Program-made: the position numbers and the translations under genes
NCBI GenBank assembly: GCA_945902775.1
Contig: CAMDMY010000016.1
Span: 1 to 44,050 of the forward strand
Origin: Chryseobacterium gleum
Lineage (GTDB): Bacteria > Bacteroidota > Bacteroidia > Flavobacteriales_D > Crocinitomicaceae
Length of the DNA: 44,050 bases
Direction: 5' to 3'
The notes under the pieces: model-generated
Database searches by the model: none
What the model was told of the DNA's origin: nothing
The model's input: only the letters and a program-made list of their open reading frames with translations
Shown here: piece by piece, positions 1 through 44,050 of the stretch
Layout: every line of letters starts with the position of its first letter
How positions within the stretch are numbered: position 1 is the stretch's first letter

Positions 1-1083
1 AATCTTGTTTTAGTTTTTATGTTTTTCATGTTTTTTGGGGTGTTATCTCAGGATAACATCTCAAAAATCAATGATATAGCATTTAAATCGTTAGAAAACC
101 ATTCACCCAAAACAATTGATTATGCTGATAAACTTTTAAAATTAACAAAAGGGAATGACACATCAGTATATGCAATTAATGCCTATACAATTTTAGGTAT
201 ATTAAATAAGGATAAGGGGTATTATGTTTCTTCATTAAATTATTACTTAAAGGCTTTAAATGCTGCCGAAAAGAAAAAAGATAATGCTAGAATATCAGCA
301 GCATTAAATAATATTGGAGTAATTTATCGTCTACAAGGTGATTTTAAATTAGCAGTAAAATATTTTACAAAAAGTTTAAAATTAGAAGATAAGTTAAAAA
401 AGCCCCTTCAAAAATCAATTCGATTATATAATATTGGAGATTGTTACAAAGAAATGGATAGCTTTGATTTAGCACTTTCTTTTTTCAGTAACTCCTTGAT
501 AATTGAACAAAAAAACAAAAAAATTCAAGGAGAGATTTATGCATTTTTAGGAATAGCAGAAGTGTATAATGAAATTGGCCAAGTTGTAGATGCAAAAAGA
601 ATTTTGGATAGAATAAATTCAAAATTAAAGGTTAATTTTATTGAACAAGCGATTCTCTATAATAAGTTATTAGGAAGTTATTTTTTTAAAACAAATGATT
701 TTAAAAAATCATTAGAGGTTTTGTGGTTGGCTGAATTACTATCCGAGAAAAATGATTTACCGATTCACTTATTGGAAATTTATAAAATTGAAATTCAAAT
801 ATTAGAGAAGCAGAAATTATGGGCCCAAGTTGCGGCCAAATATAAAGAATCAACAGCTTTGAGTGAAAAGTTAATTGCTATTGAAATCAGAAATAAAGTA
901 AATGATTTAATGTATAGTAATGACTTAAATAAGAAAGAATTAGAGATTTCTTTAATTGAAGAAGAACGTAACTTTGCTAACAGATTAAATGTCTATAACT
1001 CAAAGATTTCTTGGTTCTTAATTCTTCTTTTAGCATTTATTGTAGCGTTCATATTTTATGAATTTCAAAAAAGAAAAAAATAG
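1..1083 (+). CDS. TPR-repeat membrane protein, 5' end cut by window
   Basis: The reading frame is open to base 1, so the start codon is probably upstream; the ATG at 19 lies inside what looks like the hydrophobic core of a signal peptide (VFMFFMFFGVLSQ). After it come several helical TPR-like repeats (for example the AALNNIGVIYRLQGDFKLAVKYF segment near residue 95). The C-terminus has a single membrane helix (WFLILLLAFIVAFIFYEF) ending in a short basic tail, KRKK. The expected topology is TPRs outside the cytoplasm with almost nothing inside. The layout resembles Bacteroidota TPR sensor proteins, but there is no histidine kinase or DNA-binding domain after the helix. The LytTR gene starts 9 bases downstream, so the two probably form one operon and may signal together; that link is inference. 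Confidence 0.75.
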   Translation, partial: NLVLVFMFFMFFGVLSQDNISKINDIAFKSLENHSPKTIDYADKLLKLTKGNDTSVYAINAYTILGILNKDKGYYVSSLNYYLKALNAAEKKKDNARISAALNNIGVIYRLQGDFKLAVKYFTKSLKLEDKLKKPLQKSIRLYNIGDCYKEMDSFDLALSFFSNSLIIEQKNKKIQGEIYAFLGIAEVYNEIGQVVDAKRILDRINSKLKVNFIEQAILYNKLLGSYFFKTNDFKKSLEVLWLAELLSEKNDLPIHLLEIYKIEIQILEKQKLWAQVAAKYKESTALSEKLIAIEIRNKVNDLMYSNDLNKKELEISLIEEERNFANRLNVYNSKISWFLILLLAFIVAFIFYEFQKRKK

Positions 1084-1092
1084 CAAATTAAA

Positions 1093-1893
1093 ATGAAAGC
1101 AGATTTTAAAAATTCCTTATTCTTTTCAACTTATCAAATAATTTTAATTTGGTTTTTTGGGGCATACTCTTTTTTTAAAACTTCTCATTCTTTATTTTTA
1201 GAGTATACAGTTACATTTTCGGTTCTCTTTACTGTGCATTTTTTATCTAGAATCATTGTTTTAAAATTGGCAAAGGATAAAAAATCATATAGGGTATTTA
1301 ACTTAATTTTGTTTATACTTTCATCATTTATTTCTTCAATCATTTGTTGGACTGTTTTTTGTGGATCTTTCGAAAGTGTTTTACTATTTATTTCTGCTTT
1401 TGTTATTCCATCATTTTTACCATCCCTTTATTTATTTTTAAAAGGATTGTTTAAGGATAATGAAGTGGAAATTATTTTAACAAACAACAAACTTTCCACT
1501 AATTATGAACCAGTTTTTAATGTTGCTAATGAAGTACCTTTGGATGTAAATTTTATTTTAGAAAATGAAAGTGGTAAGGTTTTATTAAATGTTTTTATTA
1601 GTCAAATAGTTTGTTTTGAAGCAAATGATAATTATGTAATTACTTATTATATGAACAAACAAAACGAATTAAAAAAATCCATGGAACGCATTTCTTTGAA
1701 AAAAATCGAAGAATTATTAGATGGATTAGGAGTTTCCTCATTCAGTCGTGTTCATAAATCATATTTGATCCATAATGAATATATTGAAGAAATTAAAGGA
1801 AAAGCTCAAGCACAAAAAATTAAATTGAAAAATTTAGAATTATTAGTACCTGTGTCAAGAAGTTTTCAGGTAGCTTCACTTAAGACTTGGTAA
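1093..1893 (+). CDS. Membrane-anchored LytTR-family DNA-binding protein
   Basis: The 266-residue protein has about four hydrophobic segments in its first 120 residues, then a linker and a C-terminal LytTR DNA-binding domain (about 165-266). Typical LytTR features are visible: a strand start ending IVCFEANDNYV, the MERISLKKIEELL helix, and the FSRVHKSYLIH stretch followed by VPVSRSF. No response-receiver domain is present, so control by phosphorylation is unlikely. The membrane part probably senses a signal or partners with the upstream TPR protein. Similar membrane-LytTR proteins in other bacteria are often controlled by a small membrane inhibitor, but none is seen here. Confidence 0.85.
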   Translation: MKADFKNSLFFSTYQIILIWFFGAYSFFKTSHSLFLEYTVTFSVLFTVHFLSRIIVLKLAKDKKSYRVFNLILFILSSFISSIICWTVFCGSFESVLLFISAFVIPSFLPSLYLFLKGLFKDNEVEIILTNNKLSTNYEPVFNVANEVPLDVNFILENESGKVLLNVFISQIVCFEANDNYVITYYMNKQNELKKSMERISLKKIEELLDGLGVSSFSRVHKSYLIHNEYIEEIKGKAQAQKIKLKNLELLVPVSRSFQVASLKTW

Positions 1894-2038
1894 GTTGATG
1901 AATGAATGTATTTTCATTTAGAAATTAATAATTATAACATTTCACCACAAAAGGTATTCTAAATATTCTTTTTTCTAACATTTTACTACAGAGTTGTTAT
2001 TTCTTCAATTAGAATTATTTTTTAATAAAAAGGAATAT

Positions 2039-2046
2039 TATCTTTG
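2039..2046 (+). promoter_or_regulatory. Candidate -7 promoter element for the ilv operon
   Basis: TATCTTTG is a full match to the Bacteroidota TAnnTTTG -7 consensus. It would start transcription near 2053 and give a leader of about 80 bases before the leader-peptide ATG at 2133. No convincing -33 TTG was found at the expected distance, so this is a motif match only. Confidence 0.4.
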
Positions 2047-2132
2047 TTTTATTAAAATTGATTAACAGAATCAATATTTGATTGAAAAATAAAATTTGTA
2101 AAAAGTACATTTAGCACAAATATAAAGCAACG

Positions 2133-2189
2133 ATGAAAAATAGTTCAAACATAATTAACGTCATTTCTATTATTATTAATATCGATTAA
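2133..2189 (+). CDS. Ile-rich leader peptide of the ilv operon attenuator
   Basis: This short open frame starts at ATG 2133 and stops at TAA 2187. It encodes 18 residues, MKNSSNIINVISIIINID. Seven are isoleucine (positions 7, 8, 11, 13, 14, 15, 17) and one is valine, the products of the genes that follow. This composition and its place just upstream of a terminator hairpin and ilvE match the classic leader peptides of ribosome-mediated attenuation. Low charged Ile-tRNA would stall ribosomes around 2151-2183. The stop codon overlaps the first arm of the predicted antiterminator (2188-2197), so a ribosome that reaches the stop would cover it. The frame is too short to prove by statistics; the case rests on codon content plus RNA geometry. 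Confidence 0.8.
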   Translation: MKNSSNIINVISIIINID

Positions 2190-2251
2190 TGAGAAAGTAA
2201 CTATTTTGTAAATATTAGTAGCCTTTCTCATTTGAGAAAGGCTTTTTTTTT
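2188..2251 (+). promoter_or_regulatory. Transcription attenuator: competing antiterminator and terminator helices
   Basis: Two exclusive helices can be drawn. Antiterminator: AATGAGAAAG (2188-2197) pairs perfectly over 10 bp with CTTTCTCATT (2223-2232). Terminator: AGCCTTTCTC (2220-2229) pairs perfectly over 10 bp with GAGAAAGGCT (2234-2243), with a 4-base loop and a run of T to 2250. Both use 2223-2229. A weaker upstream hairpin, ATTAAT (2175-2180) with ATTAAT (2185-2190), could act as the 1:2 pause-type structure. The logic is that stalling at Ile codons frees 2188-2197 and allows read-through into ilvE, while fast translation to the stop masks it and allows termination. Helices are seen directly; function is inferred. 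Confidence 0.8.
2220..2251 (+). terminator. Intrinsic terminator inside the ilv leader
   Basis: A perfect 10-bp stem with loop ATTT is followed directly by a T-run, 80 bases before the ilvE start codon. As a plain terminator for the LytTR gene it would be oddly far away, more than 300 bases past its stop. Its place after the Ile-rich leader peptide makes an attenuator the better reading. Confidence 0.85.
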
Positions 2252-2330
2252 ATAATTCAGAAAATTTAAGAGATTTATTAAAACCTTTTTGTAAAAATAT
2301 AGTAACTACAAATATTAAAAAATAAAGAAT

Positions 2331-3218
2331 ATGTATTATAATGAATCAACAATTGTTTTCCTAGATGGAGAATTTTTAAAAGCGTCTGATGTTAAAACAG
2401 GACTTTACAGTCAGACTTTGCATTATGGTAATGGTGTTTTTGAAGGAATTCGCTCTTATAATACTCCAGACGGGGTACGTATTTTTAAAGCGAAAGAACA
2501 TTTTGATCGTTTGCATGCATCGGCAGAAAAAATGCATATCAAGTTAGATATAACTTCTGAAGAGCTTGAACATGCTGCATATAAAGTGTTAGAGAAAAAT
2601 AATTTAACTGATGCATATATACGTCCTCTTGTATATTTAGGAGAAAATATGTCTCTTACACCAACAGATGTAGTTCATGTAGCGATAGTAGCTTGGAAAT
2701 GGGGTACATTATTTGGTGATGAAATGTTGAATGTTATGCTTTCTTCTTATGAAAGACCAAATCCAAAATCGTGTCACATGGAAGCAAAAGTAGTTGGACA
2801 TTATACAAATAGTATTTTGGCAACAACTGAGGCTAAACAAAAAGGTTTTCATGAAGCACTTTTGACTGATATGAATGGATTTATAGCTGAAGGTCCTGGC
2901 GCTAATTTCTTTATGGAAAAAGACGGGAAATTTATTACTTGTCCATTAGGAAATATTTTAGCTGGAATTACAAGAGCTACAGTTTTTGAATTAGCGAAAG
3001 AATTAAATTTCGAAGTAGAAGAAAGATTCTTTAAACCAGAAGAAATTTACACTGCAGATGCAGCTTTTTTCTGTGGAACTGCAGCTGAGGTTGCTGGCAT
3101 TAAAAAATTCAATGAGTATGAATTTCCATTGGCTTGGGAAGATTCTAACAGTCAATTAATTCAACGTGCTTACCAACGAAGAGTAGCAAGTAACGAGTAT
3201 GTAAATTTATATATATAA
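2331..3218 (+). CDS. ilvE: Branched-chain amino acid aminotransferase
   Basis: IlvE moves the amino group between glutamate and the branched-chain 2-oxo acids, the last step of Ile, Val and Leu synthesis; it is a cytoplasmic PLP enzyme of fold type IV. The 295-residue length is normal for the family. Visible marks are the N-terminal [14 protein letters not shown] block, the PLP-binding lysine Lys153 in [12 protein letters not shown], the EGPGANFF segment and [13 protein letters not shown] near the phosphate-binding site. It is the first structural gene after the attenuator. The stop is followed 10 bases later by ilvD, which supports co-transcription. Confidence 0.95.
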
Positions 3219-3228
3219 ACTTTTTCTG

Positions 3229-4902
3229 ATGGTATTAAATAAATACAGTAGAACAATTACGCAAAACGAAACACAACCTGCTGGACAAGCAATGTTATAT
3301 GGCATCGGTTTAACTGATGCTGATATGCAAAAGGCACAAGTAGGTATTGCAAGTGCTGGTTATGAGGGGAATACATGTAACATGCATTTAAATGATCTTT
3401 CAAAAGATATCAAAAAATCTGTTCAGAATGCTGATTTAGTTGGATTGATTTTCAATACAATTGGAGTGAGTGACGGTATGTCGAACGGAACAGATGGAAT
3501 GCGTTATTCTTTGGTTTCTCGTGATATAATAGCTGATTCGATTGAAACAGTTTGTGGAGCTCAATACTATGATGGTTTAATTGCTGTTATGGGATGTGAT
3601 AAAAACATGCCAGGTTCGTTAATTGCTATGGGAAGATTAAATCGTCCTGCAATTATGGTGTATGGAGGAACAATCGCCCACGGAGAATGGAAAGGAGAAA
3701 AATTAAATATTGTTTCTGCTTTCGAAGCACTTGGTAAAAAAATGAACGACACAATAACTCCTGAAGATTTTAAAGGAATTATTAAGAACGCTTGTCCTGG
3801 AGCTGGTGCATGTGGTGGAATGTATACTGCAAACACAATGGCTTCAGCTATTGAAGCTTTAGGTATGAGTTTACCATACAGTTCTTCTAATCCAGCATTA
3901 AGCGCAGATAAAAAACACGAGTGCGATGCAGCTGGAAGAGCTATTCGAGTGCTTTTAGAAAAAGATATCAAGCCTAGAGATATTATGACGTTGAAAGCAT
4001 TTGAGAATGCGATTAGAATTGTTATCGTTTTAGGTGGTTCTACAAATGCTGTTTTACATTTAATTGCGATGGCTCATTCAGTAGGAATTAATTTGACGAT
4101 TGATGATATTCAAAAATTAAGTGACATAACTCCTTTATTAGCAGATTTAAAGCCGTCAGGTAAATCATTAATGGAAGATCTACATAATGTCGGAGGTACT
4201 CCAGCAGTTATGAAGTATATGTTTGAAAATGGAATGTTACATGGAGATTGTTTAACAGTAACAGGGAAAACAGTTGCTGAAAATTTAGCTGAATTACCAT
4301 CGTTTCAGAAAGGGCAAGAAATCTTTTTACCAATTGAAAAAGCGATTAAACCAACTGGACATCTACAAATTTTATATGGTAATTTAGCACCACAAGGTTC
4401 AGTTGCTAAAATTAGTGGTCACGAAGGTGAATTCTTTGAGGGAACAGCAGTTGTTTTTGAAGATGAATTTACCGTGATTGATGGTTTGAAAGATGGACGA
4501 ATTAAAGCGGGTTCCGTTGTTGTAATCAGAATGTGTGGACCAAAAGGTGGACCAGGAATGCCTGAAATGTTAAAACCAACTTCTGCCATTATGGGTGCAG
4601 GTTTGGGAGATTCTGTCGCACTGATTACGGATGGACGTTTTTCTGGAGGTTCACATGGATTTGTAGTTGGTCATATTACTCCTGAAGCAATTGAAGGAGG
4701 GACTATTGGATTAGTTCAAGATGGTGATATTATTGCAATTGATGCGGTAAATAATACCTTGACATTGAAAGTAAGTGAAGAAGAATTAGCTGAAAGAAGA
4801 AAAAATTGGAAACAGCCAGCTTTAAAAGTGTCACAAGGCGTTTTATATAAGTATGCCAAATGTGTAGCAACGGCATCAGAGGGTTGTATAACAGATAAAT
4901 AA
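3229..4902 (+). CDS. ilvD: Dihydroxy-acid dehydratase
   Basis: IlvD dehydrates dihydroxy-isovalerate and dihydroxy-methylvalerate to the 2-oxo acids used by IlvE. The 557-residue protein has three conserved cysteines expected to hold the Fe-S cluster: Cys50 (GNTCNMH), Cys123 (MGCDKNMPG) and Cys195 ([11 protein letters not shown]). The spacing fits the [2Fe-2S] type of the family. The C-terminal block [15 protein letters not shown] is also typical. It sits between ilvE and ilvB; the following 99 bases hold a copy of the dispersed 28-bp repeat rather than a promoter I can recognise. Confidence 0.96.
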
Positions 4903-4988
4903 GTTAGATATTAGATAGTTAGAAGTTAGATATTAGACACATTGTGAATCAGTCTAATGTCTATTGTCTAAAAATCTAAAGTCTAATA
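4903..4988. repeat. Dispersed TCTAATGTCTA repeat, gene-less copy between ilvD and ilvB
   Basis: The ilvD-ilvB gap is built almost wholly from RTTAGATATTAGA and TCTAATGTCTA words. Bases 4951-4978 match the 28-bp unit at 16736-16763 (opposite strand) at 27 of 28 positions. Bases 4903-4938 carry related words in inverted orientation (TTAGATATTAGAC, then GTCTAATGTCTA). The arrangement, two inverted arms with no gene between, looks like an empty or collapsed copy of the unit that flanks the four-helix-bundle gene at 17 kb. Confidence 0.75.
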
Positions 4989-5001
4989 AAATTCTAAAAA
5001 A

Positions 5002-6693
5002 ATGGAAAAAGAAATTAGAGGAGCAGAAGCAGTTATAAAAAGTTTAGTTGCTGAAGGTGTGCATACAATTTTTGGTTACCCAGGTGGGGCAATAATGCCA
5101 ATATATGATGCTTTATATGATTATAAAGAAGATATCAATCATATTTTAGTAAGACATGAACAAGGAGCAATTCACGCAGCTCAAGGTTTTGCTCGTACAT
5201 CAGAAACGTGTGGTGTTTGTTTTGCAACATCTGGTCCTGGAGCAACTAATCTGATTACAGGTTTAGCAGACGCAATGATTGATTCTACACCTGTTGTGTG
5301 TATTACAGGTCAAGTTGCTTCACATTTATTAGGTACAGATGCATTCCAAGAAACAGATGTAATAGGTATTTCTATGCCAGTTACAAAATGGAATACACAA
5401 GTTAAAAGAGCGGAAGATATTCCTGCTGTATTAGCAAAAGCATTTTTTATTGCACGATCTGGAAGACCAGGGCCAGTATTAGTAGATATAACTAAAGATG
5501 CACAGTTTGGAATGATGGATTTCAATTACGTTCCTTGCAATGATATTAGAAGTTACTTCCCAAATCCTGTAATAAATGTATCTAAAATTGATGATGCAAT
5601 TAAATTAATAAATGAGTCTAAAAAACCATATTTATTAGTAGGTCAAGGTATTACACTTTCAAATGCAGAACAAGAATTATTAGATTTCGCTGAAAAATCA
5701 GGTATACCAGTTGCTTCTACTTTGTTAGGTTTAGGTGCGTTTCCTCCAGATCATCCATTGTATGTAGGGTATTTAGGAATGCATGGGAATTATGCACCAA
5801 ATATAAAAACGAATGACTGTGATGTATTAATTGCGGTAGGAATGCGCTTCGATGATCGAGTTACTGGAGATGTTAGTCGATATGCTAAACAAGCAAAAAT
5901 TATTCATATTGATATCGATTTTGCTGAATTGAATAAAATCGTCACAAATGAAGTTTCCATTCATGCAGATGCAAAAGAAGCTTTAGCCTTGTTAAATAAG
6001 AAAGTTGAAAATCGTTCTCACGATGCTTGGATTCAAGAATTTAGAGATGCAGAAAAATTAGAGGTAGAAGCAGTTATTGAAGATGCAATTCATCCTAAAC
6101 ACGATCGACTTCAAATGGCTGAAGTAGTCAATATGCTTTCTGAAAAAACAGATGGAAAAGCAATTGTTGTAACAGATGTAGGTCAGCATCAGATGGTTAC
6201 ATCGCGTTATTATCAGTATAAAGCGCAAAACACAAACATCACTTCTGGTGGTTTAGGTACAATGGGATTTGCTTTACCTGCTGCGATTGGAGCAAAATTA
6301 GGTAATCCATCTAAAACGGTAGTAGCTATTATTGGTGATGGTGGTTTCCAAATGACGATTCAAGAATTAGGAACAATACTACAATTTAAGATTGATATTA
6401 AAATCTTAATCTTAAATAATAACTTCCTTGGAATGGTTCGTCAATGGCAAGAAATGTTTTTCGAAAAACGTTATTCTTTTACCGATATTGTAAATCCAAA
6501 TTTTATTCAAATTGCAAAAGGGTATGATATCGAGGCTAAAAGTATAGATCAACGAACTGAATTAAGTGAAGCTTTAGATACAATGTTATCGAGTAAAGTT
6601 GCCTACTTATTAGAAGCTGTTGTAGAGCAAGAAGAAAATGTATTCCCAATGGTAGCAACAGGTGCATCTGTATCTGAAATCAGATTAAACTAA
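5002..6693 (+). CDS. ilvB: Acetolactate synthase large (catalytic) subunit
   Basis: This ThDP enzyme joins pyruvate with pyruvate or 2-oxobutyrate, the first common step to Val/Leu and Ile. The 563-residue chain has the usual three domains. Catalytic Glu53 lies in RHEQGAIHAAQG, the FAD/binding domain is central, and the C-terminal GDGGFQMTIQELGTI...LNNNFLGMVRQWQ region is the ThDP/Mg motif (GDG to NN). The regulatory subunit starts 6 bases after its stop. Several ThDP enzymes look alike, but the adjacent ACT-domain subunit and the ilv context settle the call. Confidence 0.95.
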   Translation: MEKEIRGAEAVIKSLVAEGVHTIFGYPGGAIMPIYDALYDYKEDINHILVRHEQGAIHAAQGFARTSETCGVCFATSGPGATNLITGLADAMIDSTPVVCITGQVASHLLGTDAFQETDVIGISMPVTKWNTQVKRAEDIPAVLAKAFFIARSGRPGPVLVDITKDAQFGMMDFNYVPCNDIRSYFPNPVINVSKIDDAIKLINESKKPYLLVGQGITLSNAEQELLDFAEKSGIPVASTLLGLGAFPPDHPLYVGYLGMHGNYAPNIKTNDCDVLIAVGMRFDDRVTGDVSRYAKQAKIIHIDIDFAELNKIVTNEVSIHADAKEALALLNKKVENRSHDAWIQEFRDAEKLEVEAVIEDAIHPKHDRLQMAEVVNMLSEKTDGKAIVVTDVGQHQMVTSRYYQYKAQNTNITSGGLGTMGFALPAAIGAKLGNPSKTVVAIIGDGGFQMTIQELGTILQFKIDIKILILNNNFLGMVRQWQEMFFEKRYSFTDIVNPNFIQIAKGYDIEAKSIDQRTELSEALDTMLSSKVAYLLEAVVEQEENVFPMVATGASVSEIRLN

Positions 6694-6699
6694 GAAATA

Positions 6700-7239
6700 A
6701 TGGAAAATAATACATATAATATATCAGTTTTTACTGAAAATAGTGTTGGGATGTTGAATCGTATCACTATTCTTTTTACAAGAAGAAATATTAATATTGA
6801 AAGTATAACTGCTTCAGAATCAGAGATTGAAGGTATACACCGTTATACAATTGTTGTAAAAGAACCAAAAGAAGTAGTTCGTAAAGTCGTTTCTCAAATT
6901 GAAAAACAAATTGATGTTGTAAAAGCATTTTATCATTCTGATGATGAAGTAGTTTATCAAGAAATTGCTTTATATAAACTTCCTACAAATATGTTGGCAA
7001 GTGGAGGTGATGCCGAACGAATTGTTAGAGCTCATCATGCGCGTATTTTGACGATTGAATCTGAATTTACTATTCTAGAAAAAACAGGATATCCAGAAGA
7101 AATTAAAGAATTGTTTACCGAGTTAAAACCATTTGGTTTATTAGAATTTGTTCGATCAGGTCGAGTTGCAATTTCTAAACCAATGAAAACATTGGAAGAA
7201 CATATTGAAGATATGAATAACGAAAAAATCATTTTATAA
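6700..7239 (+). CDS. ilvN: Acetolactate synthase small (regulatory) subunit
   Basis: The 179-residue protein starts with an ACT domain (about residues 6-80: ISVFTENSVGMLNRITILFTRR and RYTIVV). It has the C-terminal IlvN/IlvH domain with the ARILTIESEFTILEKTG stretch. The length is closer to IlvH than to the shorter E. coli IlvN. It binds the catalytic subunit and normally gives valine feedback inhibition. The start follows the ilvB stop by 6 bases and the stop precedes ilvC by 12, consistent with one polycistronic message. The symbol ilvH would be equally valid. Confidence 0.94.
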   Translation: MENNTYNISVFTENSVGMLNRITILFTRRNINIESITASESEIEGIHRYTIVVKEPKEVVRKVVSQIEKQIDVVKAFYHSDDEVVYQEIALYKLPTNMLASGGDAERIVRAHHARILTIESEFTILEKTGYPEEIKELFTELKPFGLLEFVRSGRVAISKPMKTLEEHIEDMNNEKIIL

Positions 7240-7251
7240 TTTAAAAACAAG

Positions 7252-8733
7252 ATGGCAAATTATTTTAACTCATTATCATTAAGAGAACAATTAAACCAAT
7301 TAGGGGTTTGCGAATTTATGGACATCAGTAATTTTTCTGATGGTATAAATGCTTTAAAAGGAAGTAAAATTGTTATTGTTGGTTGTGGTGCACAAGGATT
7401 AAATCAAGGATTAAATTTAAGAGATTCTGGTTTAGATGTTAAGTATACTTTACGTAAAGATGCAATTGAAACAAAACGTGCTTCTTGGAAAAATGCTATT
7501 GATAATGGATTTGAAGTAGGAACATATGAAGAATTGATACCAACTGCAGATTTGGTAATCAACCTTACACCTGATAAACAACATACAAGTGTAGTTTCTG
7601 CAATTATGCCGTTAATGAAAAAAGGTTCTACATTATCTTATTCTCACGGTTTCAATATCGTTGAGGAAGGAATGGAAGTCCGTAAAGATATTACGGTTAT
7701 TATGGTTGCGCCTAAATGTCCTGGAACGGAAGTTCGTGAGGAATATAAAAGAGGTTTTGGTGTTCCAACATTAATCGCTGTTCACCCAGAAAATGATCCA
7801 GAAGGAAAAGGATGGGCTCAAGCGAAAGCTTATGCAGTTGGAACTGGAGGGCATAAAGCAGGTGTTTTGAAATCTTCTTTTGTAGCTGAGGTAAAATCTG
7901 ATTTAATGGGAGAGCAAACTATTTTATGTGGTGTTCTTCAAACTGGTTCTATTCTTTGTTTCGATAAAATGATTGAAAAAGGAATTGAGAAAGGGTATGC
8001 ATCTACTTTAGTTCAATATGGTTGGGAAGTTATTACCGAAGCATTAAAGCAAGGTGGTATTACTGCAATGATGGATCGCTTATCAAATCCTGCAAAAATC
8101 AAAGCTTTTGAATTATCAAATGAATTGAAATCAATTATGCGTCCACTTTATGAGAAACACCAAGATGATATTATGAGTGGACATTTCTCTAAAACGATGA
8201 TGGAGGATTGGGCAAACAACGATAAAAATTTATTGACTTGGAGAGCTGAAACTGGAAATACCGCATTCGAAAAATCAGAAGCTACAGCTAAATTAACGGA
8301 ACAAGAGTTTTTTGACAATGGTTTACTAATGGTCGCTTTAGTTAGAGCAGGTGTAGAATTAGCATTTGAAGTAATGGTAGAAACAGGAATCAAAGAAGAA
8401 TCTGCTTACTACGAATCTTTACACGAAGCTCCATTAATAGCAAATACAATTGCCCGTAAAAAATTGTTCGAAATGAATAGAGTGATTTCAGATACAGCTG
8501 AATACGGATGTTATTTATTTGATCACGCTTGTAAACCATTATTAGCTGATTTTATGAACAAAGTAGAAACCGATATTATAGGTGGAAATTACAACGATGG
8601 TAAAAATAATGGCGTTGATAACAAAGAAATTATTGCGGTAAACAAAGTGTTACGTTCTCATACAATTGAAAAAGTCGGTGATGTATTACGTGCTGCAATG
8701 ACGGATATGAAAGTAATTAATACCGTACAATAA
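7252..8733 (+). CDS. ilvC: Ketol-acid reductoisomerase, long class II form
   Basis: IlvC isomerises and reduces acetolactate and acetohydroxybutyrate using NADPH and Mg. The protein has 493 residues, like the E. coli class II enzyme and unlike the ~330-residue class I form. The nucleotide-binding motif is seen as [17 protein letters not shown], with [19 protein letters not shown] in the following core. The duplicated helical knotted domain follows, including [13 protein letters not shown] and the [10 protein letters not shown] segment. It is the last biosynthetic gene before the inserted RhuM/Fic gene, which starts 7 bases after its stop. Confidence 0.96.
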
Positions 8734-8740
8734 TTTCTTA

Positions 8741-9712
8741 ATGAGTGAAATTGTAATCTATAATGCTGACCAAGGGGTTCAAATTGATGTGAAATTTGAA
8801 AATGAATCTGTTTGGTTATCTCAAAGACAAATTGCAGATTTATTTGTAAAAGATGTAGATACAATTGGCTTACATTTTAAAAATATTTTTTTAGAAGGAG
8901 AATTAGATGAAATTTCAACTACCGAGTTTTACTCGGTAGTTCAAAAAGAAGGAGAAAGACAAGTAAAAAGGAAAATAAAGTTTTACAATTTAGATGCAAT
9001 TATTTCTGTAGGATATCGAGTTAACTCAATTCAAGGAACTAAATTTAGGCAATGGGCTACTAAATGTTTGAAAGATCATTTGGTTAAAGGATATTCTTTA
9101 AATCAAAAAAGATTAGAAGAATTAAATCAGATTGTGAAAATTATTGAACAATCAACAAAAGAAGAGGAACTCTTACTTTCAGAATCTAAAGGACTTTTAA
9201 ATATATTAAGTAATTATACAAAAAGTTTTATTCTATTAAATCAATTTGATTCAAATCGATTGGATACAAGTAGTTTGAACGAAAATATCACGTATGAAAT
9301 TGAATATAAAGAAGCTATTTTAGCAATCTCTGAATTAAAAAGACAGCAAATAAAGAAAAAGGAAGCTACAGAACTTTTTGGAAATGAAAAAGATGATAGC
9401 TTTAAAGGAACATTACAAAATGTAGTTCAATCTTTTGATGGGGCATATTTATACCCAACAATTGAAGAACAGGCAGCACATTTACTTTATTTCATTATAA
9501 AAAATCATTCATTTAGTGATGGAAACAAGAGGATAGGTGCATTTATGTTTGTCTGGTTTCTAGAGAAAAATAAGCATTTATTTAAAAATTCTGGGGAAGT
9601 AAAAATAAATGATAATGCATTGACAGCTTTGGCCTTATTAGTAGCGCAAAGTAATCCAGATGATAAAGAATTGATAACAAAATTAATTTGTAATCTGATA
9701 AAGAACAATTAA
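8741..9712 (+). CDS. RhuM-like / Fic-Doc (death-on-curing) family protein in the ilv operon
   Basis: The 323-residue protein has two parts. The N-terminal part (about 1-120) is RhuM-like, with VWLSQRQIADLF and FYNLDAIISVGYRVNS. The C-terminal Fic/Doc part (about 190-323) carries HSFSDGNKRIGAF; His256 is the likely catalytic residue of the HxFx(D/E)GNKR core, so a nucleotidyl- or phospho-transfer activity on a protein target is expected. No clear inhibitory (S/T)xxxE(G/N) motif or separate antitoxin gene is seen. It starts 7 bases after ilvC, and its stop TAA (9710-9712) touches the ilvA ATG (9713). It is therefore embedded in the operon and likely controlled with it. The target and any role in amino acid metabolism are unknown. 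Confidence 0.88.
   Translation: MSEIVIYNADQGVQIDVKFENESVWLSQRQIADLFVKDVDTIGLHFKNIFLEGELDEISTTEFYSVVQKEGERQVKRKIKFYNLDAIISVGYRVNSIQGTKFRQWATKCLKDHLVKGYSLNQKRLEELNQIVKIIEQSTKEEELLLSESKGLLNILSNYTKSFILLNQFDSNRLDTSSLNENITYEIEYKEAILAISELKRQQIKKKEATELFGNEKDDSFKGTLQNVVQSFDGAYLYPTIEEQAAHLLYFIIKNHSFSDGNKRIGAFMFVWFLEKNKHLFKNSGEVKINDNALTALALLVAQSNPDDKELITKLICNLIKNN
8918..8940 (+). other. Perfect 10-bp hairpin inside the RhuM/Fic coding region
   Basis: ACTACCGAGT (8918-8927) and ACTCGGTAGT (8931-8940) form a perfect 10-bp stem with loop TTT within the region coding for STTEFYSVV. It is much stronger than expected for coding sequence of this base composition. It may slow ribosomes or polymerase, or mark a processing site in the ilv message; none of this is shown. 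Confidence 0.7.
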
Positions 9713-10957
9713 ATGATTTCACTACAAAACGTTGAAGAAGCAAAAGTTAATTTAGAAGGAGTTGCCTATAAAACTCCGCTAATGAAAAGTTTGAATTTAT
9801 CTGATAAATATGAAGCTAATATTCTTTTGAAAAGAGAGGATTTGCAGTTGGTTCGTTCTTATAAGTTAAGAGGTGCTTATAATAAAATGTATCATTTATC
9901 AGATGAACAAAAATCAAATGGAGTTGTATGTGCAAGTGCTGGAAATCACGCTCAAGGTGTGGCTTATTCTTGTATGGTTCTTGGTATTCAAGGGACGATT
10001 TATATGCCTTCAACTACTCCAAAACAAAAAATTAAACAGGTTGAACTTTTCGGGAAATCGAAAGTGAGAATTGTTTTAGCTGGTGATACGTTTGATGATG
10101 CTTTTAAAGTTGCTCTTCAATATGGTGAAGAAAATAATTTGACTTTCATTCACCCTTTTGATGACCCATTGGTTGTTGCAGGGCAAGGAACAGTTGCTTT
10201 AGAAATTTTAGAAGCGGCTATCGAACCAATTGATTATCTTTTTGTCCCAATAGGAGGAGGAGGATTAGCAGCAGGTGTATGTACTGTTTTCAAAGCATTA
10301 AGCCCTAATACTAAAATTATAGGTGTAGAACCAGAAGGGGCTCCTTCCATGTTGACATCCATTAAAAATGGGGTAATTACAACTTTAGAACATATAGATA
10401 AATTTGTAGATGGTGCTGCTGTGAAACGAGTAGGGAATTTGAATTTTGAGATTTGTAAAGATGAATTGTCACAAGTAGTTAGTGTTCCTGAAGGGAAAGT
10501 TTGTAGTACAATCTTAAGTTTATATAACGAAGAAGCAATGGTAGTTGAACCTGCTGGTGCTTTGACGATAACTGTATTAGACTTTTTTCAAGAAGAAATC
10601 AAAGGGAAAAATGTAGTTTGTATTGTTAGTGGAAGTAATAATGACATCACTAGAACTGAAGAAATAAAAGAACGTTCATTGGTTTACGAAGGTTTGAAAC
10701 ATTATTTCATGGTTCAATTTCCTCAACGTCCAGGAGCTTTAAAAGCTTTTGTTAATGATGTTTTAGGACCCGAAGATGATATTACTTATTTCCAATTTTC
10801 TAAGAAAAATAGTAGAGAAAGCGGACCAGTAGTGGTTGGAATTGAATTAAAAAACAAAGAAGATTTTCAAGGAATTTGTGATAAACTTAATGCATTGAAT
10901 TTTACTTTTGAATACTTAAATAATAACCCAACTTTATTTGGATTGTTAGTAGGATAA
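9713..10957 (+). CDS. ilvA: Threonine dehydratase (biosynthetic, short form)
   Basis: IlvA deaminates threonine to 2-oxobutyrate, the committed step to isoleucine. The 414-residue PLP enzyme shows Lys51 in RSYKLRGAYNKM as the Schiff-base lysine, the serine/asparagine loop ASAGNHAQGVAY, and the glycine-rich phosphate loop PIGGGGLAAGV. The C-terminal ~80 residues (FMVQFPQRPGALKAFVNDVLG) form one ACT-like regulatory domain, as in short biosynthetic forms with about 420 residues. Its ATG directly follows the RhuM/Fic stop, so translation is likely coupled. Placing ilvA in the same attenuated message explains the Ile-heavy leader peptide. Confidence 0.95.
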   Translation: MISLQNVEEAKVNLEGVAYKTPLMKSLNLSDKYEANILLKREDLQLVRSYKLRGAYNKMYHLSDEQKSNGVVCASAGNHAQGVAYSCMVLGIQGTIYMPSTTPKQKIKQVELFGKSKVRIVLAGDTFDDAFKVALQYGEENNLTFIHPFDDPLVVAGQGTVALEILEAAIEPIDYLFVPIGGGGLAAGVCTVFKALSPNTKIIGVEPEGAPSMLTSIKNGVITTLEHIDKFVDGAAVKRVGNLNFEICKDELSQVVSVPEGKVCSTILSLYNEEAMVVEPAGALTITVLDFFQEEIKGKNVVCIVSGSNNDITRTEEIKERSLVYEGLKHYFMVQFPQRPGALKAFVNDVLGPEDDITYFQFSKKNSRESGPVVVGIELKNKEDFQGICDKLNALNFTFEYLNNNPTLFGLLVG

Positions 10958-10969
10958 TAAATAGAAATA

Positions 10970-11323
10970 ATGTCAGAAAAAATTACGATATATCATAATA
11001 ATCAATGTTCTAAAAGTAGAGAAGCACTTGGTCTTTTAAAAGAAGAAGGAGTTGAATTCGAAATTGTGGAATATTTGAAAGAAGAGCAAACAACTAAAAA
11101 TATTACTGATTTACTTTCTAAATTAGGAATTTCGGCTCTTGAATTAATGAGAAAAGGGGAGAAAGATTATCTTGAAAATGTAAAAGGTAAAGCATTGACT
11201 GAAAATGAATTAATTCAATTTTTAGTGAAATTTCCTAAACTAATAGAACGTCCAATCGTTATAAAAGGAAACAAAGCAATTATTGGTCGACCGCCAACAT
11301 TGTTAGTTGATTTTATAGGGTGA
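10970..11323 (+). CDS. ArsC/Spx-family reductase-like protein
   Basis: The 117-residue thioredoxin-fold protein belongs to the ArsC/YfgD family. Cys13 in NNQCSKSREAL matches the catalytic cysteine of glutaredoxin-linked arsenate reductase. Later LMRKGE, RPIVIKG and GRPPTLLVDFI supply the conserved arginines. It starts 12 bases after ilvA and ends just before the operon terminator, so it is probably the last gene of the ilv message. No arsenic-resistance genes are nearby, so the true substrate is uncertain; it may serve a general redox role. Confidence 0.85.
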   Translation: MSEKITIYHNNQCSKSREALGLLKEEGVEFEIVEYLKEEQTTKNITDLLSKLGISALELMRKGEKDYLENVKGKALTENELIQFLVKFPKLIERPIVIKGNKAIIGRPPTLLVDFIG

Positions 11324-11330
11324 AAAATAA

Positions 11331-11366
11331 GGGTGTACGAATAATCGATACACCCTGTATTATTTT
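11331..11366 (+). terminator. Terminator of the ilv operon
   Basis: GGGTGTA (11331-11337) pairs with TACACCC (11349-11355), extended by CGA with TCG inside the stem, and is followed by a T-rich tract ending TTTTT. It lies 8 bases past the ArsC-like stop and between convergent genes. Confidence 0.8.
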
Positions 11367-11380
11367 TAGAAAACTTAGTT

Positions 11381-12025
11381 TTACATTAATTCAGCCATTA
11401 ACTTATCAAAAGCCGCTTTTAATTCTGCTAATTCAGTTTCAACTTTTGATAAACGTTCTTCTAACTGACTTTCATTTTTTCTAGCAGGTTCTTCAGAAAA
11501 ATCACTTGAATTGTTTTCAGGTATTTCTCCAAATAAATGACAATATCTTGCTTCTTTTTGTCCTGGTCTTTTTGGAAGTTGTGTAACAAATGGAATTTGA
11601 TAATTAGCTAATTGTTCCAATGTTTCTTGTACCTCTGTTAAAGATTCAAAATCATGAAGTCTACCTGAATTTGAATTGATTTCTCCAGCAGTTAAAGGTC
11701 CACGAAGGAGTAATAAACAAATTATAGTTGTTTCAGCAGGATCTAAAGGATGAGCAATTGCTAAATTATGTCGGTATTTCAAAGCTCTACTTCCTCCACC
11801 AATTACATTTCCAGATAGCCCCTTTTTCTTTAATGAATCTAACGCCATAATAACCGTTTCTTCATCATATTCCACAACAGGATTACGAGCTGATTTCTGA
11901 TTACAAGCAGTAACCAAAGAATTTAAAGTCAAAGGATAATAATCCGGAGTAGTTTTACTTTTTTCAATCAAAGCCCCTAAAACACGTTGCTCTTCAGAAG
12001 TTAGTTGCTGAAGTTTATTTTCCAT
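11381..12025 (-). CDS. YceH family protein (DUF480)
   Basis: The 214-residue protein matches the conserved YceH/DUF480 family in length and sequence. The N-terminal core has EEQRVLGALIEKSKTTPDYYPLTLNSL and ACNQKSARNPVV, followed by the HPLDPAETTIICLLLLRGPLT block. The family folds as two winged-helix domains. The last ~30 residues (LEERLSKVETELAELKAAFDKLMAEL) form a coiled coil. Its function is not established. It lies downstream of the peptidase gene on the same strand, separated by 66 bases rich in inverted CAACCTTAA words. Confidence 0.88.
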   Translation of the reverse strand: MENKLQQLTSEEQRVLGALIEKSKTTPDYYPLTLNSLVTACNQKSARNPVVEYDEETVIMALDSLKKKGLSGNVIGGGSRALKYRHNLAIAHPLDPAETTIICLLLLRGPLTAGEINSNSGRLHDFESLTEVQETLEQLANYQIPFVTQLPKRPGQKEARYCHLFGEIPENNSSDFSEEPARKNESQLEERLSKVETELAELKAAFDKLMAELM

Positions 12026-12029
12026 TTAT

Positions 12030-12080
12030 TTAAGGTTGAGGTAAAGATTAAGGTTGAGTATTCTTAACCTCAACCTTAAT
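12030..12080. repeat. Inverted CAACCTTAA repeats between yceH and the peptidase gene
   Basis: Two direct copies of TTAAGGTTGAG (near 12030 and 12048) face one inverted copy. The segment 12030-12042 pairs over 13 bp with 12067-12079, and 12047-12058 pairs over 12 bp with 12069-12080, so two alternative hairpins are possible. No T-run follows on either strand, so it is not a standard terminator. Confidence 0.6.
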
Positions 12081-12091
12081 TTAAATCTTTA

Positions 12092-14221
12092 TTATTTATT
12101 ATTCTCAATGATATAATTCAAAACCTTTGTCATCAAGTGAACACGATCTTTGCCATATACATTGTGTTTGTGCATTGGATATGGGAAATAATCCATTTGG
12201 ATTCCTAACTCTACAAATTTCTTTACCAAGGCGTAATTATGTTGCAAAACCACAACGTCATCTACCGTTCCATGAATTAATAATAAATCACCTTTTAATT
12301 TACTTGCGTGATTCATTAAGCTTGCTTGTTTGTATCCCTCAGGATTTTCTTCTGGTTTATCCATATAACGCTCACCGTACATTGCTTCGTAATATTTCCA
12401 ATCTGTTACTGGCCCACCAGCTACACCAACTTTGAAAACATCTGCATTTCGAAGCATTAAAGAAGTTGTCATAAATCCACCATACGACCAACCGTGGACA
12501 GCTAATCTATTTCCATCAACATACGGTAATGATTTCAAGTATTTTACTCCCGCTAATTGATCTTCCATTTCTGCTGTTCCACATTGACGGTGAATAACAC
12601 TTTCGAATTCAAAACCTCTTTCTCCAGAACCTCTATTATCCAAAGTGAAAACCAAATATCCTTGTTCAGCCATCCAGTGCATCCATAAATTAGAACCATC
12701 TAACCATTCATTTGTAATCATTTGAGCGTGAGGACCACCATAAACATATACCATTACTGGGTATTTTTTTGTTGGGTCAAAATTACTTGGTTTAATTAAA
12801 CGTGTATATAACGTTGTTCCACCATCATTTTTAATAGATCCAATTTCTGTTTCACCAATTGCATATTCAGCTAATTTATTGTCTGCTTCTAAAAGGACAA
12901 TTGATTTTTTGCCGTTATTACTTAATAACATTGATTTTGAGGGAGTTGAGTGATTTGAGTACTCGTCAAAAATCCATTTCCCGTCTGGACTAATTGAAAT
13001 TGTATGAGTCCCTTGATCTGGAGTTAATAATCGTTGTTTACCAGTAATTGAAACAGAGTAAAACAAAGTATTTAATGGATTTTCACCCGTTGAAGTAAAA
13101 ACAATTTCCGAACCTTTATTGATTGAAGTTAAAATATTTCTTACAACGAACTTATTCGAAGTCAATTGTTTAATTAATTTTCCTTCTATGTCATAATAAT
13201 AGATATTATTGAATCCATCTCTCTCACTAATCCAAGCAAAATTGTTTGAAGTTTCAGATGGAAAGAAAACAGGATGTTCTGGTTCTATCCATTTGTCATT
13301 TTTCTCTTCAAATAATGTTTTGATTAATTTACCTGTTGAAGCGTCATATTTATTCAGCCACATATGATTTTGTTCTCTATTAACCTCTGCGATTATTACG
13401 AATTTTTCGTCCGGAGTCCAAGCTATATTTGTAAGATAATCATCTATTTTTCCTTGTGGTAAGATGAAAACAGTAGATTTCGTTGCGAAATTATAAATAC
13501 CAATTCTTGGTTTTTCTGATTTTTGGCCAGCCATTGGGTATTTTATAGAAGTCAAACTTCCAGGTGTTGTATTGATGTTTAATAAAGGATAATCAGCAAC
13601 TTCAGATTCGTCTTTTTGGGCAAAAGCTAAAAGTGAACCTTTAGGCGACCAAAAAATCCCATTATTGATCCCAAATTCACTTCTCGCATACGTTTGACCA
13701 GAAACGATGTTTTTATCTGCGTTTTCAGTGATTGCAATCTTTTTTCCATCTGGTTGATATACAAATAGATTGTTTTCAATTGTATAAGCAATGTTTTCTT
13801 TTGTAGTTTGAACCGTTGGATTTTCAGCAGTTTCTCCTAAATCATATAATAATTTACCAGTTTTTGAAGTGATATTGAAACTGTAGAATTTAAAACCATC
13901 GTTAACATAAAAAGTTGTTTTATCTTTCCATTCAAAACCAGAGAACCAATTCAATTTTGCATTCAATACTTTGTTTACTTCTTCGATTGAAATGATTTCT
14001 ACCGCTTTTGTATTTGAAACAGAGGCTTTCATCAATTTGGTATAACTATTTAAATAGGTATAACTATCTGTAGTAGGTATCCACTGAAACGAAGGTAAAG
14101 TTTCTGCTCCTAATGCTCGGTGTTGTTGTAATACAGCTTGATCAAGTGTTAATTGTTTCTTTTGAGAAAATGTAATAAATGAGCAGATAACTGCTCCAAC
14201 GAATAAATAAGATTTTAACAT
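12092..14221 (-). CDS. Exported S9B-family dipeptidyl peptidase (DPP IV-like)
   Basis: The 709-residue protein starts with a signal peptide (MLKSYLFVGAVICSFITFSQ). It continues with the DPP IV N-terminal beta-propeller and ends with an alpha/beta-hydrolase domain. The likely catalytic set is Ser579 in HGWSYGGFMT, Asp654 in HGTVDDVVVL, and a histidine in YPMHKHNVYG. Such enzymes remove X-Pro or X-Ala dipeptides from peptide N-termini outside the cytoplasm. The DUF2461 gene ends only 2 bases before its start, so they are likely co-transcribed. Confidence 0.93.
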   Translation of the reverse strand: MLKSYLFVGAVICSFITFSQKKQLTLDQAVLQQHRALGAETLPSFQWIPTTDSYTYLNSYTKLMKASVSNTKAVEIISIEEVNKVLNAKLNWFSGFEWKDKTTFYVNDGFKFYSFNITSKTGKLLYDLGETAENPTVQTTKENIAYTIENNLFVYQPDGKKIAITENADKNIVSGQTYARSEFGINNGIFWSPKGSLLAFAQKDESEVADYPLLNINTTPGSLTSIKYPMAGQKSEKPRIGIYNFATKSTVFILPQGKIDDYLTNIAWTPDEKFVIIAEVNREQNHMWLNKYDASTGKLIKTLFEEKNDKWIEPEHPVFFPSETSNNFAWISERDGFNNIYYYDIEGKLIKQLTSNKFVVRNILTSINKGSEIVFTSTGENPLNTLFYSVSITGKQRLLTPDQGTHTISISPDGKWIFDEYSNHSTPSKSMLLSNNGKKSIVLLEADNKLAEYAIGETEIGSIKNDGGTTLYTRLIKPSNFDPTKKYPVMVYVYGGPHAQMITNEWLDGSNLWMHWMAEQGYLVFTLDNRGSGERGFEFESVIHRQCGTAEMEDQLAGVKYLKSLPYVDGNRLAVHGWSYGGFMTTSLMLRNADVFKVGVAGGPVTDWKYYEAMYGERYMDKPEENPEGYKQASLMNHASKLKGDLLLIHGTVDDVVVLQHNYALVKKFVELGIQMDYFPYPMHKHNVYGKDRVHLMTKVLNYIIENNK

Positions 14222-14223
14222 AA

Positions 14224-14895
14224 TTATTTTTTAATTAGTTTGTTGAAAAATTCTTCCACTGGTCGCCCAGCTTTGTAGCAGTTTATAATCGTTTCGTCTA
14301 AATTATCAAATAATATTGTTTCAGGCTCAAATTGAGTGTAAAAATACCATTGTTTGTTAAAAATTAACGATTCTTTTTCTGCAGCTTCTTTGAGTTCTTT
14401 AGGGATTATTTTATTTTTTTCTCCTTTTAATTCACCAAATGTTTTTACAAAAAGGGGATCAGTATATTTTTTTTGAAATTCTTTTATATTATCCGCAATA
14501 CCCTCTCTTATGGATAATATGTCCTCTTTTTCAATTTCATATACACCTCCATAAACTCTTAAATGTTCAGGACCTAATTCAAAATAAACACCATTAATAG
14601 CTTTGCTTTTTTTACCTGACGGAGTCACTATTGCCGAAACTTGTGTTTTGTAAGGTTGTTTATCTTTTGCAAATCGAACATCACGATTGATTCTAAAAAT
14701 ACAATCTTTAGCTTCTACTTCACTGAAAGAAGAATCGATTTCAGCAAGTTTCGATATGATATGCGTTACAAAATTTTTAAACGGTTCTTTTACAGAATTT
14801 TCATATCGTTTACGATTTTCATCAAACCAATCTTTGTGGTTATTTGGTGCTAATTCAATGAAGAAATCGAGAAAATCTTTTTGAAAGTATGCCAT
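14224..14895 (-). CDS. DUF2461 family protein
   Basis: The 223-residue protein matches the DUF2461 (TIGR02453) family. It opens with FLDFFIELAPNNHKDWFDENRKRYE and has the internal signature FRINRDVRFAKDKQPYKTQVSA, then VYFELGPEHLRVYGGVYE. The biochemical role is unknown. It sits between an OsmC gene (18 bases away) and the S9B peptidase (2 bases), so it probably shares their transcript. No signal peptide or membrane segment is visible. Confidence 0.88.
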   Translation of the reverse strand: MAYFQKDFLDFFIELAPNNHKDWFDENRKRYENSVKEPFKNFVTHIISKLAEIDSSFSEVEAKDCIFRINRDVRFAKDKQPYKTQVSAIVTPSGKKSKAINGVYFELGPEHLRVYGGVYEIEKEDILSIREGIADNIKEFQKKYTDPLFVKTFGELKGEKNKIIPKELKEAAEKESLIFNKQWYFYTQFEPETILFDNLDETIINCYKAGRPVEEFFNKLIKK

Positions 14896-14913
14896 ACTTT
14901 ATGCTTTTATATT

Positions 14914-15384
14914 TTATTGAACTTTACAACTTGGATTGTGTTTCACTTTGAAGTTGACAGAATTTGCTATAAAACAAAATTGATTTGCTTTTTCGTGCAG
15001 TTGATTTGCTTTTTCTATCATCGAATTATCGCTAACAATCACCGACGGGTTTAATGTCACTTCTGAAAATGAACCACTTCCTGTTTCATTTTGTACTAAA
15101 ATCCCAGTTGGATTGTCGATATATTCTGTAACAATTATTCCTGCATCAGCACATAAATGAAAATACCAAAGCATATGACAAGAAGAGAGAGAAGCCAAAA
15201 GTAAATCTTCAGGATTATATTTCGTAATATCGCCTCTAAATGGAGCATCAGCTGAACCTAGAATTTCAACTTTATTTTCACCTGAAATAATATAACTTCT
15301 ATCGTAAGCATCATATCGAGTTGTGCCTTCTCCTTTGTTTCCAGTCCATTTTATGTTTAGACTATAATTGTGTTGTTTTGCCAT
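14914..15384 (-). CDS. OsmC/Ohr-family peroxiredoxin-like protein
   Basis: The 156-residue protein has the OsmC fold pattern, with the GDITKYNPEDLLLASLSSCHMLW block. Two cysteines, Cys69 and Cys137, lie 68 apart, close to the catalytic pair in OsmC/Ohr proteins that reduce organic hydroperoxides with thiols. A cytoplasmic role in oxidative stress is expected. It is probably the first gene of the OsmC - DUF2461 - peptidase run, since a strong terminator hairpin lies between it and the thiolase gene. Confidence 0.88.
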   Translation of the reverse strand: MAKQHNYSLNIKWTGNKGEGTTRYDAYDRSYIISGENKVEILGSADAPFRGDITKYNPEDLLLASLSSCHMLWYFHLCADAGIIVTEYIDNPTGILVQNETGSGSFSEVTLNPSVIVSDNSMIEKANQLHEKANQFCFIANSVNFKVKHNPSCKVQ

Positions 15385-15481
15385 TTTGAATCAACTTTTG
15401 TTAAAGTTAAATCAAAAATTTAAAATAGAATAACTTTGTTTAATAAGTATGGAATTTAAGTTTATTTATACGTAAAATTAA

Positions 15482-15517
15482 AAAGAGCGAATTAGAAATT
15501 AATCCAATTCGCTCTTT
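15482..15517 (-). terminator. Bidirectional hairpin ending the fad transcript
   Basis: AAAGAGCGAATT (15482-15493) and AATTCGCTCTTT (15506-15517) form a perfect 12-bp stem with a 12-base loop. It sits 24 bases past the thiolase stop on the minus strand and separates that gene from the osmC-like gene. Confidence 0.82.
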
Positions 15518-15540
15518 ATTTTTAAAGTTGTTTTATTGTT

Positions 15541-16722
15541 TTAACACATCTCAATTACACCAGCAGCACCTTGACCTGTACCTACACACATAGTTACTAC
15601 TCCGTATTTTTTATTGCGTTTTTTCAATTCATTCATTATTTGAACTGTTAGTTTAGCCCCTGAACAACCAAGTGGGTGGCCTAAAGCTAAAGCTCCTCCA
15701 TTTACGTTTACGATATCAGGATTTAATCCTGCTTCACGAATTACGGCAATCGATTGAGAAGCAAATGCTTCGTTTAATTCAATTAAATCGATATCTTCTA
15801 ATTTTAGTCCGGCCATTTTAATAGCTTTTGGAATAGCTTCGATTGGCCCAACACCCATATATTTAGGTTCTAATCCAACGACTGCATAAGATACTAATCT
15901 CGCCATAGGTTTTAAGCCTAATTCTTCAATCATTTTTTCAGACATTACTAAAACGAATGCTGCTCCATCTGATGTTTGAGATGAAGTCGCAGCTGTAACA
16001 GAACCTCCTAGTGCGAAAACTGGTTTCAATGCTCCTAAAGATTCTAATGTGCTTCCTGCTCTCGGGCCTTCATCAGTATCAACCACATATGATTTCACTT
16101 GTCTTTTTTCGTTTTCATCTAAATAAACGTGTTCAACAGTAATTGGAACGATGTCATCTTTAAATCTTCCTGCTTGAATTGCTTGAATTGCTTTTTCGTG
16201 TGATTTAATTGCAAATGCATCTTGCTCTTCTCTTGTAACGTTGTATTTTTTTGCAACTGCTTCCGCTGTTAAGCCCATTCCCCAATACCAATCAGGATGT
16301 TCTTTTCCAACTTTAGAGTTTGGAACAATTCTCCAACCTCCCATTGCCATAACTGACATTGATTCAACTCCTCCTGCAATTATGCAATCAGCCATTCCTG
16401 ACTCAATTTTTGCTGTTGCAATAGCAATCGTTTCTAAACCTGAAGAACAGTATCTATTAACGGTCATTCCAGGTACTTTGTCAGTATCTAATCCCATTAA
16501 AGAGATCATACGTCCAACGTTTAATCCTTGTTCTGCTTCAGGTGTAGCGTTACCAACAATTACATCGTCAATTCTGTCTTTATCCAATTGCGGAACAGTC
16601 GACATTAAATGTTTGATTACATCTGCTGCTAAATCATCTGGTCGAGAGAATCTAAATCCTCCTTTACCTGCTTTTCCAATAGCTGATCTGAAACCTGTTA
16701 CTATGTATGCTTTTTGACTCAT
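15541..16722 (-). CDS. fadA: Acetyl-CoA acyltransferase (3-ketoacyl-CoA thiolase)
   Basis: FadA carries out the last step of beta-oxidation, cleaving 3-ketoacyl-CoA with CoA. The 393-residue length is standard. The nucleophile Cys92 lies in [11 protein letters not shown], His349 in [11 protein letters not shown] and Cys379 in [11 protein letters not shown]. The protein has the NEAFASQ motif before the final domain. It lies downstream of the FadN-type gene on the same strand, but 635 bases of repeats and a broken gene separate them. They may still form one transcript, since the first strong terminator comes after fadA. Confidence 0.94.
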
Positions 16723-16735
16723 TATTTTAAGATTA

Positions 16736-16763
16736 TAGATTTTTAGACAATAGACAATAGACT
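16736..16763 (-). repeat. 28-bp dispersed repeat, left inverted copy
   Basis: On the minus strand this 28-bp unit begins AGTCTATTGTCTATTGTC. It matches the plus-strand copy at 17230-17257 at 26 of 28 positions, so the two form an inverted pair around the four-helix-bundle pseudogene. Each starts with AGTCT on the gene-facing side. Confidence 0.8.
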
Positions 16764-16814
16764 TGATTCTCGCATCATTTGAAATTTTCTTAAAATCTTG
16801 AATTTATAATTTAT

Positions 16815-17200
16815 TTAGTTTAATCTAGATTCATTTTTATCCTTGACAGAAATTGTATCAGCAATTATTTTTTTGAATCCGACAGTCATTTTTTGTAGTT
16901 CGTGTATTTTTAAAATTAAATCTTCCGTTTGTAAATTAAAAAGATCGTTCGATAATATTAATTGAGTTTCTAGTTCAAACGAGGAAGATAACTGATATTT
17001 AAAAAATGTAAAAATTCTTTATTACTTGTTCTACCTGATCCTTCTGCAATATTAGACGGAATTGAGACCGCACAGCGATTAATTTGGCTAACTAGTCCAA
17101 ATCTCTCATCAGCAGGCAATTGAGAAGTAAGTATATAAACAGACTTCACTATGTTCATCCCTTCTTTCCAAATCTTCAATTCTCTAAAATTATGTCTCAT
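16815..17200 (-). pseudogene. Four-helix-bundle protein gene, broken by a one-base frameshift
   Basis: The frame from ATG (17200-17198) encodes a typical start of the four-helix-bundle (23S IVS-like) family: MRHNFRELKIWKEGMNIV, INRCAVSIPSNIAEGSGR and KEFLHFLNIS. It then slips and stops after 76 residues. Reading on in the next frame gives LSSSFELETQLILSNDLFNL, then KIHELQKMTVGFKKII, ending at TAA (16817-16815). The total of 386 bases is one short of 129 codons, so a single base was lost near 16982-16985. Intact members have about 120 residues. The family is widespread, with unclear function. It sits between fadN-type and fadA genes, within inverted copies of the 28-bp repeat. Confidence 0.85.
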
Positions 17201-17353
17201 TTCTGAATCTTTTTTATGTAGTTTGTCAAAGTCTATTATCTAATGTCTAAAAATCTAATGTTTACTTGTAATTCTCTAAAATTGTGTCTCATCTTTGATT
17301 TTTTTATCTAGCTTTTCAAAAGTCTAATATCTAACGTCTAAAAATCTAATGTC
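17178..17353. repeat. Tandem duplication of about 92 bp with four-helix-bundle 5' remnant
   Basis: Bases 17178-17269 and 17270-17353 are diverged direct copies offset by 92 bases. Each begins with AATTCTCTAAAATT.TGTCTC, the first codons of the four-helix-bundle gene on the minus strand. Each ends with the 28-bp repeat (17230-17257 and 17321-17348). The outer copy therefore keeps the start region of a second gene copy whose body is missing. Confidence 0.8.
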
Positions 17354-17357
17354 TAAT

Positions 17358-19763
17358 TTAATTCCTTAATATTTTTCCATTTTTCACTAGACTCTCAAGT
17401 CTTTCTAAAGTTTTACGTTGCATACAAAGTTCAACGAAAGCTTTTCTTTCAAGATCTAATAAGTATTGTTCAGAAACAACTGTGTTTTCAGATAAATCTC
17501 CTCCGCAAAGAACGTATCCTAATTTTTCAGAGATAACTCTGTCGTGGTCTGACATATAGTTTCCTGAAAGCATAGAATTTGCACCTACATAGATTAAGCC
17601 TAGACCTTCTTGTCCCATTACATTGATGTTTTTAGCTCTTTTTGGAGCTATATATCCCGCATCTGACAATTCTAAACAAGCTGCTTTTGCTCTTGTTAAT
17701 TGGTAATCACGACTAACAACTACTTCATCAATTCCTTCTCTTAGGTAACCTAAATCAAAAGCTTCGTACGCTGAAGTTGAGACAGAAGCTTGACCAATCG
17801 TTAAGAAACGTTGACGTAATCTATTTGTTTTGATGTCACCATCTTTTAATTCGTCAGATAAACGTTTTGCAAATTCTTTCGAACCACCTCCACCTGGGAT
17901 TAATCCTACACCGAATTCTACAAGTCCCATATATAGTTCTGCGTGAGCAACTACTTTATCAGCATGCATCGACATTTCGCAACCTCCACCTAATGCTAAA
18001 TTATGAGGAGCAATAACTACTGGAATATTCGAATAACGAACTCGCATCATTGCATCTTGGAAAACTTTAACTGCAAAATTCAATTCATCTAAATCTTGTT
18101 CAACAGCCAACATAAAAATCATTGCAACATTTGCTCCAGCTGTAAAGTTTTGTCCGGTATTTGAGATAACTAGACCTTTGTAATCTTTTTCAACGATATC
18201 AATTGCTTTGTTTATCCCTTCGATAACTCCACCACCAATCGTATTCATTTTTGTGTGGAATTCTAAATTCAAAATACCATCACCTAAATCTACCAAAGTA
18301 GTATCCGCATTACCCCACACTTTATTTTCAGAACGTAACGCATCTAAAATGATTAGGTCTTCTGTTCCAGGTATAGTTACAAATGATTTTGAAGCAAGAT
18401 CGTAATATTGTTTTTTACCTTTTTCTGTTTGGTAGAATGAAGTTTTGCCAGCTGCTTTCATTTCTTCTAACCATTTTGGAGCAGTTCGGCCAGCATCAGC
18501 AATAAGTTTCAATCCTTTATCTATACCGATAATGTCCCACGTTTCGAAAGGTCCAATTTCCCAACCGAATCCAGCTTTTAAGGCATCATCAATTTTGTAT
18601 AAATCATCTGAAATTTCAGGAAGTCTATTTGCTACATAAGCGAATAATCCACCGAATAATTTTCTGTAAAATTCACCAGCTCTATCTGTTCCAGCGAATA
18701 ACATTTTTGTTCTAGTTTTTAAATCATCTACTGATTTCGTGGTTTCTAGTGTTTCAAATTTTGCTTTGATTGCAGAACGGTATTCTAATGTTTTAAGGTC
18801 TAAAGTAAGAATTTCACTTTTACCATCTGCATTCGTTACTTTTTTGTAAAAACCTTGTTTCGATTTTGAACCTAACCAACCATTTTCTACCATTTTAGAA
18901 ACGTAAGTAGGAAGTTCAAAAAGAGCTTTTTCTTCGTCGTTTGGACAGTTGGCTCTTAATCCGTTTGCTACGTGAACCAATGTATCTAATCCAACAACGT
19001 CACACGTTCTGAAAGTTGCCGATTTTGGTCTACCTAATACAGGTCCAGTTAATTTATCAACTTCTTCTACCGTTAAGCCCATTTCTTCCACTGTATGGAA
19101 AAGAGCCATTATTCCATAAACACCAACTCTATTCGCAATGAAAGCAGGAGTGTCTTTACATAATACAGTCTTTTTACCCAAGAATTTTTGACCATAATTC
19201 ATCAAGAAATCAATTACTTCTTGATTTGTATTTGGAGTTGGGATAATTTCCAATAATTGTAAATAACGTGGCGGATTGAAAAAGTGTGTTCCACAGAAAT
19301 GAGCTTTGAAATCATCACTTCTTCCTTCAAGCATCATATGAATTGGAATTCCAGATGTATTTGAAGATATAAGCGTACCTAATTTACGGTGTTTTTCAAC
19401 TCGCTCAAAAATAAGGTGTTTGATATCTAATCTTTCTACAACTACTTCAATAATCCAATCAGAAGTAGAAATTTTTGACATATCATCGTCAAAGTTCCCA
19501 GTTGTAATTCTTTTAGCGAAAGATTTTCTATAAATCGGAGATGGATTTGATTTAACCGCAAATTCTAAAGACTGATCTACAATTCTATTTTTAACAGAAC
19601 GAGAATCAAGTGTTAACCCTTTTTTTTCTTCTTGAGGTAAAAGTTCTTTTGGTGCAATGTCAAGTAATAAAACTTCGCATCCAATGTTCGCAAAATGACA
19701 CGCAATTCTTGACCCCATCACTCCAGAACCTAGAACTGCTACTTTTTTAATGTATCTATTCAT
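17358..19763 (-). CDS. FadN-type 3-hydroxyacyl-CoA dehydrogenase / enoyl-CoA hydratase
   Basis: This 801-residue multifunctional beta-oxidation protein has the dehydrogenase first and the hydratase last, the order of Bacillus FadN rather than E. coli FadB. The NAD-binding start is VAVLGSGVMGSRIACHFANIG. The 3HCDH C-terminal domains lie near 190-310 and 340-450. The crotonase part includes GLVISNTGQNFTAGANVAM and NLALGGGCEMSMHADK. It hydrates enoyl-CoA and oxidises the product to 3-ketoacyl-CoA for FadA. The nearby thiolase, PaaI-like thioesterase and the acyl-CoA dehydrogenase at 28.2 kb complete a fatty-acid degradation set. I leave the symbol open because fadB and fadN are both used. Confidence 0.93.
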   Translation of the reverse strand: MNRYIKKVAVLGSGVMGSRIACHFANIGCEVLLLDIAPKELLPQEEKKGLTLDSRSVKNRIVDQSLEFAVKSNPSPIYRKSFAKRITTGNFDDDMSKISTSDWIIEVVVERLDIKHLIFERVEKHRKLGTLISSNTSGIPIHMMLEGRSDDFKAHFCGTHFFNPPRYLQLLEIIPTPNTNQEVIDFLMNYGQKFLGKKTVLCKDTPAFIANRVGVYGIMALFHTVEEMGLTVEEVDKLTGPVLGRPKSATFRTCDVVGLDTLVHVANGLRANCPNDEEKALFELPTYVSKMVENGWLGSKSKQGFYKKVTNADGKSEILTLDLKTLEYRSAIKAKFETLETTKSVDDLKTRTKMLFAGTDRAGEFYRKLFGGLFAYVANRLPEISDDLYKIDDALKAGFGWEIGPFETWDIIGIDKGLKLIADAGRTAPKWLEEMKAAGKTSFYQTEKGKKQYYDLASKSFVTIPGTEDLIILDALRSENKVWGNADTTLVDLGDGILNLEFHTKMNTIGGGVIEGINKAIDIVEKDYKGLVISNTGQNFTAGANVAMIFMLAVEQDLDELNFAVKVFQDAMMRVRYSNIPVVIAPHNLALGGGCEMSMHADKVVAHAELYMGLVEFGVGLIPGGGGSKEFAKRLSDELKDGDIKTNRLRQRFLTIGQASVSTSAYEAFDLGYLREGIDEVVVSRDYQLTRAKAACLELSDAGYIAPKRAKNINVMGQEGLGLIYVGANSMLSGNYMSDHDRVISEKLGYVLCGGDLSENTVVSEQYLLDLERKAFVELCMQRKTLERLESLVKNGKILRN

Positions 19764-19880
19764 AAATATATCTTTATACGTTTTGAGTTCTTTTTGAATT
19801 AAATACCTAATGTAAGAAGATATTTAAAACTATACTTAAAAGTAACAAAATAAATTTGAAAGTAATTGGAGTTTTTTCGG

Positions 19881-20048
19881 ACCACAGTGTTAAAATGAGT
19901 TCTTCACGGAGTATCACAAAGTTTATTATCAACTTTGTGGGAAAATGAATTGAGAATAGGATTAAGATTTAATTTAGGAGTAATTCTAATCACTAAACAA
20001 GAACACTGTGTTACTACTCAGTGAAAATAACTCCGTGTCTACTGTGAT
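19881..20048. repeat. Intergenic CACAGTGTT / CACGGAGT words and a 9-bp hairpin
   Basis: The 293-base gap between the FadN-type gene and the thioesterase carries CACAGTGTT (19883) and CACGGAGT (19905). Their reverse complements, AACACTGTG (20002) and ACTCCGTG (20030), appear in the same order rather than nested. A separate hairpin pairs CACAAAGTT (19915-19923) with AACTTTGTG (19931-19939). This resembles degraded intergenic repeat sequence; I see no gene or clear promoter in it. Confidence 0.55.
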
Positions 20049-20056
20049 TAAATAAC

Positions 20057-20464
20057 TCACCAAGTATCAACAGAGATACTTACCGTTCCCTTGAAAATGG
20101 CTATTAATTTTTGATCTTGATTGGTAACAGCTACTTCATAGATTGCGATTGTTTTTCCTCGGTTAATTTCTTTGCAAGTAGCGGTTAAAAAGTCTCCAAT
20201 TTTAGCAGGACGTGTATGAGAAATGGATGTTTCTATGCTCACACATTTATTTCCGTAACTATTGGAGGCAAAAGCCAAAGCGGAATCAGCTATCGAGTAA
20301 CTAATTCCGCCGTGAAGTATTTGAAAGCCGTTCAGCATTTCTTCTATCACCTGACAACTTAATATACAAGTGCCAAGTTCAATTTTATTGATAGTAATAC
20401 CAAGCCATTGACTAAACGCGTCTTTTTCCAGCATCGTGGAAACAATTTGACTTGGAGTTAACAT
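20057..20464 (-). CDS. PaaI-type hotdog-fold thioesterase
   Basis: The 135-residue protein has the hotdog thioesterase pattern, with NGFQILHGGISYSIADSALAFAS covering the HGG...D active-site region. RPAKIGDFLTATC and a final IFKGTVSI strand follow. Such enzymes hydrolyse acyl- or aryl-CoA thioesters. It is on the same strand as, and upstream of, the FadN-type gene, consistent with acyl-CoA metabolism, but a 293-base repeat-bearing gap lies between. It starts 12 bases after the upstream acidic protein, so those two are probably co-transcribed. Confidence 0.85.
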   Translation of the reverse strand: MLTPSQIVSTMLEKDAFSQWLGITINKIELGTCILSCQVIEEMLNGFQILHGGISYSIADSALAFASNSYGNKCVSIETSISHTRPAKIGDFLTATCKEINRGKTIAIYEVAVTNQDQKLIAIFKGTVSISVDTW

Positions 20465-20476
20465 TGTTATAACTAA

Positions 20477-20962
20477 TTAATTTTCAGCAATGATTGCTCT
20501 ACCCATTAAGGTAATCATCGCCAAAGTAACAATGAATAATTGAGTAGCCGTTTCGTCGTCTAAACTCGTTCCGTCCACATCTTCTGTACTGATTTCCATT
20601 GCCATAAATTGAGCAAGATCAGGTTGGTCACAGAATGATTCTAGAACTTCCTCATCGTCATTTTCGAAATATAAATCCAACATTTGGAAATAAGGCTCTT
20701 CGAAAGCATCAATATCTTCTTCAGTTATTGTTCTTATTCTTAATCCTTCTTGTGCAAATGTTTCACAAAGTAGGCAGTAATAATAAATTAAAAGTCCTTC
20801 TAATTTTTCATTCTCATACTCCAAAGCAGCTGACATCACATATCCTAAAAGTGTTTCTTGTGCTAAAGCATATGTTTCGGATAATCTTTCTAAACCATCA
20901 TCGTCAAGATTATCTACTTTTTTAATGGCTGCTTCTATACTTTTTAATGATACGTGCTTCAT
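20477..20962 (-). CDS. Acidic all-helical protein of unknown function
   Basis: I do not recognise this 161-residue protein. It is strongly acidic, with runs such as LDDDGLERL, ITEEDIDAFEE and FENDDEEVLE, and is predicted mostly helical. It has no signal peptide; the C-terminal stretch TQLFIVTLAMITLMGRAII is hydrophobic enough to be a membrane helix or a buried core helix. It probably shares a transcript with the thioesterase gene. A TAnnTTTG promoter match lies 29 bases upstream of its start. Confidence 0.75.
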   Translation of the reverse strand: MKHVSLKSIEAAIKKVDNLDDDGLERLSETYALAQETLLGYVMSAALEYENEKLEGLLIYYYCLLCETFAQEGLRIRTITEEDIDAFEEPYFQMLDLYFENDDEEVLESFCDQPDLAQFMAMEISTEDVDGTSLDDETATQLFIVTLAMITLMGRAIIAEN

Positions 20963-20990
20963 GATGTGTTTATTTGTGTTTTTACGGTTG

Positions 20991-20998
20991 CAAAAGTA
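20991..20998 (-). promoter_or_regulatory. Candidate -7 element for the acidic protein / thioesterase pair
   Basis: On the minus strand this reads TACTTTTG, a full match to TAnnTTTG, 29 bases upstream of the start codon at 20962. No clear -33 TTG is seen. Confidence 0.45.
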
Positions 20999-21023
20999 AG
21001 TTTTTAAATCAGGAATTCAGTAA

Positions 21024-21479
21024 TTAGGAGCTCGCTAAATTCAACCAAGCATAATAATTATTTTCCGAATCAATCTCAAAACCAGCTTTTGGGTACAAAT
21101 TATTACCAATTGTATTTAACTTGGAAGTTTCGAGAGTCAGTTGACAAGCATTTGTTTCTATACATAGTTGTTTAGCCGCTTCAATTAATTGAACAGAAAA
21201 ACCTTGACCTCGATAATCGGGATGGACAAATAAGTCGTTCAATAACCAAAGTCGTTTCATTCGAGTGGAAGAGAATAGAGGATACAATTGAACAAAACCG
21301 ACGATATTTGATTTTGAGCTAGCAACAAAAATTTCGGATTCATTATTTTTAAATCGTTCTTTTAAAAATGTCTTTCCTGCTTCTAAATCTGATGTTTTAC
21401 CATAAAATTGACGGTATAAATCAAATAATTGTGAAAGCGGAAGTAGATCTGTAAGTGTTGCTTTTCTGATTGTTGTCAT
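21024..21479 (-). CDS. GNAT-family N-acetyltransferase
   Basis: The 151-residue protein has the GNAT fold marks: the N-terminal IRKATLTDLLPL strand, LNDLFVHPDYRGQGFSVQLIEAA with the acetyl-CoA pyrophosphate loop (RGQGFS in place of the usual RGxGxG/A), and a final strand before YAWLNL. The substrate cannot be told from sequence. The gene starts about 20 bases from the left inverted-repeat element of the AAA_14 ATPase. A near-match promoter word (CATATTTG, minus strand) falls inside that element. Confidence 0.88.
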   Translation of the reverse strand: MTTIRKATLTDLLPLSQLFDLYRQFYGKTSDLEAGKTFLKERFKNNESEIFVASSKSNIVGFVQLYPLFSSTRMKRLWLLNDLFVHPDYRGQGFSVQLIEAAKQLCIETNACQLTLETSKLNTIGNNLYPKAGFEIDSENNYYAWLNLASS

Positions 21480-21498
21480 TTATTTTACATTTTAATTA

Positions 21499-21535
21499 TT
21501 CTTTACAAATATGGAATTATATTCCGAAATTGTTA
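21499..21535. repeat. Left inverted-repeat element beside the AAA_14 ATPase gene
   Basis: The element contains CTTTACAAATATGGAAT, then ATTCCGAAATTGT (21521-21533). The second half is the exact reverse complement of the 13-bp ACAATTTCGGAAT in the element at the other end of the gene (22721-22733). The element is itself an imperfect palindrome with a TAT centre. Confidence 0.7.
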
Positions 21536-21540
21536 TTTTT

Positions 21541-22695
21541 TTAAACTTTAATATCTTTCCAACTTAATACTGAATATTCGGATAATGGATAACTATCATT
21601 TCCACCATAAACTAAATAAGAGGTTTTGTTTTTTGAATCTGATATTTTATTGTAGTAATTTAATCCTTTAAAAAAGTCTTTTTGTATAGTTTTTGAAGAT
21701 TTAATTTCATAAGAATAGATGTCTTCACCTCTTTCTTCGATACAATCAATTTCGTTTCCTGTATTGTCTCTCCAGAAGTATAACTTTGGTTGAAGACCTT
21801 TATTTAAATTAGTTTTAAGCATTTCTAAAATAATTAAATTTTCAAATAATGCTCCTTTTGCCCAATGTAAATCTAGTGAGTCTTCATCTTGTATTCCTAA
21901 TAAATTGCTTGCTAATCCTGTGTCGTAAAAATATAATTTTGGTGTTTTTACAATTCTTTTATTAAAGTTTTTATGATGTGGTTGTAAGAAAAAAACTATA
22001 AAACTTGCTTCTAGTATTGAGAACCAAGACTTTACAGTTTTCTGATCAACTCCTAATTCGTTTGATATGTTGTTGAAATTAATCAATTGACCTACTCTGC
22101 CTGCTACAATTTTCATGAATTTTTGAAAAATTGAAGTGTTTGATATGTTTACTATTTGTCTAACATCTCTTTCTACATATGTCTGGATATAGGAAGGAAA
22201 ATAGAAAGTTGGATTTATATCTTTTTCATAAATTCTAGGATAAAACCCATTAAATAAATAATGATTTGAATCTTCATGCCAATAATTTGTATTTTTTAAT
22301 TCTGAAATACTTAATGGTAAAAGGTGAGTAATGTAAACTCTTCCAGCTAAACTTTGTGCTATTTTTTGAAGTAAAAGAAAGTTTTGAGACCCTGTTAATA
22401 TGAATTCCCCATCTTTTTTATTTTCGTCACTGATTACTTGAATATATGAAAATAATTCAGGAAATAATTGAACTTCGTCTATTATGATTCCTTTCGAATG
22501 TCTTGTTAAAAATGATTGAGGATCCATTTTTGCTCTTTCTAAAATGGATGGATTTTCAAGATTGTAATAATCATAGTCAGGAAAACAAACTTTTGCTAAA
22601 GTAGTTTTTCCACTTTGACGAGGTCCAGTTATAGAAATGATTGGCATTTTTTTAGCCATATCTATGATTGTGCTTTGTAATTCTCGTTTAATCAT
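21541..22695 (-). CDS. AAA_14 / DUF4143 family ATPase
   Basis: The 384-residue protein has the common AAA_14 plus DUF4143 layout. The Walker A motif is GPRQSGKTT (residues 24-32, Lys30), Walker B is GIIIDEVQLFPEL, and a sensor-like LTGSQNF follows. The C-terminal DUF4143 part has YFWRDNTGNEIDCIEE, a nuclease-like GxEID...E arrangement. The family is often present in many copies and its role is unknown; a DNA-related or toxin-antitoxin-like role has been suspected. Inverted-repeat elements lie on both sides, one touching the stop and one 17 bases before the start, which suggests a mobile unit or a self-controlled gene. Confidence 0.88.
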   Translation of the reverse strand: MIKRELQSTIIDMAKKMPIISITGPRQSGKTTLAKVCFPDYDYYNLENPSILERAKMDPQSFLTRHSKGIIIDEVQLFPELFSYIQVISDENKKDGEFILTGSQNFLLLQKIAQSLAGRVYITHLLPLSISELKNTNYWHEDSNHYLFNGFYPRIYEKDINPTFYFPSYIQTYVERDVRQIVNISNTSIFQKFMKIVAGRVGQLINFNNISNELGVDQKTVKSWFSILEASFIVFFLQPHHKNFNKRIVKTPKLYFYDTGLASNLLGIQDEDSLDLHWAKGALFENLIILEMLKTNLNKGLQPKLYFWRDNTGNEIDCIEERGEDIYSYEIKSSKTIQKDFFKGLNYYNKISDSKNKTSYLVYGGNDSYPLSEYSVLSWKDIKV

Positions 22696-22711
22696 AAATC
22701 AAATATATAAC

Positions 22712-22758
22712 AATTTCTTTACAATTTCGGAATTTCATTCTGAAATTGTAAAGAAATT
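22712..22758. repeat. Right inverted-repeat element: near-perfect 22-bp hairpin
   Basis: Bases 22712-22733 and 22737-22758 are reverse complements at 21 of 22 positions, the odd one being a G-T pair, around a 3-base loop. The hairpin lies just upstream of the ATPase start on the minus strand. Its inner 13 bp recur inverted beyond the gene's other end at 21521-21533. Confidence 0.85.
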
Positions 22759-22908
22759 AATAAAAACTAAAATTTAAATTTATTAACTCTGTAAACTCTT
22801 ACATTAAATAAATATCATAAGTTCTCTCTTTTTAGCTTACCTTTACGCCAATTATACTCCTTGAGGTTCTTAAAAGTTCAAATAGGAGAACCGATAGAAA
22901 AACAATTT

Positions 22909-24207
22909 ATGACATTTGAACAATTAGATCTTATAGAGCCGATCTTAAACGCTCTAAAAAACGAAGGATATACAACCCCAACCCCAATTCAAGAAAAATC
23001 AATTCCAATTATATTAAAAGGTGGTGATTTATTAGGATGTGCTCAAACTGGTACAGGTAAAACTGCTGCATTCGCTATTCCGATTATACAACAATTGTAC
23101 AATCAAAAAGGAGATGACAGAGGACCAAGAAAAATTAAAGCATTGATTATCACTCCAACAAGAGAATTGGCAATTCAAATCAATGAAAGTTTTAATAATT
23201 ACGGGAAAGGAACAAATTTACGTTCAACTGTAATTTTTGGAGGTGTTCCTCAAAATCCACAAGTAAATGCTTTAAAAGCTGGTGTTGAAATTTTAATTGC
23301 AACTCCAGGTAGATTATTAGATTTAATCGGCCAAGGATTTATTAAATTAAACGATGTAGGTATTTTCGTTTTAGATGAAGCGGATAGAATGCTGGATATG
23401 GGATTTGTTCACGATGTGAAGAAACTTTTGAAAGTGATTCCTGCTAAACGTCAGTCTCTTTTCTTCTCTGCCACTATGCCAGAATCTATTATGGTTTTAG
23501 CAAGTACTATCTTGACAAATCCAGATAAAGTTGAAGTTACACCTGTTTCTTCTACAGCAGAAACGATTCAACAAGAGTTGTTTTATGTAGACAATGCGAA
23601 CAAAAAAGATTTATTGATTCATACTTTACTAGATAAATCGATTATCACAGCTTTGGTTTTCACTAGAACGAAACACGGAGCAGATAAAGTGGTTAAAATT
23701 TTAACAAAAGAAGGAATTACAGCGGAAGCAATTCACGGAAATAAATCTCAAAATGCACGTCAAAGAGCATTGAAAAATTTCAAAGATCACACAACACGAG
23801 TTCTTGTAGCAACTGATATTGCAGCGCGTGGAATTGATATTGATGAATTAGCATTTGTTATTAATTACGAGATTCCTAATATTCCTGAAACCTACGTTCA
23901 CCGTATTGGAAGAACAGGTCGAGCAGGTGCTAATGGAAAAGCAATTACATTTTGTGACGTTGAAGAAAGAGAATATTTGAGAGATATTCAAAAATTAATT
24001 GATATACAATTGCCTGTAAATGAGAATCATCCATTTCCAGCACAAAATTTAATTCCAGAAGGAAAAGCGAAAGCAGCTCCTCAAGCTAGAAATCAACGTC
24101 CATCGAATCCAAATAAAAGACCACAAGGAAATAAAAAAGCGGGAGATAGTGTGCCGAAAACAGATAAAAACCCAAAGAAAAAATGGTCTTGGCAAGGAAG
24201 TAAATAG
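22909..24207 (+). CDS. rhlE: RhlE-type DEAD-box RNA helicase
   Basis: This ATP-dependent RNA helicase opens RNA duplexes in ribosome assembly or RNA turnover. All core motifs are present: the Q-motif [44 protein letters not shown], and [10 protein letters not shown] in the second RecA domain. The last ~50 residues are basic and disordered, rich in Lys, Arg, Asn and Gln, as in RhlE proteins. I prefer ATG 22909 (432 residues, MTFEQLDL...) over an in-frame TTG at 22861, because the helicase similarity begins there. Confidence 0.93.
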
Positions 24208-24287
24208 TAGTTATTAGTTGTTAGGTTTTAGTTGTTGCTTAAATCAATTTGTTTTTTTGTAATTTTAGTAGTTAAAACGATCATAAA

Positions 24288-26009
24288 ATGAATCTTTTAC
24301 AACTTCAGGAAATAGTAAAGAATGGTGAAAGTGTCTCTGTTGAGTTTAAAACCTGTAAGGATAAACTCAACAAGGATGCATTTGATTCTATTTGTGCATT
24401 TCTAAATCGTAGTGGCGGGCATTTATTATTGGGTGTAAATGATAAAAAAGAAGTTACAGGTGTTGATGAAGTAGCGGTTCAAAAGATACTAGATACATTA
24501 GTTGTAAATGCTAATAATCCTCAAAAATTAAATCCACCATACTATTTATCTCCACAAGTTTTTGAGGTAAATGAGAAAAAAGTGATCTCAATCTATGTTC
24601 CTGAAAGTTCTCAAGTGCATAGTACTTCAGGGAAAACTTATGATAGAAATGAAGATGGCGATTTTAACATAACCAATCATTCAGATTTAGTGACTCAACT
24701 TTATTTGAGAAAGCAGAAAACATACTCAGAGAATCAAGTATTTCCATTCGTTCAAATCACTGATTTCAAACTTACACTATTTGATCGTATTCGAAGTTTA
24801 GCTAGAAATCAACGACCAAATCATCCGTGGTTAGAATTGAATAATGAAGAATTAATGAAATCAGCAGGTTTGTATAAGAAAGATATGCAAACTGGAAAGG
24901 AAGGTTTTACACTAGCTGGTATTTTATTATTGGGTACAGAAGAGTTGATTTTGAGTGTTTTACCACATTATAAAATCGATGCAATCTTGCGTATTGAAAA
25001 TGAAGATCGTTACGACGATCGAGATGATATTCGCTTGAATTTGATTGAAAGTTACGATCGTTTAATGGGTTTTATTGGGAAACATTTACCTGAAAAATTT
25101 CATTTAGAAGGAGGTCAACGTGTAAATGTACGTGATAAGTTATTTAGAGAGATAATAGGCAATTTACTTGTTCATAGAGAGTATATAAGTCCGTTTCCAG
25201 CAAAATTAATTGTTGATAAATTAAAAGTCTCAACAGAAAATTGGAATAAACCACATTTTATAGGAAATATCGATCCAAGTACTTTTTCTCCATTTCCTAA
25301 AAACCCGATGATAGCTCGTTTTTTTAAAGAAATTGGTTGGGTAGATGAATTAGGTTCAGGTGTTAGAAATACGTATAAGTTTTGCGAATTATACACACCT
25401 GAAACACATCCAGTATTTATTGAAGGAGATATTTTTAAAGCGATAATTCCATTAGATAAAATGACTACCCAAGTTACTACCCAAATGACTACCCAAGTTG
25501 GTACCCAAGTTACTACCCAAATGACTACCCAAATGGATAGTCAAAAAATAACGGAAAGTATTCTTGAATTATTGATTGAGAACCCTGAATTAAGTCGAAA
25601 GAATTTAACAGAAATGTTAGGGGGTATCACTGAAGACGGCGTAAGGTATCATTTAGACAAACTGAAAAAAGACGGTAAAATAAAGCGTTCAGGAACTACT
25701 AACGGATATTGGATTGTGATTTTAGATAGAGAAAAATGGACTACCCAAGTTACTACCCAAGTTACTACCCAAGTTGGAGTTCAAAACACTACCCAAGATA
25801 CTACCCAAATCGACAGTCAAAACACTTCAAAAAGGATTCTTGATTTGTTGTCAAAAACACCTAATTTAAGTAGGAGAGATTTGTCAGAATTATTAGGGGA
25901 TATTACTGAAGATGGAGTGAAATATCATCTAGATAAATTAAAACAAGAAGGAATTATAAAGCGCGAAGGAACAACAAGAGGTTCTTGGAAGATATTAGTA
26001 AAGAAATAA
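24288..26009 (+). CDS. AlbA_2 (Schlafen-like) regulator with TTQ repeats and two winged helices
   Basis: The 573-residue protein begins with an AlbA_2 domain (about 10-130: SVEFKTCKDKLNKDAFDSICAFLN, then GGHLLLGVNDK). A GHKL-like ATPase part follows near 280-365 (IIGNLLVHREYISPFPAKL, then DELGSGVRNTYK). Two similar modules end the protein, each a tract of TTQV/TTQM four-residue repeats followed by a winged helix (LSRKNLTEMLGGITEDGVRYHLDKL and LSRRDLSELLGDITEDGVKYHLDKL). The repeats are clear in DNA as 12-bp units around ACTACCCAA. It likely acts as a DNA-binding regulator. A one-base gap separates it from the next helicase gene, so the two are co-transcribed. Confidence 0.88.
   Translation: MNLLQLQEIVKNGESVSVEFKTCKDKLNKDAFDSICAFLNRSGGHLLLGVNDKKEVTGVDEVAVQKILDTLVVNANNPQKLNPPYYLSPQVFEVNEKKVISIYVPESSQVHSTSGKTYDRNEDGDFNITNHSDLVTQLYLRKQKTYSENQVFPFVQITDFKLTLFDRIRSLARNQRPNHPWLELNNEELMKSAGLYKKDMQTGKEGFTLAGILLLGTEELILSVLPHYKIDAILRIENEDRYDDRDDIRLNLIESYDRLMGFIGKHLPEKFHLEGGQRVNVRDKLFREIIGNLLVHREYISPFPAKLIVDKLKVSTENWNKPHFIGNIDPSTFSPFPKNPMIARFFKEIGWVDELGSGVRNTYKFCELYTPETHPVFIEGDIFKAIIPLDKMTTQVTTQMTTQVGTQVTTQMTTQMDSQKITESILELLIENPELSRKNLTEMLGGITEDGVRYHLDKLKKDGKIKRSGTTNGYWIVILDREKWTTQVTTQVTTQVGVQNTTQDTTQIDSQNTSKRILDLLSKTPNLSRRDLSELLGDITEDGVKYHLDKLKQEGIIKREGTTRGSWKILVKK
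25461..25544 (+). repeat. 12-bp coding repeat tract 1 (TTQV/TTQM units)
   Basis: Seven four-codon units, each ending in CAA, encode MTTQ, VTTQ, MTTQ, VGTQ, VTTQ, MTTQ and MDSQ. The core word ACTACCCAA is nearly unchanged, so the tract is likely to gain or lose units by slippage. It leads into the first winged helix. Confidence 0.9.
25740..25820 (+). repeat. 12-bp coding repeat tract 2
   Basis: A second tract encodes TTQ units followed by VTTQ, VTTQ, VGVQ, NTTQ, DTTQ and IDSQ, again with ACTACCCAA cores. It precedes the second winged helix. Both tracts end in an acidic DSQ unit, showing that tract and helix were duplicated together. Confidence 0.9.
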
Positions 26010-26010
26010 G

Positions 26011-27321
26011 ATGGAAAATCAAATTCAAAAAGCGATTTCAAATTTAAAAATTGAAGCGTTAAATGAAATGCAAATTGCTTCAATAGAAGCAAATAAAGGA
26101 AAAGACGATTGTGTTCTTTTATCACCTACTGGTTCTGGTAAAACATTGGCTTTTTTATTGCCCTTATTAGGACATTTAAGAGATGACGTGGACTATGTTC
26201 AAGCGTTGATTGTTACTCCTTCAAGAGAGTTAGCGATTCAGATTGAAGAAGTTTTCCGTTCTTTAGGAACAAGTTTTAAAGTGAACTCTACTTATGGTGG
26301 ACATTCAATCAAAGTGGAAGAAAACAATTTCTCTCAAGCACCAGCAGTATTAGTTGGTACGCCAGGAAGAATTTGTGATCACGTAAATAGAGGAAATCTA
26401 GATATTAGCAAAGTCAAAACGTTAGTTTTAGACGAATTCGATAAATCCCTTGAAATGGGATTTCAAGAAGAAATGGGCTACATCGTTGGAGAGTTAACAA
26501 GTCTTCAAAAGCGAATGTTGATTTCGGCTACTGAAATGAAAGAGATTCCTCCTTTTACTGGAATTATCGACCCGATTCAATTAAATTTTTTGACAGGAAA
26601 TTCGACAGGTTTAACTTTAAAAATGGTTATTTCTGAAGAAAAAGATAAATTGCAAACCCTGTTTGATTTATTGTGTCAAAACACGAATGAATCAACGATC
26701 ATATTCTGTAATCACCGGGATACGGTTGAACGAATTTCAGAATTTTTAGATGAAATGGGTGTTGTCAATTCTTTCTTTCATGGTGGTTTAGAACAAGCAG
26801 ATCGTGAGAGAACAATGATTAAATTCAGAAATGGAAGTTCGAACTATTTGGTTACTACGGATTTAGCAGCAAGAGGGTTGGATATACCTGAAATTAAATA
26901 CATTATCCATTATCACATGCCTCCGAAAGAGGATGCTTTTACGCATAGAAATGGTCGTACGGCTCGAATGTCAGCAACAGGGACTTCCTTTTTATTGATG
27001 TCTAGAGATGAACAATTGCCTGATTACATTAAGAAAAAACCAGAAATTGTAAAATTGAAAGATGATAATGCAATGCCGAAAAAACCGGAATGGGTTACAT
27101 TGTATTTAAGTGGAGGTAAAAAAGATAAAATTAATAAAATTGATATAGTTGGTTTTTTATCTAAAAAAGGTAATCTAGAAAAATTTGATTTGGGATTAAT
27201 TATCGTTCAGGACTTTAGTTCATTTGCTGCAGTCAAAAGACATAAAATTTCAGCATTACTTCAAGATATTCAAAACGAGAAAGTAAAAGGTAAAAAATTA
27301 AAAATTGAAATTGCTCAATAG
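26011..27321 (+). CDS. DEAD-box-like RNA helicase with DEFD motif
   Basis: The 436-residue protein has helicase core motifs SPTGSGKT, PSRELAIQ, GTPGRICDHV, a Walker B reading DEFD instead of DEAD (LVLDEFDKSLEMGF), SAT, and HRNGRTARM. The C-terminal domain, WVTLYLSGGKKDKINKIDIVGFL, resembles the DbpA-type RNA-binding domain that binds 23S rRNA hairpin 92. A role in large-subunit assembly is plausible, and the RluF gene 25 bases downstream acts on 23S rRNA. The symbol is left blank because the DbpA link is my reading of a short region. Confidence 0.9.
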   Translation: MENQIQKAISNLKIEALNEMQIASIEANKGKDDCVLLSPTGSGKTLAFLLPLLGHLRDDVDYVQALIVTPSRELAIQIEEVFRSLGTSFKVNSTYGGHSIKVEENNFSQAPAVLVGTPGRICDHVNRGNLDISKVKTLVLDEFDKSLEMGFQEEMGYIVGELTSLQKRMLISATEMKEIPPFTGIIDPIQLNFLTGNSTGLTLKMVISEEKDKLQTLFDLLCQNTNESTIIFCNHRDTVERISEFLDEMGVVNSFFHGGLEQADRERTMIKFRNGSSNYLVTTDLAARGLDIPEIKYIIHYHMPPKEDAFTHRNGRTARMSATGTSFLLMSRDEQLPDYIKKKPEIVKLKDDNAMPKKPEWVTLYLSGGKKDKINKIDIVGFLSKKGNLEKFDLGLIIVQDFSSFAAVKRHKISALLQDIQNEKVKGKKLKIEIAQ

Positions 27322-27346
27322 TTGTTTCTTTAGATAATTTCTATTT

Positions 27347-28111
27347 ATGGAAGAAAATAATACAAATGCAATTCGCTTAAATAAAGCAATTAGTGATACA
27401 GGTTTTTGTTCTCGAAGAGGGGCAGATAAAATCATTGAAGAAGGGCGCGTTTTATTGAATGGAAAAGTAGGTTTATTAGGAGATAAAGTAACATCAACTG
27501 ATGAGATCGTAATTGATGGAGAACTTCTTAAAAGAGAATCTAAATTAGTCTATATTGCATTCAATAAACCTGTTGGGATTACGTGTACAACCGAGAGAGA
27601 TATTGATGGAAACATTATTGATTACATCAATCACAAAGAACGAATTTTTCCAATTGGACGTTTAGATAAACCATCCGAAGGACTGATTTTTCTAACAAAT
27701 GATGGAAACATCGTAAATAAGATATTACGAGCTGGAAATAACCACGAAAAAGAATATGCTGTAATGGTACATAAGCCCATTACGCAGGACTTTATCGACC
27801 AAATGGGTAATGGGATTCCTATTTTAGACACTGTTACATTAAAATGTCACGTTGAAAAAGAAAGTGAATTCGTATTTAAAATCATTTTAACGCAAGGATT
27901 GAATCGTCAGATTAGAAGAATGTGTGACTATTTAGGCTATAAAGTTTATCGCTTGAAACGCTTGCGAATTATGAATGTGACTTTAGATGCGATCGCTCCT
28001 GGTAAATGGAGAGATTTAACTGAAAAAGAACTAGCTGAAATCAATCAATTAGTAGCTACTTCGATAAAAACAGAAGAGGCTTCTTATCTAGGTGAAGATC
28101 AATCAGAATAA
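27347..28111 (+). CDS. rluF: 23S rRNA pseudouridine synthase RluF
   Basis: RluF changes uridine to pseudouridine in 23S rRNA (position 2604 in E. coli). The 254-residue protein starts with an S4 RNA-binding domain ([20 protein letters not shown]). The synthase core follows, with catalytic Asp107 in [16 protein letters not shown]. The sequence around [15 protein letters not shown] and the end [18 protein letters not shown] agrees better with RluF than RluB or RluE. It follows a helicase gene that may also act on 23S rRNA. Confidence 0.92.
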
Positions 28112-28202
28112 ATTTTAAAATTAAATTTAATTAGACGTTAATAAAATAAATCCTTTTGTTACATTAGCAAAAAGAAGCAAAAAACATTAAATATCATTCA
28201 AG

Positions 28203-29993
28203 ATGTCTACAGAAAATAATAAACCAATTAAAGGAGGAGAGTTTTTAATTCGATCTACTCAACCAAATGAAATTTTCACTCCTGAGGAATGGACAGAAGA
28301 GCATCAAATGATTGCTCAAATGTGTGATGATTTCATCAATCAAGAAGTTTATCCTGTGATTGACAGAATTGATGCGATGGAAGAGGGTTTGATGGTTTCT
28401 TTGTTAGACAAAGCTGGTGAGCTTGGAATGTTAGGCATGTCTGTTCCTGAAGATTTAGGAGGAATGGGAGTGGATTTTAAAACATCACTATTAGCAACTG
28501 AACATTTAGGAAAAGGCCATTCATTTTCTGTTGCTTATGGAGCACATACTGGAATCGGTTCATTACCATTGTTGTATTATGGAACAGATGCGCAGAAAGC
28601 AAAGTACATCCCGAAATTAGCTACTGGTGAATGGAAAGCTGCTTATTGTTTAACGGAGCCAAGTTCTGGATCTGATGCAAATTCAGGAAAAACAAAAGCG
28701 ACTCTTTCAGATGATGGGACATATTACTCTATTTCAGGTCAAAAAATGTGGATTACAAATGGTGGCTTCGCAGACTTAATGACAGTTTTTGCTAAAATTG
28801 GAGATGATAAAAATTTATCAGCGTTTTTAGTAGAAGCGAAATTGGAGGGAGTTTCTTTGAATCCTGAAGAGAAAAAAATGGGTATCAAAGGTTCTTCAAC
28901 TCGTCAGGTTTTCTTTAATAATGTAAAGGTTCCTGTTGAAAATATGCTGAGTGAACGTGAGGCTGGTTTTAAAATTGCGTTGAATATCTTAAACATTGGA
29001 CGTATCAAATTAGCGGCAGGAGTAATGGGTGGAGCAAAAGCAACAATTGTTGACTCTATAAGATACGCTGGTGATCGTGAACAATTTGGTCGTTCAATTG
29101 ATAAATATGGAGCAATTCGATACAAATTAGCTGAACAAGCGATTCGTACATTCGTAGTTGAGTCAGCTACCTATAGAGCAGGTCAAAATATTGATGATGC
29201 TATAAAAGGTCACATCGCTGATGGATTAGATAAAGGAGCGGCTACTCTAAGAGGTATCGAAGATTATGCAATTGAATGCGCTATCTTAAAAGTTGCAGGT
29301 TCAGAATGTTTGGATTATGTTTCAGATGAAGCTGTTCAGATTTATGGGGGAATGGGGTATTCGGCAGAATCACCTGTAGAGAAAGCATATAGAGATTCCA
29401 GAATCAACCGTATTTTTGAAGGGACAAACGAGATCAACCGTATGTTGATTGTAGATATGTTACTTCGTAAAGCGATGAAAGGTGAATTAGACTTGTTAGG
29501 ACCTGCAACGAAAGTGGCAAGTGAATTAATGAGTATACCTGAAATGGGTGAAGAAAAAGAAGGAGTTTTTGCATCTGAAAATAAATATTTAGAAGGGTTC
29601 AAAAAAACGATTCTTTTAGTTGCTGGTTCAGCAGTTCAAAAATTAATGGATACATTATCAAAAGAGCAAGAGATATTAATGAATATTGCAGATATAGCGA
29701 TTTTAATTTATCAATCAGAATCAGCTTTATTAAGAGTTGAAAAAATGATTGGTTTAAAAGGCGAAGAAGTTTCATCAGCACAAATTGCAATTGTTAAAAC
29801 TTATTTCTACGATGCAGCATCGAAAATTGAAAAAGCAGGGAAAGATGCGATAAACAGTTTTGCAGAAGGAGATGAATTAAGAATGATGTTAATGGGATTA
29901 AAACGATTCACAAAAACAGATGCATTCAATCCAAGAGATGCTCGTCAACAAATTGCCATTAAATTAATTGAAGCTAATAACTATTGCTTCTAA
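28203..29993 (+). CDS. fadE: Acyl-CoA dehydrogenase (FadE type, long form)
   Basis: This FAD enzyme makes the first double bond in acyl-CoA beta-oxidation. The 596-residue length matches long FadE forms such as that of Bacillus, not the ~380-residue short ones. Visible blocks include YCLTEPSSGSDANSGKT, MWITNGGFADL, the flavin-site region GDREQFGRSI, and YSAESPVEKAYRDSRINRIF, where the downstream EGTNEINR holds the usual catalytic glutamate. A ~170-residue helical C-terminal extension follows. It lies 10 kb from the FadN/FadA genes on the other strand, so it is separately transcribed. Confidence 0.93.
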   Translation: MSTENNKPIKGGEFLIRSTQPNEIFTPEEWTEEHQMIAQMCDDFINQEVYPVIDRIDAMEEGLMVSLLDKAGELGMLGMSVPEDLGGMGVDFKTSLLATEHLGKGHSFSVAYGAHTGIGSLPLLYYGTDAQKAKYIPKLATGEWKAAYCLTEPSSGSDANSGKTKATLSDDGTYYSISGQKMWITNGGFADLMTVFAKIGDDKNLSAFLVEAKLEGVSLNPEEKKMGIKGSSTRQVFFNNVKVPVENMLSEREAGFKIALNILNIGRIKLAAGVMGGAKATIVDSIRYAGDREQFGRSIDKYGAIRYKLAEQAIRTFVVESATYRAGQNIDDAIKGHIADGLDKGAATLRGIEDYAIECAILKVAGSECLDYVSDEAVQIYGGMGYSAESPVEKAYRDSRINRIFEGTNEINRMLIVDMLLRKAMKGELDLLGPATKVASELMSIPEMGEEKEGVFASENKYLEGFKKTILLVAGSAVQKLMDTLSKEQEILMNIADIAILIYQSESALLRVEKMIGLKGEEVSSAQIAIVKTYFYDAASKIEKAGKDAINSFAEGDELRMMLMGLKRFTKTDAFNPRDARQQIAIKLIEANNYCF

Positions 29994-30012
29994 AATATAG
30001 TAAGGATTTAAA

Positions 30013-30043
30013 AAATGCTTGAGAACTTCTCAAGCATTTTTTT
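30013..30043 (+). terminator. Terminator after fadE
   Basis: AAATGCTTGAG (30013-30023) pairs perfectly with CTCAAGCATTT (30029-30039), with a 5-base loop and a T-run to about 30044. It lies between convergent genes. Confidence 0.88.
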
Positions 30044-30060
30044 TGAAATAGAATGTCATT

Positions 30061-30429
30061 TTATTTTAGAAAATGGTCATAAAATCCTTCAATAGTATAA
30101 AAAGAACCATCAGTTTCAACATTTGTAACTCCAAAGGATGTTAAGAATCTTGAAATGATATGTCTGCTTTTTGCATCGTTAGATTTCATTTTTAAAACAG
30201 CTTCATGTGTCTTTGTATCGAATGTTACTGAAAAATAAATTTTGTAAAAACTACTATTCCTTATAACTTCTTCTTCAGTTATGGTATCAGGAAGAATAAA
30301 GGTAAAATTTCCATCAATTTTATTCTGAATTAATTCATTTTTTCCTTTAGTAGATGTAAAAACCTCATTCTTTTGTGCAAATGTTGTCAAGCAAAAAAAT
30401 AGTGGTAATAAGTATAAAAACTTTTTCAT
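30061..30429 (-). CDS. Small exported protein of unknown function
   Basis: I do not recognise this 122-residue protein. It has a clear signal peptide (MKKFLYLLPLFFCLTTFAQ) that would leave about 103 mature residues in the periplasm or outside. The mature part looks like alpha/beta with strands (GNFTFILPDT, YKIYFSVTFD) and one helix-rich region, MKSNDAKSRHIISRFLTSFG. It is transcribed alone, convergent with fadE and divergent from rnhB. Confidence 0.75.
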   Translation of the reverse strand: MKKFLYLLPLFFCLTTFAQKNEVFTSTKGKNELIQNKIDGNFTFILPDTITEEEVIRNSSFYKIYFSVTFDTKTHEAVLKMKSNDAKSRHIISRFLTSFGVTNVETDGSFYTIEGFYDHFLK

Positions 30430-30516
30430 CTTGTTTATTTAAATTAAGAGACAGTTATATAAAAAACCTAATTCATTCAATATAAATTTACAATTATTTT
30501 ACCATCTTTACATATT

Positions 30517-31116
30517 ATGAATGTACTTTTTTCTTTTTTTGATGATAAATTAATTGAAGCTGGTTGCGATGAAGCAGGTAGAGGTTGTTTATCGGGGCCC
30601 GTTGTTGCTGCAGCTGTTATTTTACCAAAAGATTTTCAACATGAATGGTTGAATGATTCGAAACAAGTTTCAGAGTCGAAACGAAAAGTTTTACGTTCAA
30701 TTATCGAAGAAAAAGCAATTTCTTGGGCTGTAGGAGTTGTGGATGAAAAAGAAATTGACGAGATAAATATTTTGAATGCAAGTTTTTTAGCAATGCATCG
30801 TGCAATAGATAAATTAGAAACAAAGCCTGAATTATTATTAATTGATGGGAATCGATTCAATCTATATGAAGGGATCGAACACGAGTGTATTATAAAAGGG
30901 GATTCTAAATATTTAAGTATTGCTGCAGCGTCTATTTTAGCTAAAACATACAGAGATGATATAATGGAAAAACTAGATCAGGAATTTCCAGTTTATGATT
31001 GGAAGACAAATAAAGGGTACCCTACAAAAAAACATCGACAAGCAATTAAAGATTTTGGGGTTTCAAATTATCATCGAAAAACTTTCGCACTTCTGGCAAA
31101 AGAGAAAAAAGATTAA
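30517..31116 (+). CDS. rnhB: Ribonuclease HII
   Basis: RNase HII cuts the RNA strand of RNA-DNA hybrids and removes single ribonucleotides from DNA. The 199-residue protein has the type II signature [21 protein letters not shown], with metal ligands Asp18 and Glu19. Further acidic residues lie in LLLIDGNRF and AKTYRDDIM. The [14 protein letters not shown] block and the YGYPT-like [10 protein letters not shown] are typical. The region between it and the next gene is 62 bases and contains a promoter match, so the two genes are probably independent. Confidence 0.95.
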
Positions 31117-31154
31117 AAAGGGATGTTTAATTTAAAAATCTATTTTTTAAGACT

Positions 31155-31162
31155 TACTTTTG
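31155..31162 (+). promoter_or_regulatory. Candidate -7 element for the gene at 31179
   Basis: TACTTTTG is a full TAnnTTTG match ending 16 bases before the start codon. The implied leader would be only about ten bases. No clear -33 element is seen. Confidence 0.4.
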
Positions 31163-31178
31163 AATTAAAATTTAAAAA

Positions 31179-32327
31179 ATGATTAGTAGATACATATTAA
31201 TTTTATTAGGGGTTATTAGTATTGTTTGGATTGGTTATGTAGGGGAGAGCCTAATTGATACAAATGAAGAGTTTAAGCCAAATTGTTTTTTTGGTTTAGC
31301 TGATAATCAAATAGTAGTAATTAATCGAATTGATGAGGTTGAATTAAAAGATAATAATTTTTCAATTTCACAAAAATCGTTTGATTTATTTAAAAGTATA
31401 TCGAAGTTTTTAAAAAAAGGAAATACAATTTATTTAAGTAAAAATCAAGATCAATTTCTGATTTATAAGAAAGAAAAATGGAAAGAAGAGGAGGTTATTA
31501 ATTTATTTAAAAAGTCAAATATTCAGATTGAAAAAATAAGCAAATCTGCTTTTAAAGTCGGTGATTTTAAGTTAGATTTCCGTAATGAGCTAGTACATAT
31601 TTACACTGATAATGTGCAATTTCCAAAAGTTCAAAATTTAGTTTGGTTAGATTTTGATCATAAAGCGAGTATTTCAATAATTGAATTTAAATCGAAAGGA
31701 GCCTCTGTTGTAATTAAAGATATTTATTTTAATAAAAATGGTTCTGTAGAATATATTTCAAAAGGCAATGGGAAATTAGTTGGAAATCAAATTGATGATC
31801 AAGATTTATTTTCATCTGCATTACCAAACGAAATTGAATCATACCATTTTTTTGAAAAAAACTATTATTCCAATTTAGATAAAATATATAAGAAAGGACC
31901 TATGCACTATTGGCTAGAAAGTGGATTTGTTGAATTAAAATATAAAGATGAATTGATTATTTTAACTGATTTTGTCGATAATAGAGATCCTTTTTTATTA
32001 TTAAATGAAATTTCTCAAGATGAAAATAGTACAGATGAACAGACCAGTACTTTTTTCAAAAATATTCAATTAACAAAAACTTTTCCAAAAGATTTAGAAG
32101 AAGGATTTTATATTTATAAGATGGATGAATTTATTGTATTATCAACCTCAAAATCGATTTGTAATCAATTTTTAATGTCAAATAAAAGAAATCAATCAAC
32201 AACAGATTCAACTTCAATTTATTTAAAAGAATTACCAAAAAAAGTTTCTGAACGATGTATTTCTAAAAAAAGTAATTATTCAAAAACTATTTACAAAAAT
32301 AAAATAGTAGAAACTTTTTTTAATTAA
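31179..32327 (+). CDS. Membrane-anchored protein of unknown function
   Basis: I do not recognise this 382-residue protein. An N-terminal hydrophobic helix (residues 4-22, RYILILLGVISIVWIGYVG) should act as an uncleaved anchor or signal. The rest is strand-rich, with many short Lys/Asn/Ile segments and no cysteine-rich or catalytic motif I can name. The base composition is even more AT-rich than its neighbours. It sits between rnhB and a lipoprotein gene on the same strand, each with its own promoter match. Confidence 0.7.
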   Translation: MISRYILILLGVISIVWIGYVGESLIDTNEEFKPNCFFGLADNQIVVINRIDEVELKDNNFSISQKSFDLFKSISKFLKKGNTIYLSKNQDQFLIYKKEKWKEEEVINLFKKSNIQIEKISKSAFKVGDFKLDFRNELVHIYTDNVQFPKVQNLVWLDFDHKASISIIEFKSKGASVVIKDIYFNKNGSVEYISKGNGKLVGNQIDDQDLFSSALPNEIESYHFFEKNYYSNLDKIYKKGPMHYWLESGFVELKYKDELIILTDFVDNRDPFLLLNEISQDENSTDEQTSTFFKNIQLTKTFPKDLEEGFYIYKMDEFIVLSTSKSICNQFLMSNKRNQSTTDSTSIYLKELPKKVSERCISKKSNYSKTIYKNKIVETFFN

Positions 32328-32402
32328 ATATGTTTGGTCGCTTAAATATTGACTTTTATATATTAAAATTGAATATTTAAAGATAGAAATCTAATTTAAT
32401 TC

Positions 32403-32410
32403 TAACTTTG
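32403..32410 (+). promoter_or_regulatory. Candidate -7 element for the lipoprotein/OmpA operon
   Basis: TAACTTTG is a full TAnnTTTG match, 24 bases upstream of the start codon at 32434, in a 106-base AT-rich gap. No -33 TTG at the right distance was found. Confidence 0.5.
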
Positions 32411-32433
32411 TGATAGATTTAATTTATTGCTAG

Positions 32434-34059
32434 ATGGATAGAAAATGGAATTTTAAAACAATTGCTTTGAGTTCAATTGTTTTAGGGGCTTTGATTTTTG
32501 GATGTAAAAAACATGATTTAACTAAAGTTGCCGGTATAACTTTTGATCAAAATTTGGCTGTACCAATTGGTTACGGTGAATTCGGAGTGCATGATTTGTT
32601 GAAATCAATTGATAATACAATTCAAGTGAATCCATCTGATGGAGGCATGTCATTGGTTTATCACAAACAATTAGACACGATTTACGCAAAGGATGTTGTT
32701 AAATTAGATGATTTCTCTCAAAATTTCAGTATAGTTCCAGCAAATTTATCAGGAAATGCTTCTGGATCATTTAACGGTACAATTAACAATTCTTCTACTC
32801 AAAATTTCACATATACTACTCAAAATGGAACTGAGTTACACGATTTAAATTTTCAGGCAGGTACATTGGCAATTAATGTTTCATCAACCATAAAACATAA
32901 CATCACTTTAGTAATTACTTTTCCTGACTTAAAATTGAATGGAAGTGTTGTAACTAAAACGATTACAATGATTTATCCTAACTCTGTTCCTCATACAGGT
33001 TCTGGAACAATCGATTTGACAAACGTATTAGCAGATTTTACAGCAAACAATACAGCTACTAATACATTGAGAATCAATATTGACGCAACTATTACAGGTA
33101 CAGGTCAACCCATTAGTGGAAGTGAAAACTTAGATTTAACAATGAATTTAACCAACCTTGAATTTAAAAACATAACTGGTTATTTTGGTCAACAAACTTT
33201 AGCAAGTTTTGCAGATTCGATTTTATTAAAAGTATTTAATAATCCAATACAAGGTAGTTTAAGTTTTACAAATCCAAAATTAACGTTTACGGTTGAAAAT
33301 TCATTTGGAATTCCAATTACAGTAAATTTTAATAATTTATCAACTGTTAATACTGTATCAAATCAAACGACTCAAATAACATTTAATAACCCAGTCCAGA
33401 CGGTGAATATCCCTGCTAATATGGGTGATCCTGCTGTTTCAACTTCTTTTGAATTAAGCAATGCAACTACGAATAATACGATGACAAATTTAGTAGATGC
33501 AGCACCTAAGTATTTGAAATACGATATTTCTGCCACTTCTAATCCAAATGGAAATCCCGGACCTTTAAATTTAAATTTTATTGAGTCTACTAGCAAAATG
33601 ATTGTAAAGACTGATATTGAATTACCCTTTGAAGGGTATGCATCAGGTATGGAAGTAAAAGATACTTTGAAATTTGATCAAATATCGAGTGCACCTGATC
33701 AAATTGAATCTGTTTTATTTCGTTTGAAAGTGGACAATGGTTTTCCTTTAACTTTTAACGGTCAGGCTGAATTCGTTGATGTAAATTATAACCATTTATT
33801 TAATTTATTTGATTCTCCGACTGATATAATTAGTGCAGCTCCAGTGAATTCAACTACTCATATAGTAAATGGAACAACTACAAAATCAACGGATGTTATA
33901 ATAAGTGCTTCTAAAATTGCTTTGTTAGATAAAGTGAGATTTATTATTCTAAAAGGCGAAGCAGAAACTACTAAACCTTTAAACACTGTAGTAAAATTGC
34001 TCGATGGATATAAAATCGGACTTAAACTTTCGGTTCAGGTTCAATTAAAAGGTAAATAA
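32434..34059 (+). CDS. Beta-rich outer-membrane lipoprotein of unknown function
   Basis: The 541-residue protein has a lipoprotein signal: basic start, hydrophobic core and lipobox LIFGC, with Cys24 as the lipidated residue, followed by KKHDL. No acidic +2 inner-membrane signal is present, and the LolD-type rules may differ here. The mature part is nearly all beta strand, rich in Asn, Thr and Ser (for example GSFNGTINNSSTQNFTYTT), like a surface or periplasmic adhesin-type fold. The OmpA-family gene starts 25 bases later; the two probably form an operon and may work together at the outer membrane, which is inference. Confidence 0.8.
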   Translation: MDRKWNFKTIALSSIVLGALIFGCKKHDLTKVAGITFDQNLAVPIGYGEFGVHDLLKSIDNTIQVNPSDGGMSLVYHKQLDTIYAKDVVKLDDFSQNFSIVPANLSGNASGSFNGTINNSSTQNFTYTTQNGTELHDLNFQAGTLAINVSSTIKHNITLVITFPDLKLNGSVVTKTITMIYPNSVPHTGSGTIDLTNVLADFTANNTATNTLRINIDATITGTGQPISGSENLDLTMNLTNLEFKNITGYFGQQTLASFADSILLKVFNNPIQGSLSFTNPKLTFTVENSFGIPITVNFNNLSTVNTVSNQTTQITFNNPVQTVNIPANMGDPAVSTSFELSNATTNNTMTNLVDAAPKYLKYDISATSNPNGNPGPLNLNFIESTSKMIVKTDIELPFEGYASGMEVKDTLKFDQISSAPDQIESVLFRLKVDNGFPLTFNGQAEFVDVNYNHLFNLFDSPTDIISAAPVNSTTHIVNGTTTKSTDVIISASKIALLDKVRFIILKGEAETTKPLNTVVKLLDGYKIGLKLSVQVQLKGK

Positions 34060-34084
34060 ATAGAAATCGAATAACATTTATACA

Positions 34085-36367
34085 ATGAAATCAATATATA
34101 CAAATTTCAAAATCCATTCACTAGTTATAATTTTGGTGATGTGTTTTGTTCAACAAACTGTTTTTTCTCAAAAAAACTTCACACTTTACCATTTAAATCA
34201 AACCTCTCAAGCTAATTATTTGAATCCAGGGTTTAAAAATAAAAATAGGGTGTATGTAAGTTTACCTATTGGAATGCAAACAGTCTCTTTAATGAATTCA
34301 GGTTTTAAATTATCTGATTTAATTGAAACAAGAGCAAAAGATGATTCTTTAAATTTAAATATTAATAATGCTATTTCTAAAATGGCTAAAACGAATTATT
34401 TAAATGCAGAAGTGTCAAATGAATTGTTAGGTTTTGGGTTTAGAATTAAAAAGAATTTCTTTTCTTTTAATGTCACTAATCGTTTTCAATCTAGATTTAC
34501 TTATCCTAAAGATTTATTCGCTCTTGCTATTCAAGGAAATGGGAAAGATTTTCTAGGAAAGAGAGCTTCATTTGATGGATTAGGTTTTGATTTAATGTCA
34601 TATGTTGAATATGGCTTAGGTTATAATAGGGATGTGAATGATAAATTGACAGTTGGAGGTAGAATTAAATTTTTATCCGGAATAGCAAATATTCAAACAG
34701 TAAAAAGCCAATTAGGAATTTCTACAGATGCTACTTCTTTTGATTTGACAATTGATGGGGGTATGAGAGTAAATAGTTCTAATTTAGACACAACAGCTCT
34801 TAAGGATCCTTCTAAAATTGCTCAATCAGCATTCAGTTTTAAAAATTTAGGTTTAGCCTTGGATTTAGGTGCATCTTATCAATTAAGCCAGAAACTGCAG
34901 TTAAATGCTAGTTTATTAGATTTAGGTTATATTCGTTGGGCAACCAATGTAACGAACTATGTTTCAAGTGATGTAAGTTATACTTTTAAAGGAATTGATT
35001 TGAATGATAGTTTGTCTTCAGAGAATTTAACAGATACGTTAACTAAAGTTTTTAATCAACATCAAGAACATGATTCGTATACTACAAAATTGCATACTAA
35101 GTTTTATTTAGGAGCAAAGTATGAATTTAATAAAAACTTTTATTCAAGTGCTTTATTGTATAATGAGATAGTTGCTTCTAAATATACTGCAGGATTATCT
35201 GTCGCAATTAATGCGAGATTAAAAAATTGGTTATATGCTAGTTTAAATTATTCTACATATGGAAGATCATACAATAATGTTGGTTTTGGATTCAATATTA
35301 AAGGTGGGCCAATTCAATTTTATGTTATGTCAGACAATATTTTAGCGTTTTTAAACCCTGAAAAAGCAAAACATGTGCATGCTAGTTTCGGGATGAATAT
35401 TGTTATAGGTCCAAGAAGAGATAAGGATGAAGATGGTATTCCTAATAAAAAAGATGATTGCAAAGATGTACCTGGTTTAGCTCATTTAAAAGGTTGTCCA
35501 GATAAAGACAATGACAGCATCATTGATATGAATGATGAATGCCCTGATGTTGCTGGTGTTGGTTATTTAAAAGGGTGTCCAGACAAAGATCGTGATAGTA
35601 TTACTGATTTAAAAGATGAATGTCCAGACATTGCTGGCTTGGTTGCTTTTAAAGGTTGTCCTGATAAAGATAAAGATGGCATTAAAGATAGTGAAGATGC
35701 TTGTCCAGATGTTGCGGGACCGAAAGAAAATCAAGGTTGCCCAGATACTGATAAAGATGGAACATTAGACTTCTTAGATAATTGTCCTTCTGTTGCAGGA
35801 CCAAAAGAAAATGCAGGATGTCCTTGGCCAGATACAGATTTAGATGGACTTTTAGATAAGGATGATAAATGTCCAAACATCAAAGGACCAAAAGAAAATG
35901 ACGGTTGTCCATATGTTGATACCGATGGTGATGGAATTTTAGACAAAGAAGATGAATGTCCATCAGTTAAAGGTGTTGCTGAAAATAAAGGATGTCCTAA
36001 AATTGAGGCTGCTGCTCAAGAAATTTTAAAAACAGCATTTGACGATTTAGAATTTGTCGCTGGAAGTGCAGTAATTAAAGAAGCATCGAACAATTCGTTA
36101 AATGATTTAGCTGGATTGTTGTTGAAAAAACCAGAATGGAAAATTCAAATTTCAGGTCATACAGATAATGTTGGAAATGATCAATCTAACTTGATTTTAT
36201 CGAAGAAAAGAGCTGAATCGGTAAAAACTTATTTGGTTTCTAAAAATGTTCCTGCAGAAAGAGTGAAGACATTGTTTTTCGGTAAAACGAAGCCAATCGC
36301 ACCTAATGAAACAGAAGAAGGTCGTCAGAAAAATAGAAGAGTAGAGATGAAAATCATCTTTGAATAA
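34085..36367 (+). CDS. DUF5723 / TSP3-repeat / OmpA-domain outer-membrane protein
   Basis: The 760-residue protein has a signal peptide (MKSIYTNFKIHSLVIILVMC, cleaved near VFSQ) and an N-terminal ~430-residue DUF5723-like beta-barrel region. Seven thrombospondin type-3 calcium-binding repeats follow (DxDxDG...D-C-P units, about 447-640). The C-terminus is an OmpA peptidoglycan-binding domain, with ISGHTDNVGNDQSNLILSKKRA and an RR at the end (NRRVEMKI). It likely links the outer membrane to peptidoglycan. It follows the lipoprotein gene with only a 25-base gap and is followed by a terminator. Confidence 0.9.
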   Translation: MKSIYTNFKIHSLVIILVMCFVQQTVFSQKNFTLYHLNQTSQANYLNPGFKNKNRVYVSLPIGMQTVSLMNSGFKLSDLIETRAKDDSLNLNINNAISKMAKTNYLNAEVSNELLGFGFRIKKNFFSFNVTNRFQSRFTYPKDLFALAIQGNGKDFLGKRASFDGLGFDLMSYVEYGLGYNRDVNDKLTVGGRIKFLSGIANIQTVKSQLGISTDATSFDLTIDGGMRVNSSNLDTTALKDPSKIAQSAFSFKNLGLALDLGASYQLSQKLQLNASLLDLGYIRWATNVTNYVSSDVSYTFKGIDLNDSLSSENLTDTLTKVFNQHQEHDSYTTKLHTKFYLGAKYEFNKNFYSSALLYNEIVASKYTAGLSVAINARLKNWLYASLNYSTYGRSYNNVGFGFNIKGGPIQFYVMSDNILAFLNPEKAKHVHASFGMNIVIGPRRDKDEDGIPNKKDDCKDVPGLAHLKGCPDKDNDSIIDMNDECPDVAGVGYLKGCPDKDRDSITDLKDECPDIAGLVAFKGCPDKDKDGIKDSEDACPDVAGPKENQGCPDTDKDGTLDFLDNCPSVAGPKENAGCPWPDTDLDGLLDKDDKCPNIKGPKENDGCPYVDTDGDGILDKEDECPSVKGVAENKGCPKIEAAAQEILKTAFDDLEFVAGSAVIKEASNNSLNDLAGLLLKKPEWKIQISGHTDNVGNDQSNLILSKKRAESVKTYLVSKNVPAERVKTLFFGKTKPIAPNETEEGRQKNRRVEMKIIFE

Positions 36368-36391
36368 TAGTTTAACTTAAATAAAATAAAT

Positions 36392-36425
36392 CTCCTTGTT
36401 TACGAAAGTAGGCAAGGAGTTTTTG
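36392..36425 (+). terminator. Terminator after the OmpA-family gene
   Basis: CTCCTTG (36392-36398) pairs with CAAGGAG (36413-36419). An inner TAC/GTA stem closes a GAAA loop, and a T-run follows. It lies 24 bases past the stop. Confidence 0.78.
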
Positions 36426-36474
36426 TTGGTTTTAACTTTAATACTACTTCATTAATAATGTTTAAATTTGTTTC

Positions 36475-38082
36475 ATGTTAGAATTGTCCAGATCAAATAG
36501 GTATTTATTAAGTATTCTCTCTGGAATACTGATGTTTATTTCATTTCCGTATACAGGTAGTTTAACACCTCTTGTTTTTATTTCGTGGGTACCATTATTC
36601 ATCGTTGAAAATAATGTTTTCAATAAAAAATACCGTTCTTCTAAAGTCTATATACATGCTTTTTTATCTTTTTTCATATACAACCTAGGTTCTACTTGGT
36701 GGATTTGGAATGCAAGTGCAGGTGGTGCCGTTTTTGCAATCGTTTTGAATGCGATAATAATGGCTTTCGTATTTTATCTTTCTCATTTAATTAGAAAAAG
36801 AGTTGAAGGTAAGATCGGATATTTAATCTTTATTTTAGGTTGGATTTCATTTGAATATTTACATTATTACTGGGAGTTATCATATCCTTGGCTAACTCTT
36901 GGAAATGTTTTTTCAATCACTCCGTCTGTAGTTCAATGGTATTCTGTAACAGGGGTTTTAGGTGGGACTTTTTGGGTATTGATAATCAATGTGTTACTGT
37001 TTCAGGTGTTGAATTCAGTTTTGATAAAAAAACAAAATTGGAAAAATGAACTTAAGTCTATTTCATTACTAATAGGGATTTTAGTTCTACCTCTTATTTA
37101 TTCTATAATTACTTATGTTAATTATGAGGAATCAAAAAATCCAATTGAAGTCATCGCATTACAGCCAAATGTTGATCCATATAACGAAAAGTTTAACTTG
37201 GATTTAAAAGTGCAGTTGGATAAATTATTCGAAGAAGCAGACAAATTGGTTACACCTAAAACTAAATTCATTCTTGCTCCTGAAACGGCTGTTAGCGCTT
37301 CTTTTTATGAAGATGAGTTGAATTCATTACCGTTTTATCAATACATGTTAGATCGCAAAAAGAATTGGTTTAACGCTTCTTTTTATGTTGGAGCATCCAC
37401 TTTAAAAGTATTTCAAACAAAAAAATCGGCAGCTTCAAGAAAAATGGAGGGTGGACCTGGATTTTATGAAAGTTATAATACATCATTATTGATCGATGAG
37501 TTTAATTCGCCTTCATTTGTCCATAAGTCTAAATTAGTCTTAGGAGTTGAGAAAATCCCTTTTTTAACAATGATACCTTGGTTGGGTGATTTAGCAATTG
37601 ATCTTGATGGCGCTTCAGGATCTTTAGGGATAGAGGAAGAGCCAAGGGTTTTAAAGGCTAGTCAAACGGTATTTGCCCCAATTATTTGTTATGAATCTAT
37701 TTATGGTGAATTCATCGCTCAACAAGTTAGAAAAGGAGCAGAAGAAATTTTTGTAATTACAAATGATGGATGGTGGGGAAATACGCCAGGATATAAACAA
37801 CATGCAAGTTTTTCGCAGCTCAGAGCGATTGAAAACAGAAGAGATGTAGTTCGTTCAGCAAATACAGGGATAAGTTGTTTTATCAATCAAAGAGGTGATG
37901 TAATTCAAAAAACGGAATGGTGGAAGCAAACAGCAATAAAAGGAATCTTAAACAAAAACAAAGAGTTGACTTTTTATTCTAGGTTTGGAGATTTGATTGG
38001 TAAATTAGCTAGTCTTATTTTGTCTGTTTTATTGATTTTTAAAGTTATTGAAAGAGTCGTAAAAAGAATTCGTAAAGTATAG
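36475..38082 (+). CDS. lnt: Apolipoprotein N-acyltransferase
   Basis: Lnt adds the third acyl chain to the N-terminal cysteine of lipoproteins in the inner membrane. The 535-residue protein has about seven hydrophobic segments in the first 220 residues, then a nitrilase-like domain. The catalytic triad is visible as Glu270 (APETAVS), Lys351 (VHKSKLVLGVEKIPF) and Cys405 (PIICYESIYGE). The WWGNTPGYKQHASFSQLRAIENRR stretch is typical. A TAnnTTTG match (TAAATTTG, 36463-36470) lies only 4 bases before the ATG, which would make a nearly leaderless message, so I do not call it a promoter. Confidence 0.94.
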   Translation: MLELSRSNRYLLSILSGILMFISFPYTGSLTPLVFISWVPLFIVENNVFNKKYRSSKVYIHAFLSFFIYNLGSTWWIWNASAGGAVFAIVLNAIIMAFVFYLSHLIRKRVEGKIGYLIFILGWISFEYLHYYWELSYPWLTLGNVFSITPSVVQWYSVTGVLGGTFWVLIINVLLFQVLNSVLIKKQNWKNELKSISLLIGILVLPLIYSIITYVNYEESKNPIEVIALQPNVDPYNEKFNLDLKVQLDKLFEEADKLVTPKTKFILAPETAVSASFYEDELNSLPFYQYMLDRKKNWFNASFYVGASTLKVFQTKKSAASRKMEGGPGFYESYNTSLLIDEFNSPSFVHKSKLVLGVEKIPFLTMIPWLGDLAIDLDGASGSLGIEEEPRVLKASQTVFAPIICYESIYGEFIAQQVRKGAEEIFVITNDGWWGNTPGYKQHASFSQLRAIENRRDVVRSANTGISCFINQRGDVIQKTEWWKQTAIKGILNKNKELTFYSRFGDLIGKLASLILSVLLIFKVIERVVKRIRKV

Positions 38083-38087
38083 AAAAC

Positions 38088-38120
38088 GAAAAAGGTGAGC
38101 CTATTTGACTCACCTTTTTC
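38088..38120. terminator. Bidirectional terminator between lnt and purB
   Basis: GAAAAAGGTGAG (38088-38099) pairs perfectly with CTCACCTTTTTC (38109-38120), a 12-bp stem with A and T runs at its base. It can end transcription in both directions between the two convergent genes. Confidence 0.88.
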
Positions 38121-38139
38121 AGTTGTTTTTATAATGAAA

Positions 38140-39495
38140 TTATTTAACTAATTGAATACCAGTGTAATTTTGTGGTGAAATTGCTTTTAATTCATTTTTA
38201 ATAACTTCTGAAATTTCTAACGTATCAACAAATGAATGTACAGTTGATTTTGTTACCGCTTCATTTTTTCTAGTTAATCCTTTTAACGCTTCATAAGGTT
38301 TCGGGAAACCTTCTCTTCTTAAAACGGTTTGAATCGCTTCAGCCACAACAGCCCAATTATCTTCTAATTCAGCTTCTATGGCAACTTCATTTAAAAGTAA
38401 TTTATCTAAACCTTGAAGAGTTGATTTTAACGCTATAAAGGTGTGAGCAAAAGGCATTCCGATTGTTCTCAAAACAGTTGAATCCGTTAAATCTCTTTGA
38501 AGTCTAGAAACAGGAAGTTTTGCAGATAAATGCTCAAACAAGGCATTTGCAATCCCAATATTACCTTCCGAATTTTCAAAATCAATTGGATTTACTTTAT
38601 GAGGCATAGCTGACGAACCAACTTCACCTTCTTTTAATTGTTGTTTAAAATAATTCATAGAAATGTAGGTCCACATATCTCTGTCTAAATCTAAAACAAT
38701 CGTGTTGATTCTTTTTAAGCAATCAAAAAGAGCTGCTAAATTATCGTAGTGATCAATTTGAGTAGTTGTTTGACTTCTATCTAAACCTAGATTTTTATTT
38801 ACAAAGTTATTTGCGAAACTAACCCAATCATGGTTGGTAAAAGAAACATGGTGAGCATTAAAATTACCCGTTGCCCCACCAAATTTTGCTGAAAAAGGAA
38901 TCGTTTTTAATGTTTCTATTTGTTTAATTAATCGTTCAGAAAAAACTTGAATTTCTTTACCTAATCGTGTTGGAGAAGCGGGTTGACCATGCGTTCTAGC
39001 TAACATTGGAATATCTTTCCAATTGTTTTGAAGTACGACTAATTTTTGAACCAACTTACTTATTAAAGGTAAATATGCTTCATTTACAGCTTCTTTCAAT
39101 GAAAGAGGAATAGAAGTGTTGTTAATATCTTGCGATGTTAAACCAAAATGAATGAATTCCAAAAAGCTATCTAATCCTAAAGAAGTCATTTTCTCTTTTA
39201 AGAAATATTCAACTGCTTTTACGTCGTGATTCGTTACTTTTTCAGTGTCTTTTATCCATTGAGCATCTGTCTCAGAAAAGTTAGTGCAAATTGCTCTTAG
39301 TTCAGTATATTTTTCTTTTGGGAAAGATTTTAAAGGCTCAATTCCAGATTCTACAAGTGCAATTAAGTATTCCACTTCAACAATTACACGGTATTTTATT
39401 AATCCAAACTCAGAAAAATAAGATTGTAATTCCTGTGTTTTACTTTGATATCTTCCGTCAATTGGAGAAATTGCTGTAAGTGCGTTTAATGTCAT
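38140..39495 (-). CDS. purB: Adenylosuccinate lyase
   Basis: PurB splits fumarate from SAICAR and from adenylosuccinate in purine synthesis. The protein is 451 residues from the preferred start (MTLNALTAISPIDGRYQSK), which fits the E. coli-type long form. The family signature GSSAMPHKVNPIDFEN is present, as are LTSQDINNTS and ARTHGQPASPTRLG. A longer frame to 39543 adds 16 residues, but a TAnnTTTG promoter match (39532-39539, minus strand) lies inside that extension, so the shorter start is better. It is convergent with lnt and probably transcribed alone. Confidence 0.95.
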   Translation of the reverse strand: MTLNALTAISPIDGRYQSKTQELQSYFSEFGLIKYRVIVEVEYLIALVESGIEPLKSFPKEKYTELRAICTNFSETDAQWIKDTEKVTNHDVKAVEYFLKEKMTSLGLDSFLEFIHFGLTSQDINNTSIPLSLKEAVNEAYLPLISKLVQKLVVLQNNWKDIPMLARTHGQPASPTRLGKEIQVFSERLIKQIETLKTIPFSAKFGGATGNFNAHHVSFTNHDWVSFANNFVNKNLGLDRSQTTTQIDHYDNLAALFDCLKRINTIVLDLDRDMWTYISMNYFKQQLKEGEVGSSAMPHKVNPIDFENSEGNIGIANALFEHLSAKLPVSRLQRDLTDSTVLRTIGMPFAHTFIALKSTLQGLDKLLLNEVAIEAELEDNWAVVAEAIQTVLRREGFPKPYEALKGLTRKNEAVTKSTVHSFVDTLEISEVIKNELKAISPQNYTGIQLVK

Positions 39496-39531
39496 TTTTT
39501 GTACTTTTTTGAAAAGATTTTTAAGAAAGGC

Positions 39532-39539
39532 CAAAGATA
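39532..39539 (-). promoter_or_regulatory. Candidate -7 element for purB
   Basis: The minus strand reads TATCTTTG, a full TAnnTTTG match about 37 bases upstream of the chosen ATG at 39495. It decides against the longer possible start at 39543. Confidence 0.5.
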
Positions 39540-39710
39540 GCAAATCTTAAAAGAATCTTTACTTTTGAGGATTGAAATATTAATATTGATCTTTTTTTCG
39601 AATTTCAGCAACGAAATGTTAGTAAAAAAATATTTTTTAGATAAAAATTCAAGGAATTAGTTATTTCTTTGTATTACTTATTGTTTAAATGCAAAATTAA
39701 AATATTATAG

Positions 39711-41096
39711 ATGAATTTAAGATTACTTTTCCTATTAATAGTACTACTAACAACTTCATATTCGTTTTCAAAAAATAATCTGGATAAAGGAACTGTTCCT
39801 CCCGATTCAACTACCAATATTATAGACAAAACAACTGCTTTATATATGTTGGAAGAAGGGAAACGTCTTTATTCTGAAGGTAAAGTGAGAGATGCTTTAA
39901 ATCAATTTAGAGCAGTAGTGTTAAAAGATCCAAGAAGTTGGAGACCTGTTTATTGGATTGGTGTTTGTCATTACGCAATGTCAAATTATGGATTTGCATA
40001 TAAATATGCGCAAGAAGCTTTAAAAATAAACAAAGAAGATATTGATAATGAGGTGTATGAGTTGTTGGGTAAGGTTTATCACCATGAAGGTAAATTGGAT
40101 TCAGCGATACTAAATTATGAATATGCTTTATCAAAATTATCTCCAAATAGATCAAAAGATTTACAAATTGCTTGGAAAATTGAACAATGTAAATTTGCTC
40201 AAATTGAAAAAGCAAGTGGAATAACATCTAAAAAAGTTCGTTTAAGAGGTACTGTTAATTCAGGATTTAACGAATATGCACCTTTGTATTCTCATGATGG
40301 GACAATGATGTATTTTACTTCTAGAAGAAGTGATACTAAAGGAGGAAAAGCGAACCCAGATGACCAGGAGTTCTTTGAAGATACGTACAAAGCGTATTGG
40401 AATGCAGAAAAATTAGAATGGGATAGCGTTTCAAATAATGTTGACAGGGTTAATTCAGAAGGTTTTGATTCTTTTTCTCATTTATCTCCAGATGAATTAT
40501 CAGGATTAATGACAGTAAACACATCAGCTTTAACAAATAAAAAAGGAACAAATAGTTCTGATATTTTTGAAGTTGTATTTTCTAACAAAGGAAAATGGTC
40601 AACACCAAAGAGAATTAATAATAAAACAATAAATACAAGTTTTTTTGAAGGTTCAGCTACTATGACTGCTGATGGAAATACGATGTATTTTGTTTCAGAT
40701 AGAAATGGAAATAAAAAATCTACTGATATTTATGTAGTGCAAAAGATCGGTAAAACTTGGGGTGAAGCCATTCCATTGAGTGATACTGTTAATTCAGTAG
40801 AATCAGAAACAACGCCCTATATTACTCCTGATGGAAGGTATTTATTTTTCAGTTCAGATGGTCATTTAGGTATGGGTGGTTTAGATGTTTTTGTTTCAGA
40901 AAATCTGGGGAATAAATGGTCAATACCTGTGAACTTAGGAATAGCTGTTAATTCTGTAAACAATGATACGCATTTTAAATACTATGCAGCATTGAACAAA
41001 GCTGTTTTAGCGGGATACGAAATAGTTGGTCAAAAGTCTAGTATTGATATTTACGAGATAGATATGACAGGTTTTGAATATCCTGTTGTGAAATAA
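39711..41096 (+). CDS. Exported TPR / PD40 beta-propeller protein (PorE-like, no OmpA domain)
   Basis: The 461-residue protein begins with a signal peptide (MNLRLLFLLIVLLTTSYSFS). TPR repeats follow at about 45-150 (YMLEEGKRLYSEGKVRDALNQF, then HHEGKLDSAILNYEYAL). A WD40-like PD40 propeller comes next, with NEYAPLYSHDGTMMYFTSRR, EGSATMTADGNTMYFVSDR and ETTPYITPDGRYLFFSSDG as successive blades. This matches the N-terminal layout of PorE-type type IX secretion proteins, but the usual C-terminal OmpA domain is absent. The truA ATG directly follows its stop. A role in gliding or secretion is possible but not shown. Confidence 0.85.
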   Translation: MNLRLLFLLIVLLTTSYSFSKNNLDKGTVPPDSTTNIIDKTTALYMLEEGKRLYSEGKVRDALNQFRAVVLKDPRSWRPVYWIGVCHYAMSNYGFAYKYAQEALKINKEDIDNEVYELLGKVYHHEGKLDSAILNYEYALSKLSPNRSKDLQIAWKIEQCKFAQIEKASGITSKKVRLRGTVNSGFNEYAPLYSHDGTMMYFTSRRSDTKGGKANPDDQEFFEDTYKAYWNAEKLEWDSVSNNVDRVNSEGFDSFSHLSPDELSGLMTVNTSALTNKKGTNSSDIFEVVFSNKGKWSTPKRINNKTINTSFFEGSATMTADGNTMYFVSDRNGNKKSTDIYVVQKIGKTWGEAIPLSDTVNSVESETTPYITPDGRYLFFSSDGHLGMGGLDVFVSENLGNKWSIPVNLGIAVNSVNNDTHFKYYAALNKAVLAGYEIVGQKSSIDIYEIDMTGFEYPVVK

Positions 41097-41831
41097 ATGC
41101 CACGCTATTACGTAGAGCTTTCTTATAATGGATCAACTTTCTTTGGATGGCAACGTCAACCCAAACAAATTTCTGTTCAAGAAGAAATAGAAAATGCTTT
41201 TACAAAATTAAATTCAAACAATCCAATTTCAGTAGTTGGGTGCGGTCGAACAGATACTGGAGTTCATGCTAATCATTATGTTTTACATGTTGATTTATTA
41301 AAGGTTGAAGATACAAACCACTTGATCTTTAAGTTGAATAAAATTCTACCAGAAAGTATTGTAATCCATTCTATAAAAGAATCTTTTTCGGATTTTCATG
41401 CGCGTTTTAATGCTGTTTCACGCACGTATCGTTATTTTATAAATGCAAAGAAAGATCCTTTTAAAATAGGATTGAGTTGGACATTTACTCAAAAGTTAAA
41501 TTTTGAAGCGATGAATGAAGCAGGGCAATTTTTATTAGGGACAAAAGATTTCACTTCTTTTTCGAAAGTAAATACAGACGCAAAAACAAATATATGTACT
41601 GTTAGCAAAGCTCATTGGGTGAAAGTGGATGATGAGAATTGTTATTTTGAGATCACTGCCGATCGTTTCTTGAGAAATATGGTTAGAGCAACTGTAGGAA
41701 CTTTACTAGAAATTGGTCAAGGTAAAATGAGCCCAGATTCTATTCTAACTATTTTAGAGGCAAAAGATAGGGCGGAAGCAGCTATATCTGTTCCAGCTCA
41801 TGGTTTGTATTTATGGGAGGTTTGTTATTAA
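41097..41831 (+). CDS. truA: tRNA pseudouridine(38-40) synthase
   Basis: TruA makes pseudouridine at positions 38-40 in the anticodon arm of tRNAs. The 244-residue protein has the catalytic Asp53 in GCGRTDTGVHA. The family segments FHARFNAVSRTYRY, DFTSFSKV and ADRFLRNMVRATVGTLLEIG are all present. Its ATG (41097) abuts the TAA of the PorE-like gene, so its translation is probably coupled to that gene. Confidence 0.95.
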   Translation: MPRYYVELSYNGSTFFGWQRQPKQISVQEEIENAFTKLNSNNPISVVGCGRTDTGVHANHYVLHVDLLKVEDTNHLIFKLNKILPESIVIHSIKESFSDFHARFNAVSRTYRYFINAKKDPFKIGLSWTFTQKLNFEAMNEAGQFLLGTKDFTSFSKVNTDAKTNICTVSKAHWVKVDDENCYFEITADRFLRNMVRATVGTLLEIGQGKMSPDSILTILEAKDRAEAAISVPAHGLYLWEVCY

Positions 41832-41844
41832 TCTTTTTCGACTT

Positions 41845-41872
41845 TAGATTTTTCGACACTAGACATTAGACT
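41845..41872 (-). repeat. 28-bp dispersed repeat, copy after truA
   Basis: On the minus strand this matches the ilvD-ilvB copy (4951-4978) with few differences, starting AGTCTAATGTCTAGTGTCG. It lies 13 bases after the truA stop, with no four-helix-bundle gene nearby. Confidence 0.7.
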
Positions 41873-41879
41873 AAAAATG

Positions 41880-42057
41880 CCTCCAGCTTTAGCTGGAGGT
41901 AATAAAAAAATCAAATGAATCGGCTTTAGCCAAAATAATAGTTACTATCATTTTATTTTAAGAATAGTATTCTCTAGTTTTAATTCAGTATTTATAGGTT
42001 TTGGCTAAAGCCGATTTGTATGGAAATATTCTATTTGAATGGGCTGAAGCCACATTC
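41880..42057. repeat. Cluster of REP-like GGCTTTAGCC palindromes
   Basis: The 500-base truA-phnA gap holds several palindromes. CCTCCAGCT (41880) faces AGCTGGAGG (ending 41899) around TT. An 18-bp inverted repeat joins 41918-41935, containing CGGCTTTAGCC, to 41999-42016 without mismatch. GGCTGAAGCC (42042-42051) is flanked by GAATG and CATTC. The shared GGCT-xx-AGCC core looks like REP-type sequences mobilised by RAYT transposases; no such gene is seen here. The rest of the gap (42058-42270) is plain AT-rich sequence. Confidence 0.75.
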
Positions 42058-42274
42058 CAATTCAATCCTCACAATGTGTAATAATAGTATAATAGGAGAT
42101 AAATAAATCTAAATAATTATGAAAATGAAATAAAATTGGTCCAAATATTATCGGAATAAAATGGAAATTATACAATAAAAAAACATATAGAGAATTACTT
42201 TTTTATCCATAAAGGATTTCAATAGTAATTTAACCCTTGATTGCTATTTAATCTCAAAAAATCATTTCTTTTTC

Positions 42275-42282
42275 TACCTTTG
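42275..42282 (+). promoter_or_regulatory. Candidate -7 element for the PhnA-domain gene
   Basis: TACCTTTG fully matches TAnnTTTG, about 50 bases upstream of the start at 42332. The leader contains GGGCATCGG in an otherwise AT-rich stretch. No -33 TTG at the right distance. Confidence 0.45.
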
Positions 42283-42331
42283 CATGCTTAATCGGGCATC
42301 GGTTTTAGGTGTTACTTTAAAATAAGAAAAA

Positions 42332-42913
42332 ATGAGTATTGAAAAAGATTTATTAGCGCGCAGTGGTTTAAAATGTGAATTATGTGGAGCAGAGCATGAG
42401 TTAACGAGTTATGAAGTAGCACCAGCACAAAACAATGGCCGAGTAGATGATTTTATTCAAGTTTGTGGAACATGTAAAGAGCAAATTGAAAACCCTGATA
42501 CTATTGATGCTAATCATTGGAGATGTTTGAATGATAGTATGTGGAGTGAAGTACCAGCTGTTCAAGTTGTAGCTTGGAGAATGCTGCAAAGATTACGTTC
42601 TGAAGGTTGGCCTCAAGATCTGTTGGATATGCTTTATTTAGAAGATGATACATTAAATTGGGCAAAAGCAACTGGCGAAGGTGAGGATAAAGAAGCAGAA
42701 ACTTTCCATAAAGACTGTAATGGTGTTCGATTAGAGCATGGTGATTCAGTTGTTTTGATTAAAGATTTAAACGTAAAAGGAGGAGGCTTCACTGCTAAAA
42801 GAGGCGCAGCGGTTAGAAATATTAAATTAGTTCATGATAATCCTGAGCATATTGAAGGAAAAGTAGAAGGACAAACAATTGTTATTATTACGCAATATGT
42901 GAAAAAGACATAA
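42332..42913 (+). CDS. PhnA-domain zinc-ribbon protein
   Basis: The 193-residue protein has an N-terminal zinc ribbon, CELCG (Cys15 and Cys18) and VCGTCKEQI, and a C-terminal PhnA domain (GDSVVLIKDLNVKGGGFTAKRGAAVRNIKL). Despite the name, this family is not the phosphonoacetate hydrolase, and its role is not firmly known. Between them lies a ~90-residue spacer with WRMLQRLRSEGWPQDLLDML. A promoter match lies upstream, and a long hairpin-rich gap follows, so it appears to be transcribed alone. Confidence 0.9.
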   Translation: MSIEKDLLARSGLKCELCGAEHELTSYEVAPAQNNGRVDDFIQVCGTCKEQIENPDTIDANHWRCLNDSMWSEVPAVQVVAWRMLQRLRSEGWPQDLLDMLYLEDDTLNWAKATGEGEDKEAETFHKDCNGVRLEHGDSVVLIKDLNVKGGGFTAKRGAAVRNIKLVHDNPEHIEGKVEGQTIVIITQYVKKT

Positions 42914-42942
42914 TTCGGGTTTTAATTAGCTGAGTATTGATT

Positions 42943-43423
42943 GTTAATTCGGCCGTTCCTCTGGAACTTTGGATATTGATTGTTTTTTGGTTGACGGACT
43001 TATGTCCGTCATTACAAAATCGACCGTTCCGCTGGAACTTTGATTATTGATAGTTTCCTCGCTCCGCTGGAACTTCATTTTAAGCTTTTTATTAAAACCC
43101 CAGTGGGATGACCGAATTTTACACAACAGATGAAATCCGTTGTGTAGACTAATGAGAAGAGTGTTGAAAGGGATTAAGACTAAAACTTGTGGGGAAATAG
43201 TGGAATACTAAATTTTGGAAATGAAATATTAAATGATTTAAAGGGCTTCTAATTGATTATTTTATAGTAGTAGCTGTAAATTTCTTCGTAATTGCGTTTC
43301 GCTTTTTCAGCGAAAATGAGCATGTAGAAGGGTATTTACGAGCGGTTTTACGTAGAGGAGCGAAGTAAAAACTACCTTAAAATGGTCTTGATTTTTGCTT
43401 ACTTTTTATCAAGAAAAAGTAAG
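42943..43423. repeat. Hairpin-rich intergenic region with repeated CCGTTCC.CTGGAAC words
   Basis: The 654-base gap has no convincing gene. Related units at 42950-42980, 43020-43050 and 43057-43075 each hold TGGAACTT. Two of them form palindromes, GTTCC with GGAAC (42955-42967 and 43026-43038). Between them GACGGAC (42993-42999) pairs with GTCCGTC (43004-43010). Further hairpins are ACACAACAGAT with ATCCGTTGTGT (43121-43145, one mismatch), TTTCGCT with AGCGAAA (43297-43315), and CTTACTTTTT with AAAAAGTAAG (43398-43423). The region from 43424 to 43567 is plain AT-rich sequence. Confidence 0.7.
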
Positions 43424-43567
43424 AGAATAATAACCTTATTATGATTGACAAGAATTCTAATTACTACTTCGTAAATAGGTATTATTTTTCTTTCTAAATT
43501 TTGGTTACATTTTCAGTCCCCAACTTTCGCGATTCAATTTAAAAGGTCTAGGTGTGTTTTTATTAAT

Positions 43568-44050
43568 TTACACTTTAATTTCACCACTATTAATTAAATT
43601 GTAAATTTTAGATTTCCCAATATCTAATTTTTTAGCGGTTTCAATTACGTTTTTATTTGTGTTGTTTAAAGTATATTGAATAATATTGTTGGTGTACTCT
43701 CTTAATGTAACATCACTTATTGATAGTAAATCTTTGTTATTCAGAGATGTAAAAGTGATGTCTTCGTCTTTTATTTCATTGGTGTCACTCATTACACAGG
43801 CTAAATCTATAATCGATTTTAACTCCCTAATATTTCCTGGATAGTTGTAATCAATTAACTTTTGTTTGGCTTTTTCTGTAAGTGTTTTTTTATTTTTTTT
43901 ATTGATATTATTGTACTCTTTTAAAAAGTGTTTTGTAAGAAATAAAATGTCATTTTCTCTTTCTCTAAGAGGGGGAAGATGTATCGGGAGACCAATCATA
44001 CGGTAGTATAAATCTTCTCTGAAGTTACCCTCTTTTATTTCTTTCACTAT
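43568..44050 (-). CDS. Sigma-54-dependent transcriptional activator, C-terminal part
   Basis: The gene runs off the right edge; the frame is open to 44050, so its true start is outside the window. The visible 160 residues cover the end of the AAA+ sigma-54 interaction domain (NFREDLYYRMIGLPIHLPPL and YNYPGNIRELKSIIDLA). A Fis-type helix-turn-helix forms the C-terminus (NVIETAKKLDIGKSKIYNLI). Such activators often follow a response-receiver domain; that part is not visible. The stop is 654 bases from the phnA-domain gene. Confidence 0.9.
   Translation of the reverse strand: MVKEIKEGNFREDLYYRMIGLPIHLPPLRERENDILFLTKHFLKEYNNINKKNKKTLTEKAKQKLIDYNYPGNIRELKSIIDLACVMSDTNEIKDEDITFTSLNNKDLLSISDVTLREYTNNIIQYTLNNTNKNVIETAKKLDIGKSKIYNLINSGEIKV

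Follow-up and report, generated by a model that had tools for sequence, protein, structure and literature searches.

A candidate isoleucine/valine leader-peptide attenuator upstream of ilvE, and its single and serial counterparts in Bacteroidota

What is the function of the short isoleucine-rich reading frame that lies upstream of ilvE, and does it act together with the terminator that follows it? In the 44,050-nucleotide stretch of DNA analysed here (referred to throughout as the window), a LytTR gene ends at 1893, and the elements listed below lie between this gene and the branched-chain operon that they are proposed to control.

2133..2189, + strand: leader peptide ORF, 18 codons plus TAA, encoding MKNSSNIINVISIIINID (basis: sequence, shuffles and relatives)
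2188..2197, + strand: antiterminator 5' arm, AATGAGAAAG, overlapping the leader stop codon (basis: masked folds and arm covariation)
2220..2251, + strand: intrinsic terminator, with stem 2220-2229/2234-2243 and loop 2230-2233, then a T-run
2223..2232, + strand: antiterminator 3' arm, CTTTCTCATT, of which 2223-2229 is common to the terminator 5' arm
2331..10957, + strand: proposed controlled operon comprising ilvE, ilvD, ilvB, ilvN, ilvC, a RhuM/Fic-domain gene and ilvA (basis: ORFs, NCBIfam and Pfam)

We conclude, with a probability that we put at about 0.93, that 2133-2251 is a ribosome-mediated transcription attenuator, making expression of ilvEDBNC-ilvA dependent on charged tRNA-Ile and probably also on charged tRNA-Val. 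When isoleucine is plentiful, a ribosome trailing RNA polymerase would reach the leader stop codon and cover 2188-2197, allowing the terminator at 2220-2243 to form and transcription to end. When Ile-tRNA is scarce, the ribosome would instead stall on codons 7-15, just upstream of this arm, and 2188-2197 would pair with 2223-2232 ahead of synthesis of the terminator's second half, so that polymerase would continue into ilvE. Translation of the leader, polymerase pausing or coupling, and a rise in read-through upon shortage of isoleucine (or valine) are expected by analogy with the trp, his and ilv operons of Escherichia coli.

The leader starts with the ATG at 2133 and stops with TAA at 2187-2189. 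Direct reading gives seven Ile codons (one ATA, five ATT and one ATC, at positions 7, 8, 11, 13-15 and 17) and a single Val codon, GTC, at position 10, so that the frame described in the original prediction is exact to the base. When the 130 nt upstream of the terminator were shuffled 3000 times with dinucleotides preserved, an ORF with such an excess of Ile and Val codons arose in only 0.17% of cases (p = 0.0017). The terminator, located between the leader and the first structural gene, ilvE, and conserved in relatives, has a 10-bp stem (AGCCTTTCTC-ATTT-GAGAAAGGCT) with a T-run behind it and a folding z-score of −4.64 against shuffles. It is the sole terminator-like site on the + strand within 1880-2340, where shuffled sequences gave a mean of 0.0 (s.d. 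0.3). The competing helix, 2188-2197/2223-2232, comprises ten perfect pairs (z = −3.97), and since 2223-2229 is used by both structures, the antiterminator and the terminator are mutually exclusive. The perfect 10-bp terminator stem and the 10-bp alternative helix with its first arm over the leader stop, both proposed previously, were therefore confirmed.

In order to follow the behaviour of these helices during transcription, we folded the nascent window RNA up to 2233 with the position of the ribosome masked. The probability of the antiterminator was 0.94 with the ribosome on codons 8-15, decreasing to 0.11 at codon 17 and to 0.00 at the stop; the arm at 2188-2197 is left free by ribosomes stalled as far as codon 15 and is covered by a ribosome at the stop. 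Once the 3' arm of the terminator is present (RNA to 2243), the terminator is preferred in all ribosome states, indicating that the decision must fall during transcription and that the switch is kinetic. The ribosome-free case is a point against the model, since the nascent RNA then also folds into the antiterminator and the finished RNA into the terminator, which makes the outcome a matter of kinetics. The switch was not reproduced when the complete leader was folded at equilibrium; as known attenuators are kinetic, we do not count this against it.

The original prediction called for a comparison of the DNA upstream of ilvE in related genomes, looking for conserved Ile/Val codons and compensatory changes in the two helices. 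We gathered this region by three routes, giving 125 distinct loci. A module consisting of a leader ORF, an antiterminator at or near its stop and a terminator was found in 114 of the 125, in members of the same genus and as far as records that carry the labels Crocinitomicaceae, Fluviicola, Cloacibacterium, Cyclobacteriaceae, Microscilla and Chitinophaga. This count is a lower bound, because the automatic finder misassigned the leaders of L016 and L148, placed the Pedobacter loci L053, L056 and L061 under its Ile/Val threshold and missed L062, in which the T-run is broken. Among the module-negative loci, leuB lies directly upstream of ilvE in L087 and L098, and three relatives (L012, L146 and L150) have an ilvE locus truly without a module. 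The codon excess reached p ≤ 0.05 in the shuffle test in 50 of 59 non-redundant modules. In a sample of the phylum comprising 40 loci, one per genus, in which the 2 kb upstream of ilvD were scanned, 19 carried a candidate module, in the majority immediately upstream of ilvE or ilvD. On this comparative evidence, the leader-peptide type of attenuator appears to be widespread in Bacteroidota. Leader peptides such as that encoded at 2133-2189 escape annotation, and the comparative approach recovers them.

The antiterminator arms have changed in a compensatory manner, as the second part of that comparison anticipated. All the computational checks proposed with the original prediction favoured it. 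Diverged antiterminator arms retain their partners (GAGAAAG/CTTTCTC, GGATGG/CCATCC, GGAGG/CCTCC and GTCAGG/CCTGAC), and the pairing energy of −14.05 kcal/mol for a locus's own arms compares with −9.60 kcal/mol for arms swapped between loci, a difference equalled in 0 of 5000 permutations. The spacing is likewise conserved. In the 59 non-redundant modules the median distance from the first base of the last codon in the Ile/Val run to the start of the antiterminator 5' arm is 15 nt (IQR 13.5-17); measured from the leader stop codon, the arm starts at a median of −1 (IQR −10 to 1). The footprint of a ribosome reaches roughly 12 nt ahead (PMC4833913), and with a spacing of 15 nt a stalled ribosome would therefore leave the arm free and one at the stop would cover it. 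Spacing, arm position and masked folds agree in supporting the geometry of ribosome-mediated attenuation that had been claimed for this site. We consider it very unlikely that the leader, although translated, leaves control mainly to translational coupling to ilvE, to Rho, or to the terminated leader RNA or peptide acting in trans. Leader peptides that act in trans do exist (peTrpL, PMC7298713), and the idea of reinitiation downstream of leader ORFs has been put forward (PMC4833913), but the distance from terminator to ilvE varies from 18 to more than 200 nt among loci, with no sign of coupling, and the spacing that is conserved is that from ribosome to antiterminator.

The codons in the leaders correspond to the content of the operons behind them. 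Operons ending in ilvA have leaders with Ile and Val codons and few Leu codons. Leaders with runs of Leu codons (MNTSFTTDLNVIINLTTLLLLQDNKAL) were confined to operons that continue into leuCD, which is the case in one clade, Pedobacter, with leuC and leuD after ilvC. In genomes with the order leuACDB-ilvE, the internal leader before ilvE carries Ile and Val codons, and no Leu-rich leader was seen by eye upstream of leuA. The absence of Leu codons from the window leader had been seen as fitting an operon that contains ilvA and lacks leuABCD; the case is stronger than was stated, since a whole-genome search for the LeuA family found no LeuA in the window's genome (3.09 Mb, 99.6% complete). The sole HMGL-family protein in this genome is nearest to hydroxymethylglutaryl-CoA lyase, yet falls below the cut-off of that model. 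HisG was also absent in a whole-genome search, and chorismate-binding hits were obtained.

Two further observations concern gene content. At 8741-9712, between ilvC and ilvA and within the operon, the window carries a RhuM-family gene with a C-terminal Fic/DOC domain, a gene that was seen in L029 only among relatives with an operon reaching ilvA. In addition, a match to IlvD is missing in four of 11 same-genus genomes (76-83% complete) and in 37 of 59 relatives overall, which may reflect frequent loss of branched-chain synthesis or gaps in the assemblies, two causes that these counts do not separate.

The dependence of leader codons on the operon also bears on whether a metabolite riboswitch or T-box might use the same terminator, with the ORF being incidental. 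In other phyla, such elements are frequent regulators of ilv and leu operons. Nevertheless, we consider this explanation very improbable, given that no Rfam covariance model (T-box, riboswitches or curated leaders) matched the window at its gathering score, that merely some 30 nt separate the leader stop from the terminator, and that conservation lies in the Ile/Val codons and their spacing to the arm, with leader codons changing along with the operon. Finally, the notion that the terminator is simply the ordinary one of the upstream LytTR gene, and the ORF a chance product of AT-rich DNA in which Ile codons are cheap and the helix arms short, has a negligible probability and we regard it as refuted, because ORF, antiterminator and terminator recur jointly before ilvE whatever gene precedes it, the ORF alone has p = 0.0017, the arms co-vary and their spacing is conserved.

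Additional candidate elements around the leader are as follows.

2137..2145, + strand: region 1 of a possible long-range 1:2 helix, AAAATAGTT (basis: minimum-energy fold; similar helix in part of the family)
2199..2207, + strand: region 2 of the possible 1:2 helix, AACTATTTT (same basis)
2106..2113, + strand: candidate −7 promoter element, TACATTTA, 27 nt before the leader ATG

The minimum-energy fold of the window pairs the start of the leader (2137-2145) with bases behind the antiterminator arm (2199-2207). Long-range helices that have diverged in sequence and are still complementary were observed in part of the family (L039, L042, L113 and L122), the longest being of 13 perfect pairs, in L039. 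When all modules are taken together, a locus's own helix arms pair better than arms exchanged between loci (0 of 5000 permutations), though many loci are without the helix. We rejected the 1:2 helix as a universal feature, as it is strong in part of the family and weak or absent in Chitinophaga and others. Where present, it might have the role that the 1:2 helix plays in trp, or promote termination on transcripts with an untranslated leader. As for the promoter, TACATTTA has one mismatch to the Bacteroidota consensus TAnnTTTG, and the same-genus locus L031 has TACATTTG at an equal distance from its leader. A perfect TATCTTTG is located farther upstream, at 2039, so that the element at 2106 is no more than a candidate promoter. 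The consensus was found in 28 of 58 modules, compared with 4.4 in shuffles; the best-placed site in the window is the one with a single mismatch.

Some relatives carry at least two modules in series. The automatic count gave 14 such loci (L049, L051, L134, L145, L147, L149, L151, L152, L154-L157, L033 and L169), L169 being a triple; further tandems were recognized by eye in L016 and L148, and in the phylum sample in L207, L214 and L235. Each module in a tandem has its own Ile/Val-rich leader, antiterminator and terminator. In 11 of the 14 automatically counted loci a TAnnTTTG element lies no more than 30 nt from the first leader, and in one of the 14 this holds for the last leader; that the element is mostly found only before the first leader suggests one promoter and serial control. 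If this is correct, termination would be multiplied by the repeats and the response made sharper, and the tandem and triple forms would allow one to ask how repeating a switch in series alters its sensitivity.

The choice of Val codons in the leaders is also skewed. In the 59 non-redundant modules GTC was observed 51 times with 15.2 expected, and GTT eight times with 34.5 expected, where expectations derive from genes at the same loci; relatedness among the loci means that these counts are not independent. Leader Ile codons show no such preference for C (ATC 47 observed, 93.6 expected). GTC is the rarest valine codon among the window's genes and is the one used in its leader, at 2160-2162; GTCATT is present in 31 of the 59 leaders. 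GTC is the top Val codon in the two locus groups closest to the window; in the most distant group it is far above GTT, with GTG slightly commoner than GTC. Among the tRNA loci (L174-L201) recorded for the window's genome, a fragmented assembly, we found one tRNA-Val, with anticodon TAC, and none with GAC. These codon choices offer a natural test of theory on how the sensitivity of attenuation is determined by tRNA charging and by the control codons (PMC1183508). A phylum-wide Ile/Val leader-peptide switch of Bacteroidota, combining same-signal attenuators in series (two, and once three) with rare GTC codons for valine control, is a generalization to which we would give roughly even odds.

Vitreschak et al. 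are said to have predicted some attenuators in Bacteroidetes/Chlorobi in 2004. In Flavobacterium psychrophilum, 'strong clues' for leader-peptide attenuation upstream of amino-acid operons were reported together with mapped 5' transcripts (PMC9723704); the organism belongs to the same phylum, and the main text of that report presents no ilv example or geometry. Leader-like ORFs have been mentioned in B. thetaiotaomicron (PMC7366714). In the literature searched we found no experimental test of leader-peptide attenuation in Bacteroidota. As a qualification of the assertion that such switches are little described experimentally in this phylum, leader-peptide attenuation had been proposed earlier in flavobacteria (PMC9723704). 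The present loci provide attenuators defined to the base and backed by comparison, in a phylum that has seen hardly any tests of this kind of control.

The mechanism itself is classical, of the E. coli trp, his and ilv type, and the window element adds a well-supported case. In common with the attenuators of E. coli and Salmonella (ilvGMEDA, ilvBN, leu, thr, his and trp), it has a short ORF rich in codons for the product, an intrinsic terminator, an exclusive antiterminator and a stop codon placed so that a terminating ribosome would cover the antiterminator arm, and the orthologous pathway would be controlled. It differs from them in that the antiterminator arm lies directly on the stop codon, the leader is compact, with the terminator about 30 nt past the stop, and the control codons are Ile and Val only, without Leu; Bacteroidota modules moreover have no generally conserved pause helix and use Bacteroidota promoter and initiation signals. 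The ilvBNC operon of Corynebacterium glutamicum likewise has a leader-type attenuator of a branched-chain operon, for which a three-hairpin model has been tested by mutation (PMC11857589), although it is actinobacterial, with another operon and leader, the comparison being drawn from the published description. Less familiar is the occurrence of serial copies in relatives. In the literature searched, the only tandem leader-ORF attenuators found were those of Salmonella mgtCBR, called singular there, in which two ORFs respond to different signals, ATP and proline (PMC3641672). The Bacteroidota tandems resemble mgtCBR in having two leader ORFs per transcript, but in place of a different signal for each ORF their leaders are all Ile/Val-rich, each with a terminator of its own.
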